Program-made: the position numbers and the translations under genes | Shown here: in pieces, positions 1 through 64,000 of the stretch | Layout: every line of letters starts with the position of its first letter | Numbering within the stretch: position 1 is the first letter of the stretch | Origin: Hyphomicrobium facile | Lineage (GTDB): Bacteria > Pseudomonadota > Alphaproteobacteria > Rhizobiales > Hyphomicrobiaceae | Assembly: GCF_900116175.1 (NCBI RefSeq) | Contig: NZ_FPCH01000005.1 | Coordinates: 188,501-252,500, forward strand | DNA length: 64,000 bases | Direction of reading: 5' to 3' | Notes under the pieces: model-generated | Database searches by the model: none | What the model was told of the DNA's origin: nothing | The model's input: the letters and a program-made list of their open reading frames with translations, nothing else

Positions 1-1218
1 GGACATTTCGCTCTTGTTGCCGGTGGTGACGACCATGCCACCGTACTTGTTCGACACGGCCATCAGGATCGTACCGCGCACACGGCTCTGCATGTTCTCT
101 TCGGTGATGTCGGCATTGGAGCCGGCGAAAAGATCCTTGAGGCTCCAGGTGAGGCCAGCGACGGTCGGTTCGATCGAAATCTTGTCGTAGCGAATGCCGA
201 GCGCCTTCGCGCAGGCGGCGGCATCGTGCAAACTGTCGTCGGACGTATATTTCGAAGGCAGCATGATCGCGTGGACGCGCGCGGGTCCCAGCGCATCGAC
301 GGCGATGGCCGCGACGAGCGCTGAATCGATGCCGCCGGAAAGTCCGAGTACGACGCCCGGGAAACCGTTTTTCTCAACGTAGTCCCTGAGGCCCAGGACG
401 CAGGCCTGATAGGCGGACGCCGGACCTGCGGGAAGCTTCGCGACGTCTCCCCGCTCGCACCGCCAGCCGTCCGCGGACTTTTTCCACTCGATCAGAACGA
501 TCGCTTCGCGCCACGCGGGAAGCTGGATGGGCAAACTGCAATCGGCGTTCAGCACGAACGACGCGCCGTCGAATACCAATTCGTCCTGGCCGCCGACCTG
601 GTTGAGATAGGCGAGCGGCAAGCCGCTTTCCGTCACGCGTGCGACGGCGACGTTCATGCGGTTATCGGGCTTCGGCCAATCAAACGGCGAGCCGTTGGGC
701 GATACGAGGATTTCGGCGCCGGTTTCGGCAAGCGTCTCGACGACCTCCGAGCCCCAGATGTCTTCGCAGATCGGCACGCCGATGCGGACGCCACGGACGT
801 TCAATGGCCCCGGCATCGGCCCCGCCGCGAAAACGCGCTTTTCATCGAAGACGCCGTAGTTCGGCAGATCGACTTTCAGCGTCGTTGCCTGGATGCGGCC
901 GCCATCGAGCAGTGCAACGGCATTATAGACCTTGCCCTCGTGGTTCCAGATCGCGCCGATCAGAATCGCCGGGCCTTCGGCGCAGGCGGCGGCCAACCAT
1001 TCGAGCCGCTCGCGCGTCGCCTGTTGAAACGCTGGTTTCAGGACGAGGTCTTCCGGCGGGTAGCCGTTGAGAAAAAGCTCGGGGAACACGACGACGTCGG
1101 CGCCAAGCTCCTTGGCTCGGGCGTGGGCGGCTGCGGCGCGTTCGGCATTGCCGTTCAAATCCCCGACGACGGGATTGAGCTGAGCGAGGGCGATCTTGAG
1201 CGAATGGGGTGCGGTCAT
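1..1218 (-). CDS. nadE: Glutamine-dependent NAD+ synthetase, C-terminus beyond the window
   Basis: This enzyme amidates deamido-NAD+ to NAD+ in the cytoplasm, using ammonia released from glutamine by an N-terminal amidase domain. The 406 visible codons begin MTAPHSLKIALAQLNPVVGD and carry the nitrilase-type triad: Glu47 in FPELFLNGYPPEDL, Lys115 in LKVDLPNYG and Cys151 in GVPICEDIW. The synthetase domain follows, with the ATP-pyrophosphatase loop LGLSGGIDSALVAA and the later VVTTGNKSEMS motif at the window edge. Family members are about 550-560 residues, so roughly 150 residues lie outside the window. The start at 1218 is the first ATG that gives the normal amidase N-terminus. Identification is firm; only the 3' end is missing. 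Confidence 0.96.
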   Translation of the reverse strand, partial: MTAPHSLKIALAQLNPVVGDLNGNAERAAAAHARAKELGADVVVFPELFLNGYPPEDLVLKPAFQQATRERLEWLAAACAEGPAILIGAIWNHEGKVYNAVALLDGGRIQATTLKVDLPNYGVFDEKRVFAAGPMPGPLNVRGVRIGVPICEDIWGSEVVETLAETGAEILVSPNGSPFDWPKPDNRMNVAVARVTESGLPLAYLNQVGGQDELVFDGASFVLNADCSLPIQLPAWREAIVLIEWKKSADGWRCERGDVAKLPAGPASAYQACVLGLRDYVEKNGFPGVVLGLSGGIDSALVAAIAVDALGPARVHAIMLPSKYTSDDSLHDAAACAKALGIRYDKISIEPTVAGLTWSLKDLFAGSNADITEENMQSRVRGTILMAVSNKYGGMVVTTGNKSEMS

Positions 1219-1303
1219 GCCCGGTATTTAGAGTGCACCGCAATCCAGGTCCAGGACCACGACGTCCTGGCCAGAACGCAGGATGCGCTCAACCCGAGTC
1301 ATC

Positions 1304-1465
1304 TCAACCCGAGTCATCGTCGCAAGGGACCGGGAATTCGACGTCCGGGTCCCAGCAGATATCGCTCTCGTGGATGCGTTGATCAACCGGCGCCGGTCGC
1401 GCGTGGGCCGTGGCCGCGGAAATTCCCGCGATCGCGGCCAAGATCAGAAGGAGGCGTATTCGCAT
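1304..1465 (-). CDS. Small exported protein of unknown function (53 aa)
   Basis: A 53-residue product starts MRIRLLLILAAIAGISAATA, which is a clear Sec signal peptide with an A-x-A type cleavage site (AHA). The mature part is only about 32 residues, acidic, and contains two cysteines (DICWDPD and PVPCDDD), so a disulfide in the periplasm is possible. The longer upstream reading in the same frame would hide the signal peptide, so the inner ATG at 1465 is preferred. It lies between nadE and the DAHP synthase gene on the same strand. I do not recognise the family; the signal peptide is the main support that it is real. Confidence 0.55.
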   Translation of the reverse strand: MRIRLLLILAAIAGISAATAHARPAPVDQRIHESDICWDPDVEFPVPCDDDSG

Positions 1466-1548
1466 TGCCGCAAAACCGAATTGGCGGCTCGCAATCGCAA
1501 GCCGCCAATCAGTATACAGCATTTGCCGCCGGCGGGAAATTTCGCTGG

Positions 1549-2952
1549 CTATGCGGTCAGCGTTTTCGGTTCCGGCCGCCCGTCAGCATCTCGCTCTTTC
1601 TTCAATTGCTCAGCAACGAGGAAGGCAAGTTCCAACGCCTGGTCGGCGTTGAGGCGCGGATCGCAGTGGGTATGGTAGCGGTCCGAAAGGTCCTGCTCGG
1701 AAATCGCCGTCGCACCGCCGGTGCATTCGGTGACGTTTTGGCCGGTCATCTCGACGTGGATGCCGCCCGCGTGCGTTCCCTCGGCCCGGTGGACTTCGAA
1801 GAACGACAGGCTTTCCTTCAGGATGCGATCGAAGGGCCGCGTCTTGTAGCCGTTGACGGCGGAGATCGTGTTGCCGTGCATCGGGTCGCAAGACCAGACT
1901 ACGGAACGGCCGGCCTTCTTAACCGCGCGAATGAGCTTCGGGAGGTGCGCTTCGACCTTGTCGTAGCCGAACCGGCAGATGAGCGTCAGGCGGCCGGGCT
2001 CGTCCTTCGGGTTCAGAAGGTCGATCAGGCGCAACAGACCGTCGGCGTCGAGCGAGGGGCCGCACTTCAGGCCGATCGGATTCTTGATGCCGCGGCAGTA
2101 CTCGATGTGGGCGTGATCGGGCTGGCGCGTCCTGTCGCCGATCCAGATCATGTGCCCGCTCGTCGCGTACCAGTCGCCGCTCGTCGAATCCTTTCGCGTC
2201 AGCGCCTCTTCGTAGCCGAGAAGCAGCGCTTCGTGGCTGGTGTAGAAGCTCGTCGTGCGAAGTTGCGGCGTGTTGTCGGACGTAATTCCGCAAGCGCGCA
2301 TGAACTGCAGCGTCTCGGAGATGCGGTCGGCGATCTCCTGATAATGATGGCCCTGCGGGCTATCCTTCACGAAGCCCATGTTCCACTGGTGCACGCGCTC
2401 GAGGTCGGCATAGCCGCCCGTTGCGAAGGCGCGGATCAGGTTCAGCGTCGCCGCCGACTGGCGGTAGGCTTCGAGCTGACGGACGGGATCAGGGATGCGG
2501 GCTTCCGCCGTGAACTCCGGCCCGTTGATGATGTCGCCGCGATAGCTCGGCAGCTCCAGACCGTTCTTCTTCTCGGTCGGCGCGGAACGCGGTTTCGCGA
2601 ACTGCCCGGCGATGCGCCCAAGCTTCGTAACGGGCTCGCCGCCGGCATACGTCAGCACCACCGCCATCTGCAGAAAGACGCGGAAGAAATCACGGATATT
2701 GTCGGCGCGGTGCTCGGCGAAGCTCTCGGCGCAGTCGCCGCCCTGGAGCAGAAAACCGGTGCCCGATGCGATGACCGCGAGCTGCTTTTTCAGCTCCCGC
2801 GCTTCACCTGCAAAAACGAGCGGGGGGAACGTCGCGAGCTTGGCTTCGGCGTCGGCCAAAGCCTTGGCGTCCGGATACTCCGGCACCTGCATGATGGGCT
2901 TGTTGCGCCAGCTGTCCGGCGACCATTTTTCGAGTGGGGCGTTCGACGCCAT
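1549..2952 (-). CDS. aroG: Class II 3-deoxy-7-phosphoheptulonate (DAHP) synthase
   Basis: It condenses phosphoenolpyruvate and erythrose 4-phosphate to DAHP, the first step of the shikimate pathway, in the cytoplasm. The 467-residue protein has the plant-type (class II) signature motifs in order: [34 protein letters not shown] and [18 protein letters not shown], which supply metal and phosphate ligands. Length matches class II enzymes (about 450-480) and not the shorter class I enzymes. The start at 2952 is chosen because an AGGAG ribosome site lies seven bases upstream and [16 protein letters not shown] is the usual N-terminus; an upstream in-frame ATG at 3006 has no such support. The symbol follows common usage for this class; aroF or aroH are equally used. 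Confidence 0.96.
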
Positions 2953-3088
2953 AGTTAACTCCTGAAGAGCACATATTGGGCGCGTACCCAGGGGCCGCGC
3001 CTTCAATTGCTCTGTGGCATATTATCTCGGGGCTTATAGGAGATATCCGCGGCCCGCGCTAGCGCCAGAGTGACCTGCCTTTAAGCGC

Positions 3089-3844
3089 TCAGAGTCCGGC
3101 AGACATGCCGCCGTCGACGGCCAGTTCCGAGCCAGTGCAATATAGGCTGTCGTCGGAGGCAAAAAAGACCGCGGCTCCGGTCATGTCTTCGGGGCGGCCG
3201 AGGCGGCCCATCGGCGTCTTATCGATCAGGGCCTTCTTGACCGGCGGTAGCTTCAAGAGGCGATCGGTAATGCCGGTTTCGACATAACCCGGCGCGACGG
3301 AATTCACGCGGACGTTAAAGGGGGCGTATTCGACCGCGAGGCCCTTGGTCAAGGCCGTGATCGCGCCCTTGGTCGCCGTGTAGGCCGCAAGCGGACGCAG
3401 GCCCCGGTTCGCCATGATGGACGAGATATTGATGATCGACGGCGCCTTCGACTTCCGCAGCAGCGGCAGCCCGTCGCGCGAAAGCCTCAGTATCGCATCG
3501 AGGTTGACCTCACGTAGCTTCGCCCAATCGGAATCCGACAACTGACGAATTTCGCCGCGAACGAGAATGCCGGCGTTATTCACGAGGATGTCTGCGTATC
3601 CATGCGCCTTCTCGACATTCCGGAGGAGCGCCGTCGTATCCTGCCCCTTTGAGACATCGACGAGCATCGCGGTTGCGGCGCCGCCCTTCGACTTGATGTG
3701 GCGAACCGCCTCTTCCGCGGTTTCGCCATTGATATCGGTGACCCAGACATGCGCGCCTTCGACGGCAAAGCGCTCGGCGATGGCTCGCCCGATGCCGCCG
3801 CCCGAGCCCGTTACGATGGCGATCTTTCCGCTGAGCCGCGTCAT
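3089..3844 (-). CDS. Short-chain dehydrogenase/reductase (SDR), classical type
   Basis: A 251-residue NAD(P)-dependent oxidoreductase of the classical SDR fold. Visible motifs are the cofactor loop TGSGGGIG (residues 12-19), an aspartate after strand beta-2 (VTDING, Asp37) that favours NAD over NADP, NNAG at 89-92, the catalytic Ser141/142 and Tyr155-x-x-x-Lys159 (YTATK), and a C-terminal ELAVDGGMSAGL ending typical of FabG-like members. The substrate cannot be told from sequence. It is transcribed in the same direction as the glutathione reductase gene upstream, with an 88 bp gap. It may act on a sugar, hydroxyacid or polyol; a fatty-acid FabG role is less likely as there are no fab neighbours. 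Confidence 0.9.
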   Translation of the reverse strand: MTRLSGKIAIVTGSGGGIGRAIAERFAVEGAHVWVTDINGETAEEAVRHIKSKGGAATAMLVDVSKGQDTTALLRNVEKAHGYADILVNNAGILVRGEIRQLSDSDWAKLREVNLDAILRLSRDGLPLLRKSKAPSIINISSIMANRGLRPLAAYTATKGAITALTKGLAVEYAPFNVRVNSVAPGYVETGITDRLLKLPPVKKALIDKTPMGRLGRPEDMTGAAVFFASDDSLYCTGSELAVDGGMSAGL

Positions 3845-3932
3845 GTGTTCCCTCTGGTCGTGGCGCCCGGCTCGTCATGAAGCCGTCTCGTCGTGAAGTG
3901 GGGCGAAGCCATACGGCGGGGCCAACCCGCGA

Positions 3933-5312
3933 TCAACCGGCAGCTTCGCCAGGTGCGATCCATTTTTCGCGAAGTGTGACCAGTTCCTCTGCGGCGGATG
4001 GATGCAAGGCCATCGTCTGGTCGAAATCCGCCTTGCAGGCGCGCAGGCGGACGGCAACTGCCGCCATCTGCACGATTTCGGCCGCATCCGGCCCGAAGAC
4101 GTGGACGCCGACGACGCGGTCCGTTGCGCCCTCGACAACAATCTTCACGAGCATTTTCTCGTCGCGGCCGGCCACGATGGCCTTCATCGGCCGGAAGCTC
4201 CCTTTGTAGATATGGACGTCGGCGTATTGGGCGCGGGCTTCCTGCTCGGTGTAGCCGACGGTGCCGATCTCGGGCGTCGAGAAGACGGCGGTCGGGATCG
4301 TTGTGTAATCGACCATCCACGGCTTCTTGCCGAATAGGGTGTCGGCGAACGCGTGGCCTTCGCGGATCGCGACCGGCGTCAGGTTCACGCGATTGGTGAC
4401 GTCGCCGACGGCGTAGATCGACGGCACCGACGTTTGCGAGGCGTTGTCGACGACAATGGCGCCTACGGGATCGAGATGAACGCCGAGGGCTTCGAGGCCG
4501 AGATTCTTCGTGTTGGGAGAACGGCCGATAGCGAACATGATCTGATCGGCTTCGAGCGTCTCGCCTCCCGTGATCGTGCCGGCGAGACCCGATGCCGTCT
4601 TCGCGATCTTCGTGAACACTTGCCCGTTGATGATGCGGATGCCGCGTGCCGTCATTGCGGCAGCGAGCCCGTCGCGCAAATCCTCGTCGAAGCCGCGAAG
4701 GAATTTGTCGCCGCGATAGATCAGCGTCACCTCGGAGCCGAGGCCATGGAAGATCGAGGCGAACTCGACGGCGATGTAGCCGCCGCCCGCGATGACGATG
4801 CGGCGCGGCAGTTCTTTCAGATTGAACGCTTCGTTGGACGTGATGACGTGCTCGACGCCCGGGAGCTTCGGATCGATGTTGGGGTGTCCACCGGTCGCCA
4901 CCAGAATTGTCTTCGCAGTGACGATCCGCCCCGACGTCGCGAGGCGAACTTCATTGGCCGAGACGAGTGTTGCCCTTTCGGCGAAAACCTCCACTTTGAA
5001 TTTTTGCAGCGTGGCGCGATAGGCGGCTTCGAGGCGCGATATTTCCTTGTCTTTCGCGCGTATCAGGGACGGCCAATCGAACGTCTCGCTGACGGTCCAG
5101 CCAAAGCCCTTGGCGTCTTCGAAGTCATCGGCGAAGCGGCTGGCGTAGACGAGGAGCTTCTTGGGAACGCAACCGCGGATGACGCAGGTGCCGCCGACCC
5201 GATATTCCTCGGCGATGGCGACCTTTGCGCCGTAGCTTGCCGCAATGCGGGCAGCCCTGACGCCACCGGAGCCAGCGCCGATGACGAAGAGATCAAAATC
5301 AAAGTTTCTCAT
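3933..5312 (-). CDS. gor: Glutathione-disulfide reductase
   Basis: This FAD flavoenzyme reduces oxidised glutathione with NADPH in the cytoplasm. The 459 residues show the N-terminal FAD-binding VIGAGSGGVRAARIAA, the redox disulfide GGTCVIRGCVPKKLL (Cys43 and Cys48), a second nucleotide-binding motif IAGGGYIAVEFA followed by a basic YRGDK loop that suits NADPH, the FAD motif YAVGDVTNRVNLTPVA, and the C-terminal dimerisation domain with the HPSAAEE segment carrying the catalytic His-Glu pair. Dihydrolipoamide and mercuric reductases are excluded by the CVIRGCVPKK spacing and the basic NADPH loop. It is followed downstream by the SDR and preceded by a DUF2059 gene 18 bp away, probably co-transcribed with rpiA. 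Confidence 0.95.
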   Translation of the reverse strand: MRNFDFDLFVIGAGSGGVRAARIAASYGAKVAIAEEYRVGGTCVIRGCVPKKLLVYASRFADDFEDAKGFGWTVSETFDWPSLIRAKDKEISRLEAAYRATLQKFKVEVFAERATLVSANEVRLATSGRIVTAKTILVATGGHPNIDPKLPGVEHVITSNEAFNLKELPRRIVIAGGGYIAVEFASIFHGLGSEVTLIYRGDKFLRGFDEDLRDGLAAAMTARGIRIINGQVFTKIAKTASGLAGTITGGETLEADQIMFAIGRSPNTKNLGLEALGVHLDPVGAIVVDNASQTSVPSIYAVGDVTNRVNLTPVAIREGHAFADTLFGKKPWMVDYTTIPTAVFSTPEIGTVGYTEQEARAQYADVHIYKGSFRPMKAIVAGRDEKMLVKIVVEGATDRVVGVHVFGPDAAEIVQMAAVAVRLRACKADFDQTMALHPSAAEELVTLREKWIAPGEAAG

Positions 5313-5330
5313 GGCGCGGTCTGATGTGAA

Positions 5331-5822
5331 CTATTTCTGATCGGCGGGCGGCGGTGTTGCGCCAGCCCTCATCTCGTCGGCGATCTTGCTTGAGTATTTC
5401 ATGCCGATCTCGGCGCCCTTCCGCATCAGCTCAGGCGTTTTCTGGATGAACTTGGCGCCTGGGCCCGAGCGATAGAAATCGGTGACAGCTTTCAATTCTT
5501 CGGCCGTGAACGTCTCGGCGTAAAGGTTGGCGCAATCGGTGATCAACTGCTCCTGATAGTCGAGGAGCTTCTTCATGCCCTCATCGAATTGCTCGGAACG
5601 CTTTTTACCAGCTTCCGATGCGTCGGCACCGACGCCTTGGGCGAAGCCGTGCGTCATGGCTTCGATCATGCCGGCCATCTGCTTCTTTACGCCGGTCACT
5701 TCGAGCAGTTCGCGCGCGGCGGCGACGCGCGCGGGATCGGGAGGCGGCGTGGCATCATCCGCGAACGCTGCAGTCGTGAAGCAGATAAGGCACAAAGCAG
5801 CTATTCGCAGGGCTTGCCCCAT
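5331..5822 (-). CDS. DUF2059 domain-containing exported protein
   Basis: A 163-residue protein with a signal peptide (MGQALRIAALCLICFTTAAFA, cleavage before DDATPP) and an all-helical domain of the DUF2059 family. Typical family features are the ARELLEVTGVKKQM start of the domain and the FYRSGPGAKFIQKTPELM segment, in which a short stretch predicts a catalytic-free helical bundle. The function of the family is not known; the protein should be periplasmic. It starts only two bases after the rpiA stop codon and 18 bp before gor, so the three genes look like one operon in which the product may be translated by coupling. Confidence 0.85.
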   Translation of the reverse strand: MGQALRIAALCLICFTTAAFADDATPPPDPARVAAARELLEVTGVKKQMAGMIEAMTHGFAQGVGADASEAGKKRSEQFDEGMKKLLDYQEQLITDCANLYAETFTAEELKAVTDFYRSGPGAKFIQKTPELMRKGAEIGMKYSSKIADEMRAGATPPPADQK

Positions 5823-5824
5823 GA

Positions 5825-6547
5825 TCAGAAGTCCTCTTCGAAATCGGTTTCAATGCCGGACAGCACTTCAACGCCTTTTGGCCCGGCAATGATCCCGACG
5901 TCTGCAATTCCTATGAACAAGCCGGATTCGACGACGCCCGGCACCAGCTTCAGAGCGTCGTCCAAGGCTTCCGGATCGTCAATCAAGCCGAAGGCGCAAT
6001 CGAGAATATGATTGCCGTTGTCGGTTACGAATGGCTTGCCGTCCGTGCCAACGCGCAGCTTTACCTCGCCTTCGCACCCGCAATCGGCTGCAAGCTTGAC
6101 GATCAAGTTCTGTGTCGCCCCCAGTCCGAACGGGACGACTTCGAGCGGCAGCGGGAAGAGGCCGAGATTTTCGACGCGCTTTGAGTTGTCGGCGATGATG
6201 ACGACGCGATCGGAGGCGACGGCCACGATCTTTTCCCGGAGGAGTGCACCGCCGCCGCCCTTGATGAGCCGCAGGTCCGAATCAATTTCGTCGGCGCCGT
6301 CGATCGTCAAATCGAGTTCCGGCGTCTCGTCGAGCGTCGTCAGCGGGATGCCCAGCGCCGCCGCCTGAGCGCGCGTCGCTTCCGATGTCGGCACGCAAAC
6401 GACCTTGAGGCCGCTTTTCACTTTGGCGCCGAGAAGATCGACGAATTTTGCTGCTGTCGAGCCCGTGCCGAGGCCGAGCTTCATACCGTCTTCAACGTAC
6501 GTCAGCGCCTGTTCGGCGGCTTGTCGCTTCCAATCGTCAGTGCTCAT
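5825..6547 (-). CDS. rpiA: Ribose-5-phosphate isomerase A
   Basis: It interconverts ribose 5-phosphate and ribulose 5-phosphate in the pentose phosphate pathway. The 240-residue protein has all the RpiA signatures: [15 protein letters not shown] phosphate loop, TIDGADEID with the catalytic aspartates, and [11 protein letters not shown] with the catalytic lysine and glutamate. The start at 6547 (MSTDDWKRQ) is preferred over an in-frame ATG 21 bases upstream because a GAGG site lies at the right distance before it. It is the first gene of the apparent rpiA-DUF2059-gor operon, linking pentose phosphate flux (NADPH) with glutathione reduction. The gene is divergent from the HAD phosphatase gene at 6706. 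Confidence 0.96.
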
Positions 6548-6705
6548 TACGGCCTCAAGCTTTTGCAAAAATCGCGCCCTCCGCGCGGGACCTCTCTAGG
6601 CTCCGGATGCGGCTCTTTCAAGCCAGCCATCCGAGCGAGCCGTCGTGACGCCGTGACAGGGCCGCCTGAGATGAATACGCTACTTTGAAAATGCGAGGAG
6701 AATTC

Positions 6706-7413
6706 ATGCAGGGCTGGACCATCGTCTTCGATCTTGACGGGACGCTCATCGATACGGCTCCCGACCTCGCCGAAGCGACGAATCACGTGCTCGCGACGCT
6801 CGGTCTCGACCGCATCAACGAACTCGAAATTCGCCCGTTCGTCGGACACGGGGCGCTGGCGATGATCGAGGGGGCGGTGAAAGCCCATGGCCGGAAGCTG
6901 TCGGAGCGGGAGCTGCACGACCTCTTCGAGGTCTTCATCGTCTATTATTCCGCACACATCGCGGACTATAGCGTCCCCTATCCGCACGTCATCGCGACGC
7001 TCGAGGGGCTTAAGGCCCGCGGCGCCACGCTCGCGGTCTGCACGAACAAGATGGAAGCGCAAGCGCGCGCCGTTCTGGAGACGATGAAGCTCGACCACTA
7101 TTTTTCGGCTTTGACCGGCCGCGATAGCCTCGGCGCCTATAAGCCCGATCCGCGGCACCTGACGGGCACCATAGCGCTGGCGGGTGGGCGGCCAGAGACC
7201 AGCATCATGATCGGCGACAGCGAGACGGACATCAAGACGGCGAAAGCCGCTTCGATCCCGGTCGTTGCGGTCAGCTTCGGCTACAGCGTCGATCCCGTTG
7301 CGTCGTTCGGGCCCGACGCCATCATCGACGACTACCGGCACCTGCCGCGCGCGATCGAGACGTTTCTCGGCAGTGCCGTCAGTATGTCAGAACCCGGCAG
7401 TCGCTCGACATGA
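6706..7413 (+). CDS. gph: Phosphoglycolate phosphatase-like HAD hydrolase
   Basis: A 235-residue HAD-superfamily phosphatase. The catalytic aspartates are in FDLDGTLIDTAPDL (Asp9 and Asp11), motif II is AVCTNK, the motif III lysine is in LGAYKPDP, and motif IV is MIGDSETDIKTAKAA. The cap insertion between motifs I and II and the TAPDL segment fit the Gph subgroup that dephosphorylates 2-phosphoglycolate, a by-product of DNA repair and of Rubisco oxygenation; activity on another phosphate ester is possible. The start at 6706 has a strong GAGGAG site seven bases upstream, unlike the in-frame ATG at 6691. Its last 35 bases overlap the end of the convergent DsrE-like gene. Confidence 0.88.
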   Translation: MQGWTIVFDLDGTLIDTAPDLAEATNHVLATLGLDRINELEIRPFVGHGALAMIEGAVKAHGRKLSERELHDLFEVFIVYYSAHIADYSVPYPHVIATLEGLKARGATLAVCTNKMEAQARAVLETMKLDHYFSALTGRDSLGAYKPDPRHLTGTIALAGGRPETSIMIGDSETDIKTAKAASIPVVAVSFGYSVDPVASFGPDAIIDDYRHLPRAIETFLGSAVSMSEPGSRST

Positions 7414-7756
7414 TTTCCTCGATGAAATGCGCGGCGCCGATGACGCCGCTGCATTCGGGGATCACGTCTTCCTTGCGCATGGCGCAGACATCGAGCCCGG
7501 GCGAGAAGCAGAAGAACCTGACGCCTGCGGCGTGCGCTTCCTTGATGAAATCATAAATCGAACGGGCTTCGTCGGGTTTCAGCCGGATGCTGCCGGCAAC
7601 GCCGGTTTTCAGAAGCGTCGCGGCGGTACCCGTGCAGATGACCTCGACGTGATAGTCCATTCCGGCGGCGACGGACGCCTGGAAGAGCGGTGCACTCAAG
7701 CTCTCGCCGCTTCGCGGATCGGCGTTCGCCAGGACGATAATGAGCTTCTGCGGCAT
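7379..7756 (-). CDS. DsrE/DsrF-like sulfur-relay family protein
   Basis: A 125-residue protein of the DsrE-like fold, starting MPQKLIIVLANADPRSGESL. The first strand plus the loop with NADPRS, and the later VRFFCFSPGLDVCAMRKEDVIPEC stretch, match small cytoplasmic DsrE-like proteins that form oligomers and in some cases carry sulfur on a conserved cysteine. Three cysteines are visible in the C-terminal half (FFCFSP, DVCAM and PECSG), of which the last two could be sulfur carriers. The inner start at 7756 matches the family N-terminus. The gene overlaps convergent gph by 35 bp. No dsr or tus genes are nearby, so a specific sulfur-relay role is only inferred. Confidence 0.75.
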   Translation of the reverse strand: MPQKLIIVLANADPRSGESLSAPLFQASVAAGMDYHVEVICTGTAATLLKTGVAGSIRLKPDEARSIYDFIKEAHAAGVRFFCFSPGLDVCAMRKEDVIPECSGVIGAAHFIEEIMSSDCRVLTY

Positions 7757-7838
7757 CGCTGCCCCTCGCTCCGCTGAGGATGAGGGACACACTACGCCCG
7801 CGAGGACGCCTGCTGCAACCTTGCGGCAACCCGCTTCG

Positions 7839-10151
7839 TCAAACGTCGTGGCCGCTGATGTAACGGCGATAGACGAGAATCGTCGCGGGCAAGAACACGA
7901 GATCGGCGACGAGTGACGCGAGAAGCGTCACGCCGCAGACGAGGCCGAAGAGCCGAAGCGACGGCAGCTCGGAGAAAATCGTCACGCCGAGGCCAAAGGC
8001 GAGCACGATCGTCGTCAGGATGATCGCGGGGCCGACGAGCACGCGGGCGTTGCGGATCGCAACCTCGGGAGCGACGCCCGGCTTTTCCTCCAATCGCAGG
8101 CGATTGAGGAAGTGAATGAGCGCGTCGACGCCCAATCCGAACACCACGATCAGCGCGACGACGGACGAGAACTCGAGGCCTCCTCCGAGAAACCACAGCA
8201 TCGCTCCCGTCGTGACGACCGGGAAAAGGCCGGGTAGAAGGCTGATGACGCCGACAAAGAAGGAGCGGAAGGCGATGGCGAGCAGCACTGCGGCGATAAG
8301 CACGCAAATCGGGATGCTTTCATCGAGCTGCGTGATCATGCGGTGGCTGTTGCGGGCGGCGATCGCCGGCAGTCCCGTCACTGATATTTCATAGGCCGGA
8401 TAGGCTTTGCGGACCGGATCAAGCGCCTCGTCGACCTTATGGACGAGCGGCAGAATCTGGCTGGCGTCGACGTCCGGCAAACGGCCGGTGACGAGCACCG
8501 CGTCCTGCTCCTTGGCGATGAAGCGGCGGACGAGATGATCGGGAAGCAGATTGACGTATTTCTTCACCGTTTCGACGTTGTCGTCGCCGTTTTCGCGCAG
8601 CCAGCGCCTGAGGCTTTCGAGCGACCAGACGTTGCCGAGGCCGGCCGCCTTCTCAAGCGCGAGGTGCGTCTCCTCGATGACTTTGAGCGTGCCCGGATCG
8701 TAGAGGCTGGCGCCGTTCTTCCATTGGATCATGACGTGGAAGGGATTGGCGCCGGTCAGCTTGGAGTCGATGCGGCCGGTCGCTGCGAGCGCCTGCTCGC
8801 GGTCGGGCACCTGATCGGCGAGCCGGTAGCGCGGCTCAAGTTGCAGATGGAGCGAGGCGAAATAGATGAAAAGCCCAACTCCAAGGAGCGTGTAGAGGAC
8901 CGAGTGCTTGATGACGCGATCGACGATGGCGCCGACGAACGTGCCAAGCGCGTCCATCATACCGTCGGCGGGCGCGTGATCGCGCGCCAACGTCTTTTCA
9001 TTGCGGATGAACAGCAGACCCAGGATCGGCAGGACGACGATTACGGCCACGAAGGAGATGCAAACCGCCATGGCGCCGGCTTCTCCGAACGTGCGGATGA
9101 GGCCCGATTCGGACAATAGAAGAGCGAGGAACGCCAGAAGCGTCGCGCCATGCGCCAGTACGCATGCGGGACCGACGACGTTCACTGCGAACGTGACGGC
9201 CTGAAGCTTGGTATCCCCCTCGCGCAGCCGGATGCGAATGGCGGACACCATCTGCATGCTGTCGGCGAAGCCCATCACCAGGATGAGCGGCGTCATCACG
9301 TTCAGGAAGAGATTGAGCTTGAAGTTGAACCAGCCGAGCAGGCCCAGCGACCAGCAGACCGCGATGACGGGCGGCAGCGCGGCGACGAGCATCAGCGACA
9401 CGCGCCGGAAGAACAGTGCCGCGATGGCCGCGCCGAACAACAGGCCGAGGCCGTTATAGACGATCTGATCGCGCTCGACGGCGTTGCGGATTTCGAGTTG
9501 CATCACCGGTGCGCCGGCGAGCTTCACGCTGAGACCGGCGGGTTCCAGATCTTCCTTCGCGGTCTTCTCGATGTCGCCGATGACGGTTTTGGCGGATTTC
9601 TCGGCGACCTCATCACGATTGAGCGAGAGGACGATCAGCGCAAGCTGGCCGTCTTCCGACAGGAACTTGCCCTTGACGATGTCGTTCGATTTCAGCGCGT
9701 CCATGATCTGGTCGAAGGCCGGGCCTTCGGGCAGCTCATCCGGGACGATGGGCGGCGCGTATCCCGTGGGATCGGGCTTGCCGCGGGCCGAGAGCATCGA
9801 GACGATGCCGTTGACGCCGTCGGCCAGCTGCAGATCGGCGGCCGCGGATGCGAAGGCCTTCAGGCCATCGTGGGTGAGAAGGTTCTTGCCTTCGACGACG
9901 ACCAGCACATCGTATTCGCTGGAAGGGAAGCGGCGGTCGATCTCTTCGTAGGTATGGAATTCCGGCGTATTCGTGCGGAACAGCTCAGAGAGGCTGTCGT
10001 CCACTTTCAAGCGCGTCAGCCCGGTGACCGCAGCGGCGGTGATGAGCAGGACGATAATGGCGGCAAGGATCGGCGCCTTGATGCCAATGAGGCCGAGCTT
10101 GTTCAAGCCCAACGACATCAGATGCGGGCGTTGCGGCTCCGTTGGCTTCAA
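7839..10151 (-). CDS. MMPL/RND-family exporter, 12 membrane segments
   Basis: A 770-residue membrane protein with the duplicated 6-TM plus large periplasmic loop layout of RND transporters in the MMPL branch. The first TM is at about residues 25-45, the first loop runs to about 230 (VDDSLSELFRTNTPEF, EYDVLVVVEG), TM2-6 follow to about 385, TM7 is near 417-435 and the second loop reaches about 610, then TM8-12. FADSMQMVSAI and GLGVDALIHFLNRLR are the TM4 and TM10 motifs. The family contains the hopanoid transporter HpnN, but HpnN is usually longer (about 860 residues) and sits with hpn genes, which are absent here, so the substrate (a lipid or hydrophobic compound) is unknown. It reads alone on the minus strand. 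Confidence 0.85.
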   Translation of the reverse strand: MKPTEPQRPHLMSLGLNKLGLIGIKAPILAAIIVLLITAAAVTGLTRLKVDDSLSELFRTNTPEFHTYEEIDRRFPSSEYDVLVVVEGKNLLTHDGLKAFASAAADLQLADGVNGIVSMLSARGKPDPTGYAPPIVPDELPEGPAFDQIMDALKSNDIVKGKFLSEDGQLALIVLSLNRDEVAEKSAKTVIGDIEKTAKEDLEPAGLSVKLAGAPVMQLEIRNAVERDQIVYNGLGLLFGAAIAALFFRRVSLMLVAALPPVIAVCWSLGLLGWFNFKLNLFLNVMTPLILVMGFADSMQMVSAIRIRLREGDTKLQAVTFAVNVVGPACVLAHGATLLAFLALLLSESGLIRTFGEAGAMAVCISFVAVIVVLPILGLLFIRNEKTLARDHAPADGMMDALGTFVGAIVDRVIKHSVLYTLLGVGLFIYFASLHLQLEPRYRLADQVPDREQALAATGRIDSKLTGANPFHVMIQWKNGASLYDPGTLKVIEETHLALEKAAGLGNVWSLESLRRWLRENGDDNVETVKKYVNLLPDHLVRRFIAKEQDAVLVTGRLPDVDASQILPLVHKVDEALDPVRKAYPAYEISVTGLPAIAARNSHRMITQLDESIPICVLIAAVLLAIAFRSFFVGVISLLPGLFPVVTTGAMLWFLGGGLEFSSVVALIVVFGLGVDALIHFLNRLRLEEKPGVAPEVAIRNARVLVGPAIILTTIVLAFGLGVTIFSELPSLRLFGLVCGVTLLASLVADLVFLPATILVYRRYISGHDV

Positions 10152-10450
10152 AGCATCCTCCCCAACGACTTCGATCTAAGAAGCCGCCCTGGCGCCCCCT
10201 GCAATCGTGCGTTTGTTTGCGGGAGACATCGCATTTTGCTGGGGTTGGGTGCAAGGACTACATCGCATGGAACGCAGCGGTAAATGAGCAGTCAACAAGC
10301 GTGCGCCGGCATTGCCGACAACTTTGGCTAGAGATGCGCGTTAAAGGGGACGCGAATCACACCGGTTGCGCAAACTCTCCTTGCTTCAAGTCCGCGGGTT
10401 GTGGAACAGCCTCATGCTCATCCCCCATCGGCTTCGATCCAGGATCTTCG

Positions 10451-10972
10451 ATGCTCAGAACCTCGCCGCTTCCGACTATCGCCACCCTATTCTTCGCCGC
10501 AATCGCCTTGGCCTTCGCGGGAGTGCCGAGTGCCTTCGCGTTGAAAAAGGCGGTCGTCGGGCCCGTCGCGCTCGAGGTGGCGGACGATTTCAAAGAGGTT
10601 GCGGGCGCTGAAACGCCGACCATCCACCAGGATGCTTCGGGCATCACAGTCGAAGTCTCAGAGCTTCCGCCGGAAGCGCTGGAGGAATTCAGGGGACAGC
10701 CGTTCCTCGATTTTCTCGCGAGCCTCAAATATACGAACGCCGCGTACGCCCCCGGTGCGCTGGACCGGCGGGACACCTACAGCTACGTCCTGGCCGATGC
10801 TGTCGGGGCCAAGGGGCCTGAGTCGCGGTTCCTGCTGATTCTCGGCGATGCCAAACGGGCCGCCATCATCACCGCCTACGCGCCGAAGAGCGAGATCGAC
10901 AACGGCCACGCGACCCGCGCCGCGATAGAGGCGATCCTGTCGAGCGCTGCTGTCCTTCCGGCGAAGCGCTGA
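10451..10972 (+). CDS. Exported protein of unknown function (173 aa)
   Basis: The product begins MLRTSPLPTIATLFFAAIAL and continues to a signal-peptidase site after SAFA, followed by a 140-residue soluble domain without cysteines. The domain has alternating strand and helix segments (KKAVVGPVALEVADDF, ITVEVSELPPEALEEF, YSYVLADAVGAKG, AIITAYAPKSEID) and would sit in the periplasm. A longer in-frame reading begins at 10142 but would bury the signal peptide, and an AGGA site precedes the ATG at 10451. I do not recognise a family. It lies between the MMPL exporter (divergent) and the tRNA gene. Confidence 0.7.
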   Translation: MLRTSPLPTIATLFFAAIALAFAGVPSAFALKKAVVGPVALEVADDFKEVAGAETPTIHQDASGITVEVSELPPEALEEFRGQPFLDFLASLKYTNAAYAPGALDRRDTYSYVLADAVGAKGPESRFLLILGDAKRAAIITAYAPKSEIDNGHATRAAIEAILSSAAVLPAKR

Positions 10973-11052
10973 GGCGCCGAGCGCGGGACGCGCGGCGATC
11001 CTGACAGCTTGACAGTGCCATGCGACGCCTCGCATATGGGCCATCCCAAAAC

Positions 11053-11127
11053 GGGCGGTTAGCTCAGCGGTAGAGCACACGCTTCACACGCGTGGGGTCA
11101 TAGGTTCAATCCCTATACCGCCCACCA
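11053..11127 (+). tRNA. tRNA-Val (anticodon CAC)
   Basis: A complete 75-nt cloverleaf with encoded CCA. The acceptor stem pairs GGGCGGT with ACCGCCC; the D arm is GCTC-AGCGGTA-GAGC; the anticodon stem CACGC/GCGTG closes the loop TTCACAC, giving anticodon CAC, which reads the valine codon GUG. The T arm is ATAGG-TTCAATC-CCTAT and the discriminator base is A. All stems are fully paired. Confidence 0.97.
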
Positions 11128-11150
11128 TCCTTAACGCTTCGCATATTGAA

Positions 11151-11194
11151 CCACGTGTCCACTCTTTCGCGTGCGCGAAGGGAGACGCGCGTGG
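11151..11194 (+). repeat. Imperfect hairpin just after the tRNA gene
   Basis: An outer inverted repeat CCACG (11151-11155) and CGTGG (11190-11194) encloses an inner stem CTTTCGCG (11164-11171) and CGCGAAG (11174-11180). It begins 24 bases after the tRNA CCA end. There is no run of T after it, so a classical intrinsic terminator is not supported; it may help 3' processing or Rho-dependent stopping, or be a chance structure. Confidence 0.35.
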
Positions 11195-11304
11195 TCTAAT
11201 CGTACCATTGAAAGCCATTTATCGCGATTTCGCCACATTCCGCGCAAATTCGGCCATCAATCGCGGTCACTAAGGTCAACCGGGGTGGTTCGAGGGAGAA
11301 CACT

Positions 11305-11853
11305 ATGTCTATCAGGGGAATAAGCGTCGCGTTGTTGGCGCTGTGTGCCATCGTCATGGCTACACCAGAGAGCCGTGCGGCATCCGCGCACGAGATCGAT
11401 GGCAGCGTGCACGAAACGCTCGAGAGATTTTTCTACAAGGTCGGCGGCGCGCGTGACCTTGCGAACAAGGCTGCCGGTATTCTCGTTTTTCCGTCCATCG
11501 TGAAAGCCGGCTTTGGCTTCGGCGGCGAATACGGCGAAGGCGCGCTTCTCGTCCATGGACGTAACGCCGGTTATTATAACACGATCTCGGCCTCGTTCGG
11601 CTTTCAGCTCGGTGTGCAGGAGCGGTCCGTCATCATTGCGTTCATGACGCCCGAAGCCCTCGATCAGTTTCGGCGCACGGCCGGATGGAAGGTCGGGGTC
11701 GACGGCTCCGTCGCCATCATCACCGTCGGCGTCGGCGGCTCGATCGATACCAACAAGATCACGAGCCCTGTCGTCGGCTTCATCCTCGATCCGAAGGGCT
11801 TGATGTACAATCTCACGCTCGAGGGATCGAAGATCTCGCGCATTTCAAAGTAA
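11305..11853 (+). CDS. Exported SYLF (YSC84-like) lipid-binding domain protein
   Basis: A 182-residue protein with a signal peptide (MSIRGISVALLALCAIVMAT, cleavage near SRAAS) and a SYLF domain. The family hallmarks are the HETLERFFYKVGGARDLANKA helix, the AAGILVFPSIVKAGFGFGGEYGEGAL segment (split here as AGILVFPSIVKAGFG and GGEYGEGALLV), and the glycine-rich YYNTISASFGFQLGVQ region. SYLF domains bind phosphoinositides in eukaryotes; in bacteria the exported members are associated with the envelope and their role is poorly known. The start is the first ATG after a GAGGGAGAA ribosome site. A strong hairpin lies 24 bases downstream. Confidence 0.88.
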   Translation: MSIRGISVALLALCAIVMATPESRAASAHEIDGSVHETLERFFYKVGGARDLANKAAGILVFPSIVKAGFGFGGEYGEGALLVHGRNAGYYNTISASFGFQLGVQERSVIIAFMTPEALDQFRRTAGWKVGVDGSVAIITVGVGGSIDTNKITSPVVGFILDPKGLMYNLTLEGSKISRISK

Positions 11854-11876
11854 GTCCGGTTCTCAGGGCTTTGGCT

Positions 11877-11900
11877 GGGCTGTTCCGCAGGGAACAGCCC
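11877..11900 (+). terminator. Perfect 10-bp hairpin after the SYLF gene
   Basis: GGGCTGTTCC (11877-11886) and GGAACAGCCC (11891-11900) form a perfect 10-bp stem with loop GCAG, 24 bases after the SYLF stop codon. No T tract follows, so it is a transcript-end stabiliser or Rho-assisted terminator rather than a textbook intrinsic one. Confidence 0.5.
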
Positions 11901-11948
11901 GGTCAGCCCGATAAGTGCTGTGCTGCCCCCGTTCACGAAGGGGCACGT

Positions 11949-12101
11949 ATGCAAAAATCATTTTTGAAGGGCCGCGCATTTGGCGCTGCCGTTATCGTGT
12001 TGGCCGGCATTGCAAGCGGCGTGGCACGGATTGATCATTTCGAATTCCGGATCCGATCCCGGGCGGTAACGAAGCCCGTAGATCCAGCGTACACGCCGTA
12101 A
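11949..12101 (+). CDS. Possible small exported protein (50 aa)
   Basis: A 50-codon frame starting MQKSFLKGRAFGAAVIVLAG at 11949 has a basic N-terminus and a hydrophobic stretch (FGAAVIVLAGIASGVA) of the kind seen in signal peptides or membrane anchors; the remainder (RIDHFEFRIRSRAVTKPVDPAYTP) is basic. It lies in the gap between the SYLF gene and msrA on the same strand. A recognisable ribosome site is not obvious and I know no family, so the call rests only on the composition of the product. Confidence 0.35.
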   Translation: MQKSFLKGRAFGAAVIVLAGIASGVARIDHFEFRIRSRAVTKPVDPAYTP

Positions 12102-12160
12102 CGTAGTCATTTTGCAGCGAGCCCCGCATCAGCGCAGCCCTACTGCCGGAGCGACCCCCT

Positions 12161-12904
12161 ATGGCACTGAACAGCAAATCGTTTTCGAAGCCAGACCGCT
12201 GGTTCTTTTCGCTCACCCTCGCCGGCGCGATCCTCGGTGTCCTATCATTTTTGAGCGGATCGCGGCTCGTCGCTGAGGAAGGCGTGCCTATCCCGGCGCC
12301 GGTTGTCGATGAGCGCCCGGCGGCGGATGCCGGTTTGGAGACAACGGTGCTGGCCGGCGGCTGCTTCTGGGGCGTCCAAGGCGTGTTCCAGCACGTCGAA
12401 GGCGTGGCCGGCGCGACGTCCGGCTATACCGGCGGCAAGCGGGAAGACGCGCACTACAATGTCGTCGGCACGGGCGATACGGGGCACGCCGAGTCCGTTC
12501 AAATCAAATTCGATCCCAAGAGGATCAGCTACGGGAAGCTTCTGCAGATCTATTTCTCGGTCGCGCACGATCCGACATTGCTCAATCGCCAGGGACCCGA
12601 CACGGGGACGCAATACCGGTCGACGATTTTCCCGCAGACGCCGGAGCAGGGCAAAATCGCGGAGGCGTATATCGCGCAGCTCGGAAACGCTCACGTCTTT
12701 CCGGGGAAGATTGCGACGACGGTGGAATCCGGCCGCACGTTCTATGCAGCCGAGGACTATCATCAGAATTTTCTGACGCTCAATCCGACCTATCCGTACA
12801 TCGCGATCAACGACATGCCGAAGGTCGAGAACCTGAAGAAGCTTTTCCCGGAAAACTATCGGGCCGCGCCGGTGCTGGTCGTGACCGCGAAGCCGACGAA
12901 TTGA
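12161..12904 (+). CDS. msrA: Peptide-methionine (S)-S-oxide reductase, exported form
   Basis: It reduces the S-epimer of methionine sulfoxide in oxidised proteins. The 247-residue product has the catalytic GGCFWGVQGVF (Cys68), then GYTGGKREDAHYNVVGTGDTGHAE, DPTLLNRQGPDTGTQYRS and AEDYHQNF, all standard MsrA motifs. Unlike cytosolic MsrA it starts with about 35 residues containing a hydrophobic segment (WFFSLTLAGAILGVLSFL), so the enzyme should be exported or anchored on the periplasmic side, where it would repair envelope proteins. No msrB is fused or adjacent. A cloverleaf-like inverted repeat follows the stop codon. Confidence 0.94.
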   Translation: MALNSKSFSKPDRWFFSLTLAGAILGVLSFLSGSRLVAEEGVPIPAPVVDERPAADAGLETTVLAGGCFWGVQGVFQHVEGVAGATSGYTGGKREDAHYNVVGTGDTGHAESVQIKFDPKRISYGKLLQIYFSVAHDPTLLNRQGPDTGTQYRSTIFPQTPEQGKIAEAYIAQLGNAHVFPGKIATTVESGRTFYAAEDYHQNFLTLNPTYPYIAINDMPKVENLKKLFPENYRAAPVLVVTAKPTN

Positions 12905-12910
12905 AGCTGG

Positions 12911-12985
12911 ACGTCATGCCGACGAGGGTCGGCATCCGGGCAAGACTCTGGCTTGGACGGATCCCGGCCTGCGCCGGGATGACGT
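12911..12985. repeat. REP-like cloverleaf inverted repeat downstream of msrA
   Basis: Outer ends ACGTCAT (12911-12917) and ATGACGT (12979-12985) are complementary and enclose two hairpins, GCCGAC-GAGG-GTCGGC and ATCCCGGC-CTGC-GCCGGGAT. The element fills the gap between the convergent msrA and decarboxylase genes. It resembles the small extragenic palindromes common in alphaproteobacteria; I see only this one copy in the window. Confidence 0.7.
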
Positions 12986-13013
12986 TTTGCGAGATGCCTC
13001 GAACGCCGCGCTC

Positions 13014-14192
13014 TTAAGCGTTGCGCACCATCGGCTCGAGGTCTTCGGTATAGATCGAATACATCGGCTCATCCTGCAGGATGACGTCGGTGTATTCACC
13101 GTAACCGTTGAAGCGTGTCGCCATGGCGCGCGCGTAGGCACCGAGATTGCCGATCTCAATGTAGTCGCCTTCGCGGACGGACGCGGGCAGCATGAACGGC
13201 CCTTTCATGTGATCGATCGAGTCGCACGTCGGTCCCCAGAACTCGAACGGCTCCAGCGGCTCGTTCGGATCGAGGCCCGGACGGATCAAGCGCACGGGGA
13301 AGATCAAGTCCAGATGGGCGCTGTCGAACAGCGCGCCGTAAGAGCCGTCGTTGATGAACAGCTGGTTGCCGGGCTTCCTGAGATCGACTTTCACGATCAA
13401 GCTCTCTGCCTCGGCCACGAGCGCCCTGCCCGGTTCGCAGATCAGGCGGCAGTGCTCGGTCACCGGCATCTTCGCCATCGACGATTTGATCACGTCGATG
13501 AAGTCGGAAAGCCGGGCCGGCACACTGTCGGTGTAGCGAGACGGGAAGCCGCCGCCGATGTCGATCGCGTCGACGACGACGCCGGCTTTCACGATGTGCT
13601 TTTTGACTTCCTCGAACGCCATTGCGTAGGCGTCGGGGGTCGTCGTCTGCGAGCCGACGTGGAATGTAATGCCTAGCTCGTCGGCGACTTGACGCGTCTT
13701 GATGAGCAGGCGCTGCGCGCGCTGGCCCGTGATCCCGAATTTATGCTCGAGAGGCATGCGGCTGTTTTTCGCCGGCACCGAGATGCGGACGAACAGCTCG
13801 AGGTCTTTCGCGCCCTCGGTCTCCTCGACGATCTTCTGCAGCTCGTCCTCGCTGTCGAGGGCAAAGCACTTGATGTCGTAGTCGAAGTACGCGCGCCGGA
13901 TGGCGTAGCGGGATTTGACCGGATGCATGAAGTGGAGCCGCACGCCCGGAATGGTCGCGGCGTCTTCGAGTTCGGCGACGGAGGCGACGTCGAACTGCTT
14001 GATCCCCGCGCCGAAGAGAGCGCCGATGAGAAACACGGAGCTGTTCGCCTTGTAGGCGTAGGCCACCTCGCCCGGAAAATTCTTGATGAACCAGCGGGCC
14101 GCACGGCCGGCTGCATGGGGCCGAGCTGCGAAGACCGGAAGATCCGGCTTCATCTCGGTCACCATTTCGAGGGCGGTGGCAAACTTCTCCAT
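13014..14192 (-). CDS. Fold-III (alanine-racemase-like) ornithine/lysine decarboxylase
   Basis: A PLP enzyme of 392 residues that most likely makes putrescine from ornithine (or cadaverine from lysine). The PLP lysine is Lys48 in VAYAYKANSS; other family motifs are FHVGSQ, DIGGGFPSRY, CEPGRALVAEAE and the C-terminal WGPTCDSIDHM with the catalytic Cys-Asp pair of eukaryotic-type ornithine decarboxylases. Start 14192 is chosen because AGGAGGTT lies just upstream; the in-frame ATG at 14282 would run through a structured leader. Substrate choice between ornithine and lysine is not settled by sequence. Its product putrescine is the substrate needed by the carboxyspermidine operon at 60.2-63.1 kb. 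Confidence 0.9.
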   Translation of the reverse strand: MEKFATALEMVTEMKPDLPVFAARPHAAGRAARWFIKNFPGEVAYAYKANSSVFLIGALFGAGIKQFDVASVAELEDAATIPGVRLHFMHPVKSRYAIRRAYFDYDIKCFALDSEDELQKIVEETEGAKDLELFVRISVPAKNSRMPLEHKFGITGQRAQRLLIKTRQVADELGITFHVGSQTTTPDAYAMAFEEVKKHIVKAGVVVDAIDIGGGFPSRYTDSVPARLSDFIDVIKSSMAKMPVTEHCRLICEPGRALVAEAESLIVKVDLRKPGNQLFINDGSYGALFDSAHLDLIFPVRLIRPGLDPNEPLEPFEFWGPTCDSIDHMKGPFMLPASVREGDYIEIGNLGAYARAMATRFNGYGEYTDVILQDEPMYSIYTEDLEPMVRNA

Positions 14193-14260
14193 CGCGAAAG
14201 AACCTCCTGCGGAAGACCTATCCGGTTTCGCTCGCGGCAGCCGAGCAATGTCGGCTCTGG
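14193..14260 (-). promoter_or_regulatory. speF-like structured leader RNA covering the ribosome site
   Basis: Read on the minus strand, the bases just before the decarboxylase start fold into a hairpin AGCCGA-CATTGC-TCGGCT (14256-14239) followed by a longer helix: CGCGA (14236-14232) with TCGCG (14197-14193) and AACC (14227-14224) with GGTT (14204-14201). The second helix encloses the AGGAGG ribosome site and reaches the ATG. Alphaproteobacterial ornithine decarboxylase genes are known to carry the speF leader element at this place, so regulation of translation, perhaps by polyamines, is inferred. The match to the Rfam consensus was not computed. Confidence 0.45.
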
Positions 14261-14472
14261 ATGCTATATTGAAGGGGTGCATTTAGGTATCTCGGCCCCC
14301 GCTGTAAAGCCTTTCGGAACCCAAACGCTCTCCATGGTTGCTGGATTCTCGCTCCGTGGCGAGGGACTGCCGCGAATGACGCACCTTGCGATGCCTTTTG
14401 GCACCTCTCACGCGCGACAGATGTCAGTTTGATGAAGGTCTTGATGAAGGTTCGGCGAACGCGAATCGCCGG

Positions 14473-16800
14473 CTAGCTGCGCCCGAGAACGAGAATCGCT
14501 CGTCCGTCCCTCAGAGACTTCTCGCTCGCCACGTCCGGCCGCGGTGCCGGGATGCGTTCGCCGCGATCCTGCTGGCGACGAAGGGCGCCCGATCGCGCGA
14601 TACGGGCGCGCTCGGCCTTTTCCGGATTCGTCCGCATCTCCCAATCGGTGACGAGCGTGTCCTGGAGGAAATTCTCCCAATTGCCGAGAACCGTGAAACG
14701 CTGCCGTTCGAAATCATGCTCGATGCCGACAGGCGGCGTCGCGCTCGTCGAACAGCGTCCGAGGATCGTTTCGCTGCCTTCGGCCTTGTAGCGCAACTGA
14801 AACGGCGCGTCGGAGGGCGGGATGCTGACGGCTTCACCCGCGGTGATGAGGTTGTCGCTTTGGAAGTCGCTCGGGAAGAGTACCGTCGCGACGCCCGCTC
14901 CATCGACGCTGATGACGGTCAGGTAGCATTCGTTGTCGGCCTCGGCCTTGATCGTCACGAGGTCGCCCGGCGCCGGCCGCGGTTTGTCGAACCACATCGT
15001 CAGCCCGATCTCCGACTTGACGTCGCGCAGGAAGCCCGCCGACGCCGTGGTTTGGACCGGCGCATCCGTGCCTTTCAGAAGCGAAAAGAGGTGCTCAAGC
15101 TCATTGCGGGAGAGCACGCCATGCAAGAGGCGGCGTGCGAGCGGCGCGGCCGCGCCCTTCGCATCGGCCAGCTCCTTCAGAAATTCCGGGCGTTCAAGAC
15201 CTGTCTCGCCCAGCGCCACCTCGAAGTCGGCGCCCTCGCGATAGCGGCGCGCCAAGCCAGTGACCAGTTCGTCGCCGTGCACTCTCGCGTCGAGATCAAT
15301 ACCTGCGGACTTGGCGGCGGCGCGATAGCGATCCCATCCGCCGAGCATCAACAACGCATTTTCACTGTCGGTGCCAAAGAGCGGCAGAGCGGCACGACGG
15401 TCGGGCGTCATCGGTCCCGCGGCGATATCGACTGGACCAGCGGCGCGGAAATCATCCTTGGCTTGCACCAATCCGTCCGTGTGGCACGCAAAGCAATTGG
15501 CGCCGGCTTTCGTTACCGGTTCGACGGCATCGGCCTCGACACCGGCGTAGGGCTTTTCGATTCCCGGCAACGCGCGGTCGACGCGATTGCCTGCGGCATC
15601 GAAAAGCGCGAATGCGTAAAACCCGTTCGGAAGCGCGAAGAGCGCGCGTATCTGATCGGGCCTGAAGGGCTGCTTCGCCTTCATCGCCGATTTCGGACCT
15701 TGCGGGTGCTCGAAGACATTCTGCTCGCCGGTGCTCGTCGCGAAGTCGTAGGCGAGCCAGAGACCGGCCGGCTTTCCTGGGTGCCTTTCGATCAGCCGGT
15801 TGCCACGCGTCACGGCGCTTTCCCCGATTGCAATGCGGCGCACCGAGCCCGCTCGAATGTTCGCATCGAGGTCGGTTCCGTTCATTGTCCCGAGGTCGGC
15901 GAGCTTAGCGGGAAGCCCGAGCAGCGCGTAATAGAGCGGCGTTTCTCCGGCTGCGGCTGCGAGCCAATCGCCGTTGACCACGACCGCCGGGCTGTCGGCG
16001 GTTTTCACGACGTCCGGCGCGACGACGTGCAGGAGAGCCGGAGGATATGCCTTTTCGATCAGCTTCCAGCGCGCGTCATCCCAGCCGTAATCGGCGAGGC
16101 GGAAGGAGAACATCGTGCCCGCGTCGTCGAGCGGCGTCAGCTTTACCGGCTCAGGCGCCCACGACAGACTGTTCATCAGCTTGTTGAGCGCTTTGCCGTA
16201 AGCCGTCATTTCGGCAGCGGTGGCGCACGAGTTGTAGAGATGGACGAGCGAGACGAACCGCACGTCCTTGCCTTGATCGCGTTCGAGGTGCTGGGCCTCT
16301 CGCATCAGCTTATCGATCGCAGCCGGGCGCACGGGCTGGCGCGACGGGCAGCTCTGCACGGCGGGGGCAAGATCCTTGATCCACCGGCGAACGGCTTGGA
16401 TGTCGTCCGGCGTCGGCTCAGGCTTCGCGTCAGGGCCAGTGAAAATTTCGAGCGGCGCATGGCGCGTTTCGAAAACGTCGTAGAGACGCGACGCGTCCGG
16501 AAGACCGGGCTTCACCAGAACCGGATCGCGCGCGTGGTCATCGATCGCCAGAATGTTCGCGAGGCCGCCTGATGGGAGGGGGCGCTCCAGCTTGCCAGCT
16601 TGGTGACAGCGGGCGCAGTGGGTCTCCAGCACGCCATAGGCCTTCGCGGCGCGCGGCTCGTCGGGACGGGCCGGTACCGAAACGGCCGCGTTCTTCGTGG
16701 CGTTGGGGCTCACCTCTGCGAAGCTGAGATTGCTTGCGAGCGCCAAGCCGAGGAGGCTCGCGATCACGCATGCAGAATTTGTCAGGTGTCTCAACCGCAC
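14473..16800 (-). CDS. Exported two-heme c-type cytochrome with C-terminal DUF4384 domain
   Basis: A 775-residue periplasmic protein. From the GTG start at 16800 it has a signal peptide (residues 1-28, ending NLSFA), a first heme c site C62-A-R-C65-H66, a long middle part, a second heme site C436-F-A-C439-H440, and a DUF4384-like beta domain near residues 655-735 (ECYLTVISVDGAGVATVLFP, NLITAGEAVSIPP). The first part has the Q-A-G-K-L-E-R and RRWIKDLAP features of planctomycete-type cytochromes. The domain mixture is unusual. The upstream ATG at 16893 would translate a 21-bp direct repeat in two different frames, which argues for the GTG. The electron partner is unknown; it may act with a dehydrogenase or as a stress sensor. 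Confidence 0.75.
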   Translation of the reverse strand: MRLRHLTNSACVIASLLGLALASNLSFAEVSPNATKNAAVSVPARPDEPRAAKAYGVLETHCARCHQAGKLERPLPSGGLANILAIDDHARDPVLVKPGLPDASRLYDVFETRHAPLEIFTGPDAKPEPTPDDIQAVRRWIKDLAPAVQSCPSRQPVRPAAIDKLMREAQHLERDQGKDVRFVSLVHLYNSCATAAEMTAYGKALNKLMNSLSWAPEPVKLTPLDDAGTMFSFRLADYGWDDARWKLIEKAYPPALLHVVAPDVVKTADSPAVVVNGDWLAAAAGETPLYYALLGLPAKLADLGTMNGTDLDANIRAGSVRRIAIGESAVTRGNRLIERHPGKPAGLWLAYDFATSTGEQNVFEHPQGPKSAMKAKQPFRPDQIRALFALPNGFYAFALFDAAGNRVDRALPGIEKPYAGVEADAVEPVTKAGANCFACHTDGLVQAKDDFRAAGPVDIAAGPMTPDRRAALPLFGTDSENALLMLGGWDRYRAAAKSAGIDLDARVHGDELVTGLARRYREGADFEVALGETGLERPEFLKELADAKGAAAPLARRLLHGVLSRNELEHLFSLLKGTDAPVQTTASAGFLRDVKSEIGLTMWFDKPRPAPGDLVTIKAEADNECYLTVISVDGAGVATVLFPSDFQSDNLITAGEAVSIPPSDAPFQLRYKAEGSETILGRCSTSATPPVGIEHDFERQRFTVLGNWENFLQDTLVTDWEMRTNPEKAERARIARSGALRRQQDRGERIPAPRPDVASEKSLRDGRAILVLGRS

Positions 16801-16831
16801 GTCCTTGGGGCCCCCGCCCGTGTCTTTTTCG

Positions 16832-16878
16832 TGTCCGCCGCTCCCTAGCGGCTTTCTTGTCCGCCGCTCCCTAGCGGC
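16832..16878. repeat. Tandem 21-bp repeat containing a palindrome
   Basis: Two identical 21-bp copies (16832-16852 and 16858-16878), period 26, each contain CCGC-x-TCCCTA-GCGG which can form a small hairpin. They lie upstream of the cytochrome-DUF4384 gene and could be regulator sites for it. Confidence 0.6.
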
Positions 16879-17066
16879 CGGGCGCGGCACCATCGTGGCG
16901 TGGGCTCACGAGTCGCCGCAGCGTGCCGTCGTTAACAGAGATGAAGAATTCGTTAAATCGCTGAAGTGCGAGTTAGGCATTCGGAGACTTCAAAATCGAC
17001 CCGAAATCAAAGATCGGTTACAAAGATCTTACTTCAATCAATCAAACAGGCGCAGGCAGTTAAACG

Positions 17067-17237
17067 ATGGACCTCAAGGCAGCAAGGGATCGGAATTCGC
17101 CAGCCGACCGCTTAGCTTTAGCGACCATGATGATCTGCTTCCTTGCGACCGGAGCACTCTTGATCACGACGCTTGCCCGTACGCCCCACGCTCAAGTTCG
17201 AGACGCAAAGATCCCAAGCACCACCACGACGAAGTAG
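17067..17237 (+). CDS. Small single-pass membrane protein of unknown function (56 aa)
   Basis: A 56-codon gene in the gap between two minus-strand genes. The product starts MDLKAARDRNSPADRLALAT, followed by one hydrophobic helix (MMICFLATGALLITTLA) and a polar tail ending STTTTK. It has an N-in or signal-anchor layout. A convincing intrinsic terminator begins 51 bases after the stop on the same strand, which supports an independent transcript. No family is recognised. Confidence 0.55.
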   Translation: MDLKAARDRNSPADRLALATMMICFLATGALLITTLARTPHAQVRDAKIPSTTTTK

Positions 17238-17287
17238 TCACTTGCCTATCTGACTTTCCCTTCGATCCTGACTTTCTAGATCCGATT

Positions 17288-17320
17288 GGGCCCCTCGCCA
17301 TCAAGCGCGGGGCCCTTTTT
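17288..17320 (+). terminator. Intrinsic terminator
   Basis: GGGCCCC (17288-17294) pairs with GGGGCCC (17309-17315) and is followed by TTTTT (17316-17320). On the plus strand it ends the transcript of the small membrane protein gene at 17067; it lies beyond the 3' end of the convergent threonine ammonia-lyase gene. Confidence 0.85.
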
Positions 17321-17376
17321 CATTCGTGCTCGACTTGCCTGCTCGATTGGCCTGCTCGCCTGAGCAGGCTCGTCCC

Positions 17377-18633
17377 TCAAGGCGTGCCGGCGCCTGTGCT
17401 TTTCACAATCACCACGTAGCCGCCGGCCTTGAGCTCAGCCACGACCTGCTCGAGGTGTCTTCTGTCGCGCGTCTCGATGACGAGATTGAGCTCGGTGCCC
17501 TTCGCCGGCACGTCGGTGAAAACGCGCTGGTGGTAGACTTCGACGACGTTCGCACCGGCTTTGCCGATAATTCCGGAAACCCTGGCGAGCTGGCCGGGAC
17601 GATCGGGAATATCGATGGCGAGGCGCGAGAGGCGTCCGTCGCGCGCGAGTTCGCGTGTCAGCACGCTCGCGAGCAGCCGCGTATCGATGTTGCCGCCGCA
17701 GAGCACCAAACCGATTTTCTTGCCCTTATAAAGCCTGTTGGCTCCGATGAGCGCCGCCAATCCAGCGGCGCCCGCGCCTTCGACGACGGTCTTCTCGATC
17801 GTTATCAGCAGTGAGACGGCGCGCTCGATGTCGACTTCCGAGACCAGGAGAATATCGTCGACGAGGGTCTCGATGATCTGCTGCGTGAGGCTTCCCGGAG
17901 CCGTGACCGCGATGCCTTCCGCAAGCGTATCACCACCGACGGGCAGATGCGATTTTTTCACCGCGTTGAGCATCGACGGATAAAGCTGCGCCTCGACGCC
18001 GACGACCTTGATGTTCGGGTTGATCGCTTTCGCAGCGATCGCCATGCCCGAGATCAAGCCGCCACCGCCGATCGGCACGATCAGCACGTCGAGATCGGGG
18101 GCGGCTGCGAGCATTTCGAGCGCCACCGTCCCCTGGCCCGCGATGATCGCGGGGTCGTTGTAGGGGTGAACGAAGGTCATTCCGCGTTCAGCGCCGTAGC
18201 CGACGGCAAAGCCGTAGGCTTCCTCGAGGCTCTGGCCTTCGAGAATGACGTTCGCGCCGTGGCTGCGGGTGTTTTCGACTTTGATCGTCGGCGTCCAGGC
18301 CGGCATGATGATTGTCGCGGGGATGCCAAGGCGATGGGCATGGTAGGCGACGCCTTGCGCGTGATTGCCGGCCGACATCGCGATCACACCATTTTGGCGC
18401 TCTGCCGGGGACAGCGAGAGCAGCTTGTTCAGCGCGCCTCGCTCTTTATAGGACGCGGTGAACTGCAGATTTTCGAATTTCAGCCAAATCTCGGCATTGA
18501 GCAGCGCGCCGAGCGTCCGGCTCTGCTCGAAGCGAGTCGGGATCACCGCGCCCCGAATGGCGTCGGCGGCGCGGACAATGTCGTCATAGCCGACGGCAAG
18601 CTCAGGCGGATGAAACGTCGCTAATTTGGTCAT
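17377..18633 (-). CDS. ilvA: Threonine ammonia-lyase with C-terminal ACT domain
   Basis: A PLP enzyme of 418 residues that turns threonine into 2-oxobutyrate and ammonia, the first step of isoleucine synthesis, or the catabolic equivalent. The PLP lysine is Lys63 in FTASYKERGALNKLL, the phosphate loop is VPIGGGGLISGMA, and SAGNHAQGVA is the substrate-binding motif. A single ACT domain occupies about residues 335-418 (DIPDRPGQLARVSGIIGKAG), giving the short form (about 400 residues) rather than the 500-residue biosynthetic enzyme with two ACT-like repeats. Feedback control through ACT is expected, but whether it is biosynthetic (ilvA) or catabolic (tdcB-like) cannot be decided here. Confidence 0.93.
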   Translation of the reverse strand: MTKLATFHPPELAVGYDDIVRAADAIRGAVIPTRFEQSRTLGALLNAEIWLKFENLQFTASYKERGALNKLLSLSPAERQNGVIAMSAGNHAQGVAYHAHRLGIPATIIMPAWTPTIKVENTRSHGANVILEGQSLEEAYGFAVGYGAERGMTFVHPYNDPAIIAGQGTVALEMLAAAPDLDVLIVPIGGGGLISGMAIAAKAINPNIKVVGVEAQLYPSMLNAVKKSHLPVGGDTLAEGIAVTAPGSLTQQIIETLVDDILLVSEVDIERAVSLLITIEKTVVEGAGAAGLAALIGANRLYKGKKIGLVLCGGNIDTRLLASVLTRELARDGRLSRLAIDIPDRPGQLARVSGIIGKAGANVVEVYHQRVFTDVPAKGTELNLVIETRDRRHLEQVVAELKAGGYVVIVKSTGAGTP

Positions 18634-18667
18634 TATCTTCCGGCAGGTTTGATGAGTTTTGCAGGTC

Positions 18668-18689
18668 TTATCACACTCGTTATCACACT
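18668..18689. promoter_or_regulatory. 12-bp-period direct repeat upstream of ilvA
   Basis: TTATCACACT occurs at 18668-18677 and again at 18680-18689, 35 bases upstream of the ilvA start on the opposite strand reading. Such a spacing of about one helical turn can hold a regulator dimer in the ilvA promoter. Nothing else supports it. Confidence 0.3.
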
Positions 18690-18847
18690 GGCAGGCGGTT
18701 CGCCCTCAGCGCTTTTTTCGAAGCCTTTCAGCGCGCGGTGAGCCGAGGCCGAGGCGTTATACCGTTCAGCGTCCGCTCAGGTAGGCTCCCTTTCAATTGC
18801 GGGCGCAGAATTCAATATGTCTGTGACTTCTGCTGCGGAGATATTGC

Positions 18848-19510
18848 ATGGCTGCCCTGCCCGCGAAGACGGTTTTTGCCGTAGCCGTCATTCTTGCCGC
18901 CGTTCTCACAGCAAACCCATCACTTGCCGATCCCGCCGGCTCGAACACAGCGCAGACGGGGCGCAGATTCGAGTACGGCCCCTATGGCTCGCCAAACAAC
19001 TCCCCTGGCGGCGGCCATGCATTCCCGCAAAACAACGCCGTTGATCCGGCTGGCAACGACGATGGCGGCGCGGCCGAAAGGCCGTCTACCGACGATAGGA
19101 GCGAGGCGCCCGCTTTTCGGGACGACTACCCCGGCCGGGACGGGCGTGGAAATGCTCACTCGGGCGCAGACGACAATGACGATGATGCGGACCGGGCTCC
19201 GGTCGATGCCGCCGGACCTGCGCCGGGCGACGACTACCGCGAACTGTCTCGCGTCGAAGTCCGCGCCAGTGCGCCCGACAGCAACGTTCCCTACGAGATC
19301 CGCGAGCACGATGCGCGGAGTGCGGCCATCGAAGCGTGGCGCAGCAAGGTCGCGGATCGCTTCGGCCCCGAGTTTGCACATTGGCGCACCGCCGCCGACA
19401 AACACGTCGACTGCACGCCCGACGCCCGCGAGGGTCTCGTCTGCATCGCGAGCGGGGTGCCTGTGCGCGGATTTGACCGGTACGGACGATGGCACCGCGA
19501 AGGCCAATAG
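18848..19510 (+). CDS. Exported, low-complexity acidic protein of unknown function
   Basis: A 220-residue protein with a signal peptide (MAALPAKTVFAVAVILAAVL, cleavage near SLADP). The next 120 residues are rich in Gly, Asn, Asp and Pro (GGGHAFPQNNAVDPAGNDD, SGADDNDDDADRAPVD) and look disordered. A compact C-terminal part follows (EIREHDARSAAIEAWRSKVADRFGPEFAHWRTAADKHVDC, shown as fragments AAIEAWRSKVADRFG and FAHWRTAADK), with two cysteines near the end (VDCTPDA and VCIASG) that could pair. This C-terminal part looks like a conserved domain found in many Hyphomicrobiales proteins, of unknown role. The gene is monocistronic. Confidence 0.7.
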   Translation: MAALPAKTVFAVAVILAAVLTANPSLADPAGSNTAQTGRRFEYGPYGSPNNSPGGGHAFPQNNAVDPAGNDDGGAAERPSTDDRSEAPAFRDDYPGRDGRGNAHSGADDNDDDADRAPVDAAGPAPGDDYRELSRVEVRASAPDSNVPYEIREHDARSAAIEAWRSKVADRFGPEFAHWRTAADKHVDCTPDAREGLVCIASGVPVRGFDRYGRWHREGQ

Positions 19511-19679
19511 TACGCCCTCGCGATCGCTTCACTACGGCCGCGAACGATCACTGTTGATCATCTCCGTCAATCATCTCTGTTGATTTCGGGACTTCTTTTT
19601 GCCATCAGCCGCAGAGGTCGAGCCGCGCTCCCCGTGGGCCACTCGCCCCGGTCGATTGGCGTAGATGGGAAATCACAAC

Positions 19680-20561
19680 ATGGCGAAGGTTGCGTGGCTG
19701 GGGCTCGGTGTCATGGGCTATCCCATGGCGGGTTATCTGAAAACGCGCGGCGGCCACGACGTCGTCGTCTACAATCGCACGTCTGCCAAGGCCGAGAAGT
19801 GGAAAGAGCAGTTCGGCGGAACCGTCGCGGCGACGCCAGCGGACGCGGCGCGCGATTGCGATGCCGTATTCGCCTGCGTCGGCAACGACAACGACGTGCG
19901 GAGCGTCACGATCGGGCCGGACGGCGCTTTCTCAACGATGCGGCCCGGCGCGATTTACATCGATCACACGACGGCTTCGGCGAAGGTCGCGCGCGAATTG
20001 TCGGAGATCGCATACACGAGGGGATTCAAATTTCTCGATTGCCCGGTATCGGGCGGACAGTCCGGTGCGGAGAACGGAACGCTGACAGTGATGGCGGGCG
20101 GCGACGAAGCTGCTTTTGCAACCGCCGAGCCCCTGATCGCGAACTTCGCACGCAGCGTTCGGCTTCTCGGCCCGTCGGGATCGGGACAACTCGCGAAGAT
20201 GGCGAACCAGATCGCGATCGCGGGGCTCGTGCAGGGCTTAGCCGAATCCATTCATTTCGCTGAGTGTGCCGGGCTCGACATAAAAGCGTTGATCGAAACG
20301 ATCTCGAAAGGCGCGGCGCAGTCCTGGCAGATGGACAATCGTTGGCAGACGATGCACGCGCGCAAGTTCGACTTCGGCTTTGCCGTCGACTGGATGCGGA
20401 AGGATCTCGCGATCTGCTTCGACGAGGCTCAGTCGAACGGCGCCGATCTGACGGTTACGAAACTCGTCGATCGATTTTACGCCGAGGTTCAGGAACTCGG
20501 CGGGCGCCGCTGGGATACATCGAGCCTCATCGCCCGGCTCGACGCGAAAAAAGAAACCTGA
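19680..20561 (+). CDS. NAD(P)-dependent beta-hydroxyacid dehydrogenase (3-hydroxyisobutyrate dehydrogenase family)
   Basis: A 293-residue oxidoreductase with an N-terminal Rossmann fold (AWLGLGVMGYPMAGYL), a basic NRTS after strand beta-2 that favours NADPH, the substrate motif LDCPVSGGQSGAENGTLTVM and the catalytic lysine in LAKMANQIAIAGLVQGLAE. The family oxidises or reduces 3-hydroxyacids, tartronate semialdehyde, glyoxylate or succinic semialdehyde. NADPH preference and the GGQSGA motif suit a glyoxylate/succinic semialdehyde reductase, but the substrate is not fixed. The start at 19680 is chosen because MAKVAWLGLGVMG is the family N-terminus; an ATG 15 bases upstream is possible. Confidence 0.9.
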   Translation: MAKVAWLGLGVMGYPMAGYLKTRGGHDVVVYNRTSAKAEKWKEQFGGTVAATPADAARDCDAVFACVGNDNDVRSVTIGPDGAFSTMRPGAIYIDHTTASAKVARELSEIAYTRGFKFLDCPVSGGQSGAENGTLTVMAGGDEAAFATAEPLIANFARSVRLLGPSGSGQLAKMANQIAIAGLVQGLAESIHFAECAGLDIKALIETISKGAAQSWQMDNRWQTMHARKFDFGFAVDWMRKDLAICFDEAQSNGADLTVTKLVDRFYAEVQELGGRRWDTSSLIARLDAKKET

Positions 20562-20570
20562 GAAAGCTCG

Positions 20571-20655
20571 CGCGCGACTCCCCACTCGGGAGCCGGCCGC
20601 ACAAGAGTCTTGGTTGCCCCGTGCGACTCCCCTCCGGGGAGCCGGCCGCACGCGG
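20571..20655. repeat. Two copies of a palindromic element (copies A and B)
   Basis: The core CGACTCCCCACTCGGGAGCC, followed by GGCCGC, spans 20575-20600 (copy A). Copy B spans 20624-20649 with a different inner arm, CTCCCC-TCC-GGGGAG. Both end AGCCGGCCGC and lie between the convergent dehydrogenase and Lrp genes. Further copies are at 21801 and 27797. Confidence 0.75.
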
Positions 20656-20660
20656 ATTCG

Positions 20661-21161
20661 TCAGGCCTCTGCCCGCTCGCTCTTCGACGAGCGTTCGGTG
20701 ATCGCGAACTGCAGCGGCAATGCGGTCGTATACTTGATCTGCTCCATCGCAAAAGCGGATGAGACCTTGGCGATGTCGACGCGGGAAATGAGCTTCTTAT
20801 AGAATGCGTCGTAGGCAGCGATGTCGGGGACCGCGACGCGGAGCAGATAATCGATGTCTCCCGACATGCGGTAGAATTCGACGACCTCGGGAAATTCGGC
20901 GACGGCTTCGTGGAACTTCTCGAGCCAACTGAGCGAATGCTTATCCGTTTTGATGGAGACGAAGACCATCACTCCCGCGTTCACCTGCTGCGCATCCAGG
21001 ATCGCGACGCGGCGCTGGATGACGCCCGATTCCTCGAGTTTTTGAACGCGGCGCCAGCACGGTGTGGTCGATAAGCCGACCTCCTTGCCGATGTCGGCTA
21101 CCGGGCGAGTACAGTCCTGCTGGAGAATTCGCAGGATCTTGACGTCCATTTCATCCAACAT
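20661..21161 (-). CDS. Lrp/AsnC-family transcriptional regulator
   Basis: A 166-residue regulator. An N-terminal winged helix (MLDEMDVKILRILQQDCTRP, then VADIGKEVGLSTTPCWRRVQKLEESGVI) is followed by the RAM/AsnC effector domain (NAGVMVFVSIKTDKHSLSWL to AIPDIAAYDAFYKKLI-like DIAAYDAFYKKLISR). These proteins bind an amino acid and regulate amino acid metabolism as octamers. It is divergent from the DUF442 phosphatase gene, and a 20-bp A/T palindrome in the shared intergenic region is a plausible autoregulatory site. The ligand cannot be told; ilvA and the decarboxylase are nearby candidates for control. Confidence 0.93.
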   Translation of the reverse strand: MLDEMDVKILRILQQDCTRPVADIGKEVGLSTTPCWRRVQKLEESGVIQRRVAILDAQQVNAGVMVFVSIKTDKHSLSWLEKFHEAVAEFPEVVEFYRMSGDIDYLLRVAVPDIAAYDAFYKKLISRVDIAKVSSAFAMEQIKYTTALPLQFAITERSSKSERAEA

Positions 21162-21211
21162 TCGGCCGCCCTTCGATCAGGAAACATGATTTTGCGTAAT
21201 CTGCGATTTTG

Positions 21212-21231
21212 AAATTAATATTTTCTAATTT
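21212..21231. promoter_or_regulatory. Candidate Lrp operator in the divergent promoter region
   Basis: AAATTA (21212-21217) and TAATTT (21226-21231) form a symmetric A/T-rich 20-bp site, the general form bound by Lrp/AsnC regulators. It is 51 bases upstream of the regulator start and 124 bases upstream of the phosphatase start. Base composition here departs sharply from the GC-rich surroundings. Confidence 0.5.
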
Positions 21232-21354
21232 GCCGGTGTCAATGAGAGAATTAGCATTTTTTTTCGTTTGAACGACATTCTATCTTGATCGGGCCAGGTG
21301 TCTCCCACATGTATTGTGCTTCCCCTTGGCAATAACGGTACTTGGATTTTCACG

Positions 21355-21786
21355 ATGCCCCCCATCAGGCCCATCTCTGACAGCGTCGCCATTAGCGGTT
21401 GGCTGGACGAAGAGGACTTCGCGGAGGTCAAGTCGCTTGGCTTCGACAAAGTCATCAACTTCCGCCCGGACAACGAGGCTCGCGACCAGATTCCGAGCGC
21501 TGAAGCCGAAGCCGCCGCCCACCGCTCGGGCCTCGACTACGTGCAGATCCCGGTTACGCGGCAGGACCTCTTCAAGGACGATGTCGTCGAGCTCGCAGCG
21601 AAGGAATTCGCATCGGGCGGGCGCACGCTGGCCTATTGCGCGTCCGGCCAACGGGCCGCCATTGTCTGGGCTGCTGCGACGGCGCGATCTCATCCCGTCG
21701 ACGAAGTTCTTTCCACGGTTGGGGCCGGCGGCTTCGACCTCCGTCTCATCCGCGACGATCTCGAGGCGCAGGCCCATCGCGGGTAA
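21355..21786 (+). CDS. DUF442 (beta-lactamase hydrolase-like) protein tyrosine phosphatase family protein
   Basis: A 143-residue protein of the DUF442/Blh family. The phosphatase loop Cys-x-x-Gly-x-Arg is visible as AYCASGQRAAIVWA, and the N-terminal IRPISDSVAISGWLDEEDFAEVKSLGFDKVINFRPD motif (in part: AISGWLDEEDF and VINFRPDNEA) is the family signature. In other bacteria this domain is fused to a metallo-beta-lactamase hydrolase or rhodanese-linked persulfide dioxygenase; here it is stand-alone. Family members are linked to sulfide and persulfide handling, but a phosphatase activity is also possible. The start at 21355 fits the family; a GTG at 21298 would add 19 unrelated residues. Confidence 0.82.
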   Translation: MPPIRPISDSVAISGWLDEEDFAEVKSLGFDKVINFRPDNEARDQIPSAEAEAAAHRSGLDYVQIPVTRQDLFKDDVVELAAKEFASGGRTLAYCASGQRAAIVWAAATARSHPVDEVLSTVGAGGFDLRLIRDDLEAQAHRG

Positions 21787-21800
21787 ACGTCGTAAGTTGT

Positions 21801-21838
21801 GCTCGGCGACTCTCGTTCCGAGAGCCGGCCGCCGAGCG
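21801..21838. repeat. Palindromic element, copy C
   Basis: Core CGACTCTCGTTCCGAGAGCC plus GGCCGC at 21807-21832, with inner stem CTCTCG/CGAGAG and outer stem GCTCGG (21801-21806) with CCGAGC (21833-21838). It fills the short gap between the convergent phosphatase and GST genes. Both stems differ from copies A, B and D but keep pairing. Confidence 0.75.
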
Positions 21839-21841
21839 CGT

Positions 21842-22453
21842 TTAGGCCTGAGCGCTCGGCCTAGCCGAGACCTCGCGATGCCAGCGCATCACATTGCCGA
21901 AACCTTCCGGCCGGCCGAGGCGCGCCGGCTTCATGAAGTCGATCGCGACGAGAGCTGTTATGTCGGCAATCGAATAGCTGTCGCCTGCCAAATAGGGGCT
22001 TTCGGCCAGGCGCGCGTCGATGCGCGTCAATTCGTGTGCCACCTTTTCCTTATTGGCTTCGCCCCACGCCGCGACTTGCGGCACTTCGAGATGCGCCATC
22101 TTGGGGTGCAAATGCCTGAAGACGGCAAAGACCGCGTTGAATAATCCGAATTCTGTGCGCCTGTTCCACATCTCGACTTCGGCTTTGCCGACCGGCCCGA
22201 TGCCGAACAGCGCCGGTTCCGGCGAGATCTCTTCGAAATAGCGGCAGATGGCGACGGTCTCGGAGATCGCGCGACCATCATCGAGAATGAGGACCGGCAC
22301 GCGAGCCCAGGGATTGAGCTTCGCGAAGTCGCCCGTCGTCAAATCGTCCGTCATCATGTTGAGTTCTTCCCGCGGGACCTCTATCCCCTTTTCGGCGAGG
22401 AAGATGTTCACGCGCCTTGGGCTTGGCGCTGCATGTGTTTCGATGATCCGCAA
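21842..22453 (-). CDS. Glutathione S-transferase family protein
   Basis: A GST of about 203 residues. The N-terminal thioredoxin-like domain runs through LRIIETHAAPSPRRVNIFLA (Ser-Pro-x-Arg start), NPWARVPVLILDDGRAISET with the glutathione-binding cis-Pro and SET motif, and the C-terminal helical domain has SIADITALVAIDF, the N-capping box. The TTG at 22453 is proposed as start since ETHAAPSPRRV sits at the usual distance from it and a GAGG site lies eight bases upstream; an ATG at 22495 would overlap the upstream nuclease gene by 37 bp. Substrate unknown; such proteins often detoxify or carry glutathione. Confidence 0.85.
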   Translation of the reverse strand: MRIIETHAAPSPRRVNIFLAEKGIEVPREELNMMTDDLTTGDFAKLNPWARVPVLILDDGRAISETVAICRYFEEISPEPALFGIGPVGKAEVEMWNRRTEFGLFNAVFAVFRHLHPKMAHLEVPQVAAWGEANKEKVAHELTRIDARLAESPYLAGDSYSIADITALVAIDFMKPARLGRPEGFGNVMRWHREVSARPSAQA

Positions 22454-22458
22454 CTTCT

Positions 22459-23046
22459 TTACCTCGCGTCTTGGAAATTGTGCCGCGCACGCCATTGTTG
22501 CGGCGCTTCGAATTCGCCGGACCAGACGCCGCGTCGCGATGAGCGGGCATCTGCTTCTTCGTCATCATAGCCGCCAAAGGCGACCGCCATGCCTGCGCGG
22601 ACCATGGCGGCATTGATGTCACGGCCGCCAGCGGTGCAGCGCGCGAGAAGCCGGCCGTATTGATCTCGTTCGCGGACGTCGCATGCAACGATCTCGCCGC
22701 CGATCGCGCGGGCGAGTTCGCGCTTCGCCTCCTCGCCGCAGTTCCATATCTGCTCGTTCCGCGAACAGGTCTGGCGGCCTTCGGGTGCGTCTATTCCGTG
22801 AAGCCGCACCTCGTTTCCACCTACGAACAGGCTGTCGCCATCGATTGGCCGGGCGGCGCCGCTGATGCTGGCCGGGAACGGTTCGTTCTGTGGCGAGCGG
22901 ACGCGCCAATGGTCGCGGCCCATAAAAATGGCCACTACCGCCAGCGTTAACGTCAATCCGAGCCTTACATAAGCCCGCCGGGGCTTTACAAGGCCGTATA
23001 TTGGGCGACCTCGAGACGCCCGCCGCCTGGGCGGCTTGGGTTGCAT
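22459..23046 (-). CDS. Membrane-anchored thermonuclease-family nuclease
   Basis: A 195-residue protein with a basic N-terminus, one transmembrane segment (YVRLGLTLTLAVVAIFMG) and a staphylococcal-nuclease-like (OB-fold) domain. Expected active-site elements are present: PIDGDSLFVGG with a metal aspartate, VRLHGIDAPEGRQTC with an arginine, and RERDQYGRLLARC with a second arginine/aspartate. The domain should face the periplasm and cut DNA or RNA there. Six cysteines may give disulfides. It ends just before the GST start, in the same direction, so the two genes may share a transcript. Confidence 0.87.
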   Translation of the reverse strand: MQPKPPRRRASRGRPIYGLVKPRRAYVRLGLTLTLAVVAIFMGRDHWRVRSPQNEPFPASISGAARPIDGDSLFVGGNEVRLHGIDAPEGRQTCSRNEQIWNCGEEAKRELARAIGGEIVACDVRERDQYGRLLARCTAGGRDINAAMVRAGMAVAFGGYDDEEADARSSRRGVWSGEFEAPQQWRARHNFQDAR

Positions 23047-23168
23047 CGCAAATTCCTCAACCGAGTCGGCGAGACTTTAAGTCTTGCTTTAACAAATTGA
23101 CGCCAATTTACAGGCGGTGCGCGGGCACAGCCCCCGTGCGACCTCATCTATAGGACGCGGCTCGCGGT

Positions 23169-24803
23169 ATGGACGATAACGCCTACAGCGTCGAACCGGC
23201 AGCTGAAATGCCAGCTCGCCCGGCACGACGAGGCCGTTCTCGGGATGATCTCAAATCATTCCGGGATAAGCTGACTCACGGCACCGTCCATAAGCCGGAA
23301 TTCGAATACGAACTGCTCACGATGTTCGCGCGCAACGAGACGAGCGCGCCCTTCGCGATGCCGGCGCTTTGCTTCATCTTTTACATCACGTCGATGTTCT
23401 GGGCGTCGTTCACGGAAGCGACGACATGGATCGCCATCGTTTCCATCTCTCGCGTCTACATGCTCGACCAGTGCCGGCGGTTGCTTTCCATTCCGCGCAC
23501 CGAAGTCAACGTCGGCCAGTGGCGCCGCCATTTCAACCGCATCGAGCTCGTCAACGGGTTCGCGCTGGCGGCTTTCGCACTCATCGGCATCTCGATCCAC
23601 GATACCGACGGCGCATCGCCGGCGACATTCTCCTCGCATGTCTTCATTTTCGCGACGTTGATGGTGGTCCTCGCGATCCGCATGACGTTCGCGTCGACAC
23701 TCCCCCGGCTTTTCCTCGCGGGCACCGTTCCCATGACGGTCGCGGTCGCCGGCCGGCTGTTCACGCTCGGCGATCCGTTCTATTTCGCGCTCGCCTCGAT
23801 GGCCATCGGTATCCATGTGTTCTTCGTCTATCTCGCGCGCGGCTTGCACTCGACGGCGCTCGCCATGGTGGAGTTCCGCGCCGAGAAGGACAACCTGATC
23901 TCGGAGCTCGAGGAAGCGAGCGCCATTTCGGACGAAGCACGCCGCCGCGCCGAGGCTGCCAACAAAGCCAAATCGCGCTTTCTTGCGACCATGAGCCATG
24001 AGCTTCGCACGCCGCTCAATGCGATCATGGGTTTTTCCGAAGTGATGGAAAAAGAGCTGATCGGACCGATCGGCAACGACATTTACCGGGACTATGCCCG
24101 CAGCATCTATCAGAGCGGCGATCACCTTCTCTGCATCATCAACGAAATCCTCGATCTCTCGCGGATCGAAGCGGGCCGCTATGATCTGCACGAGGAAACG
24201 ATGCGCCTCACGGACATCGCCGAGGATTGCCAGCGCCTCGTCAAGATCAAGGCCGATGCGAAAGCCCTTGTGATCGTCGAAGACTTTGCTCCGGACTTGC
24301 CGCATATCTGGGCCGATCCGCGGGCGCTGCGTCAGATCTGTCTCAATCTGCTGTCGAATGCATTGAAGTTCACGCCGAAGGGCGGCCGCATCACGCTGAT
24401 CGTGGGTCACACTCAGGATGGCGGACAGTTTCTAACGGTCGCGGATACCGGCCCCGGCATTCCCGAGGAAGAAATTCCACGCGTTCTCCAGGCCTTCGGC
24501 CAAGGTTCGCTCGCCCATGAAACGGCCGAGGGCGGAACGGGTCTTGGACTTCCGATCGTTCAGAACCTCATCCATTTGCATGGCGGCACGTTCGATCTGC
24601 AGTCGGAATTGCGCAAGGGAACGGAAGTTACCGTGACGCTTCCGCCCCAGCGCGTGCTCCATGCCATTGCGCCGTTGCAGCCGCTTGGCCAGGAACGTCA
24701 CCGCGATCCCGCGCCGCGTCCGGCGCGCCAGCCGCGCATGCGCATGGCCCCGGCCGGCGTCCCCGATCACGTCGCCTACCGGATTTCGGGCGATGCACGA
24801 TAG
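23169..24803 (+). CDS. Membrane sensor histidine kinase
   Basis: A 544-residue kinase. A basic cytosolic N-terminus (about 60 residues) precedes five to six transmembrane helices between about residues 55 and 225, a short coiled coil (LISELEEASAISDEARRRAE), the HisKA dimerisation domain with phosphoaccepting His277 in FLATMSHELRTPLNAIMGF, and the HATPase with N-box NLLSNALKFTPKGG, G1 VADTGPGIPEEEI and G2 GGTGLGLPIVQNLI. The HisKA and ATPase parts resemble the PleC/DivJ type of alphaproteobacterial cell-cycle kinases. There is no adjacent response regulator, so it is an orphan. It is followed 27 bp later by two retropepsin-like genes on the same strand. Confidence 0.92.
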   Translation: MDDNAYSVEPAAEMPARPARRGRSRDDLKSFRDKLTHGTVHKPEFEYELLTMFARNETSAPFAMPALCFIFYITSMFWASFTEATTWIAIVSISRVYMLDQCRRLLSIPRTEVNVGQWRRHFNRIELVNGFALAAFALIGISIHDTDGASPATFSSHVFIFATLMVVLAIRMTFASTLPRLFLAGTVPMTVAVAGRLFTLGDPFYFALASMAIGIHVFFVYLARGLHSTALAMVEFRAEKDNLISELEEASAISDEARRRAEAANKAKSRFLATMSHELRTPLNAIMGFSEVMEKELIGPIGNDIYRDYARSIYQSGDHLLCIINEILDLSRIEAGRYDLHEETMRLTDIAEDCQRLVKIKADAKALVIVEDFAPDLPHIWADPRALRQICLNLLSNALKFTPKGGRITLIVGHTQDGGQFLTVADTGPGIPEEEIPRVLQAFGQGSLAHETAEGGTGLGLPIVQNLIHLHGGTFDLQSELRKGTEVTVTLPPQRVLHAIAPLQPLGQERHRDPAPRPARQPRMRMAPAGVPDHVAYRISGDAR

Positions 24804-24830
24804 TTGTTTTGCGTTTGAGGTTCGGCGTTG

Positions 24831-25523
24831 ATGCTCGGCTTTCTCCTCATGGTCATTCTGGGTCTCGGATCGCTTCTCGCCGCGACCGTTTTCGGCGGTG
24901 TGAAGCTCGATGCCGTTCCGGATTTGCCGATTGCCGCGACGGTGATTGCGATACTCGTCGCCCTCTATATGGCGACGCTGCTCAATCATCGCGGCGAACG
25001 GCGGCTTGCTCTATGGCCGACGCTCGCTGCTTGCATCTCCGGCGCCGTGCTCGTCGCGGGCGCGTTCAACAAGAGCACGCCGCTGGTCCTCGCAGACCTC
25101 TTCGCTGGAGCAACCACTGCAGCAGATGCCCCTCCGACAAGGCGGGATGCGCCTGCATCCGTACGCATCCGCCGAACCGACGACGGCACTTTTTTTGCCA
25201 ATTCCGAAGTCAACGGACAAGCTATGACGATGCGGATCGACAATGGATCGGCGACGGTCGTGCTCCGGCAATCCGACGCCGAGAAGGCGGGCATCGATGT
25301 CAGCAATCTCGCTTTCGATACGCCTCTCAAAACCGCGAACGGAACGAGCTACCTCGCACCCGTTCGATTGAAGTCGGTACGCATCGGGCCCTTGGCGATC
25401 GATGATGTCGAAGGGCTCGTCGCGCGTCCCGGAACCCTTAACGAAAACCTGCTCGGTACAAGTTTTTTAAGACGTTTAGCGTCTGTTGAACTCACGGCAA
25501 ATTTTGCAACGCTTCGGCAATAG
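24831..25523 (+). CDS. Membrane retropepsin-like protein with degenerate active site
   Basis: A 230-residue protein with two to three hydrophobic N-terminal segments (MLGFLLMVILGLGSLLAATVF and AATVIAILVALYMATLL) and a C-terminal clan-AA retropepsin domain. The aspartate of the active site is present (Asp137) but the motif reads D-N-G-S instead of the D-T/S-G-A/S of active enzymes (MRIDNGSATVVLRQ). The flap and the second-half ENLLGTSFLRRLASVEL motif are conserved. It starts at the ATG 24831 after a GAGG site, 27 bp after the kinase gene. Retropepsins work as dimers, each monomer giving one Asp-Thr-Gly, so this protein may be a partner or inhibitor of the following paralog. Confidence 0.8.
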   Translation: MLGFLLMVILGLGSLLAATVFGGVKLDAVPDLPIAATVIAILVALYMATLLNHRGERRLALWPTLAACISGAVLVAGAFNKSTPLVLADLFAGATTAADAPPTRRDAPASVRIRRTDDGTFFANSEVNGQAMTMRIDNGSATVVLRQSDAEKAGIDVSNLAFDTPLKTANGTSYLAPVRLKSVRIGPLAIDDVEGLVARPGTLNENLLGTSFLRRLASVELTANFATLRQ

Positions 25524-25571
25524 AACGCCGATCACGATCTCGAACTGCTCTCTTGGACAAGGGCATCTGGA

Positions 25572-26147
25572 ATGTCATCGGCAACGGTCAGCCTCTTCGG
25601 GTCTTTTGCACTCGCCGCTCTCGGCGCAGCGGGCCTCGCCTATACGCTGACGCATCCCGGCGTTCTCGTCTCGGCATTCGATCATGCGAAGGCGACCTCG
25701 GGTCTCTCCGCGCAGTCACCGGCCGGTCACAGCGATGATCCCCTCCTCGATGCACAAGATGCGACGCGCACTCAACCCGGGACCGTGACATTGCCAGCCG
25801 GCGACTATGGGCACTTCCGGGCCGAGGCCGACATCAACGGGCGCGATATCGATGTGATGGTCGACACCGGTGCTTCCCTTGTCGCGTTGACTTTTGAGGA
25901 TGCGCGCCGGGCCGGCATTCTCGTGAAACCCTCGGACTTCACCCACACGGCCCAGACGGCCAACGGAATCGCCCGCGTCGCGCCTGTCACAATTCCGCGC
26001 ATCAGCATCGGCGACATAACGGTACGGAACGTTGCCGGGGTCGTGTCGGAGCGTGGCGCGTCCGAACGGACGCTGCTCGGCATGTCGTTTCTGGGGCGGC
26101 TGTCCCGTGTCGAAATGCGCGGTGGAACGCTCGTGCTGCAAGAGTAA
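25572..26147 (+). CDS. Membrane-anchored retropepsin-like aspartic protease
   Basis: A 191-residue clan-AA aspartic protease. It has an N-terminal membrane anchor (FGSFALAALGAAGLAYTLT), a linker, and a retropepsin domain with a proper active site, Asp98-Thr99-Gly100-Ala-Ser in VMVDTGASLVALTFEDA. The second half has the family ERTLLGMSFLGRLSRVEM motif. It is a paralog of the preceding gene (same order of elements, similar spacing), 48 bp away, and both follow the sensor kinase gene, so the three are probably one operon. The target is unknown; bacterial members are inner-membrane proteases and can process envelope proteins. Confidence 0.88.
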   Translation: MSSATVSLFGSFALAALGAAGLAYTLTHPGVLVSAFDHAKATSGLSAQSPAGHSDDPLLDAQDATRTQPGTVTLPAGDYGHFRAEADINGRDIDVMVDTGASLVALTFEDARRAGILVKPSDFTHTAQTANGIARVAPVTIPRISIGDITVRNVAGVVSERGASERTLLGMSFLGRLSRVEMRGGTLVLQE

Positions 26148-26285
26148 CTTTCCCCATTGCCGCAATTTTACGCTCCACTATTCCACTATTCCGCCCTCAA
26201 CATTGCTGATAGAGCGCACCCCGGAACCCCGCCCTGGTCTCAGCGCGTTAGGTTCCCCGAATGAATCACGTTCGAGGAGAGGCAT

Positions 26286-27791
26286 ATGCTGCCGAAGCCA
26301 CGCGCCGACCTGAAGCCGAATACCGCCGACTTTGAGCGCTTGCCCCTCGTCAAGCCGACCGGCTTCCGCGAATACGATGCGCGGTGGCTCTACCCGCAAG
26401 AAATCAACCTCATGGGCCTCAATGCCGTCGGCCTCGGCATGGCGACCCTCTTCGCCCGGCGCGGCGTTCCGAAGCGTCTCGTGGTGGGCCACGATTACCG
26501 GTCGTATTCCGCCGCCGTCAAACAGGCGCTCATGACCGGCCTCTTGGCCGGCGGCTGCGAAGTTCACGATATCGGATTGGCCCTTTCGCCGATGGCGTAC
26601 TTCGCGCAGTTCGCGCTCGACGTCGAAGGCGTTGCCATGGTGACCGCGAGTCATAACGACAATGGCTGGACCGGCATCAAAATGGGATTGGCGCGTCCAC
26701 TGACGTTCGGACCCGACGACATGTCGGAATTGAAGTCCATCGTTCTCAATGGCGAGTTCGAGCCGAAGACTGGCGGCCGGTATATCTTCGTGCCGGATCT
26801 GGCCGAGCGCTACATCAAATCGCTGACGGATCGTCCGAAGCTCAAGCGCCGCCTCAAAGTCGTCTGTGCGAGCGGCAACGGCACGGCGGGCGCCTTCGCG
26901 CCGCAAGTGCTCGAGGCGATCGGCTGCGAAGTCGTGCCTCTCAACACCGACCTCGATTACACGTTCCCGAACCACAATCCCAATCCCGAAGACATGAAAA
27001 TGCTTCACGCGGTTTCGGCGAAGGTTCTCGAAACCGGCGCCGACGTCGGGCTTGCCTTCGACGGCGATGGCGATCGCTGCGGCGTCGTTGCCAACGATGG
27101 GCATGAGATCTTCGCGGACAAGGTCGGCGTGATGCTGGCTCGCGATCTTTCCGCGATCTACAAGAACGCGAAGTTCGTCGTCGACGTGAAATCGACGGGG
27201 CTTTTCTCGACCGACCCGGTACTGATCGCCAACGGCGCGACCACGAGCTACTGGAAGACGGGTCACAGCTACATCAAGCGATATAATTTCGAGCACAAGA
27301 CGCTCGTCGGCTTCGAGAAATCGGGTCACTTCTTCTTCAACGAGCCGCTCGGCCGGGGCTACGACGACGGGCTCGTTTCGGCCATCGCCATTTGCGACAT
27401 GCTCGATCGCAGCCCGGGCAAGACGGTCGCCGATCTGCGCGACGCGCTGCCGAAGACGTACGGCTCGCCGACGATGTCGCCTCATTGCGATGACGAGAAG
27501 AAGTACGGCGTCGTCGACCGCATCACCGAACATTATACGCGTCAGAAGGAGAGCGGCGGACACGTCGCCGGACAGGCGATCCGCGAGCTCATCACCGTCA
27601 ACGGCGTGCGCGTGATGCTGGAAGACGGTACGTGGGGTCTCGTTCGCGCCTCCTCGAACAAGCCGGAACTCGTGGTCGTCGTCGAAAGCCCGACGTCGGA
27701 AGCGAACATGAAGGCGATCTTCAAGGACATCGACCAGCAGCTGGCGCGCTTCCCAGAGGTCGGCGAATACAATCAGAAGATCGCAGTCTAA
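26286..27791 (+). CDS. Phosphomannomutase/phosphoglucomutase
   Basis: A 501-residue alpha-D-phosphohexomutase that moves phosphate between C1 and C6 of mannose or glucose. The phosphoserine loop is ATASHND-like (VTASHNDNG, Ser122); the third residue is Asp where most enzymes have Pro. The metal loop DGDGDRCGV starts at Asp259, and the sugar-recognition loop GFEKSGHFFF matches GEMSGH-type PMM/PGM enzymes. The C-terminal phosphate-binding RASSNKPELVVVVE is intact. It would feed GDP-mannose and UDP-glucose pools for polysaccharide or LPS. The gene stands alone after the retropepsin pair; a palindromic repeat separates it from TauE. Confidence 0.93.
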   Translation: MLPKPRADLKPNTADFERLPLVKPTGFREYDARWLYPQEINLMGLNAVGLGMATLFARRGVPKRLVVGHDYRSYSAAVKQALMTGLLAGGCEVHDIGLALSPMAYFAQFALDVEGVAMVTASHNDNGWTGIKMGLARPLTFGPDDMSELKSIVLNGEFEPKTGGRYIFVPDLAERYIKSLTDRPKLKRRLKVVCASGNGTAGAFAPQVLEAIGCEVVPLNTDLDYTFPNHNPNPEDMKMLHAVSAKVLETGADVGLAFDGDGDRCGVVANDGHEIFADKVGVMLARDLSAIYKNAKFVVDVKSTGLFSTDPVLIANGATTSYWKTGHSYIKRYNFEHKTLVGFEKSGHFFFNEPLGRGYDDGLVSAIAICDMLDRSPGKTVADLRDALPKTYGSPTMSPHCDDEKKYGVVDRITEHYTRQKESGGHVAGQAIRELITVNGVRVMLEDGTWGLVRASSNKPELVVVVESPTSEANMKAIFKDIDQQLARFPEVGEYNQKIAV

Positions 27792-27796
27792 GTTTT

Positions 27797-27835
27797 GCGC
27801 CGGCGACTCCGCTGCGCGGAGCCGGCCGCCGGCGC
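27797..27835. repeat. Palindromic element, copy D
   Basis: Core CGACTCCGCTGCGCGGAGCC plus GGCCGC at 27804-27829 with inner stem CTCCGC-TGC-GCGGAG and outer stem GCGCCGG (27797-27803) with CCGGCGC (27829-27835). It lies between the convergent phosphohexomutase and TauE/SafE genes. Confidence 0.75.
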
Positions 27836-27841
27836 GAGAGA

Positions 27842-28669
27842 TCAGTGTAGCAATGTCCAAAGGAAGCGGGCGACGACGGTCGAGATGAAGACCGCGAACG
27901 CCAGTTCGAGCGTCCGTTTCGAGATGCCGTGCGCGACCTTCACGCCCAAGGGCGCCGTCAACACAGCGAGCGGGGCGATAACGCACGCGCCGAGGTTGAC
28001 GTAGCCGAGCGATAGCGGCGGCAAGTTCGGTTCGCCCCAGCCCGAAATGATGTATCCGGCGATGCCGGGAACGGCGATGACCGTGCCGATACCGGTCGCG
28101 GTTCCCACGGCTCTCAGCAGCGGCATGCCGTAGAGCGTGAGCAGCGGAACGGTGAATGTCGCGCCGCCGATCCCCATGAGCGTCGAGACGAGGCCGATGA
28201 CGCCTGCTGCGCCTTCGAGCCAGGGCGGCCGCGGAAGCTTGCCGGCAATCTGCCAATCATCCCTGCCGAGAAACATTTTCGCGGCGAGCGCCGTGCCGAA
28301 GACGACCCAGATCCAGCGGAGCGCTTCGCTGCTGGCATAATGCGCAATGACGATGCCCGCGATCACGCCGAGGACGATCCAAGGGCCCATGCGTTTCACG
28401 ACTTCAATATCGACGGTCCCTCGCACGCGAAATGCCGAGAAGGATCGAAACACCGTCGGCGCGATGACGCCGAGCGTCGTCCCGAGCGTGACGTGCATCC
28501 TGACGTCCTCGGGGACGCCCACCACGCCGAAGGCTTCGTAGAGCACAGGCACGAGAACGCCGCCCCCGCCGATGCCGAGCAGCCCTGAGAGAAACCCTGC
28601 TAGGAGCCCCGCGACTGAGAGCAGCGCGAGCAACGCGATCAGATGGTCCGTCGATATGGCGGCGAGCAT
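27842..28669 (-). CDS. TauE/SafE-family sulfite/organosulfonate exporter
   Basis: A 275-residue inner-membrane protein with about eight transmembrane segments in two repeats. The repeat hallmarks GFLSGLLGIGGGGVLVPVLY (in two pieces: GFLSGLLGIGGG and VLVPVLYEAF) and STLMGIGGATFTVPLLTLYG are both present. Family members move sulfite, sulfonates or related anions. The start at 28669 matches other members; an upstream in-frame ATG at 28738 overlaps the dusA gene and is rejected. It lies ten bases downstream of dusA on the same strand, so both may share a transcript. The anion is unknown; the Sox module at 55 kb makes sulfite export plausible. Confidence 0.87.
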   Translation of the reverse strand: MLAAISTDHLIALLALLSVAGLLAGFLSGLLGIGGGGVLVPVLYEAFGVVGVPEDVRMHVTLGTTLGVIAPTVFRSFSAFRVRGTVDIEVVKRMGPWIVLGVIAGIVIAHYASSEALRWIWVVFGTALAAKMFLGRDDWQIAGKLPRPPWLEGAAGVIGLVSTLMGIGGATFTVPLLTLYGMPLLRAVGTATGIGTVIAVPGIAGYIISGWGEPNLPPLSLGYVNLGACVIAPLAVLTAPLGVKVAHGISKRTLELAFAVFISTVVARFLWTLLH

Positions 28670-28679
28670 CAAAGTTGCC

Positions 28680-29684
28680 TCAAGCGGCGTCCGACTGGTC
28701 TTCCCGACCGAGGCCGTGCTCGGCGAGTGCAATCGCATCCTTGAGCACGTCGACTGCGGCGGACGGATCCGTCACTCGCTCGCTCAGCAGGCGACGGAAC
28801 GCCCGTCCACGCGGCTGGCCATGATAAATGCCGAGGATGTGCTTCGTGATGTTCGACAGGCGTCCGCCGTTCTGGATATGGCGTTCCGCGTAGGGAATGA
28901 GTTTGGAGAGCGCTTCTCCTCGAGACGCCGGGGCAGAATTCTCGCCGAAGATCCGGCTATCGACGTCTGCGAGAATGAAAGGATTTTGATAAGCGGCGCG
29001 GCCGAGCATGACACCGTCGACGTGGTCGAGATGACGGACGGCCTCGTCGAGCGTTTCGATGCCGCCATTGATGACGATCGTGAGTTCGGGATGGCGCGCT
29101 TTCAAACGGTAGACGCGCTGATAGTCGAGCGGCGGAAGTTCGCGGTTCTCCTTCGGCGACAATCCCTTCAGCCACGCCTTGCGCGCATGGACGATGAACG
29201 TGCTGACACCGGTCGCCGCTACGACGTCCACAAAGCGCTGCAGGTCGGCTTCGGCATCCTGATCGTCGATGCCGATACGGCACTTGACCGTCACTGGAAC
29301 AGGCTGGCTCGCGCGCATTGCCGATACGCATGTGGCGACGAGTTCGGGCTCGGCCATGAGGCAGGCGCCGAAGCGGCCCTCCTGGACGCGGTCCGAAGGG
29401 CAGCCGATATTGAGATTGATTTCGTTATAGCCAAGATCGGCGCCGATGCTTGCTGCTTCGGCGAGCTTTGCCGGGTTGGATCCTCCGAGCTGCAAAGCGA
29501 TCGGATGCTCGACGGGAGAGAAACCGAGCAGGCGCTGACGATCGCCGCGGATGACGGCGTCCGCCGTCACCATCTCGGTATAAAGCAGCGCACGCTTCGT
29601 CAGCCCACGGTGGAAGACGCGGCAATGCCGGTCAGTCCAATCCATCATCGGCGCGACGGAAAATCTATGTGGTTGGTATTGCAA
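28680..29684 (-). CDS. dusA: tRNA-dihydrouridine synthase A
   Basis: This FMN enzyme reduces uridines of the tRNA D-loop (U20 and U20a in the DusA class). In 334 residues it shows PMMDWTDRHCRVFHR near the N-terminus, ALQLGGSNPAKLA, the catalytic cysteine in INLNIGCPSDRVQEG (Cys95), VTVKCRIGIDDQD, FIVHARKAW and the GVMLGRAAYQNPF phosphate-binding region. These place it in the DusA, not the DusB, subgroup. The start at 29684 is the only candidate before the family N-terminus. tRNA genes are not nearby except tRNA-Val at 11 kb. Confidence 0.95.
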   Translation of the reverse strand: MQYQPHRFSVAPMMDWTDRHCRVFHRGLTKRALLYTEMVTADAVIRGDRQRLLGFSPVEHPIALQLGGSNPAKLAEAASIGADLGYNEINLNIGCPSDRVQEGRFGACLMAEPELVATCVSAMRASQPVPVTVKCRIGIDDQDAEADLQRFVDVVAATGVSTFIVHARKAWLKGLSPKENRELPPLDYQRVYRLKARHPELTIVINGGIETLDEAVRHLDHVDGVMLGRAAYQNPFILADVDSRIFGENSAPASRGEALSKLIPYAERHIQNGGRLSNITKHILGIYHGQPRGRAFRRLLSERVTDPSAAVDVLKDAIALAEHGLGREDQSDAA

Positions 29685-29944
29685 ACCGGGTCCTGGTTTC
29701 AGCGGGCATCGGAAGCTTGCAGATTGTCAGGCTTAAATGTCCGCGTTAGTAAACGTCCGCGCTCATGGTGCACGCAATGCTCGTGAGGCACGGAATAGTG
29801 TGAGTTGGCAGTGTTCGCAATGCGCTATGAATGCTTGAGCGGCGCGCCGGCCCCGCTCTTGGGGCGGATTACCGAACGTTGACGCATTAACTTCTATATC
29901 GTCCAGCAGAATCAAGCCTGAATTCGAAGTAGGAATAACGTCCA

Positions 29945-30643
29945 ATGCCCGATGCCAAACCAAAGGCCCTTATCGTCGGCGCGTCCCGTGGGCTTGGCCT
30001 TGCGATGGTCGAGGAATATCTGTCGCGCGGCTGGGATGTCGTCGGCACCGTTCGGGGCAACGGCCGGACCGGACTTCACGAGTTGAAGGAAAAGCAGGGC
30101 GCCGCGCTTCAGATCGAAACCGTCGACATCGCCGAGCAGGGTCAGATCGCTGCTCTTCGCGAAAAGCTCGCGGGCCAGGCCTTCGATCTTCTGTTCGTCA
30201 ATTCGGGCGTCGCCAACGGCCCGGACGAAGCGGTGAGAAACGTTTCTACCGACGAATTCATCCGCGTGATGGTCACCAATGCGCTCGGCCCCATGCGGGT
30301 CATTGAGACGCTCGACGACCTCGTGACGCCGACGGGCACGATAGGCGTGATGTCATCCGGCCTCGGTAGCGTGGCCGATAACGAGGATGGCGGCTGGGAG
30401 GTCTATCGCGGCAGCAAGGCCGCGCTCAACACGTTCATGCGCAGCTATGCCGCCGAGCACCGGAAAGGCGGCCGGTCCATGGTGATCATCTCACCCGGCT
30501 GGGTGCGCACCGACATGGGCGGACCTCACGCGACGCTCGACGTCAGCGAGAGCATTCCGCGCGTGGTCGACGTGATCACGGCGCAGTCAGGCAAACGTGG
30601 CCTCAGCTATCTCAACTATCTGGGCAAGACCGTCCGCTGGTGA
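29945..30643 (+). CDS. Short-chain dehydrogenase, C-factor-like (csgA-type)
   Basis: A 232-residue SDR with the cofactor loop GASRGLGLAM, the NSG replacement of the usual NNAG, and Tyr-x-x-x-Lys in VYRGSKAALN. SPGWVRTDMGGPHATLDVSE is a motif typical of the C-factor/YbbO type of SDR. Such proteins act on small carbonyl compounds and, in myxobacteria, on signalling lipids; the substrate is not known here. The start (MPDAKPKALIVGASRG) has a plausible weak ribosome site. It is transcribed alone and toward the membrane hydrolase gene, with 33 bp between stop codons. Confidence 0.88.
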   Translation: MPDAKPKALIVGASRGLGLAMVEEYLSRGWDVVGTVRGNGRTGLHELKEKQGAALQIETVDIAEQGQIAALREKLAGQAFDLLFVNSGVANGPDEAVRNVSTDEFIRVMVTNALGPMRVIETLDDLVTPTGTIGVMSSGLGSVADNEDGGWEVYRGSKAALNTFMRSYAAEHRKGGRSMVIISPGWVRTDMGGPHATLDVSESIPRVVDVITAQSGKRGLSYLNYLGKTVRW

Positions 30644-30676
30644 GCGGGTGACGTCGCCCGGCCGTCACCTCGGCGC

Positions 30677-32593
30677 TTATGGCGATGCCTTCACGGTCGA
30701 GCCGACGACGGCCGCTACGGCTTTTGAATCTTTGGGACCGGGTTCGCGATCGGCGGGCTCATCCGTGGTGCCCGGAGCATTCTCGATCTCGTCGAGCCAT
30801 CTGGCCGTGCGCTCGAAATCGGGGTCGGCCTTGAAGCGTTCGCTTGGAGCAAAGCCTTCGGCGCGGCTGATGGTCTGAGCGATCAGCTTGCGGAATTCGG
30901 GAACATCGAAATACGAGGCGTGCACGAGTTCCTTCCAGGTGAAGTACGTGCTGATCGCCGTGTCCGCGGTATGCGACGGAACCGCAAACCTGATCTGCCC
31001 GATGGCGCGGCGAAACTTGGCAATCGACTGGCTCGCCGCGGCATTGCTGTAATCCGTTATGAGGTCCGCGATGGTCGAGGGAAGGCGCGGCAGAGATTTT
31101 TCGAGCCACATCGGGCGATCCAACGCGCCGATGGCAATTTCTCCTTCGGTGTCGTTGCCGTAAGCGGCGCGCTTCACCTCGGCATTGGTGATGCGGTTCA
31201 AGAACATGCTCGCGACAGCACTGATGAACGTCGCGAATGCCTGAATAACGACCATCAGAAGAAGCGCGACAACGCCCAAAATCGCGGGGACGATAATCGC
31301 GGGAACAAACAGCGACCAGAACCAACGCTTCCGCCGATCCTGGAGATCGGCGGCTCCGAGCGCCCATGATAGCTCGTCGGTCACGACATGAAGCAGGAGG
31401 CCGCTGTTGGTGGCAATGTCACGTCCGCCTCCACACAACGTGCCACCGTCGCACGGGCGTCCCCTGGATTCGAAGAAGCGCCTCTTGAAGCGCATGCCCC
31501 GCTCGATGGCGTCGAGATTCGGATATTGGGTTTCAAGTTGCTCGCGCCTTTCGCGATACTGCCGCCACGCGGCCTGGCGGTCCACCGGCGTCTGTACTTC
31601 CGCTCCGCTTTCCGTCGTTATGGCTTCGCCATCGCCTTTGTGCGCGACCATGAGCTGCTGGCGGAGCGCGCTCAATGCCGCTTCGGCCTCGGGAGATGCA
31701 TTTGCGTCGTAGATTTCCGTCTTGAGCCATTCGGCTATGCCGACCATGGCTGGAGGCGACAGCAGAATGACGAAATACATCACAGGCAACGTGATGACGG
31801 ATAGCAGCGTGATCGACGAGACGGCGAAGGATTTGTCGAAAAAATTCAGCCGGGCGTCGGGCAGCAGCGCGAGGCCTTGGATAGCTTCATCTTCAGGATG
31901 AGACAACGGCAGCCAGCGCGACCCAAAGCTGTTTTTCGCGCGCCGCGTTATCCTGGAATGATAGTTCAGCAAGCTCCGGCTATCGAGCCAGCGCAGCGCT
32001 AAGTAGAAAGTGAGCGCGGGCAGGCTGGCGAGAACGCCGGTTGCAACCCAAACGCGCGGGAAAGTTCTCCCGAAGATCGTCTGGTCGCCGCCGAGCTGAG
32101 TCGCCAGAACGTAGACGATGAACATCAAGAGCAACATCATCGACGCGACGAAAATGACCTTGCGCATCAAACTCAGCCGCGTGAGAAGCCAAAGCTCTCT
32201 ACGTAGCTTGAGAAACGGCGTGCCGACGGTAATCCAACGCTTGAGATTCGCGAGCGGCCTCTTGCGGGCTGCATTGTCGAGCAACGCATCGGAAAGAATC
32301 GAGCCGCCGTGGCTATGGCCGACGATGCAATAGGGCTCGCTCTTGGCTTCGAGCTCGCGCATGGTCTTGGTCAGCCGTTCGCCGGCGTCGCGCCGCTTCA
32401 TTTCGCTGTTGTCGCCGGCCCAGGGAAAGGGCAGGAAGTTCAGCTGACCGTCACGCGCGTCGATGAGAGCGCGCATATCGTTTTCGAAGACGCTGCCTTT
32501 TTCCCACCATTGCAACTCGGGCGGAGGTGCGTCGTCGGGGCCGGCAGCTGTCGGGGCCGCGAACGTGCCGTGTACCGCAATGATCGTTGCCAA
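30677..32593 (-). CDS. Membrane protein with N-terminal alpha/beta-hydrolase domain
   Basis: A 638-residue protein whose first 140 residues form a lipase-like alpha/beta hydrolase: strand beta-1 with the oxyanion loop VHGTFAAP, and the nucleophile elbow G-H-S-H-G (Ser94, in CIVGHSHGGSILSDALL). This domain has no signal peptide and should be cytoplasmic. Several transmembrane segments follow (about residues 145-165, 185-205, 255-285 and 420-470), with a long soluble part between them containing cysteines and another long C-terminal region. The acid and histidine of the triad are not clear. Its role is unknown; similar hydrolase-plus-membrane proteins are found near stress and defence genes, but nothing here shows that. 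Confidence 0.72.
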   Translation of the reverse strand: MATIIAVHGTFAAPTAAGPDDAPPPELQWWEKGSVFENDMRALIDARDGQLNFLPFPWAGDNSEMKRRDAGERLTKTMRELEAKSEPYCIVGHSHGGSILSDALLDNAARKRPLANLKRWITVGTPFLKLRRELWLLTRLSLMRKVIFVASMMLLLMFIVYVLATQLGGDQTIFGRTFPRVWVATGVLASLPALTFYLALRWLDSRSLLNYHSRITRRAKNSFGSRWLPLSHPEDEAIQGLALLPDARLNFFDKSFAVSSITLLSVITLPVMYFVILLSPPAMVGIAEWLKTEIYDANASPEAEAALSALRQQLMVAHKGDGEAITTESGAEVQTPVDRQAAWRQYRERREQLETQYPNLDAIERGMRFKRRFFESRGRPCDGGTLCGGGRDIATNSGLLLHVVTDELSWALGAADLQDRRKRWFWSLFVPAIIVPAILGVVALLLMVVIQAFATFISAVASMFLNRITNAEVKRAAYGNDTEGEIAIGALDRPMWLEKSLPRLPSTIADLITDYSNAAASQSIAKFRRAIGQIRFAVPSHTADTAISTYFTWKELVHASYFDVPEFRKLIAQTISRAEGFAPSERFKADPDFERTARWLDEIENAPGTTDEPADREPGPKDSKAVAAVVGSTVKASP

Positions 32594-33054
32594 CGCCCCC
32601 TCCTCCGTCCCCGCTACGCAGTCCCCTGCAATCGCGATCGATCGCGTTCCGCGCTCGTTCGCTTTACGGGATTTTTGTCTCGCGAAAAATAGTGCTCACA
32701 TGCCGGATTGGCGGCGGATGATGCCCCACTGGACCCAACGCGGCATCACGGTAAGCTGCCGCCGGACCACGAATTCAGGCGCCTGTGGCCTCAATGCACT
32801 TGCCTCTCATGTGCATGAGCGAAGAGCTGGAACGATCCCAATCCATCTTATGTCGCCGACGGCTTAGTCTCTATTCGAGAACAGCTGCGCCCAATGCGCC
32901 GTGATGGTTTGCCGCGATTTGGAGGCCATCTCCCTCTGATCCGATTTTCATCCCCCGATGAGAAGAGACTGCGGCTGCTGAAACCTGTTTTCTTCACTGA
33001 GTATTTGCGTGCTGACCAACTGCCGCGATACGAAAACCAAGGAAAAAAAGTTCA
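32594..33054. other. Intergenic region without recognisable gene
   Basis: A 461-bp gap between the membrane hydrolase start (minus) and the MarR gene (plus), holding both divergent promoters. A 134-codon frame at 32463-32867 overlaps the hydrolase gene antisense and looks like a shadow. I see no strong hairpin or RNA gene here. Confidence 0.5.
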
Positions 33055-33510
33055 ATGAGCCAACCGCCGTCTACCAATCCCCAGCGTTCCGTTATCCATC
33101 TTCTGCGCCGCGTCGATCAGTGCGCTGCTCAACTCTATTCGACCGAAAGCGCCGACAACGATCTCACGCTGCGTCAGCTTGCGATCCTCACCGCGATTTC
33201 GCGTCAAGAGAACCTGAGCCAGACCGATCTCGTCGCGATCACAGGCATTGACCGCTCAACGGTCGCAGGTATCGTCAGCCGCCTCATCCGGAAGGGCCTT
33301 CTGGAACGCAAGCGTTCGCCGCTCGATGGCCGCGCCTACTGCGTCCGTCTTTCCAAGCGCGGCGCAAAGGCTGTTTCCGGCGCCGATCGCCTTTACTCGC
33401 GGGTAGAGAAGAAACTTCTCGCGTCGGTTCCTGCTTCGGAAGCGACAAAGTTCGCCTCGACCCTCAGAACGATCCTCTCGGCCCACTCAGAAGACGGCGC
33501 ATCCGCTTAG
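33055..33510 (+). CDS. MarR-family transcriptional regulator
   Basis: A 151-residue winged-helix repressor with dimerisation helices at both ends and the DNA-binding region at about residues 40-105: LTLRQLAILTAIS, NLSQTDLVAITGIDRSTVAG (recognition helix) and SPLDGRAYCVRLSKRG, the wing with the typical Asp-x-Arg. Such proteins sense phenolics, oxidants or drugs. It starts at an ATG after an AAGG-type site and precedes the AraC-family regulator by 120 bp on the same strand. Ligand and targets are unknown. Confidence 0.93.
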   Translation: MSQPPSTNPQRSVIHLLRRVDQCAAQLYSTESADNDLTLRQLAILTAISRQENLSQTDLVAITGIDRSTVAGIVSRLIRKGLLERKRSPLDGRAYCVRLSKRGAKAVSGADRLYSRVEKKLLASVPASEATKFASTLRTILSAHSEDGASA

Positions 33511-33630
33511 TACTCTGAGTTCGTTCGCCATCCAAAGGTCGCCGGCAATTCATCCATAGAATGTCGGCGGCCTCTCGAATTTGCAATTGACGTGTCGCGA
33601 TTGCCACCTATCTTCCAAAAGTGATAGGGG

Positions 33631-34641
33631 ATGAGGGCTATGTTGCGCACGCAGTTGGACTGGCCGAATCCGTCGTCAGACGGACTGGTCGAGTATTCCA
33701 TCCACACATCTGACGTACACCCGCGGGACCGTTTCCAATATTGGTACGAGTCGAGCCGCCGTGTGTTAGGACCTTACGAGAACCGTCCAGATCAGCGGGC
33801 TGGTTTCGAAGGAGATTTGCGCTATCTTCCCGTGCCGGGGATGTCGCTCATCGTCTTCCGCTGCAACGGCATGCGCGCGTGGCGCACAGAACGTCAGGCG
33901 AACATCTTCGGCGATCTCGTTCATATCATCATGCCCCTCACCGGCACGGTGAAGCTGAGGCAGGACGGTCGCGAGGCGGAACTCGGGGCCGGAGACATCT
34001 GTCTCAACGATGCTGGGCGGGCATCGACGTTCATTCAATCGCCGCAAGCCCGTTGCCTCGTTGTTGAATTCCAGCGGCGCGAGTGCGAGGCGCGTCTCGG
34101 TCAGCTCAGCCGGTGGACGGCGCGGCGTATCGACGGCAAGCAGGGCGGCGGTGCGCTGGCATCCGCATTTGCGAGACTTCTTCCCGACCAGATCTCCTTC
34201 ATGAGCATACAATCGCAGGCGGAGATCGCGCGGCAATTCCTCGATCTCGTCGCATTAGCGGCGAAGGAAATGGAGGGCGTCGCTTTTGCTCACTCGTCGG
34301 CGCGGCTTGCGTCTTTGCTGCGTCTCAAGGCGGTGGTCGATTCCAACCTGACGAACAGCAACGTCACCTGCGAAGAGCTCGCGGCTGCAGCGGGTATTTC
34401 GGTTCGCTATGCCAATCAGTTACTCGATGCGGAGCAAACTTCGCTGCAGAAGCTGCTGTTCAGCCAGCGCATAGAGAAATGCCAGGCGGCACTTGCAGAT
34501 CCGGCGCAGGCGCATCGGCAGATCAGTGATATCGCGTACTCATGGGGCTTCGGCGACGTTTCGCATTTCGGGCGCCTCTTCAAGGCGATGACCGGCATGA
34601 CGCCTCGCGATTACAGGAAACTCAATATCCTCGCCCGTTGA
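33631..34641 (+). CDS. AraC-family transcriptional regulator with AraC-binding-like N-terminal domain
   Basis: A 336-residue regulator. The first 200 residues form the cupin-like ligand domain of the AraC_binding_2 type (HTSDVHPRDRFQYWYESS, VFRCNGMRAWRTERQANIFG, GAGDICLNDAGRASTF). The C-terminal AraC domain (about 240-336) has two helix-turn-helices: VTCEELAAAAGISVRYANQL and HRQISDIAYSWGFGDVSHFG, ending RLFKAMTGMTPRDYRK. The gene likely reads as a separate unit. Two start codons (33631 and 33640) are possible, nine bases apart; the first is given. The ligand is unknown; related proteins (e.g. of the FeaR type) regulate catabolism of aromatic or amine compounds. Confidence 0.9.
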   Translation: MRAMLRTQLDWPNPSSDGLVEYSIHTSDVHPRDRFQYWYESSRRVLGPYENRPDQRAGFEGDLRYLPVPGMSLIVFRCNGMRAWRTERQANIFGDLVHIIMPLTGTVKLRQDGREAELGAGDICLNDAGRASTFIQSPQARCLVVEFQRRECEARLGQLSRWTARRIDGKQGGGALASAFARLLPDQISFMSIQSQAEIARQFLDLVALAAKEMEGVAFAHSSARLASLLRLKAVVDSNLTNSNVTCEELAAAAGISVRYANQLLDAEQTSLQKLLFSQRIEKCQAALADPAQAHRQISDIAYSWGFGDVSHFGRLFKAMTGMTPRDYRKLNILAR

Positions 34642-34807
34642 CGAAATCTGAACGAAATTCTGGTACGATATGTGGCTTGCGGAACCTTCCGCGGGCCAAT
34701 TTACTTTTGTTTGGTCCTGGGACCATCTGTGGTCAAAATTTCCAACTATAGAAGTGAAGATTGCGCGCGGGCGCATTGTAAAGGGTAACAGCCAGTAGGA
34801 TCCCGTC

Positions 34808-36001
34808 TTGAGCGCGCAACAGGAATTGTTAGCCCGTGCGATGGCGCTTCGATCCAAGGCCGCAAGCAAGGCACATAGCCTTGCCATTCGCTATTCGATC
34901 ACGCTCAGCCGCGTCGTCTTCCTCGGCCTGTTGCTGCTTCCGCTGCTCGAGCCCAACAGCTTCTACATCATCCGTGCCGGCCGCGTGAGCCTACCCGCCG
35001 AGCAGGAGTTGCATGCACGATCAGAGGTCAGCCCCTTAGCGCCTGCGGTTTCACCGGGCGTCACCGCGGAGGCAGAGCCACCTCCGGCGCCGGCAGCCGG
35101 CGAACCGCCATCTGCGAAGACAACCGACAGTAAAGGCCCGGACTTACCGTCGGCGGATACACCTGCTCCGTTGCAGCCGCTGAAGCCGGGAGATCCGCAG
35201 GCTGCTCCCACGAAACCGCTGCCGCCTTCGAAACAGGCCGCGTTGCCTTGGACGGATGCGGAGATCGCGGCCGCGAAAGCCGAATGTGCGCAGCTTCTCG
35301 CAAACGTCACGGTTGTTTCGGAAGAACTTCCGCCGGCCCGCGAAGGAATTTGCGGCGCGCCGGCGCCTCGCGAACTCAGGAGTGTCGGTGAGAGCAAGGT
35401 GAAGATCGAGCCGCCTGCAACGCTCAATTGTCAGATGATTGCGGGGCTTAGCACCTGGATCACCGACAAGCTGCAGCCCGCGGCTCAAAAAAGCTTCGGT
35501 TCGCCTGTCGCGCGCGTGGTTGCAGAATCCTACTCATGCCGAAATCGGTACGGCCTCGCCCGGGCGCCGCTCAGCGAGCATGCCTTGATGGATGCTGTCG
35601 ACGTATCGGCGTTCGTGCTCGCTGACGGAAGGATCATCCGCATTTCCAAGGGATGGGGCCCGACCGCCGGCGACCTGAAGCGGGCCGCTGCCAAATCCAG
35701 CGAGGCGCCGGCCGACGAGAAGATCAAAGGCAACAAGATCCTTGTATCGGCGTCCAAGCTCGGCGCGCACGACATCGCGAAACAGGGCGACGCAAAAAAG
35801 GGCGAAGAGAAGCCGAAGTCGGAGGAGGCCGAGAAGGACGCCGCGGCGAAATTCGCGTTGTCAACGTTCCTTCATCAAGTGCACGATGACGCCTGCGATA
35901 TTTTCGGCACCGTACTCGGGCCTGACACCAATGACGCGCACCGCGATCATTTTCATCTCGATATGAAAGTCCGGAAGTCCCAGCGCGGGCTCTGTCAGTA
36001 A
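34808..36001 (+). CDS. Extensin-family envelope protein with proline-rich linker
   Basis: A 397-residue protein with a membrane anchor (ITLSRVVFLGLLLLPLLEP), a proline/alanine-rich linker of about 80 residues (PPAPAAGEPPSAKTTDSKG, TPAPLQPLKPGD) and a C-terminal extensin-like domain found in many alphaproteobacteria. In that domain the H-x-H ends HRDHFHLDM and four cysteines (near residues 157-183, 205, 245 and 396) suggest metal and disulfide sites, and the fold is related to D-Ala-D-Ala metallopeptidases. A role in the cell wall is inferred. The start is a TTG at 34808 after an AGGA site, since no ATG precedes the anchor with a ribosome site; an ATG at 34841 is also possible. An internal lysine/glutamate-rich insertion (AKKGEEKPKSEEAEKD) is unusual. 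Confidence 0.8.
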   Translation: MSAQQELLARAMALRSKAASKAHSLAIRYSITLSRVVFLGLLLLPLLEPNSFYIIRAGRVSLPAEQELHARSEVSPLAPAVSPGVTAEAEPPPAPAAGEPPSAKTTDSKGPDLPSADTPAPLQPLKPGDPQAAPTKPLPPSKQAALPWTDAEIAAAKAECAQLLANVTVVSEELPPAREGICGAPAPRELRSVGESKVKIEPPATLNCQMIAGLSTWITDKLQPAAQKSFGSPVARVVAESYSCRNRYGLARAPLSEHALMDAVDVSAFVLADGRIIRISKGWGPTAGDLKRAAAKSSEAPADEKIKGNKILVSASKLGAHDIAKQGDAKKGEEKPKSEEAEKDAAAKFALSTFLHQVHDDACDIFGTVLGPDTNDAHRDHFHLDMKVRKSQRGLCQ

Positions 36002-36052
36002 CTCCGCCGGTAAGACCGCACGCGTTCGTCGCACCCGTTGCAGGCGCCGGGC

Positions 36053-39000
36053 TCAGATTTTCAAAGCGATGAGATCCATGGAACTGCGATGGCGATCACC
36101 GATGTCGTACTCGGCGAACTTGAAGCCTTGTGACTGGAGCAGCTGGACGAGCCTCGCGCGTGTGAAATGATGATAGCGCTCGATCTCAGCCCAATAGGGG
36201 TTTGTTCCCGTCGCATCGAGCGCTCGCCACACAATCGAATCCATGTTGAGCGATGAGATGAAAAGCGCGCCTCCGCGCTTCATCATCCTGTTGACGATGC
36301 CGAGCGTCGTTGCCGGAAATGGCGAGCGGTCCAAGACGTCGACCATGCTGACGACGCTGAAGCGGTCCTCGGCGGCGAGGGCTTCCAGATCGCGGTGCGC
36401 CTCGTATCCGAACTTTTTGAGCTTCGCGACGCTCTCTTCGCTTGCGTCGATTCCGGCCGGGGAAAATCCCCATTCCGCGGCCGTGAAAAGGAGCGACGCG
36501 TTGCCGAAGCCGACGTCGAGCCAATCACCCGACGGCACATGGCGCGCGACGCGGGCCACGATTTTCGCCGACACCTTGCGTTGATTTTCGGCGTCCCTTC
36601 CGACTTTCTGTTCGGTCTTGGCCGCCGGATAGACGATGTCGTGACCTTCCGGTGTCAGGTAGCCTTCGGTGAAGACGTGTGCGCAGGATCCGCAACGACA
36701 CCATTTGAGCATCTGCGGAAGCATCGAGTTGTAAGCTGAATGGTTCGTTATTCGCGCTTCATTCGCGCGCGAGATCTCGCGGCTTTCGCAAAGCGGACAG
36801 GCTTCGTAGATTGCCCGAGGCCCCTGGGGCTGCGGCTCAATCGTTTTCACAGGCGGCGGAACGGCCGTGGGTTCGACAACCGCAAATGCCTGAGGGGCTT
36901 GGCCCGATCGCATGATTTCCACCATCTTCTCAAAGGATGCTTCGAGGTTGCGCGTGTAGCGGGTTGAATCGAATATCGGCGCAGTATCTCTCGTCGATAC
37001 GAGCTTTTGCCGGATCCGGTCGAGCTTGCCCTTGTCGCGCGCAAGCTCGAGCGCGAGACAAGTGTAGGCATCGAGGTCGGTTGTGATCAGTTCCGGAACG
37101 CCCATCGCGGAGAGGAGACTTCCGGCGACGCGGCCGGCAAACGTTTCGCCGAGACACGTCAGAACGGGCAAGCCGGCCCAAAGGGCGTCGCTCGCGGTCG
37201 TGTGGGCGTTACAAGGAAGTGCATCCAAGAAGAGATCGGCGAGGTGCTGCCGCGCGAGATGCTTCTCGACCGGCATGCGATCCGCAAAAACCAAGCGACT
37301 CGCATCGACGCCACGGCTAGCTGCCTCTCGCCTCAAATTGCTGGCGCATGTTTCGTTCGGAACGAGGAGCCACAGCACGGAGCCCGGCACCTCTTTCAGA
37401 AGGTGCATCCAGACGTCGAACATGGTGGGGGTGAGTTTGTAGCTGTTGTTGAACGAACAGAATACGAAGGCGTTTTCCGGCAAGCCGCAATCGGCGCGTG
37501 TTATGGGTTCATCGGAAATTTTCCGCTGCCGGTCGTTCGGCTGATAGGTATGCGGCAGCTGGACGATCTTTTCGGAATAGTCGGCCTGGTGCTCCATCGG
37601 GGTCACGATCGCATCGGCCACGATGTAATCGATGAAGTCTGCTCCCATCGTTGCGGGATAACCCAAGTAATTCACCTGGATCGGCGCCGGGCGATAGCTG
37701 AGGATTTCCGGACGACCGTCCCTCGTATAGCCCTTGAGATCGACGAGGATGTCGATTGCATCCGCGTTGATCGTCGCGGCCGCCTCGCGGTTCGTCATCT
37801 CGCCAATTTTTCTGACGTGCTCAAATGCCTTCAGCAGGCGCCCGCGCATCGCGCTGCCATCCTCCGGACTGAAGCAGTATCCGAAAATCTCGAAGCGGTT
37901 TTTGTCGAGCTTTTCGAGGACTTCGGAGAATAGAATCGCCGTCGCATGCTCAAAGAAATCGCAGGAGAGGAAGCCAAGCCGGATGCGCCGGCCCACTCCA
38001 AGACTGTTTTGATAGGTTTTGAACCGGATCTGCTCCGGCACAGCCATGGGCTTGATGTAGTTCTGAGCTGCTCTCAGTTGATCGGCACGCGTCGACCCCA
38101 GCGAAATGAGCTGGAAGGGCGCGAGGTGCATCGGCTTCACCCGGAAGTTTTCAAGGCAATAGCGCGCTTCCTCGTCGACACCGTCCCAATCGCATTGGAA
38201 ATGGAGCAGATTTAGAAATTCGAACCGGTTGACGAACGCGTCCGGCGCCAATTCGCGACATTTTTGGAAGGCGGCCTTCGCTTGATCGTACTGCTGGCGC
38301 ATCTTGCATACGATCGCCAGGTTATAATGAGCGTGGGGAGACGTTGGGTCGAGCTTGATCGCGTGTTCAAGTGCTTGGATGGCGCCAACTTCCATCTTCA
38401 AGCTCTGAAGCAAACCACCGACGCTGGTGTAAGCTTCGGCGCGGTCCGGCTCAATTGCGAGACCGGCCTGGTAACTCTCGAGAGCTTCCTCAGCGAGGCC
38501 TCGCCCTTCGAGTGCGAGAGCCAGATTGAAGTGATAGTCGGCTTTGCCTGGTTTGATGTCGGTGGCGCGGCGGCAAAGCTCTATCGCTTCGTCGTACCGG
38601 CGGCCCTGGCGGAGAAACGAAGCTAGCTCGTCGAGCCGCTTCGCAAGTTCATCGTTGCTCTTCGATTCTGCCTCGATCTCGGCCGCAATCGACGTCACGG
38701 GGCGTGTCATCGCCGATATTCGGTGGCCGAGAACGCGTGCTTCCTCGAATTCCGGATCGAGTTTGAGAGCAGTCTGGCAATGCGCCACCGCCGCTTCCAC
38801 CTGGCCCGACTTCAGCATCAGATTGCCGAGCCGCACGAGCACCGCGGGCTGATCGGGCTTCAGATCGAGCGCTTTGATATAGGTCGCCATCGCCTCGGAG
38901 TCGTTCTCAACCACCGTGAGGAGGTTGCCCAACACGGTGTGGACCTCGGCATTCTGAGGCTGCAACGCGAGACACTCGCGGCAGGCGGCGATTGCCTCGT

Positions 39001-39328
39001 GGGACCGACGCATCTCACCCAGGATGATCGCGAGGTTTAGCCACGCCTCGTGATAATCTGGCTGCTGGGCGACGCTCTGCCGGATGTATTCGACGGCATC
39101 GTGCGTTTCCTGCCGCTTATACGCGATTAGGCCCAGGTGGTGCAGGCTTGGCGCGTGGGTGGGTAGACGCGCGAGGACGCGCCGATGTGCAACTTCCGCT
39201 TCCGCCAAGCGGTCGTTTTTGAGGTGTTGGACTGCCTGATGATAATCGCGTGCGACCTCAGGATCGTCGAGGCGTTGAGGTGCACTCCGTGACGTCGCGT
39301 GCGCGAGGCGCCGATCTCTTCGATTCAT
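36053..39328 (-). CDS. TPR-O-GlcNAc-transferase (GT41) fused to a zinc-ribbon SAM methyltransferase
   Basis: A 1091-residue multi-domain protein. Residues about 25-390 hold TPR repeats. Residues about 400-785 are a SPINDLY/OGT-type glycosyltransferase: GFLSCDFFEHA, YLGYPATMGADFIDYIVAD, FCSFNNSYKLTPTMFDVWM and LFLDALPCNAHTTASDALWAG. A proline linker leads to a second enzyme: a Cys-rich cluster C844-x-x-C847 plus C877-x-C879-x-x-C882 that should bind zinc, and a Rossmann methyltransferase with motif I WLDVGFGNASLLF (936-948). This second part resembles the zinc-binding/methyltransferase pair of sugar C-methyltransferases. No signal peptide is seen, so it is cytoplasmic. Glycosyl transfer to protein followed by methylation, or a joint role in surface glycan synthesis, is inferred. 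Confidence 0.9.
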   Translation of the reverse strand: MNRRDRRLAHATSRSAPQRLDDPEVARDYHQAVQHLKNDRLAEAEVAHRRVLARLPTHAPSLHHLGLIAYKRQETHDAVEYIRQSVAQQPDYHEAWLNLAIILGEMRRSHEAIAACRECLALQPQNAEVHTVLGNLLTVVENDSEAMATYIKALDLKPDQPAVLVRLGNLMLKSGQVEAAVAHCQTALKLDPEFEEARVLGHRISAMTRPVTSIAAEIEAESKSNDELAKRLDELASFLRQGRRYDEAIELCRRATDIKPGKADYHFNLALALEGRGLAEEALESYQAGLAIEPDRAEAYTSVGGLLQSLKMEVGAIQALEHAIKLDPTSPHAHYNLAIVCKMRQQYDQAKAAFQKCRELAPDAFVNRFEFLNLLHFQCDWDGVDEEARYCLENFRVKPMHLAPFQLISLGSTRADQLRAAQNYIKPMAVPEQIRFKTYQNSLGVGRRIRLGFLSCDFFEHATAILFSEVLEKLDKNRFEIFGYCFSPEDGSAMRGRLLKAFEHVRKIGEMTNREAAATINADAIDILVDLKGYTRDGRPEILSYRPAPIQVNYLGYPATMGADFIDYIVADAIVTPMEHQADYSEKIVQLPHTYQPNDRQRKISDEPITRADCGLPENAFVFCSFNNSYKLTPTMFDVWMHLLKEVPGSVLWLLVPNETCASNLRREAASRGVDASRLVFADRMPVEKHLARQHLADLFLDALPCNAHTTASDALWAGLPVLTCLGETFAGRVAGSLLSAMGVPELITTDLDAYTCLALELARDKGKLDRIRQKLVSTRDTAPIFDSTRYTRNLEASFEKMVEIMRSGQAPQAFAVVEPTAVPPPVKTIEPQPQGPRAIYEACPLCESREISRANEARITNHSAYNSMLPQMLKWCRCGSCAHVFTEGYLTPEGHDIVYPAAKTEQKVGRDAENQRKVSAKIVARVARHVPSGDWLDVGFGNASLLFTAAEWGFSPAGIDASEESVAKLKKFGYEAHRDLEALAAEDRFSVVSMVDVLDRSPFPATTLGIVNRMMKRGGALFISSLNMDSIVWRALDATGTNPYWAEIERYHHFTRARLVQLLQSQGFKFAEYDIGDRHRSSMDLIALKI

Positions 39329-39356
39329 GTCGCAGTCCCGATTCGCGTCAGCCTAT

Positions 39357-39388
39357 GGAAAACGCCGGAGTCTGTTCTGACTCCGGCG
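39357..39388 (-). terminator. Intrinsic terminator of the RND efflux operon
   Basis: CGCCGGAGTC (39363-39372) and GACTCCGGCG (39379-39388) form a 10-bp stem with loop TGTTCT. On the minus strand the stem is followed by TTTTCC, and it lies 42 bases after the end of the efflux pump gene, so it ends that operon. Confidence 0.85.
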
Positions 39389-39430
39389 TCCTGTGCGAGG
39401 CTTGCGCGAACCCGAAAGGCGGCTTTCCGC

Positions 39431-42400
39431 CTATTCGGCCGGATGAAGCGGCGTCTCGTGAGATGGCGCCCGTGACCTGCGGCCGAGATCGGACAGCCAG
39501 CGGCACACCACGTAGAAGACCGGCGTGAAGATCAGCCCAAAGAAGGTTACGCCGATCATGCCCGCGAAAACCGCGGTTCCGAGCGCTTGGCGGAGCTCGG
39601 CGCCGGCGCCGACCGCCCAAACCAGTGGCGCCACGCCGAGGACGAACGCCAGCGACGTCATGATGATCGGCCGCATTCTCAACCGGGCCGCTTCGGTCGC
39701 GGCTTCGAATCGGGATTTGCCCTGAGCTTCGAGTTGCGCCGCGAACTCCACGATCAGAATAGCGTTCTTCGCCGCTAGACCTATGAGAACGATGAACCCG
39801 ACCTGGGTCAGGATGTTGTTGTCCATTCCCCGGAGGATGACGCCCGAGATCGATGCGATGAGACTCATCGGGACGATCAGGATGACCGCTAGCGGCAACG
39901 TCAGGCTTTCGAACTGTGCGGCGAGGACGAGGAATACGAACAGGACGCCCAGAGCGAAGGCGAAGATTGCCGTGTCGCCGGCGCGGATCTGCTGGAAGGC
40001 GAGATCGGTCCATTCATAGCTGAAGCCCGGCGGGAGCGTTTCGGCCGCCATCTTCTGCATGATGTCGATCGCCTGCCCCTGCGAGTATCCGGGTGCTGCC
40101 GAACCATCGAGTTCGGCCGACGGATAAAGGTTGTAGCGGGGAACGCGCGCCGGGCCCGAAATATCGGTCACGGTCGTGAACGAGCCGAGTGGGACGGCAT
40201 CGCCGTTCGAATTGCGCACGCGAATGCTCAGCGCATCTTTCGGCGTCAAACGAAATTCGCCGTCGGACTGCGCCGTCACCCGGAAGGTGCGGCCGAGAAG
40301 GTTGAAGTCGTTGACGTAGATCGAGCCGAGATACGTCTGTAGCGCCGTGAACACGTCCGGGACGCGGATACCGAGCATCTGCGCCTTGACGCGATCGATG
40401 TCGAGATAGAGCTGTGGCGTCGACGTTTCAAAGAGTGAGTACACCTGTCTCACGCCGGGCGTCTGAGCCGCCTTGCCCATCATCGCATTGACAGCTGCCT
40501 GCAGTGCAGCGGAGCCCGCACCCGATCGATCCTCCACCATCATGCGGAAGCCACCGGAGCTGCCAAGCCCGCGCACGGGGGGCGGCGCAACAACAAGCAC
40601 CAACGCTTCCTGGATCTCAGAAAACTTCTTTAAGAGCGCGCCCTGAATGGCTTTCGCCGACATGTTCGGATCTTTGGCGCGCTCTTCGAAAGGTTTCAGC
40701 GTGACGAAAACCGCGCCCGCGTTCGAGGCATTGACGCGCGTTGCGCCGGAGAAGCCGACGATATTGACGGCGTGGGCGACGCCCGGAACGGTGAGCGCCA
40801 GTTCGACGGCGCGCTTATTGACCTCGTTGGTACGAGCCAAAGAAGCGGCAGGCGGAAGCTGGGTGATCGTGATCAGATAGCCGCCGTCCTGGTCGGGGAT
40901 GAAGCCGACAGGCGTTTTGCGGAATTCATTCAATCCGAATGCGATGAGGCCCGCGTAGAGGACCAGCATCAGGACGGAAAACCGGACGGCGCGTCCAGCC
41001 AGCCAGCCATAGCCGTGGGAAAGCCTATCGAAGCTCCAGTTGAAAGCATCGAAGAACTTGCGGATGGGCCACGTCAGGGGGCTATGGCGATGCTCCGTCG
41101 AATGCGGCTTCAAAAGCAAGGCGCAGAGCGCGGGCGATAGCGTCAACGAGACGATCAGCGAAATCACCGTCGCGCCGGCGATCGTCAGCGCGAACTGGCG
41201 ATAGAACTGGCCCGAGATGCCGGTGATGAATGCCGACGGGACGAACACCGCGCACAACACCAGCACGATGGCGATCAGCGCGGTACCCACCTCCTCCATG
41301 GTTCGGTAGGAGGCCTCTCTGGGACTCATGCCGTTCGCCATGTTGCGTTCGACGTTCTCGACCACAACAATCGCGTCGTCCACGACGATGCCGATCGCCA
41401 GCACGAGGCCGAAGAGCGACAGGTTGTTCAGCGAGAAGCCGAACATCGACATCAGGAAGAAAGTGCCGACGAGAGAAACGGGGATGGCCACGATCGGGAT
41501 GATCGCCGCGCGCCACGTCTGCAGGAAGAGCAAGACGACGAACACCACCAGAGCGACGGCTTCGAGGATGGTGTGAACCACGGCGTCGACCGACTGCTGA
41601 ATGAAGTCGGTCGGGTTGTAGACGATGGTGTACTCGAGCCCCGGCGGGAAGCTCTTCGACATCTCCGCCATGGCTGCTTTGATGTTCTTCGCCGTTTCGA
41701 TGGCGTTCGAGCCGGGCAGCTGGAAGACACCGAGACCGACCGCTGCCTGCTTATCGAGATACGAGTTGATGCCGTAATCAAGCGCCGCCAGTTCGACCCG
41801 CGCCACGTCCTTCACCCGGACGACGGAGTTGCTGCTCTGCTTGACGACGATATTGCCGAATTCATTCGGATCTATCAGGCGGCCTTGCGTCTGCACCGTG
41901 ATCTGGAATGCACCCGGCTTTTCGAGCGGCGGCGCATTGAGCACGCCGGCGGCCACCTGGACGTTCTGCCCCTGCAGCGCCGCGACGACGTCGCTTGCCG
42001 TCAGCGCCAACGACTGAAGGCGGTCGGGATCAAGCCAGACGCGCATCGAGTAATCGCGGCCGCCGAATACCGTGATCGAGCCGACGCCTTGTACACGGGT
42101 CAGCGCATCGACGATGTTCACGCTCGCGTAGTTCGAAATGAAAAGCGTGTCGCGCGAGTTGTCGGGCGACAGCAGATGCACGACCATCATGAGGTCGGGC
42201 GATGCCTTCGCCACGGTGACGCCGATGTTGCGCACGTCTGCGGGCAATCTCGGTAGCGCGATGGCCACGCGGTTCTGAACCTGAACCTGCGCAATATCGA
42301 GATTAGTGCCGATATCGAAGGTGACGGAGATCGAGAAGCGGCCGTCATTCGTCGAATTCGACGATATGAAGAGCATACGCTCGACGCCGTTGATCTGCTG

Positions 42401-42604
42401 CTCGAGCGGCGTTGCGACAGTCGCGGCCACGACTTCGGCGCTGGCGCCCGGATATTGCCCCGTGATGTTCACCACTGGCGGCGCGATTTCCGGATACTGG
42501 GCGATCGGCAGCCGGGTAACGGATACGAGGCCGATGATGACGAGCACGATGGAGATGACGGCCGCAAAGATCGGGCGGTCGATGAAGAAGTGCGAGATGC
42601 GCAT
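39431..42604 (-). CDS. RND multidrug efflux pump, inner-membrane (AcrB/MexB-type) subunit
   Basis: A 1057-residue HAE1-type RND transporter. It has 12 transmembrane segments in the 1+5 twice layout, a first periplasmic region (FAAVISIVLVIIGLVSVTRL, AQYPEIAPPVVNITGQYPGA), the proton-relay motif GIVVDDAIVVVENVERNM in TM4, the GFIPDQDGGYL motif at the porter domain and an AcrB-like C-terminal half (PLVWAVGAGAELRQALGTAV). It pumps drugs, dyes or organic solvents as a trimer with the adaptor encoded 15 bp upstream and an outer-membrane TolC-like channel, which is not in the window. Control by the divergent TetR regulator is expected. Confidence 0.94.
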   Translation of the reverse strand: MRISHFFIDRPIFAAVISIVLVIIGLVSVTRLPIAQYPEIAPPVVNITGQYPGASAEVVAATVATPLEQQINGVERMLFISSNSTNDGRFSISVTFDIGTNLDIAQVQVQNRVAIALPRLPADVRNIGVTVAKASPDLMMVVHLLSPDNSRDTLFISNYASVNIVDALTRVQGVGSITVFGGRDYSMRVWLDPDRLQSLALTASDVVAALQGQNVQVAAGVLNAPPLEKPGAFQITVQTQGRLIDPNEFGNIVVKQSSNSVVRVKDVARVELAALDYGINSYLDKQAAVGLGVFQLPGSNAIETAKNIKAAMAEMSKSFPPGLEYTIVYNPTDFIQQSVDAVVHTILEAVALVVFVVLLFLQTWRAAIIPIVAIPVSLVGTFFLMSMFGFSLNNLSLFGLVLAIGIVVDDAIVVVENVERNMANGMSPREASYRTMEEVGTALIAIVLVLCAVFVPSAFITGISGQFYRQFALTIAGATVISLIVSLTLSPALCALLLKPHSTEHRHSPLTWPIRKFFDAFNWSFDRLSHGYGWLAGRAVRFSVLMLVLYAGLIAFGLNEFRKTPVGFIPDQDGGYLITITQLPPAASLARTNEVNKRAVELALTVPGVAHAVNIVGFSGATRVNASNAGAVFVTLKPFEERAKDPNMSAKAIQGALLKKFSEIQEALVLVVAPPPVRGLGSSGGFRMMVEDRSGAGSAALQAAVNAMMGKAAQTPGVRQVYSLFETSTPQLYLDIDRVKAQMLGIRVPDVFTALQTYLGSIYVNDFNLLGRTFRVTAQSDGEFRLTPKDALSIRVRNSNGDAVPLGSFTTVTDISGPARVPRYNLYPSAELDGSAAPGYSQGQAIDIMQKMAAETLPPGFSYEWTDLAFQQIRAGDTAIFAFALGVLFVFLVLAAQFESLTLPLAVILIVPMSLIASISGVILRGMDNNILTQVGFIVLIGLAAKNAILIVEFAAQLEAQGKSRFEAATEAARLRMRPIIMTSLAFVLGVAPLVWAVGAGAELRQALGTAVFAGMIGVTFFGLIFTPVFYVVCRWLSDLGRRSRAPSHETPLHPAE

Positions 42605-42619
42605 TGGACGGGCCGTTCT

Positions 42620-43807
42620 TTATTGGGTCCGGACCGTCTGGTCCTTCGGATTGGAAGCGTCAGCGGCTGCCTGCTGCGGCGTGACTTTCGCGCCGGGTCG
42701 GATGCGCATCAGGCCGTTCACGATGATCGTGTCGTCGGGCGTGAGGCCGGTCACGACGCGCAGTCCATCGACCAACGGTCCGATCGTGACGTATTTCGGT
42801 GTCGCGACATTGTCGCTGCCGACGGCATAGACGAACTTCCTGACCTGCTCGGTGCCGATGGCGGCATCGGGAACGAGCAGCGCCTCTGCCGGTTCAGAAG
42901 CCACGATCCGGATTCGGCCGAACATACCCGGCGTGAGGCGTCCGTCGGTATTCTTGAAGACCGCGCGGCCGCGGATCGTGCCCGACGACTTGTCGATGGC
43001 GTTGTCGACGAAGTCGATCTGACCTTCGTGGACGAAGTCCTTTTCATCAATCAGCTTCAGCTGAGCGGACATGCTGAGGCCACGCCCGGTGCTATCGACC
43101 GACTTCGCCGACGCTGCCTTCAGGTAACGAAGGTATGACGCCTCATCCATCGTAAATTCGAAGCGGATCGGATCGACCGAGGCGATCGTTGCGAGCAACG
43201 TCGTGCTGCCGGCTGTTCCACCGGTCACGAGGTTTCCGACCGAGACGCGGCGATCGCCTATTCTTCCGGCGATCGGAGCGGCAAGCTCGGTGAAATCCAA
43301 ATCGAGAGCGAACTGGCGGGACGCGGCCTTCTGCGCCGTCAGATTGGCTTCGGCGACGCGCTTCGCCTGAAGGCGTTGATCGAGCGACTGCTGGGTGATC
43401 GTGGTGCCGCGAACGAGACTTTCACCACGCTCCAAGTCGGACTGAGCGAAGGCAACGTTCGCCTCCGCCTGGGCGATGGACGCATTCGCCTGGTCCAACG
43501 CCGCCTGGAAGGGCCGGCGGTCGATCGTGAAGAGCGGGTCGCCGACCTTGACCATCTGGCCATCGGTGAAGTGGATCTTGTCGAGATAGCCCGAAACGCG
43601 CGCGCGCACTTCGACGAAGTCGAGGGCAACGAAACGCCCGACGTATTCATCGTAGTCGGCGACGATCTTCTTGGTGGGCTTGGCCACGGTGACCTGCGGC
43701 GGTGGCGGAGGAGCCGCTTGAGCTGCGGTTTTCTCTTCGCTGCAGGCCGAAAGTCCCGCCGATAAAGTCAGCAAAACCGCAGCGATTGAGGCGGACCGTT
43801 GAAACAC
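42620..43807 (-). CDS. RND efflux periplasmic adaptor lipoprotein
   Basis: A 395-residue membrane-fusion protein. From the GTG at 43807 it has a lipoprotein signal (LLTLSAGLSACSEE, lipobox Ser-Ala-Gly-Leu-Ser-Ala-Cys), a barrel-sandwich hybrid domain (ARVSGYLDKIHFTDGQMVKVG and DPLFTIDRRPFQAALDQA), an alpha-hairpin (SIAQAEANVAFAQSDLERG to LTAQKAASRQFA) and the beta-barrel and membrane-proximal domains. The longer upstream reading from 43960 would put 51 charged residues ahead of the signal, so the GTG with a GGAG site nine bases upstream is preferred. The RND subunit gene follows 15 bases later; they form one operon. Confidence 0.92.
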   Translation of the reverse strand: MFQRSASIAAVLLTLSAGLSACSEEKTAAQAAPPPPPQVTVAKPTKKIVADYDEYVGRFVALDFVEVRARVSGYLDKIHFTDGQMVKVGDPLFTIDRRPFQAALDQANASIAQAEANVAFAQSDLERGESLVRGTTITQQSLDQRLQAKRVAEANLTAQKAASRQFALDLDFTELAAPIAGRIGDRRVSVGNLVTGGTAGSTTLLATIASVDPIRFEFTMDEASYLRYLKAASAKSVDSTGRGLSMSAQLKLIDEKDFVHEGQIDFVDNAIDKSSGTIRGRAVFKNTDGRLTPGMFGRIRIVASEPAEALLVPDAAIGTEQVRKFVYAVGSDNVATPKYVTIGPLVDGLRVVTGLTPDDTIIVNGLMRIRPGAKVTPQQAAADASNPKDQTVRTQ

Positions 43808-44007
43808 GGGTTCTGTCTCCGTCTTGTAGATTTGAAATCGACGCACGAGGGAACCGGTTGCGTTCCATATCGAGCGCCAGCGTCCAACCGCGCCGAGCGT
43901 TACCGCATTCGGCTCGTACGAATTTTCCTTCTGACCCCACCGCGAACGGGCGCACGCCATTCGTTCGGCGCGCGTGAAGTACCGAGTGACAGAGATGACA
44001 GAGTCAT

Positions 44008-44055
44008 GTTACCCGGTACCGATCGGTAACATACAGCTACCGATCGGTAACATAC
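44008..44055. promoter_or_regulatory. Double TetR operator between the efflux operon and its regulator
   Basis: TACCGATCGGTAACATAC occurs twice (44017-44034 and 44038-44055), 21 bases apart, on the same face of the helix. Each copy has the 12-bp palindrome TACCGATCGGTA typical of TetR/AcrR binding. The first copy also lies in a larger palindrome GTTACC...GGTAAC (44008-44030). The sites lie 14 bases before the TetR start and upstream of the adaptor gene on the other strand, so one regulator could repress both. Confidence 0.85.
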
Positions 44056-44068
44056 TCGTCAAGGGCGC

Positions 44069-44707
44069 ATGAGCATTGCGCAGGAGAAAGATTTGCGCAG
44101 CGCTGGCGGATCAGAGGCGGTCGCCGAGGGGCAACTCGCTCTCAAATCACCACGAGAGCGAATTCTGATCGCAGCTCGCGATCTCTTCTACCGGCACGGC
44201 GTGCATGCCGTCGGCGTGGAAGCAATCGCCGAGGCGGCGCTTACAAACAAGATGACATTATACCGTCACTTCAAATCGAAGGACGAACTGATCGTCACAT
44301 ACGTTCAGCAGCTCGCCAATGAAGGCGATGACGTACTCAATCGCATTTTGGCCGAGAACACAGAGAGCCCGCAAAAACAAGTCGATGCGTGGGTCGGTTT
44401 TGTCGAAGACGTGCTGACGAACAAGTTGGAACGCGGCTGCGCGCTGGCGAATGCCGCCGTCGAACTCGATACCGGCCACCCGGCCCGCGCGGTGATCGAA
44501 GCCTATAAACAGCGAAAGTACGACCGCCTCGTCGGGCTCTTCCGTGCTGCGCGATATCGCGATCCCGATTTGCTCGCCGATGAAGTGTTTCTTCTGTTCG
44601 AAGGCGCGCGGATCAGCATTCAATGCGGCGGCAAGGGCCCGGCATCGCGCGTCGTCGGGATGCTGCGTGGACTGCTCTCGTCGCGGCCGAGGTTGGTCGA
44701 AGCATAG
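44069..44707 (+). CDS. TetR-family regulator of the RND efflux operon
   Basis: A 212-residue TetR-type repressor. The helix-turn-helix is at about residues 38-75 (ARDLFYRHGVHAVGVEAIAE, LTNKMTLYRHFKSKDELI). The C-terminal ligand domain has typical helices (QVDAWVGFVEDVLTNKLERG, EAYKQRKYDRLVGLFRAARY). It is divergent from the adaptor and pump genes and lies directly after a double palindromic operator, so it very likely represses them and itself, and dissociates on binding a pump substrate. The start is the first ATG after the operator; a weak ribosome site AAGGGCGC precedes it. Confidence 0.93.
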   Translation: MSIAQEKDLRSAGGSEAVAEGQLALKSPRERILIAARDLFYRHGVHAVGVEAIAEAALTNKMTLYRHFKSKDELIVTYVQQLANEGDDVLNRILAENTESPQKQVDAWVGFVEDVLTNKLERGCALANAAVELDTGHPARAVIEAYKQRKYDRLVGLFRAARYRDPDLLADEVFLLFEGARISIQCGGKGPASRVVGMLRGLLSSRPRLVEA

Positions 44708-44883
44708 GCTGCGATCTCTATCGTTTCCGCGCCACGCGAACGCATCCTGGTCGCTGAGTACAACTGCCTAGGTACTAGGCGTTCAGCACAAGCAGCTGGC
44801 AACGCACTCACCCACACGCGAAGATTTCCTGCTTTTTTCCAGCGAAAAAGCCTTGGCACGCCCCGTGCAGAGCATGGCGCATA

Positions 44884-44992
44884 ACGCCTCTAGGGTTCCG
44901 GCTTCACAAGCGTCAGGTCCGAGAGAGGCTCTCCCGCCGCGTGTGAACCGCGGCGGAGCCACGGCGGGATAAAAGCCCGGGAGACCTACACC
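44884..44992 (+). ncRNA. Guanidine-I (ykkC/yxkD) riboswitch
   Basis: The conserved blocks of the ykkC aptamer are present in order: CTAGGGTTCCGG (44890-44901), CAGGTCCGAGAGAGG (near 44915-44928) and ACGGCGGGATAAAAGCCCGGGAG (44961-44983, in part GGCGGGATAAAAGCCCGGG). The final GGGAGA is at 44979-44984. This aptamer binds guanidinium and turns genes on. It lies 135 bases upstream of the ABC transporter gene of the guanidine operon, so it senses the substrate of the pathway below. Confidence 0.93.
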
Positions 44993-45015
44993 GCGAGTTG
45001 CTCCGGCGCTCGAAC

Positions 45016-45120
45016 GGACAGGCCTCCCTCCGCGCGCTCTCACGGCGCCCATCCGAGGTCTTCCGCTCCTGTCTCGAAGTTCCTTGCGGCCTCACTGAGT
45101 GGTCAGCACAAGGACAGGGG
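45016..45120 (+). promoter_or_regulatory. Putative expression platform that can hide the ribosome site
   Basis: CTCCTGTCT (45066-45074) can pair with AGGACAGGGG (45111-45120), which includes the ribosome site of the ABC binding-protein gene, by nine base pairs with two wobbles. A second copy of the same pairing partner, GGACAGG (45016-45022), is nearer the aptamer and could take the anti-site instead. Two mutually exclusive pairings give a translational ON switch. This is inference from sequence only. Confidence 0.45.
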
Positions 45121-45126
45121 TTGGCG

Positions 45127-46191
45127 ATGCGCTTTTCCGTCAAGCAAGTTTTGAAGGCTGCGATCGGCCTCGCGGCCGTGACAGGGTTTGCCCTGTCGCC
45201 TGCAAATGCGGCCGAGAAAAAAGACTTCAAAGTCGCCTGGTCGATTTATGTCGGCTGGATGCCATGGGGCTATGCGGCCGATTCCGGCATCGTGAAAAAA
45301 TGGGCCGACAAGTACGGCATCAACATCGAAGTCAAACAGTTCAACGACTACGTTGAATCCATCAATCAATACACGGCAGGCGCGTTCGACGCCGTCACCG
45401 TGACGAACATGGATGCGCTCTCCATTCCGGCTGCCGGCGGCGTCGATACGACGGCCGTGATCGTCGGCGACTTCTCGAACGGCAACGACGCCGTCATCCT
45501 GAAGAACAAGGACAAGCTCGCGGACATCAAGGGCCAGAACGTCAATCTCGTCGAGTTCTCGGTTTCGCATTACCTGCTCGCGCGCGGTCTCGAAAGCGCC
45601 GGGCTCGCCGAGAAGGATCTGAAAGTCGTCAACACGTCCGACGCCGATATGGCGGCTGCCTACAAGACGGCAGACGTCAGCGCTGTCGTGACTTGGAAGC
45701 CCATCGTCTCGACGATCCTTGAATCTCCAGACGCAAAGAAGGTCTTCGACAGCTCGCAAATTCCGGGCGAAATCATCGACCTCATGGTCGTCAACACGGC
45801 CGTGCTGAAAGACAACCCGAAGTTCGCGAAGGCGCTCGCGGGGATCTGGTACGAGACGCTTGCGACGCTGAAGGACGGCACAGTTTCGAAGGAGGCCATG
45901 GCCAAGGCTTCGGGCACCGACCTCAAAGGCTTCGACGAACAGCTCGCGACGACGAAGCTGTTTTCAGATCCGAAAGACGCCGTGGCGTTCACCACCGGCA
46001 AAGATCTGAAGACGACGACTGAGCGCGTCTCCAAATTCCTGTTCGAGAAATCCCTGCTCGGCAAGGACGCGAAATCCGACGGCGCGATCGGCGTCGAATT
46101 CCCCGACAAAACGGTCTTCGGCGACAAGTCGAACGTCAAGTTCCGCTACGACGCGACGTTCATGAAAGAGGCGGAAGACGGCAAGCTTTAA
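45127..46191 (+). CDS. ABC transporter substrate-binding protein (NitT/TauT type; probably guanidinium uptake)
   Basis: A 354-residue periplasmic binding protein. A signal peptide (MRFSVKQVLKAAIGLAAVTG, cleavage after ANAA) is followed by a two-lobe domain of the NitT/TauT type (IYVGWMPWGYAADSGIVKKWADKYGI, shown in part) found with urea/guanidine carboxylase genes. The guanidine-I riboswitch lies upstream and the permease and ATPase genes follow, so it likely binds guanidinium, or another nitrogen-rich cation, and passes it to the permease. The ATG at 45127 after AGGGG is chosen; an in-frame ATG at 44998 would start inside the riboswitch region. Confidence 0.9.
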   Translation: MRFSVKQVLKAAIGLAAVTGFALSPANAAEKKDFKVAWSIYVGWMPWGYAADSGIVKKWADKYGINIEVKQFNDYVESINQYTAGAFDAVTVTNMDALSIPAAGGVDTTAVIVGDFSNGNDAVILKNKDKLADIKGQNVNLVEFSVSHYLLARGLESAGLAEKDLKVVNTSDADMAAAYKTADVSAVVTWKPIVSTILESPDAKKVFDSSQIPGEIIDLMVVNTAVLKDNPKFAKALAGIWYETLATLKDGTVSKEAMAKASGTDLKGFDEQLATTKLFSDPKDAVAFTTGKDLKTTTERVSKFLFEKSLLGKDAKSDGAIGVEFPDKTVFGDKSNVKFRYDATFMKEAEDGKL

Positions 46192-46230
46192 GCCGCCGCT
46201 TCTCGTAACGCACCGAAGGAAGGCGACCGC

Positions 46231-47049
46231 ATGCGCGCTATCAACTACCGGCCGGACAAGACCTGGCGCCTTGCCCTCGCCTTCCTGCCATTCGCATTAC
46301 TCATACTCACCTACATTATCGCTTCCGACATTCGACTGACCGAAAATCCGAACGACAAGCTTCTTCCGTCTTTCGCCAAGATGGGCGAAACGATCGACGC
46401 TTACGCGATGAAACCCGATACGCGCACGGGCGATCATCTGCTTTGGGCAGATACGTCGGCGAGCCTGACGCGTCTCATCGCGGGCCTTGCCATCTCGACG
46501 GCCATCGCGCTCGTTCTCGGCATCGTCATCGGGGTGCTGCCGGTCATGAGCGCCACACTCGGGCCAGTCGTGGCGGTGTTATCGATGGTGCCGCCACTCG
46601 CGCTCCTTCCCATTCTCTTCATCGTCATGGGGCTCGGCGAAGCCTCGAAGATCACCCTGATCGTCGTCGGCACATCGCTGAAACTCATTCGCGACATCGC
46701 GCTTCGCGTGGAAGACATTCCGCGCGAGCAGCTCATCAAGGCGCAGACGCTCGGCGCATCGACGCCACAAATCGCCTTGCGCGTCGTGCTGCCGCAAATC
46801 TTGCCGCGACTGATCGATTCCGTTCGGCTGGAAATCGGTCCGGCGTGGCTCTTCCTGATTGCAGCCGAGGCGATCGCAGCCGATTCCGGTCTCGGCTACC
46901 GCATCTTCCTCGTTCGCCGCTATCTCTCGATGGATGTGATCCTGCCCTATGTCGCGTGGATCACGCTTCTGGCGTTCCTCATGGATCTTTCGCTCCGGCT
47001 GCTTCAACGCAAGTCGTTTCCCTGGTTTGCCGAAGCGAGAGCAGCATGA
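46231..47049 (+). CDS. ABC transporter permease (NitT/TauT type)
   Basis: A 272-residue inner-membrane permease with about six transmembrane helices. The coupling motif with the EAA loop is visible in LIKAQTLGASTPQIALRVVLPQILPRLIDS (part), a short motif that contacts the ATPase. The N-terminus has a first TM segment at about residues 15-35 (FLPFALLILTYIIAS). It is 39 bp after the binding-protein gene and overlaps the ATPase gene by four bases (ATGA), so these are translated together. Confidence 0.92.
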   Translation: MRAINYRPDKTWRLALAFLPFALLILTYIIASDIRLTENPNDKLLPSFAKMGETIDAYAMKPDTRTGDHLLWADTSASLTRLIAGLAISTAIALVLGIVIGVLPVMSATLGPVVAVLSMVPPLALLPILFIVMGLGEASKITLIVVGTSLKLIRDIALRVEDIPREQLIKAQTLGASTPQIALRVVLPQILPRLIDSVRLEIGPAWLFLIAAEAIAADSGLGYRIFLVRRYLSMDVILPYVAWITLLAFLMDLSLRLLQRKSFPWFAEARAA

Positions 47050-47885
47050 ACGCCATCGTCTTCGACAAGGTTTGGAAAGAATACGGCGATCACGTCGTGC
47101 TCGAGCAGATCAATCTCGAGATCGAGACGCGCTCGTTCGTGGCGCTGGTCGGCCCATCGGGATGCGGCAAGACAACGTTCCTGCGATTGCTCCTCGGCGA
47201 AGAGCGGCCAACGCGCGGCAGCATTCTCGTCGAAGGTGTGCCGCTCAAAGCGGAGCCCGATGCGGACCGCGGCGTCGTCTTTCAACGCTACTCGGTGTTT
47301 CCGCATCTGACGGTTCTGGGCAACGTCATCATCGGACGAGAGTTCGAGAAGGCCGGCGCTCTCGGCCGCTTATTCGGCCGCGCGCGCAAACAGGCGGAAG
47401 ACGACGCGCGCGAGCTTCTCACCGCTGTCGGCCTCGCCGGCCAGGAGGCAAAATATCCGGCCGCGCTTTCGGGCGGAATGCAGCAGCGCCTTGCACTGGC
47501 GCAGGCGATCATGCGGCGGCCGAAGGTGCTTCTGCTCGACGAGCCTTTCGGCGCGCTCGATCCCGGCATCCGATCCGACATCCACGTACTGATGCGGCGC
47601 ATCTGGAATGAATCCTCGCTGACGGTCGTGATGGTGACGCACGACCTCAGCGAAGCTTTCGAACTCGGTACGCGCATCATCGCTTTCGAGCGGCCGCGCA
47701 ACCGGCCCGAGGAACTCGAGCGATATGGCGTCAGGCTTTCGGCCGACATTCCGACGCCACCTCCGACGGCGCCCGCTCTTCCGAAGGGCGCGACGATCAC
47801 CAAGGATATCGAGATCTGGCCGAAGAAAGTTGCAGGGAGCCCAGGCGTTCTAACGCGTCACGGGCATTCTGCTCCGCGCTCTTAG
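47046..47885 (+). CDS. ABC transporter ATP-binding protein (NitT/TauT type)
   Basis: A 279-residue ATPase with Walker A GPSGCGKTTFLRLL, Q-loop VVFQRYSVFPHLTVLG, signature LSGGMQQRLALAQAIM, Walker B VLLLDEPFGALDP and switch His in VMVTHDLSEAF. The C-terminal 60 residues (SADIPTPPPTAPALPKGATI) are a short proline-rich tail and not a regulatory domain. It starts by ATGA overlap with the permease gene. 113 bases later begins the deiminase gene, and the gap holds a second guanidine riboswitch. Confidence 0.95.
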   Translation: MNAIVFDKVWKEYGDHVVLEQINLEIETRSFVALVGPSGCGKTTFLRLLLGEERPTRGSILVEGVPLKAEPDADRGVVFQRYSVFPHLTVLGNVIIGREFEKAGALGRLFGRARKQAEDDARELLTAVGLAGQEAKYPAALSGGMQQRLALAQAIMRRPKVLLLDEPFGALDPGIRSDIHVLMRRIWNESSLTVVMVTHDLSEAFELGTRIIAFERPRNRPEELERYGVRLSADIPTPPPTAPALPKGATITKDIEIWPKKVAGSPGVLTRHGHSAPRS

Positions 47886-47902
47886 GTGTTCACGCTTTCC
47901 GC

Positions 47903-47947
47903 GAGGGACGACCCTCAGCGGCTTCTCACGAACCCGGGACGACCCGG
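47903..47947 (+). ncRNA. Guanidine-II (mini-ykkC) riboswitch, inside the operon
   Basis: Two hairpins with identical GGGACGACCC centres: GAGGG-ACGA-CCCTC (47903-47916) and CCGGG-ACGA-CCCGG (47934-47947), separated by 17 bases. The mini-ykkC class consists of two such stem-loops with ACGR tetraloops that bind guanidinium. It lies between the ABC ATPase and deiminase genes, 51 bases before the deiminase start, whose ribosome site is GAGGAA. It would give the enzyme genes a second, separate guanidine control. A covariance search was not run. Confidence 0.85.
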
Positions 47948-47998
47948 ACTGGTGCGCCAGCGGCGTCTTTCAAGGAACGTTTCTGCTTTGAGGAAAAA

Positions 47999-48733
47999 AT
48001 GGGGAATTTGATCTACGGGGATACGCTGCCAGGAGGTAAGCACTGGTCGCTGCTGATGCGCCGAAACATGCGGCTGCGCCTGACCGATGTCGAGGGCGGC
48101 GCCAACATCGGCATGCTCTTCTACAATCCGCAGAATCTGCTCGAGCGCTATAACGCGCCCGATACGCTGAAATGTCAGCACACGTTCAAGCTCACCACCG
48201 GTCACTGCCTCTACTCGGATATGGGCCGCATCTTTTGCTCGGTCGTGTCGGACACGTTCGGCTGGCACGATACGGTCTCCGGCAATACGACGAAGGCCAT
48301 CGTCGCGCGGAAGTGGGGTGAGAAAAACTATCAGACGGCGCGCAACGACTGGCAGCAGAACGGCCACGACAGCTTTCTCGTCGAAGGGGCGAAGTATGGA
48401 CTTGGCCGCCGCGACTTGGCTGCGAACGTCAACTGGTTCAGCAAGATCGCCGTCGCGTCCGACGGCGCGATGTCGCTCGATACTTCGGCTGCGAAGGCCG
48501 GCGCTCAGGTCGAGTTGCGCTTCGAGATCGATACGCTCGTTCTCTTCCACACCTGCCCCCATCCCTTGAATCTCGCGAATGCCTATCCCCGGAAAGCAGT
48601 GCACTTCGAGATCTTCGAGGGGCCGCCCGCGGCGCTCGATGACCCCGCGCGGCTTTCCGCGCCCGAGAACGAACGCGGTTTCGAGAACAACCGCATTTTC
48701 CTCGCCGGTTGCTGTGGAGACGGGCATCAATGA
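47999..48733 (+). CDS. Carboxyguanidine deiminase subunit (larger DUF1989/UAAP protein)
   Basis: A 244-residue protein of the DUF1989 family, annotated in databases as urea carboxylase-associated protein. Its family was shown to be carboxyguanidine deiminase (CgdAB), which removes ammonia from carboxyguanidine to give allophanate. Motifs are [35 protein letters not shown] and, at the C-terminus, [11 protein letters not shown] with a conserved cysteine that likely binds metal. The ATG at 47999 has a GAGGAAAAA site before it. The second subunit gene overlaps its stop codon (ATGA), so the two are made in equal amounts. It is not stated which is CgdA and which is CgdB in this order. Confidence 0.93.
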
Positions 48734-49377
48734 TCAAAGAAAGCACGCTTCGCGAAGTCGACGCGATCTATCGCCGTATCGTTCCGGCCGGCGAATATTG
48801 GATGCACGTCGTCTGTGAGGGCGAGACCCTTCGCCTTCTCGATCTCGAAGGCAATCAGGCGGCCGATACTCTGTTCTTCAACGCCGATGATCCGGCGGAA
48901 CGCTACTCGGCGTCCGACACCATCCGGGAGCAAGGCAATATCTATCTGACCGCTGGTTCGGTGCTTCGTTCCGATATCTGCCGTCCGATGCTGACGATCA
49001 CGGCCGATACGGTCGGGCGCCACGATACACTCGGCGGCGCGTGCGCGACGGAGAGCAACACCGTTCGCTACGCACTCGAGAAGAAATCGATGCATGCGTG
49101 CCGCGATAGCTTCCTGCTCGCGATCGCCGAGAACGAGCAGTACGGCCTCTCGAAACGCGACATCGGACACAACATCAACTTCTTCATGAACGTGCCGGTT
49201 ACGCCCGAAGGCGGGCTGACGTTCGAGGATGGTCTGTCGGCGCCGGGCAAATACGTCGAGATGACCGCGCACATGAACGTCATCGTGCTCATCTCGAACT
49301 GTCCGCAGCTCAACAATCCTTGCAACGCCTACAACCCCACGCCGATCGAAGTTCTCATCTGGGGTAAGGGGGCCTGA
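48730..49377 (+). CDS. Carboxyguanidine deiminase subunit (smaller DUF1989/UAAP protein)
   Basis: A 215-residue DUF1989 paralog of the previous gene. It has [38 protein letters not shown] and a cysteine-rich C-terminal motif [20 protein letters not shown] that, with that of the first subunit, should hold the metal centre. Both subunits are needed for activity in the characterised enzyme. The start at 48730 overlaps the preceding stop by four bases. The carboxylase gene follows after five bases. The presence of both UAAP genes is a good sign that this carboxylase works on guanidine. Confidence 0.93.
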
Positions 49378-49382
49378 CGTCC

Positions 49383-52300
49383 ATGTTTCGCAAAGTCCTG
49401 ATCGCCAATCGCGGCGCCATCGCCTGCCGTATCATCAGAACGCTCGACCGCATGGGGATTGCGAGCGTCGCAGTCTATTCCGAGGCCGATCGCCATTCGA
49501 TGCATGTCCGCCAAGCGGGCGAAGCCGTCGCCATTGGCCCATCACCCGCGGCCGAGAGCTACCTCAAGTTCGACGCCATACTCGAGGCTGCAAAGAAGAC
49601 CGGCGCGGAAGCCATTCATCCGGGTTACGGCTTTCTGTCGGAAAATCCCGATTTCGCGGACGCGTGCGAAGCGGCGGGCATCGTGTTCATCGGGCCGAAG
49701 GCGAAGCACATGCGCGCCTTCGGATTGAAGCACAAGGCGCGCGAGCTTGCGCTTGAAGCAAATGTTCCATTGGCGCCGGGTTCCGGGCTCATCAGCGATG
49801 TCGAACACGCCAAGAGCGAAGCCCAGCGCATCGGCTATCCCGTGATGATCAAGAGCACGGCGGGTGGCGGCGGCATCGGGTTGCAACTCGTTTCGACCGC
49901 GGATGAAATCGCGCCGATGTTCGAGCGCGTCGAACGCCTCGCCCGCAACAACTTCAAGGATGCCGGTATCTTCATCGAGAAGTATGTGGCGCGCGGCCGC
50001 CACATCGAGGTGCAGATTTTCGGCGACGGCCGCGGCAACGTCGTCTCGCTCGGCGAACGCGATTGCTCGGCGCAGCGGCGCAACCAAAAGGTCATCGAGG
50101 AGACGCCTGCGCCAAATCTTCCCGAGGAGACGCGCGCGGCGCTCTGGGAGACGGCTCGACGCCTCGGCCAGTCCGTCAATTACGAAAGCGCGGGCACCGT
50201 CGAATATCTCTACGACGCCGAGACGAACGAGTTCTATTTTCTCGAGGTCAATACGCGGCTTCAGGTGGAGCATGGCGTGACCGAAGAGGTCGTCGGCGCC
50301 GATCTCGTCGAATGGATGGTGCGGCAGGCGGCGGGAGAATTGCAGCCGCTCGATCAATCCAAGATTTCGCCAACGGGCGCATCGATCCAAGTCCGGCTTT
50401 ATGCGGAAGATCCGGCGCGCGATTTCCGGCCAAGCTCCGGCCGGTTGACCGACGTTTCCTGGCCAAAGGTCGCGCGCATCGAGACGTGGGTGCAGAGCGG
50501 CTCGGACGTTTCGCCCTACTACGATCCGATGATTGCGAAGATCATCGTCAAGGGTTCGTCACGCGAGGATGCGCTGGCGCGACTTCGATCGGTGCTCGAT
50601 CAAACGCGCATCGGCGGTCTCGAAACCAATCTCGATTATCTTCGCCAGCTCGCGGGCTCCAGTGTCTTCGCGAAAGCCGAGATGCTGACGCGGACGCTGC
50701 AGACATTCGCTTATAAGGCCGACACGATGGAAGTTCTGTCGCCGGGCACGCAGACGACGGTCCAGGATTGGCCGGGACGTGTCGGCTATTGGGCGGTCGG
50801 CGTGCCGCCGTCAGGCCCCATGGATGCGTTGTCGTTTCGCTTAGCCAATCGCATTGTCGGCAACGACGAAGGCGCTGCCGGGATCGAGACGACGCTCGCG
50901 GGGCCGTCGCTCAAGTTCAACACCGACGCAGTGATCTGCCTCGCGGGGGCGGAGCTGACGGCGACGCTCGACGGTGCGCCTGTGGTCTACTGGGAGGCCA
51001 TCCAGATCAAGGCCGGACAGGTGCTGAAGATCGGCGGCGTGAAGGGGCCGGGCGTGCGGGCCTACATCGCCGTTCGCGGCGGGATCGACGTTCCGTCGTA
51101 TCTCGGAAGCAAATCCACGTTCACGCTCGGCAAGTTCGGCGGTCACGGCGGACGCGTTTTGATGACGGGCGACGTGCTTCACATCGGCCGCGACGCGACG
51201 AGCTTTCCTTCGGCGCGTCTTCCGGCAGAGCTTAAGCCTCGCCTCGTCCATACCTGGGATATCGGCGTTCTCTACGGTCCGCATGGCGCGCCAGATTTCT
51301 TCGCGCCGGAATACATCGACACGTTCTTCTCGAGCGATTGGGAGGTTCATTACAATTCCAATCCGACCGGCATTCGCTTGATCGGACCGAAGCCCGTCTG
51401 GGCGCGCACCGACGGCGGCGAAGCCGGGCTTCATCCAAGCAATATTCACGACAACGCCTATGCCATCGGGACGATCGATTTCACCGGCGACATGCCCGTC
51501 ATCCTCGGCCCCGACGGTCCGTCGCTCGGCGGCTTTGTGTGCCCCGCCACCATTGTGCAAGCCGAGCTTTGGAAGATGGGTCAGCTACGGCCGGGCGACA
51601 AGGTGCGCTTCACGCGTCTCTCTCCCGCCGAGGCGGCCGCGCGCCTTGCCAAGCAGAACGCAGAGATCGCAACGCTGAAGTCTATCGCCGCGCCGTCGTT
51701 TCCGCATGCGAAGTGGGGCGCGGACGATTGCATCGTCGGCGGCCGCGAGGCGTCCGGCGACAAGCCGCGCGTCGTCTATCGCCGCGCGGGCGACGCTTAC
51801 ATGCTCGTCGAGTACGGCCCGATCATCCTCGATTTCACGTTACGCTTCCGCGCGCACGCGCTGATGACCGCTCTCGAACAGCGAAAGCTGGGGGGCATCC
51901 TCGATCTGACGCCCGGCATCCGATCCTTGCAGGTCCATTACGATAGTACGGCGCTGCCTCTCGAAGATTTGCTCGCGGAGCTTTCGCGCATCGAAGATAC
52001 GCTCGGAGACTTGAGCGACATCGAGGTGCCGTCGCGCATCGTGCATCTGCCGCTGTCGTGGAACGACCCCGCAGTGCAGAAGACGATCGACAAATATATC
52101 CAGGGCGTCAGACCCGATGCACCTTGGTGTCCTTCGAACATCGAGTTCATCCGGCGCATCAACGGCCTCGAGTCCATCGAGGACGTGCTGAGGATCGTGT
52201 TCGACGCGACGTACGTCGTACTCGGGCTCGGCGACGTGTATCTCGGTGCGCCGGTCGCGACGCCGGTCGATCCGCGTCATCGTCTCGTCACGACGAAATA

Positions 52301-53003
52301 CAATCCGGCGCGAACGTGGACACCCGACAACGTCGTCGGCATCGGCGGCGCTTACATTTGCATTTACGGCATGGAGGGCCCCGGCGGCTACCAGCTATTC
52401 GGCCGGACGTGCCAAGTCTGGAACACGTATCGCACCACGGACGCGTTTGAAGCCGGGTCGCCGTGGCTTTTGCGGTTCTTCGATCAGATCCGTTTCTATC
52501 CGGTCTCGAGCGAAGAGCTGGCCGCGTTCCGCGACGGCTTTCTCGAAGGGAAGGCCAACGTCAAAATCGAAGAGACAACGTTTCGTCTCAGGGACTATCA
52601 GGCATTCATTGCCGAGAACGAAGAGTCGATCGGCGCCTTCAAGTCGCGTCAGCAGGCGGCCTTCGAGGCTGAGCGGGCGCGCTGGCAGCAAGTCGATCAG
52701 GAAGGCGCCGCGGGCGCGTCAGACGGCGACATCGAAGATGACGGAGCCGCCGTTCTGCCGCCGGGAGCCACCGCCGTCGAGAGCCCGGTTCCCGGCAGCG
52801 TCTGGAAGGTTCTCGTCGAGCCCGGAACGACGGTCGCCGAGGGCGAGACCCTGATAATCGTTGAGTCGATGAAAATGGAAATGGCCGTGCCGGCGCCGCA
52901 AAGCGGGGTCGTTCACGAAGTGCGCTGCGTCGAAGGGCGGGCTGTGGCCCTTGGCCAGGCTCTCGTTATCCTAAGAGAGCCACATGCGGAGGCGACGGCG
53001 TGA
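49383..53003 (+). CDS. Guanidine carboxylase (urea carboxylase-type biotin enzyme)
   Basis: A 1206-residue biotin carboxylase that in this operon context should carboxylate guanidine with ATP and bicarbonate. Biotin carboxylase is residues 1-450 ([34 protein letters not shown]-grasp loop, [20 protein letters not shown]). A carboxyltransferase part follows with AHS2-like (about 460-790; [19 protein letters not shown]) and AHS1-like (about 830-1040) regions, then the biotin-carrier domain with the lysine in [13 protein letters not shown] (Lys1164). It was earlier called urea carboxylase; guanidine use rests on the two riboswitches and the adjacent deiminase genes. Its start is five bases after the preceding gene. 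Confidence 0.93.
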
Positions 53004-54784
53004 CCCTATCACTCGACATCGCAAATCTCACCGCTCTCTACGAACGCGGAAAGACGACACCCGAAGCAACGATCGAAGAGATCTTCGCGCGCATCGGGGC
53101 GAAGGACGTTGCGCCCGACTGGATCGCGCTTCGCGATAAGGAGAGCGTTCTCGATAGCGTTCGCCGCGCGCCGCGGGGGCCCCTTTACGGCATTCCATTT
53201 GCCGTCAAGGACAACATCGACGTCGCCGGGATGCCGACGACATGCGGTTGTCCGGCTTTCGCCTACGTGGCCGAGCGTTCGGCGACGGTCGTCGAGCGGC
53301 TCGAAGCGGCCGGCGCCATCCTGATCGGCAAAACGAACCTCGACCAGTTTGCGACCGGGCTCAACGGCACGCGCTCGCCTTATGGCATTCCGGCGAACGT
53401 CTTCAATGCGGACTACATTTCCGGCGGCTCGAGCTCGGGTTCGGCCGTCGTCGTCGCCGCGGGTCTCGTTTCGTTTTCCCTCGGTACGGACACGGCGGGA
53501 TCGGGCCGCGTTCCGGCGGCCTTCAACAACATCGTGGGTCTGAAGCCGACGAAAGGCATCATCTCGACGCGTGGCGTGGTGCCTGCCTGCAAGAGCCAAG
53601 ATGCGGTTTCGATTTTTGCGCTCACCGTTGCGGACGCCGCCAAGGTTGCAGAAGCAGCCGTCGCCTTCGACAAGGACGACTGTTTCGCGCGGGCCGACGC
53701 GCCGTCATTCGCCGTCGAGACCGCCGGGCGTCCGCTGAGAATTGGCATTCCCAATGCGCCGCTGTCGTTTTTCGAAGATGGCGAGTATCAGCGGCTCTAT
53801 CATCACACGATCGATCGCCTCGCCGGGCTCGGCGCCGAGATCACCCCCTTCAACTTCGCGCCATTTCGCGACACGGCGGCCATGCTTTACGACGGTCCGT
53901 GGGTGGCCGAGCGGCTGTTTGCCGTCGACGACATGAACGACGATGACCTTCATCCCGTCGTTCGCGACATCATCCATAACGGCCGGAATAAATCCGCGCT
54001 CGCGACGTTCGAGAGCTTTTATCGACTCGCGGAGTATCGCCGCGCGGCGGACGCCGAGTGGAACCGCATGGACGTGATGGTGCTGCCCACGGCGGGCACG
54101 ACGTACAAAATCGCCGATATGCTGGCCGATCCCGTTCGCCTCAACTCGAACCTCGGCGCGTATACGAATTTCGTCAATCTCCTCGACCTCTCGGCGCTCG
54201 CCGTTCCGGCGGGCTTTCGCGAGGACGGTATCCCGTTCGGCGTGACACTGATCGGCCGCGCATTCGCCGACGGACAACTCGCGGCGATCGGTGATGCTCT
54301 TCACCGCGCGCTCGATGGTGCGAAGCTTGGCGCGACGCAGGCTGCATTGTCCGATGCCGCGCCAGTCGCCGCGAAGCCCGCCAAGAAGAAGACGGTCGAG
54401 GTCGCGGTGGTCGGCGCGCATCTCAGGGGCCAGCCGCTCAACAGCCAGCTCACCGAGCGAGACGCCATCTACCGGGAGACGGCGCGCACGGCTGCGGGAT
54501 ACCGGCTTTACGCCTTGCCCGGCACGACCCCGCCGAAACCGGGCCTCGTCTTCGAAGGCACCGGGCCGGGTGCGATCGAAGTCGAAATCTGGGAAATGGA
54601 CGAGGCCGCGTTCGGGTCGTTCGTGGCGCTCATACCGGCCCCGCTCGGGATCGGGACGCTTGTGCTCGAAGGCGGCCGGCAGGTGAAAGGCTTCCTTTGC
54701 GAAAGCCATGCCGTTCGCGGGGCCGAGGACATTACGGAGTTCGGGGGCTGGCGGGCCTGGCTCGGCCGGACGGCTGTCGCCTGA
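53000..54784 (+). CDS. atzF: Allophanate hydrolase
   Basis: A 594-residue amidase-signature enzyme that hydrolyses allophanate to two ammonia and two CO2. The amidase domain is residues about 20-450 with the Ser-Ser-Lys triad: [19 protein letters not shown] (Lys in VKD), [18 protein letters not shown] and the G-T-D-T-A-G-S-G-R segment. A C-terminal domain of the AtzF type (about 470-594; [27 protein letters not shown]) completes decarboxylation. It begins by GTGA overlap with the carboxylase stop, so translation is coupled. It completes the route guanidine to carboxyguanidine to allophanate to ammonia. Confidence 0.95.
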
Positions 54785-54963
54785 TCCGGTCGCCTCAAGA
54801 TGAAATAAATTGCTGCGAATACTGTGTTTTAGACGGCGGCTCGCCGTCGCGACGCCCTGTCTTGCGAAATAGATGACTGCGCCACCATATTAATGTAGTC
54901 TTTTATTCTAGATTTAGCGTCCCGGACGCATGAGATCGCCTTGAGGCGGCAAGCGAGGAAACG

Positions 54964-55785
54964 ATGCGCAACAGAATTATCCGCTCCACGATTGTTGCCG
55001 GACTGACGGCAGTCCTGGGGATGATCGCGGCTCAGTCAGGCGCGCGAGCCGATGACACGGCCGTCATCTGGGACAGCATCCGGACAGATCTTTTCGGAAC
55101 GCGCGAGGTTGCGGACGGCGCCGGGAAAGTAGCGCTCGAAGCGCCGTACCGGGCGGAAGACGCCTCCACGGTTCCCCTCACCGTTCGCCTTCCAACTGAA
55201 TTCGCGAAGGACGTGAAATCCCTGACGCTCGTCATCGACAAGAACCCCTCCCCCGTCGTCGCGACCTTCACGTACGGCGACGCGGCCGGCAACGGCGAAC
55301 GCGTTCTCGCCACGCGCGTCCGCATTGACCAATATTCGAATGTCCGCGCGATCGCCGAGACGAACGACGGCAAACTATTCATGACGATCAAGTTCGTGAA
55401 GGCGTCGGGCGGCTGCTCGGCTCCGGCCGGCAAGGACCCGGAAGAAGCGGCGAAGACGATGGGCAAGATGAAGGTGATGACCGCTTTCAAGGACCCGGAT
55501 AACGTGGCTGCACAAGAAGCTCAGGTGATGATCCGTCATCCCAACAGTTCGGGCTTGCAGATGGATCAGGCGACCGGCCTCTATATCCCGACGCATTTCG
55601 TGGACAAGGTTGCCGTGAGGACGGGCGGCAAAACCGTTTTCACGATGACCGGCGGCATCTCGATCAGCGAGAATCCGAACTTCCGATTCACCTATCAGGG
55701 CAATCCCTCGGACGTGATGAGCGTCGATGCGGAAGATTCGCAAGGCAACACGTTCAAGGGCAACTCTACTCCGAGCCAATCCTGA
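54964..55785 (+). CDS. Fused SoxYZ-like sulfur carrier
   Basis: A 273-residue periplasmic protein with a signal peptide (MRNRIIRSTIVAGLTAVLGM, cleavage near ARA). It fuses SoxY-like (about 30-165) and SoxZ-like (about 170-273) parts. The carrier motif is KASGGCSAPAG, Cys151, replacing the C-terminal GGCGG of free SoxY. Such fused carriers are often found near quinoprotein dehydrogenases; here soxC and soxD follow, so it may carry a sulfane or persulfide on the cysteine that SoxCD oxidises. The start follows a GAGGAAACG site. The gap before it is 179 bp and holds the promoter; the neighbouring guanidine genes are unlikely to read through. Confidence 0.87.
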   Translation: MRNRIIRSTIVAGLTAVLGMIAAQSGARADDTAVIWDSIRTDLFGTREVADGAGKVALEAPYRAEDASTVPLTVRLPTEFAKDVKSLTLVIDKNPSPVVATFTYGDAAGNGERVLATRVRIDQYSNVRAIAETNDGKLFMTIKFVKASGGCSAPAGKDPEEAAKTMGKMKVMTAFKDPDNVAAQEAQVMIRHPNSSGLQMDQATGLYIPTHFVDKVAVRTGGKTVFTMTGGISISENPNFRFTYQGNPSDVMSVDAEDSQGNTFKGNSTPSQS

Positions 55786-55806
55786 CGTCGTTTGCGGAAC
55801 GGCCTC

Positions 55807-57099
55807 ATGGCCGGCAAGCTTGCAAGTGAAGATCTGATAGCGGTTGCGGGCGGCGGGCTTTTGCATCGCCGCCTTTTTCTCAAGGCGGGACTGGTTCTCG
55901 CGACGGCCCAGACGGCGACATCGCTCAGAGCGGAAGAAGCGTCGCCGCCCAAGGCAGAAGATCCGGCTGATCCTTCCTGGATCCACAAAACGGGGCTTCC
56001 GTTCACCGGCTACGGCGCGCCTTCAAAATACGAAAAGCACGTCGTTCGCAACATAGGCGGCAACCGCACGCCTCAGGGCGACGGCGTTTCGTGGACGCCT
56101 CTCGAAGAGCTCGAAGGCATCGTCACGCCGAGCGGCCTTCACTTCGAGCGTCATCATGACGGTGTGCCGGAAATCGATCCGGCCGTGCACAGGCTCGTCA
56201 TCCACGGCCTTGTCCAGCGGCCTTTGGAATTTACCGTCGCGAACCTGCTGCGATATCCGATGCGCTCGCGCTTTCTCTTCATCGAGTGCGGCGGCAACAG
56301 CAACGCCGGGTGGCACGAGGAGCCGATCCAGCGTCCCGCCGGGGCTTTCCACGGGCTCGTTTCGTGTGCGGAATGGACCGGCGTGCCCCTCTCCCTTCTG
56401 CTCAACGAGGCGGGCGTCGATCCGAAGGCCTCGTGGGTCATCGCCGAGGGCGCCGATGCCGGGCTGCTCAACGTCAGCCTGCCGCTTTCAAAGCTGATGG
56501 ATGATGCGATGGTCGGCCTCTATCAGAATGGCGAACGCGTGCGGCCCGAGAACGGCTATCCAATCCGGCTGATCGTGCCGGGCTGGGAAGGCATCACCAA
56601 TGTCAAATGGCTGCGCCGCCTGCACGTCACCGACGCTCCGGCGATGACGCGCAATGAAACTGCGAAATACACCGAGCTTCTGCCGTCCGGCAAAGCGCGC
56701 ATGTTCACGTTCGTGATGGATGCCAAATCGCTGATCACGTCGCCCTCGCCGGGTCAGAAGATGCACGGGGCGAATGTCTATGAAATTCGCGGGCTCGCGT
56801 GGAGCGGCAGCGGCAAGATCAGCAAGGTGGAAGTTTCGGCGGACGGCGGCAAATCATGGGCCGAGGCAGAGCTGCAGGATCCAGTCATGTCGCAATGCTT
56901 CACGCGGTTTCGCTCTCCGTGGGCTTGGGACGGCAAGGCTGCGCTGCTCAAAAGCCGAGCGACGGACGAGACGGGCTACGTCCAACCCGAGCGCGACGTG
57001 TTGATCAAAGAACGCGGACGCGAAGGGTACTTTCATTACAACGCGATTGTCTGCTGGGCTGTTGATGAAGATGGTACGATCAGCCATGTCTATGCTTAG
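55807..57099 (+). CDS. soxC: SoxC-type sulfane dehydrogenase, molybdenum subunit
   Basis: A 430-residue exported molybdoenzyme of the sulfite oxidase family. A twin-arginine signal (HRRLFLKAGLVLATAQTATS) leads to a catalytic domain with CGGNSNAGWHEE and the Mo-ligand cysteine Cys187 in FHGLVSCAEWTGVPLSLLL, then a dimerisation domain. With SoxD it oxidises carrier-bound sulfane sulfur by six electrons. The ATG at 55807 follows the carrier gene; the TTG at 55792 would add five residues. It overlaps soxD by 14 bases. Because soxA, soxX and soxB are not here, sulfite dehydrogenase (SorA) activity is the alternative. Confidence 0.9.
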   Translation: MAGKLASEDLIAVAGGGLLHRRLFLKAGLVLATAQTATSLRAEEASPPKAEDPADPSWIHKTGLPFTGYGAPSKYEKHVVRNIGGNRTPQGDGVSWTPLEELEGIVTPSGLHFERHHDGVPEIDPAVHRLVIHGLVQRPLEFTVANLLRYPMRSRFLFIECGGNSNAGWHEEPIQRPAGAFHGLVSCAEWTGVPLSLLLNEAGVDPKASWVIAEGADAGLLNVSLPLSKLMDDAMVGLYQNGERVRPENGYPIRLIVPGWEGITNVKWLRRLHVTDAPAMTRNETAKYTELLPSGKARMFTFVMDAKSLITSPSPGQKMHGANVYEIRGLAWSGSGKISKVEVSADGGKSWAEAELQDPVMSQCFTRFRSPWAWDGKAALLKSRATDETGYVQPERDVLIKERGREGYFHYNAIVCWAVDEDGTISHVYA

Positions 57100-57625
57100 G
57101 CGCGTTGCGGCTGCGATAGTCGTTCCGGTTGTGGCAACGGTGGCCATCGCCGAGGATGCTGGCGTCAAAGCTCCCCGCCTGGGCACACCCTTGAGTGCCG
57201 ACGCAATCGCGAAATGGGATCGCACAATCTTCGCCGATGGGCGTGGACTGCCGCCAGGTAAAGGCACCGCGAAAGACGGCCGCGTCATCTACGAGCAGAA
57301 ATGCGCGAGCTGTCACGGCGAGCACGGCGAAGGCGGCACGTCGGAAGAACTCGTCAGCGGACCAACACCACCCTCGCCCGATAATCCGAGCAAAGCGATC
57401 GGCTCTTATTGGCCGTATGCGACGACGATCTTTGATTTCGTTCGCCGCAGCATGCCGCCTGCGGCTCCAGGTTCACTATCCGCAGATGAGACCTACGCCG
57501 TCACGGCCTACCTGCTCGCCGCGAATGCGATCATTCCGGAGGGCGCGAAGATGGACGCGAAAACGCTGGCCGCGGTGCGAATGCCGAACCGCGACGGCTT
57601 CATCTGGATCGACATAAAAAAGTAA
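57086..57625 (+). CDS. SoxD-type monoheme cytochrome c, short form
   Basis: A 179-residue exported cytochrome c. A signal peptide (MSMLRRVAAAIVVPVVATVA) precedes a domain with the heme motif C73-A-S-C76-H77, and a conserved SMPPAAPGSLSADETYAVTAYLL stretch (in part SADETYAVTAYLLAAN) that supplies the Met ligand region and is typical of SoxD-like cytochromes. It should accept electrons from the SoxC molybdenum centre. It is shorter than the two-heme SoxD of Paracoccus (about 380 residues). The start at 57086 overlaps the soxC stop; a second start at 57092 (MLRR) is possible. Confidence 0.85.
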   Translation: MSMLRRVAAAIVVPVVATVAIAEDAGVKAPRLGTPLSADAIAKWDRTIFADGRGLPPGKGTAKDGRVIYEQKCASCHGEHGEGGTSEELVSGPTPPSPDNPSKAIGSYWPYATTIFDFVRRSMPPAAPGSLSADETYAVTAYLLAANAIIPEGAKMDAKTLAAVRMPNRDGFIWIDIKK

Positions 57626-57638
57626 GTTTGCGCCGCGT

Positions 57639-59021
57639 TCAGAAATTAATCTTCGCGCCAAAGATGCCCGCCTGGAACGCATCGAGCGAGGTTTTCCCCA
57701 CGGGAGCGCCACCACCCGTAGCCGTCACGCTATTGCCAAACATATCTCCATCGGCGTGCTCGTAGACAGCATAGAGCGTCATTTCAGCCGCATCGATGTA
57801 TTGAATGATACCGCCCTGCCAGAAATTGATGCTCGAGGAGACCGTCTTACCGGGATTGGAACCGGCATCGTCATGACGGTACTCGCCAAAAATGTTTGTC
57901 TTGCCGAGCGAAATCCACTTGTATTCGATACCGGGCTGGATGAACCACACGTTGCTAACAGGCTCTATAAGCTGCGGCTCTGTGGTCGTGTTCCCGGTAG
58001 CAATGTGTTGCGTACCCCAGCCGCCGAATACGAATAGTCCGGTCGGCTTGTGCATGATCGTGGCTGCGGCGCCGCCCCAGTCGCATCGAAAGTTCGGTAA
58101 TGATGCCGTCGTCGTGCTCGAAGATATGCAGGCCGTTCCTCCGGCGACGTAGGTGCTCGGGGTGCCGCTGAACTGGGTGCCGGGATTATTGCTTTGGCCA
58201 TAACCGCCACGGGCGAGAACACTGAAATCACCGATGTCGTTTTTGTACTGGAGGGCGACGTCCCATAAGGTGGCTTCGCCCCAAGCGGCAGCGGCCGAAA
58301 AGCCCTCATAAATCGGCGAGTCGTAGCGAACGACATTGCGACGTCCGCTATCGCCGGGTGTCGAATTATTGAAACCTCGCAAGGCGTCGGTCCATCTGAG
58401 TGCAGGCGAGCCAATGGGGAGCCCATTGGCCCTCAGTTGAAACTGCGACAGGTAGATCGCGGCGCCTTCCGCGTCGTTGACGTTACGTGTCAAAGTGAAA
58501 TCCGCATCATCGAGAAGGTGGTAGGTTGCGGTACCGTTTTGGCCGACGGCGACCTGTCCCCATTCCTTACTCTTGACGTACCAATAGCTTTTGCGGACCA
58601 AAAGCTGATTGTCCTGGTTATTCGGATTGCTGCTCGATGAACTCGGAGAATTCTGATTCCACTGATTTGACGGATGGCCCTGCACGCCGATCTCAAGCAG
58701 GTAACCCGCTGACACGTCAGACGTGATCTTTGCCTCGCCGACGAACCGGAAGCGCGACTGCTCGACGGAGTTCGTGCCGACGTAGGCGTTATGCTCGGTG
58801 CCATCATCCCAAACGATGAGGTTCTCATTCACCCAGCCCGAAACCGTCAGACTGACTTTACGGTTGCCTTTGCGCGCGGTGGTCGCTTCCAATTCGGCGA
58901 TACGCTCTTCAAGATCGGCGCAGCAATTTCCGCCGAGGTCAGCAGCCGCCGCCGGCGAAATCAAAATCAGGGTGGCTGCGATGCCGCCGAAGCCGCTGAC
59001 AAACGCACGAGATATTCTCAT
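57639..59021 (-). CDS. Outer-membrane porin
   Basis: A 460-residue beta-barrel porin with a signal peptide (MRISRAFVSGFGGIAATLIL, cleavage after AAA). It has an N-terminal coiled-coil segment DLEERIAELEATTARKGNRK, common in alphaproteobacterial porins, then alternating amphipathic strands with many aromatic girdle residues and Gly turns, and ends IFGAKINF with the C-terminal Phe needed for outer-membrane assembly. A Ser/Asn-rich loop (QNSPSSSSSNPNNQDNQ) is probably an extracellular loop. The start is at 59021 because GAGGGG lies upstream; a GTG nine bases earlier is possible. It is convergent with soxD. Confidence 0.9.
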   Translation of the reverse strand: MRISRAFVSGFGGIAATLILISPAAAADLGGNCCADLEERIAELEATTARKGNRKVSLTVSGWVNENLIVWDDGTEHNAYVGTNSVEQSRFRFVGEAKITSDVSAGYLLEIGVQGHPSNQWNQNSPSSSSSNPNNQDNQLLVRKSYWYVKSKEWGQVAVGQNGTATYHLLDDADFTLTRNVNDAEGAAIYLSQFQLRANGLPIGSPALRWTDALRGFNNSTPGDSGRRNVVRYDSPIYEGFSAAAAWGEATLWDVALQYKNDIGDFSVLARGGYGQSNNPGTQFSGTPSTYVAGGTACISSSTTTASLPNFRCDWGGAAATIMHKPTGLFVFGGWGTQHIATGNTTTEPQLIEPVSNVWFIQPGIEYKWISLGKTNIFGEYRHDDAGSNPGKTVSSSINFWQGGIIQYIDAAEMTLYAVYEHADGDMFGNSVTATGGGAPVGKTSLDAFQAGIFGAKINF

Positions 59022-59483
59022 GACTGCCACCCCTCACGGAATCATCTGCATGCCGATCATATGTGCGCGCCGCGACGGGCCAATGTTGAACGGGCGGCAA
59101 CGACCGGAAGATGATTGGGTGTGACTCAAACGCTATTATTCAAAGAAGTCGAATAATTCGCCGCAACGTGCATTGAAGCGGTTGCCGTTTTTTGACGTGA
59201 GCGGGCGACATCCAGCTCATCCGATTTCAAATAGACCCACGTGGTGATTCATTGCCCGCGGACATCGCGAAGAAAATTGCAATTTGAGCCTTTAGCGGAA
59301 CAAAAAATCGTAAGGCTCGGCCTTCGCATATTGCAAGGCCGGTCGCGCCTCCGAATATCATCATGTGCAGAGTGGCGACGTCCCGAGGGCCTGGATTGGC
59401 ACAGGACGCCACTATCAAGACTGCTGACGGGCGTCCGACAAAAGTCTCCCGCCAGTCGCAACTTCAAATCAAGGACGAAAGCC
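59022..59483. other. Divergent intergenic region without recognised gene
   Basis: A 462-bp gap between the porin start and the small secreted protein gene, holding both promoters. It contains AT-rich stretches (for example TTATTCAAAGAAGTCGAATAA near 59137, an imperfect palindrome). I see no convincing RNA gene. Confidence 0.45.
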
Positions 59484-59873
59484 ATGACAATGTCACGAGT
59501 ATCGGCCACTGCCGCTGCCGTGATGGCGGCAGGTATGCTGATCACGAGCGGCGCGTTCGCGGCCGATCCAGGAACACCTGCCTCGGTAATCGCAATGAAC
59601 CAAAAACCGAAGGGCGAATCCGTTTCGATTACCTATGCCTTTGCCCCCACGGACGGCACTTTGGCGATTTTCGCGGTCGATCCGCAAGGACACGCATCCG
59701 CGAAACCCCTCGGCTCAGCTGCGCTCACGCGCGGAGATCATCGCGACGTGAAAATCAAACTCAACGAAGCGTTGAAGCCGGGAACAAGGCTTTGGGCGGT
59801 CACGCAAGGCAAGGACGGCAAACCGTTCCGGAATGTCGACGGTCCGGCAGGACAGACTTTCAATATCCTGTAG
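59484..59873 (+). CDS. Small exported protein of unknown function (129 aa)
   Basis: A 129-residue protein with a signal peptide (MTMSRVSATAAAVMAAGMLI, cleavage after GAFAA) and a beta-rich 100-residue domain (SVSITYAFAPTDGTLAIFAV, LGSAALTRGDHRDVKIKL, LWAVTQGKDGKPFRNVDG). It has no cysteines and looks like a small periplasmic Ig-like or sandwich domain. An AAGGACGAAA site precedes the ATG; the longer upstream frame has no ribosome site. Its family is not recognised, and its neighbours (porin, carboxyspermidine genes) do not suggest a role. Confidence 0.7.
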   Translation: MTMSRVSATAAAVMAAGMLITSGAFAADPGTPASVIAMNQKPKGESVSITYAFAPTDGTLAIFAVDPQGHASAKPLGSAALTRGDHRDVKIKLNEALKPGTRLWAVTQGKDGKPFRNVDGPAGQTFNIL

Positions 59874-60027
59874 CAGGGAAGTCTTGTGGCAGCGGGGGGC
59901 AGCCCGGCGCGCTCGCTCCGGTGCCGGTGGCTTGACTTTGGCCCCGGCAAGCCGGCCGTAGGCCCGCCCCACCTTTCGGCGGAAGACGATTTTGGCCCGA
60001 AACTCAAGAAATGGCGTCTCCGGGACC

Positions 60028-60048
60028 GTCACAAAGCCGCTTTGTGAC
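60028..60048 (+). promoter_or_regulatory. Perfect inverted repeat before the carboxyspermidine operon
   Basis: GTCACAAAG (60028-60036) and CTTTGTGAC (60040-60048) are perfect complements with three bases between. It lies in the 327-bp gap between the small secreted gene and the dehydrogenase gene, 152 bases before the start. Without a T tract it is more likely an operator or the end of the upstream transcript. Confidence 0.55.
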
Positions 60049-60200
60049 AGTTTACGCTTGCCGTTCCATCCGCATGGGGGGGGCGGCCGTGACCGCTTAG
60101 TATTGAATTAATGTCCGGGGTGCCCTATTTCGGGCCCCCAGCGCAGCTTTACGCGCTTGCTGGAGCCGGCGAGACCGGCCTTTCAACATCGGAGCGTTCG

Positions 60201-61415
60201 TTGGACAACGTACTTATCATCGGGGCAGGTGCTGCAGGCTCGGTCGTCGCGAAGAAATGCGCGATGAACCGCGATGTTTTCAAAAAGATCCATCTTGCTT
60301 CGCGCCGCATCGAAAGCTGCAAGAAGGTCCAGGCCGAATGCAAAACGCCGATCGAGATTTCGCAACTCGATGCGGACAACGTCGCCGACACGGTCGCGCT
60401 ATTGAACAAGGTCAAGCCCGACCTCGTCATCAACATGGCGCTTCCCTACCAGGATCTTGCGATCATGGACGCGTGCCTCGAGGCCGGCGTCAACTACATG
60501 GACACCGCGAACTACGAGCCGCGCGACGAAGCCAAGTTCACCTACAAGTACCAATGGCCGTATAACGATAAATTCAAAGCCAAGGGGCTCATGGCCGTCC
60601 TGGGCTGCGGTTTCGATCCGGGCGTCACGAACATCTTCTGCGCCTACGCGCAGGAGAACCTGTACGATGAGATCCACACGATCGACATCATCGATTGCAA
60701 CGCGGGCAGCCACGGCAAGGCATTCGCCACGAACTTCAATCCGGAGATCAACCTTCGGGAAGTGACGCAGCGCGGCAAGTATTGGAAAAACGGCGAATGG
60801 ATCGAGATCGATCCGCTGTCGATCTCGACGATGATCGACTATCCGGAAGTCGGGCCCGTCAAATCCTACCTCATCTATCATGAGGAGGAAGAGAGCCTCG
60901 TCGAGAACATCAAGGGTCTGAAAGAGATCCGTTTCTGGATGACGTTCTCGGACAATTACATCAAACACCTCGAAGTGCTGCAAAACGTCGGCATGACGCG
61001 CATCGACCCCGTCATGCATAAGGGCACGCCCATCATTCCGATGGAGTTCCTGAAATCCGTTCTTCCCGAGCCGTCGTCGCTTGCCGAGAATTACACCGGC
61101 AAAACGTCCATCGGCGTCGTCCTCAAGGGCGAGAAGAAGGGCAAGAAGAAGCGGTACATGATCTGGAACGTATGCGATCACGCCGAGACCAACAAAGAAG
61201 TCGGCGCGCAGGCGGTTTCCTATACGACCGGCGTCCCCGCGGTCACCGGCGCGATCATGATGTTCAAGGGCATCTGGAAGGGCAAAGGCGTTTTCAACGT
61301 CGAGCAGCTGCCGCCCGAGCCGTTCCTCGAAGAGCTCGCCGAGCAGGGCCTGCCCTGGCAGGTGAAGGAAATCGAGAAGGCCGACCAGAAGAAGCTTTTC
61401 GCGGTCGAGACCTGA
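60201..61415 (+). CDS. Carboxyspermidine (carboxynorspermidine) dehydrogenase
   Basis: A 404-residue enzyme of the saccharopine dehydrogenase-like family (CASDH/Lys1 type) that reductively joins aspartate semialdehyde to putrescine, giving carboxyspermidine, with NADPH. The Rossmann loop is VLIIGAGAAGSVVAKKC; the family motifs ASRRIESC, DLVINMALPYQDLAIMDAC and GCGFDPGVTNIFCAYA follow. TTG at 60201 is proposed as start because GGAG lies seven bases before it and the family begins there; an ATG at 60111 would add 30 unrelated residues. The downstream genes are a membrane protein (overlap of one base) and the matching decarboxylase. Confidence 0.92.
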   Translation: MDNVLIIGAGAAGSVVAKKCAMNRDVFKKIHLASRRIESCKKVQAECKTPIEISQLDADNVADTVALLNKVKPDLVINMALPYQDLAIMDACLEAGVNYMDTANYEPRDEAKFTYKYQWPYNDKFKAKGLMAVLGCGFDPGVTNIFCAYAQENLYDEIHTIDIIDCNAGSHGKAFATNFNPEINLREVTQRGKYWKNGEWIEIDPLSISTMIDYPEVGPVKSYLIYHEEEESLVENIKGLKEIRFWMTFSDNYIKHLEVLQNVGMTRIDPVMHKGTPIIPMEFLKSVLPEPSSLAENYTGKTSIGVVLKGEKKGKKKRYMIWNVCDHAETNKEVGAQAVSYTTGVPAVTGAIMMFKGIWKGKGVFNVEQLPPEPFLEELAEQGLPWQVKEIEKADQKKLFAVET

Positions 61416-61852
61416 TGAGCGAAGCCGATATCCTTTCGATCCGCAACGAGCTGACGGGCCTCGTCGTCTCCGTCGTTTCGGTGAGCTTCGGAATGATATC
61501 GGCCTACATCGCCGGGCTTTGGCTCTTCCTTCGGGAGGCGCCAATCTCGCTTCGGCTGCTCGCCTTTACCTTGTTGTCGTGCGGCCTCGCTTTCATGGGT
61601 GCGCTGACATGGGGCCTGAATGACCTGCTGGCCGGAACCGACCACGCGTGGGCGAAGCTCGTCAGTCCCGCAAGCGAAATTCCGGGCTTCGGCAACGCGC
61701 GGCCGCCTTGGCTCCACGGTTTGACGCTCTACGAAGCTTCGGCGTTACTTGGAAGTTTTGCATTCGGGGCCATCTATATCTCGCTCGCCTATCTGACCTT
61801 CATCTACAGATGGCCGGGCTCGACCGCGGGACCGGTGCGCGTCTCGCAGTAA
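61415..61852 (+). CDS. Three-TM membrane protein of unknown function in the polyamine operon
   Basis: A 145-residue protein with about three hydrophobic helices (VVSVVSVSFGMISAYIAGLW, LLAFTLLSCGLAFMGALTWG and ALLGSFAFGAIYISLAYLTF) and no signal peptide. It starts one base inside the stop codon of the dehydrogenase gene (TGATG) and ends 31 bases before the decarboxylase start, so all three genes are co-translated. Its family is unknown to me. The location suggests a role in polyamine transport or in holding the enzymes at the membrane, but nothing in the sequence proves it. Confidence 0.8.
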   Translation: MSEADILSIRNELTGLVVSVVSVSFGMISAYIAGLWLFLREAPISLRLLAFTLLSCGLAFMGALTWGLNDLLAGTDHAWAKLVSPASEIPGFGNARPPWLHGLTLYEASALLGSFAFGAIYISLAYLTFIYRWPGSTAGPVRVSQ

Positions 61853-61883
61853 CAGCTTTCGCTAACTCCACCGGTGACCCGAA

Positions 61884-63053
61884 TTGTCCGATCTCTCCAA
61901 GTTGAAATTGCAGTCGTTCGACTGGGCCCAGTCGATTGCGACGCCCTCGTACGTTCTCGACGTCGCGGCGCTCAAGCGCAATCTCGCGCGCGCGGCTGAG
62001 ATCAAGCGCGAAACGGGATGCAAAATTCTCCTCGCCACGAAGGCGTTTGCGCTTCCGGCCGCCTTTACCCTGATGCGCGACGTTCTCGACGGCACAACCG
62101 CGAGCGGCGAATACGAAGCGCGCCTCGGCCATGACGAGTTCGGCAAGGAAGTGCACGTCTACTCTCCCGCCTATGCGACTGGCGAAGTCGAGCGGCTTAC
62201 GAAGCTCGCGCAGCACATCTATTTCAATTCGCCCGACCAGATTGCGAAGAATCTTTCCGTCGTCAGGTCGCATCCGGGCGTCAAGATCGGCATCCGGATC
62301 AATCCCGGCTATTCCAACGCGACGCTCGGCGGCGCGCTTTACGATCCGTGCGCGCCCAACTCACGTTTCGGCGCAACGCCTGATACGCTCGATCGCGTGC
62401 CTTGGGACGAAGTCGACATTCTGCACACACACGCCCTCTGCGAGTCCGGCGATGAAGGATCCGTCGGGCTCATCGAGCATGTCGGACGCGTGTTCGGAGA
62501 TTATGTGCGCCGCGTGAAGACCGTCAATTTCGGCGGCGGTCATTTCATCAATAAGCCGGGCTACGATATCGGAAAGTTGATCGCCGCCATCAACGCGTTC
62601 AAAACCGCGTTCAACGTCGACGTCATCCTGGAGCCCGGCGCCGGTCTTGTCGTCAATACTGGCTATCTGGTCGGGAGCGTTCTCGATATTCACCACAACG
62701 GCAAGGACATCGCCATTCTCGATGCCTCGGCCTCGACGCACATGCCCGACGTTCTCGAGGTGCCCTACACTCCGGAAGTGATCGGGGCCGCTCCGCCAGG
62801 CGAAAAGCCGCATTCCTACATCCTTGGCGGGAAGACCTGCATGACCGGCGACATCATCGGTGAATATTCCTTCGATCGGCCGCTGAAGACCGGAGATCGC
62901 GTGATTTTTACGGATATGATGCAATATTCGTTCGTCAAGAATAACACCTTCAACGGCGTGCCTTTGCCCGATCTTGCCGTTCTTGACGAAGATGGCACTA
63001 CGCGGACGCTTCGGTCATTTGGCTACGATGATTTCCGCCATCGGCTGGGGTAG
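61884..63053 (+). CDS. nspC: Carboxyspermidine (carboxynorspermidine) decarboxylase
   Basis: A 389-residue fold-III PLP decarboxylase that forms spermidine from carboxyspermidine. The PLP lysine is Lys53 in KILLATKAFALPAAF; further motifs are HTHALCESGDEG, VNFGGGHFINK, ILEPGAGLVVNTGYLVGSV and LGGKTCMTGDIIGEY with the catalytic Cys. The first residues QSFDWAQSIATPSYVLDVA match the family. The start codon is TTG at 61884, as no ATG precedes this motif. It is the third gene of the operon. Together with the dehydrogenase it replaces the S-adenosylmethionine route to spermidine. Its gene symbol follows the Vibrio nspC name. Confidence 0.93.
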   Translation: MSDLSKLKLQSFDWAQSIATPSYVLDVAALKRNLARAAEIKRETGCKILLATKAFALPAAFTLMRDVLDGTTASGEYEARLGHDEFGKEVHVYSPAYATGEVERLTKLAQHIYFNSPDQIAKNLSVVRSHPGVKIGIRINPGYSNATLGGALYDPCAPNSRFGATPDTLDRVPWDEVDILHTHALCESGDEGSVGLIEHVGRVFGDYVRRVKTVNFGGGHFINKPGYDIGKLIAAINAFKTAFNVDVILEPGAGLVVNTGYLVGSVLDIHHNGKDIAILDASASTHMPDVLEVPYTPEVIGAAPPGEKPHSYILGGKTCMTGDIIGEYSFDRPLKTGDRVIFTDMMQYSFVKNNTFNGVPLPDLAVLDEDGTTRTLRSFGYDDFRHRLG

Positions 63054-63134
63054 AAGCGAAGAGGTGGCTGCGATTGCGATGCGATTGAGCGTGCTGATCG
63101 AGAGCCGCCGAAGATAACCTTCACGGCGGGTATT

Positions 63135-64000
63135 ATGAAATCAGAGAACCCCAAGCCAGTCCTTCTTGCCGACTATCGCCCGCCGGACTTTCTGATCGAC
63201 AGCGTCCATCTCGACATCGTGCTCGCGCCGTCAAAGACGCGCGTCACGTCGAAGCTTACCGTTCGGCGCAATCCGGATTCGGAAGCAACCGGCAAGGTTC
63301 CGCTGAGGCTTGACGGCGAGCTTCTCAAGCTCGAAAGCATCGCCCTCGACGGGCGCGCGCTCAAGCCGTCATCCTATCGTGTCGACGACACAAGCCTGAC
63401 GATCCTGGCTCCGCCCAAAGAGCCGTTCACGCTCGAAATCGTGACGCTGGTCAATCCCAAGGGCAACACCGCGCTTCAGGGAATTTATCTCTCGCGCGGC
63501 GTCTACTGCTCGCAGTGCGAGGCGCAAGGCTTCCGCCGGATCACGTATTTCCTCGACCGGCCCGACGTGCTGGCGGAATACACGGTGCGTCTCGAGGCCG
63601 ATATCGAAACGGCGCCGATACTTCTGGCGAACGGCAATCCGGTCGAGCGCGGCACGCTTTCGGGCGGCGAGCGCCACTATGCGATCTGGCACGATCCCCA
63701 CCCGAAGCCCTCCTATCTCTTCGCAATCGTCGGCGGCAGTCTTTCGCCCGTCGCGTCGACCTTCACCACGCAGTCGGGTCGCGAGGTCGATCTTCGGATT
63801 TATGTCGAGCGGGGCAAGGAATCGCGCGCTCACTGGGCCATGGAATCGCTCAAGCGCGCCATGCGTTGGGACGAGGTCAAGTTCGGGCGTGAATACGATC
63901 TCGACGTCTTCAACATCGTCGCCGTTTCGGATTTCAACATGGGGGCCATGGAGAACAAGGGCCTCAACATCTTCAACGATCGCCTGATCCTGGCGTCGCC
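63135..64000 (+). CDS. pepN: Aminopeptidase N, N-terminal part
   Basis: A metallo-aminopeptidase that removes N-terminal residues from peptides in the cytoplasm. The 288 visible codons start MKSENPKPVLLADYRPPDFL and show the first beta-domain, the CSQCEAQGFRRITYFLDRPD segment, and the substrate N-terminus-binding GAMEN in NMGAMENKGLNIFND. The zinc-binding HEYFHNW motif lies outside the window; the whole enzyme is about 870-880 residues. The start at 63135 fits the family. It follows the polyamine operon by 81 bp on the same strand. Confidence 0.95.
   Translation, partial: MKSENPKPVLLADYRPPDFLIDSVHLDIVLAPSKTRVTSKLTVRRNPDSEATGKVPLRLDGELLKLESIALDGRALKPSSYRVDDTSLTILAPPKEPFTLEIVTLVNPKGNTALQGIYLSRGVYCSQCEAQGFRRITYFLDRPDVLAEYTVRLEADIETAPILLANGNPVERGTLSGGERHYAIWHDPHPKPSYLFAIVGGSLSPVASTFTTQSGREVDLRIYVERGKESRAHWAMESLKRAMRWDEVKFGREYDLDVFNIVAVSDFNMGAMENKGLNIFNDRLILAS

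Follow-up and report, generated by a model that had tools for sequence, protein, structure and literature searches.

The window analysed here, a 64-kb stretch of DNA from Hyphomicrobium facile, holds genes for the predicted import and breakdown of guanidine together with two unrelated classes of guanidine riboswitch. When the whole window was scanned with the Rfam covariance models (cmscan, all 64 kb, gathering score as cut-off), three matches scored above it, namely RF00442, RF01068 and one tRNA, and no other ykkC-type family reached its own cut-off in the window. The Guanidine-I (ykkC; Gd-I) aptamer heads the operon on the + strand (44879..44985; RF00442, 80.0 bits against a cut-off of 63, E 1.2e-12). 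The Guanidine-II (mini-ykkC; Gd-II) aptamer, on the same strand, lies 2.9 kb and three genes further on (47900..47947; RF01068, 40.0 bits against 32, E 1.7e-4). By these scores both RNAs are predicted guanidine riboswitches, and Gd-II shows the features by which its class is recognised, a pair of ACGR-loop hairpins whose centres are conserved and whose stems are supported. The covariance search thereby bears out a preliminary description of this DNA, which had placed both classes in one guanidine-use operon and had noticed two ACGA tetraloops with identical centres (GGGACGACCC); the elements it named are real, and its positions for them were 3-7 nt off.

Gene families of the operon were assigned by NCBIfam, and all of its genes lie on the + strand. 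Between the two aptamers are the genes for the substrate-binding protein of an ABC importer (45127..46191; TIGR03427 ABC_peri_uca, 541.6 bits, cut-off 333.9), its permease (46231..47049; TauC/SsuC-like, under curated cut-offs) and its ATPase (47046..47885; importer ATPase families, under curated cut-offs). Gd-II is followed by cgdA and cgdB, for subunits A (UAAP1, DUF1989; 47999..48733; TIGR03425, 320.9 bits, cut-off 205.95; PF09347) and B (UAAP2; 48730..49377; TIGR03424, 335.9 bits, cut-off 284.7) of carboxyguanidine deiminase, by gca, for a guanidine carboxylase of the urea carboxylase family (49383..53003; TIGR02712, 1896.5 bits, cut-off 1303.85), and by an atzF-like allophanate hydrolase gene (53000..54784; TIGR02713, 784.5 bits, cut-off 511.05). 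In the carboxylase, Asp699 falls opposite Asn1330 of K. lactis urea amidolyase (5i8i) in the alignment, and Asp951 opposite K. lactis position 1584. Asp at these two positions is the rule given for telling guanidine from urea carboxylases (PMC11410670), and by this signature the enzyme is predicted to be of the guanidine type. The closest named relative among the matches listed is a Hyphomicrobium sp. MAG (NZ_JAIELN010000005.1), whose CgdB is 100% identical over 215 residues and whose Gd-II differs from that of the window at 3 of 48 bases.

The arrangement of these parts is conserved. In a sample of 297 genomes of the order, passed through strict filters by which some weak matches are lost, RF01068 was found in 75/297 and RF00442 in 71/297 genomes at E <=0.001 (68/297 and 55/297 above cut-off), and CgdB (TIGR03424 above cut-off) in 28/297. 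Gd-I, importer, Gd-II, cgdAB and gca succeed one another on one strand in 16 of the 28 CgdB genomes, window included (positions read by eye). The second sensor between importer and catabolic genes, ahead of the deiminase genes, which the preliminary description had reported for this locus, is therefore kept in relatives. Gd-II falls between the ATPase gene and cgdA in 16/16 co-linear pairs of the order (window included) and in 2/2 further members of the class. By tblastn with the window proteins the gene order is kept in 15/15 co-linear relatives, the window being the sixteenth; the allophanate hydrolase was absent from the tblastn matches in one of them (L069) and partial only in another (L074). 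Among the other CgdB genomes, eight have Gd-I directly ahead of the cgdAB block with no Gd-II found, one (G203) has the importer behind Gd-I and a Gd-II in the opposite orientation, one (G117) has Gd-II with no Gd-I found, and in two neither element was found. As a side observation, the gene in the place of cgdA in one locus (L073) matched CgdB better by tblastn.

Junctions within the operon are 4-nt overlaps or gaps of 5-39 nt, with the 113-nt gap that contains Gd-II as the sole exception, and because of this spacing the importer and catabolic genes likely share a single transcript. They could instead form two transcripts, the catabolic genes making up a separate unit with Gd-II behind a second promoter in or just ahead of the 113-nt gap. 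That the cgdAB block can stand alone is indicated by the genomes just described, since it is headed by its own sensor in the eight with Gd-I directly before it and in G117. In the window, however, the ATPase stop and Gd-II are only 14 nt apart, so that such a promoter would sit inside the ATPase gene. A sigma-70 scan gave 0 sites in 44600-55000, which says little as shuffled sequences give only 1.8, and consensus scans miss other promoter types. Weighing these points, we consider two transcripts unlikely.

Could the internal Gd-II be a relic without function? Folding, described below, gives no clear switch, which would suit such a view. The alignment speaks against it. In a set of 40 sequences, 38 of them distinct (the borderline second Gd-II of one genome, L078, was left out of the alignments), the centres GACG..C are invariant, 92.8% of cells pair (38 distinct sequences), and both-sided changes occur in 9 of 13 pairs, a number matched by 4/500 shuffles. 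Covariation scored 0.491, whereas shuffles averaged 0.136 (0/500 reached the observed score) and slid pairings came to 0.165 at most. Folded unaided, the alignment returned the same two hairpins, one pair shorter. Judging from these substitutions, the Gd-II RNA is under selection; its slot, furthermore, is kept across the sampled Alphaproteobacteria, and we regard a functionless relic as very improbable.

Operons with both classes, of which the preliminary description knew none, have been described (PMC12508155; PMC12186494), and what appears to be new in the window, as far as we have searched, is the border at which Gd-II stands. In Vreelandella (Halomonas) boliviensis, Gd-I is likewise in the 5' UTR and Gd-II inside an operon of the same gene families, but there Gd-II lies between cgdB and gca, not between the ATPase gene and cgdA, and extra mgdH/mgdL genes are present (PMC12508155). 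The enterobacterial operons of Raoultella, Erwinia and Klebsiella resemble the window in that Gd-I heads the importer part and Gd-II a second part; they differ in having the deiminase in the part under Gd-I and only carboxylase and hydrolase under Gd-II (PMC12186494), whereas the window Gd-II covers all catabolic genes. The Guanidine-II found ahead of gdx exporter genes is of the same aptamer class (PMC12186494), unlike that of the window in its setting, which is internal and among assimilation genes. In the open-licence full-text literature we found no description of Gd-II before cgdA and no paper on a Hyphomicrobium guanidine riboswitch; figures of earlier papers may show the alphaproteobacterial layout.

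Based on this arrangement, we think it probable that the operon is under nested two-level control, with Gd-I gating the transcript and Gd-II gating translation of the catabolic block. Both RNAs would bind guanidine and act as ON switches. Gd-I, in the 5' leader, would decide whether the transcript for importer and enzymes is made, or whether its first gene is translated, and Gd-II, in the sole long gap, would decide the translation of cgdA-cgdB-gca-allophanate hydrolase. The first signal would by itself suffice for the importer, and the ATP- and biotin-using catabolic block would need intracellular guanidine at the moment of translation. The division between transcription and translation is the one that the authors of the V. 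boliviensis study presume for their operon, with Gd-I as the transcriptional and Gd-II as the translational control (PMC12508155).

Measurements in V. boliviensis showed guanidine binding by both RNA classes and a rise of the entire operon on guanidine or methylguanidine; the apparent KD of Gd-I, which is guanidine-specific and does not bind methylguanidine, is 44 µM guanidine, and Gd-II has apparent KDs of 93 µM for guanidine and 83 µM for methylguanidine (PMC12508155). These values bear on two other readings of the pair. One is that uptake and catabolism switch at clearly different guanidine levels, as in the preliminary suggestion of separate tuning at different affinities. The architectures of the two classes do differ, and binding of two guanidines by Gd-II is cooperative (PMC12186494; PMC9481103), but in the sole measured operon that we found the two KDs for guanidine are two-fold apart, and ligand range sets the two RNAs apart more clearly (PMC12508155); well-separated switching levels seem improbable to us. 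The other is a division of the ligand range, Gd-I answering to guanidine only and Gd-II to guanidine or methylguanidine, which would widen the inducer range of the enzymes and set no threshold. The difference in ligands is the one measured in V. boliviensis (PMC12508155), and in G203 (locus L071) and Microbulbifer (L115; a weak match of 23.2 bits, E 0.12) a 2-OG/Fe(II) dioxygenase gene pair beside the operon has a Gd-II of its own in front; G001, from the window's own family, has such a gene pair inside its importer block. On the other hand, the G203 dioxygenase has no tblastn match in the window, and among the alphaproteobacterial loci compared its near-full-length matches are in G203 and G001 only. 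We hold this division of ligands to be conceivable but rather doubtful as the main role of the pair. Under nested control too, the window Gd-II may accept methylguanidine, as in Vreelandella.

The leaders themselves give the nested arrangement mixed support. In its favour, the start codon lies 12-28 nt past the second Gd-II hairpin in 32 of 42 leaders (distance tables without L071 and L078), a spacing expected for control of initiation. Against it, the distance is 41-51 nt throughout the window's own group (4/4), above that in 32 of the other 38 leaders; in the window the cgdA start codon is 51 nt past the second hairpin, with a GAGG Shine-Dalgarno-like site at 47990..47993 (+ strand). A crude two-state fold, which includes neither ligand nor loop-loop contact, was applied to 36 of the 42 leaders, five having been dropped for want of an assigned start and one for a start 103 nt off. 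The Shine-Dalgarno site was more open with the Gd-II hairpins than without them in 9/36, distributed as 1/4 in the window's group, 2/14 in other Alphaproteobacteria, 6/15 outside the class and 0/3 in Azospirillum, and for the window cgdA site the unpaired probability from this fold, to two decimals, was 0.22 with and without the hairpins. The fold thus did not reproduce an opening of the site by Gd-II. The fold energy of the two window leaders is no better than that of shuffles (z 0.58 and 0.61), which also counts against the nested gate.

At the head of the operon, the 3' end of Gd-I and the 2 nt beyond it (44978..44987) could pair over 10 bp with 45056..45065 (both + strand) as a competing helix of the ligand-free state, according to the minimum-energy fold without the aptamer. 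In the fold without the aptamer a hairpin can also cover AGGACA, the Shine-Dalgarno-like site of the substrate-binding protein gene (45111..45116, + strand; unpaired probability 0.13). The corresponding site is more open in relatives (0.51 in L062, 0.33 in L063 and 0.65 in L064). Translation or Rho may on this account be the target of Gd-I, with a detail that is not common to the group, and relatives without this cover reduce our confidence in the nested mechanism. Two further observations count against it: the window aptamer has A at position 37, where the base is nearly invariant elsewhere in the Gd-I alignment (A3, the window and 37 others, with 8 of 46 Gd-I sequences omitted), and there is no terminator-like site in the Gd-I or Gd-II leader of the window. 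Transcriptional control by Gd-I would therefore need Rho, or its control would also be translational. A terminator scan after Gd-I flagged 2/5 leaders of the window's type, 7/14 of other Alphaproteobacteria and 7/27 outside the class. For the window and L062 an intrinsic terminator was rejected, as the flagged sites sit in the coding region and not in the leader. By eye, a common hairpin followed by T4-5 comes after Gd-I in L065, L069, L070 and L076, and, separately, CGGGAG helices of a kind similar to the competing helix were seen when L062 and L063 were folded, and none for L064.

The place of the second sensor differs between lineages. In a sample of 398 genomes of the phylum, co-linear Gd-I/Gd-II pairs occur in 28, of which 5 belong to the order (already counted), 2 more to the class and 21 lie outside the class. 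Gd-II precedes cgdA in both extra class members and stands between cgdB and gca in 21/21 pairs outside the class, 6 of which have a second Gd-I in the same stretch and strand; every co-linear alphaproteobacterial pair found has Gd-II before cgdA. Named loci, the best 80 by likeness to the window CgdB, were scanned with two models (R1 and R2) that were built here from earlier-surveyed sequences and so favour similar elements, and matches were read up to E 1. The 63 gammaproteobacterial loci divide into 51 with Gd-II before gca, 1 with Gd-II before cgdA and 11 without Gd-II, so that 51 of the 52 with Gd-II have it before gca, 8 of these 51 resting on weak matches (E 0.012 to 0.16). The exception (L128) is a Porticoccaceae MAG, whose Gd-II scores 20.2 bits in the model built here and 37.5 bits in Rfam. 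Among the 14 alphaproteobacterial loci, 11 have Gd-II before cgdA and 3 have none. The others of the best 80 are a Desulfuromonadia MAG and an unclassified proteobacterium, both with Gd-II before cgdA, and one Mycobacterium record without Gd-II.

As far as the sequences go, Gd-II position follows the carboxylase tree (61 rows, 55 labelled), on which the two positions need 2 changes against a mean of 18.6 for shuffled labels, the rows out of place being L081 and L128; the CgdB tree requires 4. In trees of 40 operons, the CgdB of the window's family groups with non-alphaproteobacterial CgdB, and its carboxylase and importer group with those of Alphaproteobacteria; AU tests gave p 0.031 and 0.021 against a single alphaproteobacterial clade, for groups named after the tree had been seen. 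Exchange of the CgdB gene was considered as an explanation and set aside. We claim no gene swap because, at 62 rows, resolution of the short CgdB tree is poor and 13 of the 14 other Alphaproteobacteria labelled T2 form a divergent branch in it. The authors of the V. boliviensis study mention the reason for two sensors in one operon as a possible topic of later work (PMC12508155), and a comparison of designs in which the second sensor guards a different enzyme can tell apart explanations by threshold, by ligand range and by transcription/translation.

On balance, we favour the existence of two designs divided by carboxylase lineage, with Gd-II before cgdA in Alphaproteobacteria and before gca in Gammaproteobacteria, and, in Azospirillum, where no importer genes separate the sensors, a true tandem leader before cgdA that would act as a double gate, transcription first and translation second. 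In Azospirillum sp. TSO35-2 (L108), Azospirillum sp. B506 (L117) and A. endophyticum (L126), Gd-I and then Gd-II stand in one leader, followed by cgdA, and the same tandem leader is carried by plasmid pAB510b of Azospirillum sp. B510 (L182); being close relatives, the four records count as one case. The importer lies 3' of the hydrolase gene in L108, L126 and L182, the record of L117 ending before that point. Gd-I is above the Rfam cut-off in all of them (77.6-88.3 bits in the first three, 79.1 bits in L182). Gd-II is under it, with none listed in L108, L117 and L126 and two pieces of 20.8 and 17.9 bits in L182, probably because its two centres are 40 nt apart as against 21 in the window; with model R1 its score is 34.3-36.2 bits in the first three. 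In the four leaders, 75-79 nt separate Gd-I from the first GGGACG centre and 21-22 nt separate the second centre from the GTG start. When folded, the spacer after Gd-I forms a long hairpin in 4/4, with no U-tract seen by eye, and the longer Gd-II linker a 7-8 bp hairpin in 3/4.

By sequence, these four leaders have the predicted layout of a tandem riboswitch, in which a gene is preceded by a single leader with two complete riboswitches; the window, where 2.9 kb and three genes separate the sensors, does not have this layout. The Azospirillum leaders are the closer match to the bi-mechanism SAM-II/SAM-V tandem, which resembles the window in that one ligand is read by two different classes, with transcription as the predicted target of the first and translation as that of the second, and differs from it in having a single leader (PMC9481103). 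As far as we found, the Azospirillum leader would be the first guanidine riboswitch tandem, and no paper on an Azospirillum guanidine riboswitch was found in the open-licence full-text literature, the single match there concerning c-di-GMP, to judge by its title. It stands against the statement of a 2022 survey that its authors had seen none of the four guanidine classes in a tandem arrangement, Guanidine-I being listed among the classes for which no tandem was found (PMC9481103). Another work, itself citing a further one, counts guanidine among the classes with characterised contiguous riboswitches (PMC12452182), and these may be the two hairpins of Gd-II. The same work has pairs of T-box and 'guanidine' elements ahead of branched-chain amino acid genes (PMC12452182); ykkC RNAs in that position are stated not to bind guanidine (PMC7266159). 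The cleanest test case is the Azospirillum leader, a short RNA that carries both sensors. A search for the tandem-leader pattern gave 0/190 class genomes, a count that is uninformative as the first gap had been set shorter than the Azospirillum spacing. Compared with plasmid sequences, the Azospirillum leader matched 61 records; among the 40 listed, that of B510 matched over more than 80% of the query and the other 39 over a third of it at most.

In Azospirillum, the guanidine-I (Gd-I, ykkC) and guanidine-II (Gd-II, mini-ykkC) riboswitches stand in tandem within a single leader upstream of cgdA, a carboxyguanidine deiminase subunit gene, at four of the compared loci (L108, 8986-9245; L117, 2368-2624; L126, 8972-9231; L182, 10997-11256). 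The importer genes lie 3' of the allophanate hydrolase gene in all three records of sufficient length. The Gd-II elements of these tandems score under the Rfam cut-off, probably because their linker is 19 nt longer than that of the window's Gd-II. Six operons from outside the class (L083, L093, L096, L098, L099 and L101) carry three guanidine sensors each, two Gd-I and one Gd-II, all on the same strand.

The gap separating Gd-II from the cgdA start (47948-47998 in the window) is 41-51 nt long in all four leaders of the window's family. Of the 38 remaining leaders, 32 have a shorter Gd-II-to-start distance of 12-28 nt. By eye, a small hairpin can be seen within this gap in the window's family.

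Beside the guanidine operons of L071 and L115 (Microbulbifer), we found a separate Gd-II with a gene pair (L071, 6457-8212, minus strand; L115, 4340-5875, minus strand). This extra Gd-II is oriented away from the operon, upstream of genes for a 2-OG/Fe(II) dioxygenase and a partner; that of L115 is a weak match (23.2 bits, E 0.12). The partner gene weakly matches HRI1 (in L071, 22.8 bits vs a cut-off of 27), and the two genes could possibly be an MgdH/MgdL-like methylguanidine demethylation pair. The same two genes occur in G001, a genome of the window's own family (L064, 9198-10672), between the importer binding-protein and permease genes; here Gd-I and Gd-II are 4.9 kb apart.

The carboxylase encoded by gca has Asp at the diagnostic site in 58 of 60 readable rows (62 in all), the window's included, and Asn, the urea-type residue, in two Hyphomicrobium guanidine-riboswitch operons (L062 and L105).

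Two further Gd-II elements were recorded. One adjoins the guanidine operon of a Moraxellaceae MAG (L174, 6850-6896, minus strand; 41 bits with R1, our own covariance model, which favours elements similar to the surveyed sequences it was built from), directly 5' of a reading frame whose histidine motifs resemble, by eye, those of membrane desaturases. The other, a second and borderline Gd-II of the window's genome (contig C3; L078, 6074-6123, minus strand; 32.5 bits vs a cut-off of 32), lies about 200 nt upstream of a gene for a LysR-type regulator, after which comes a gene for an amino acid permease.
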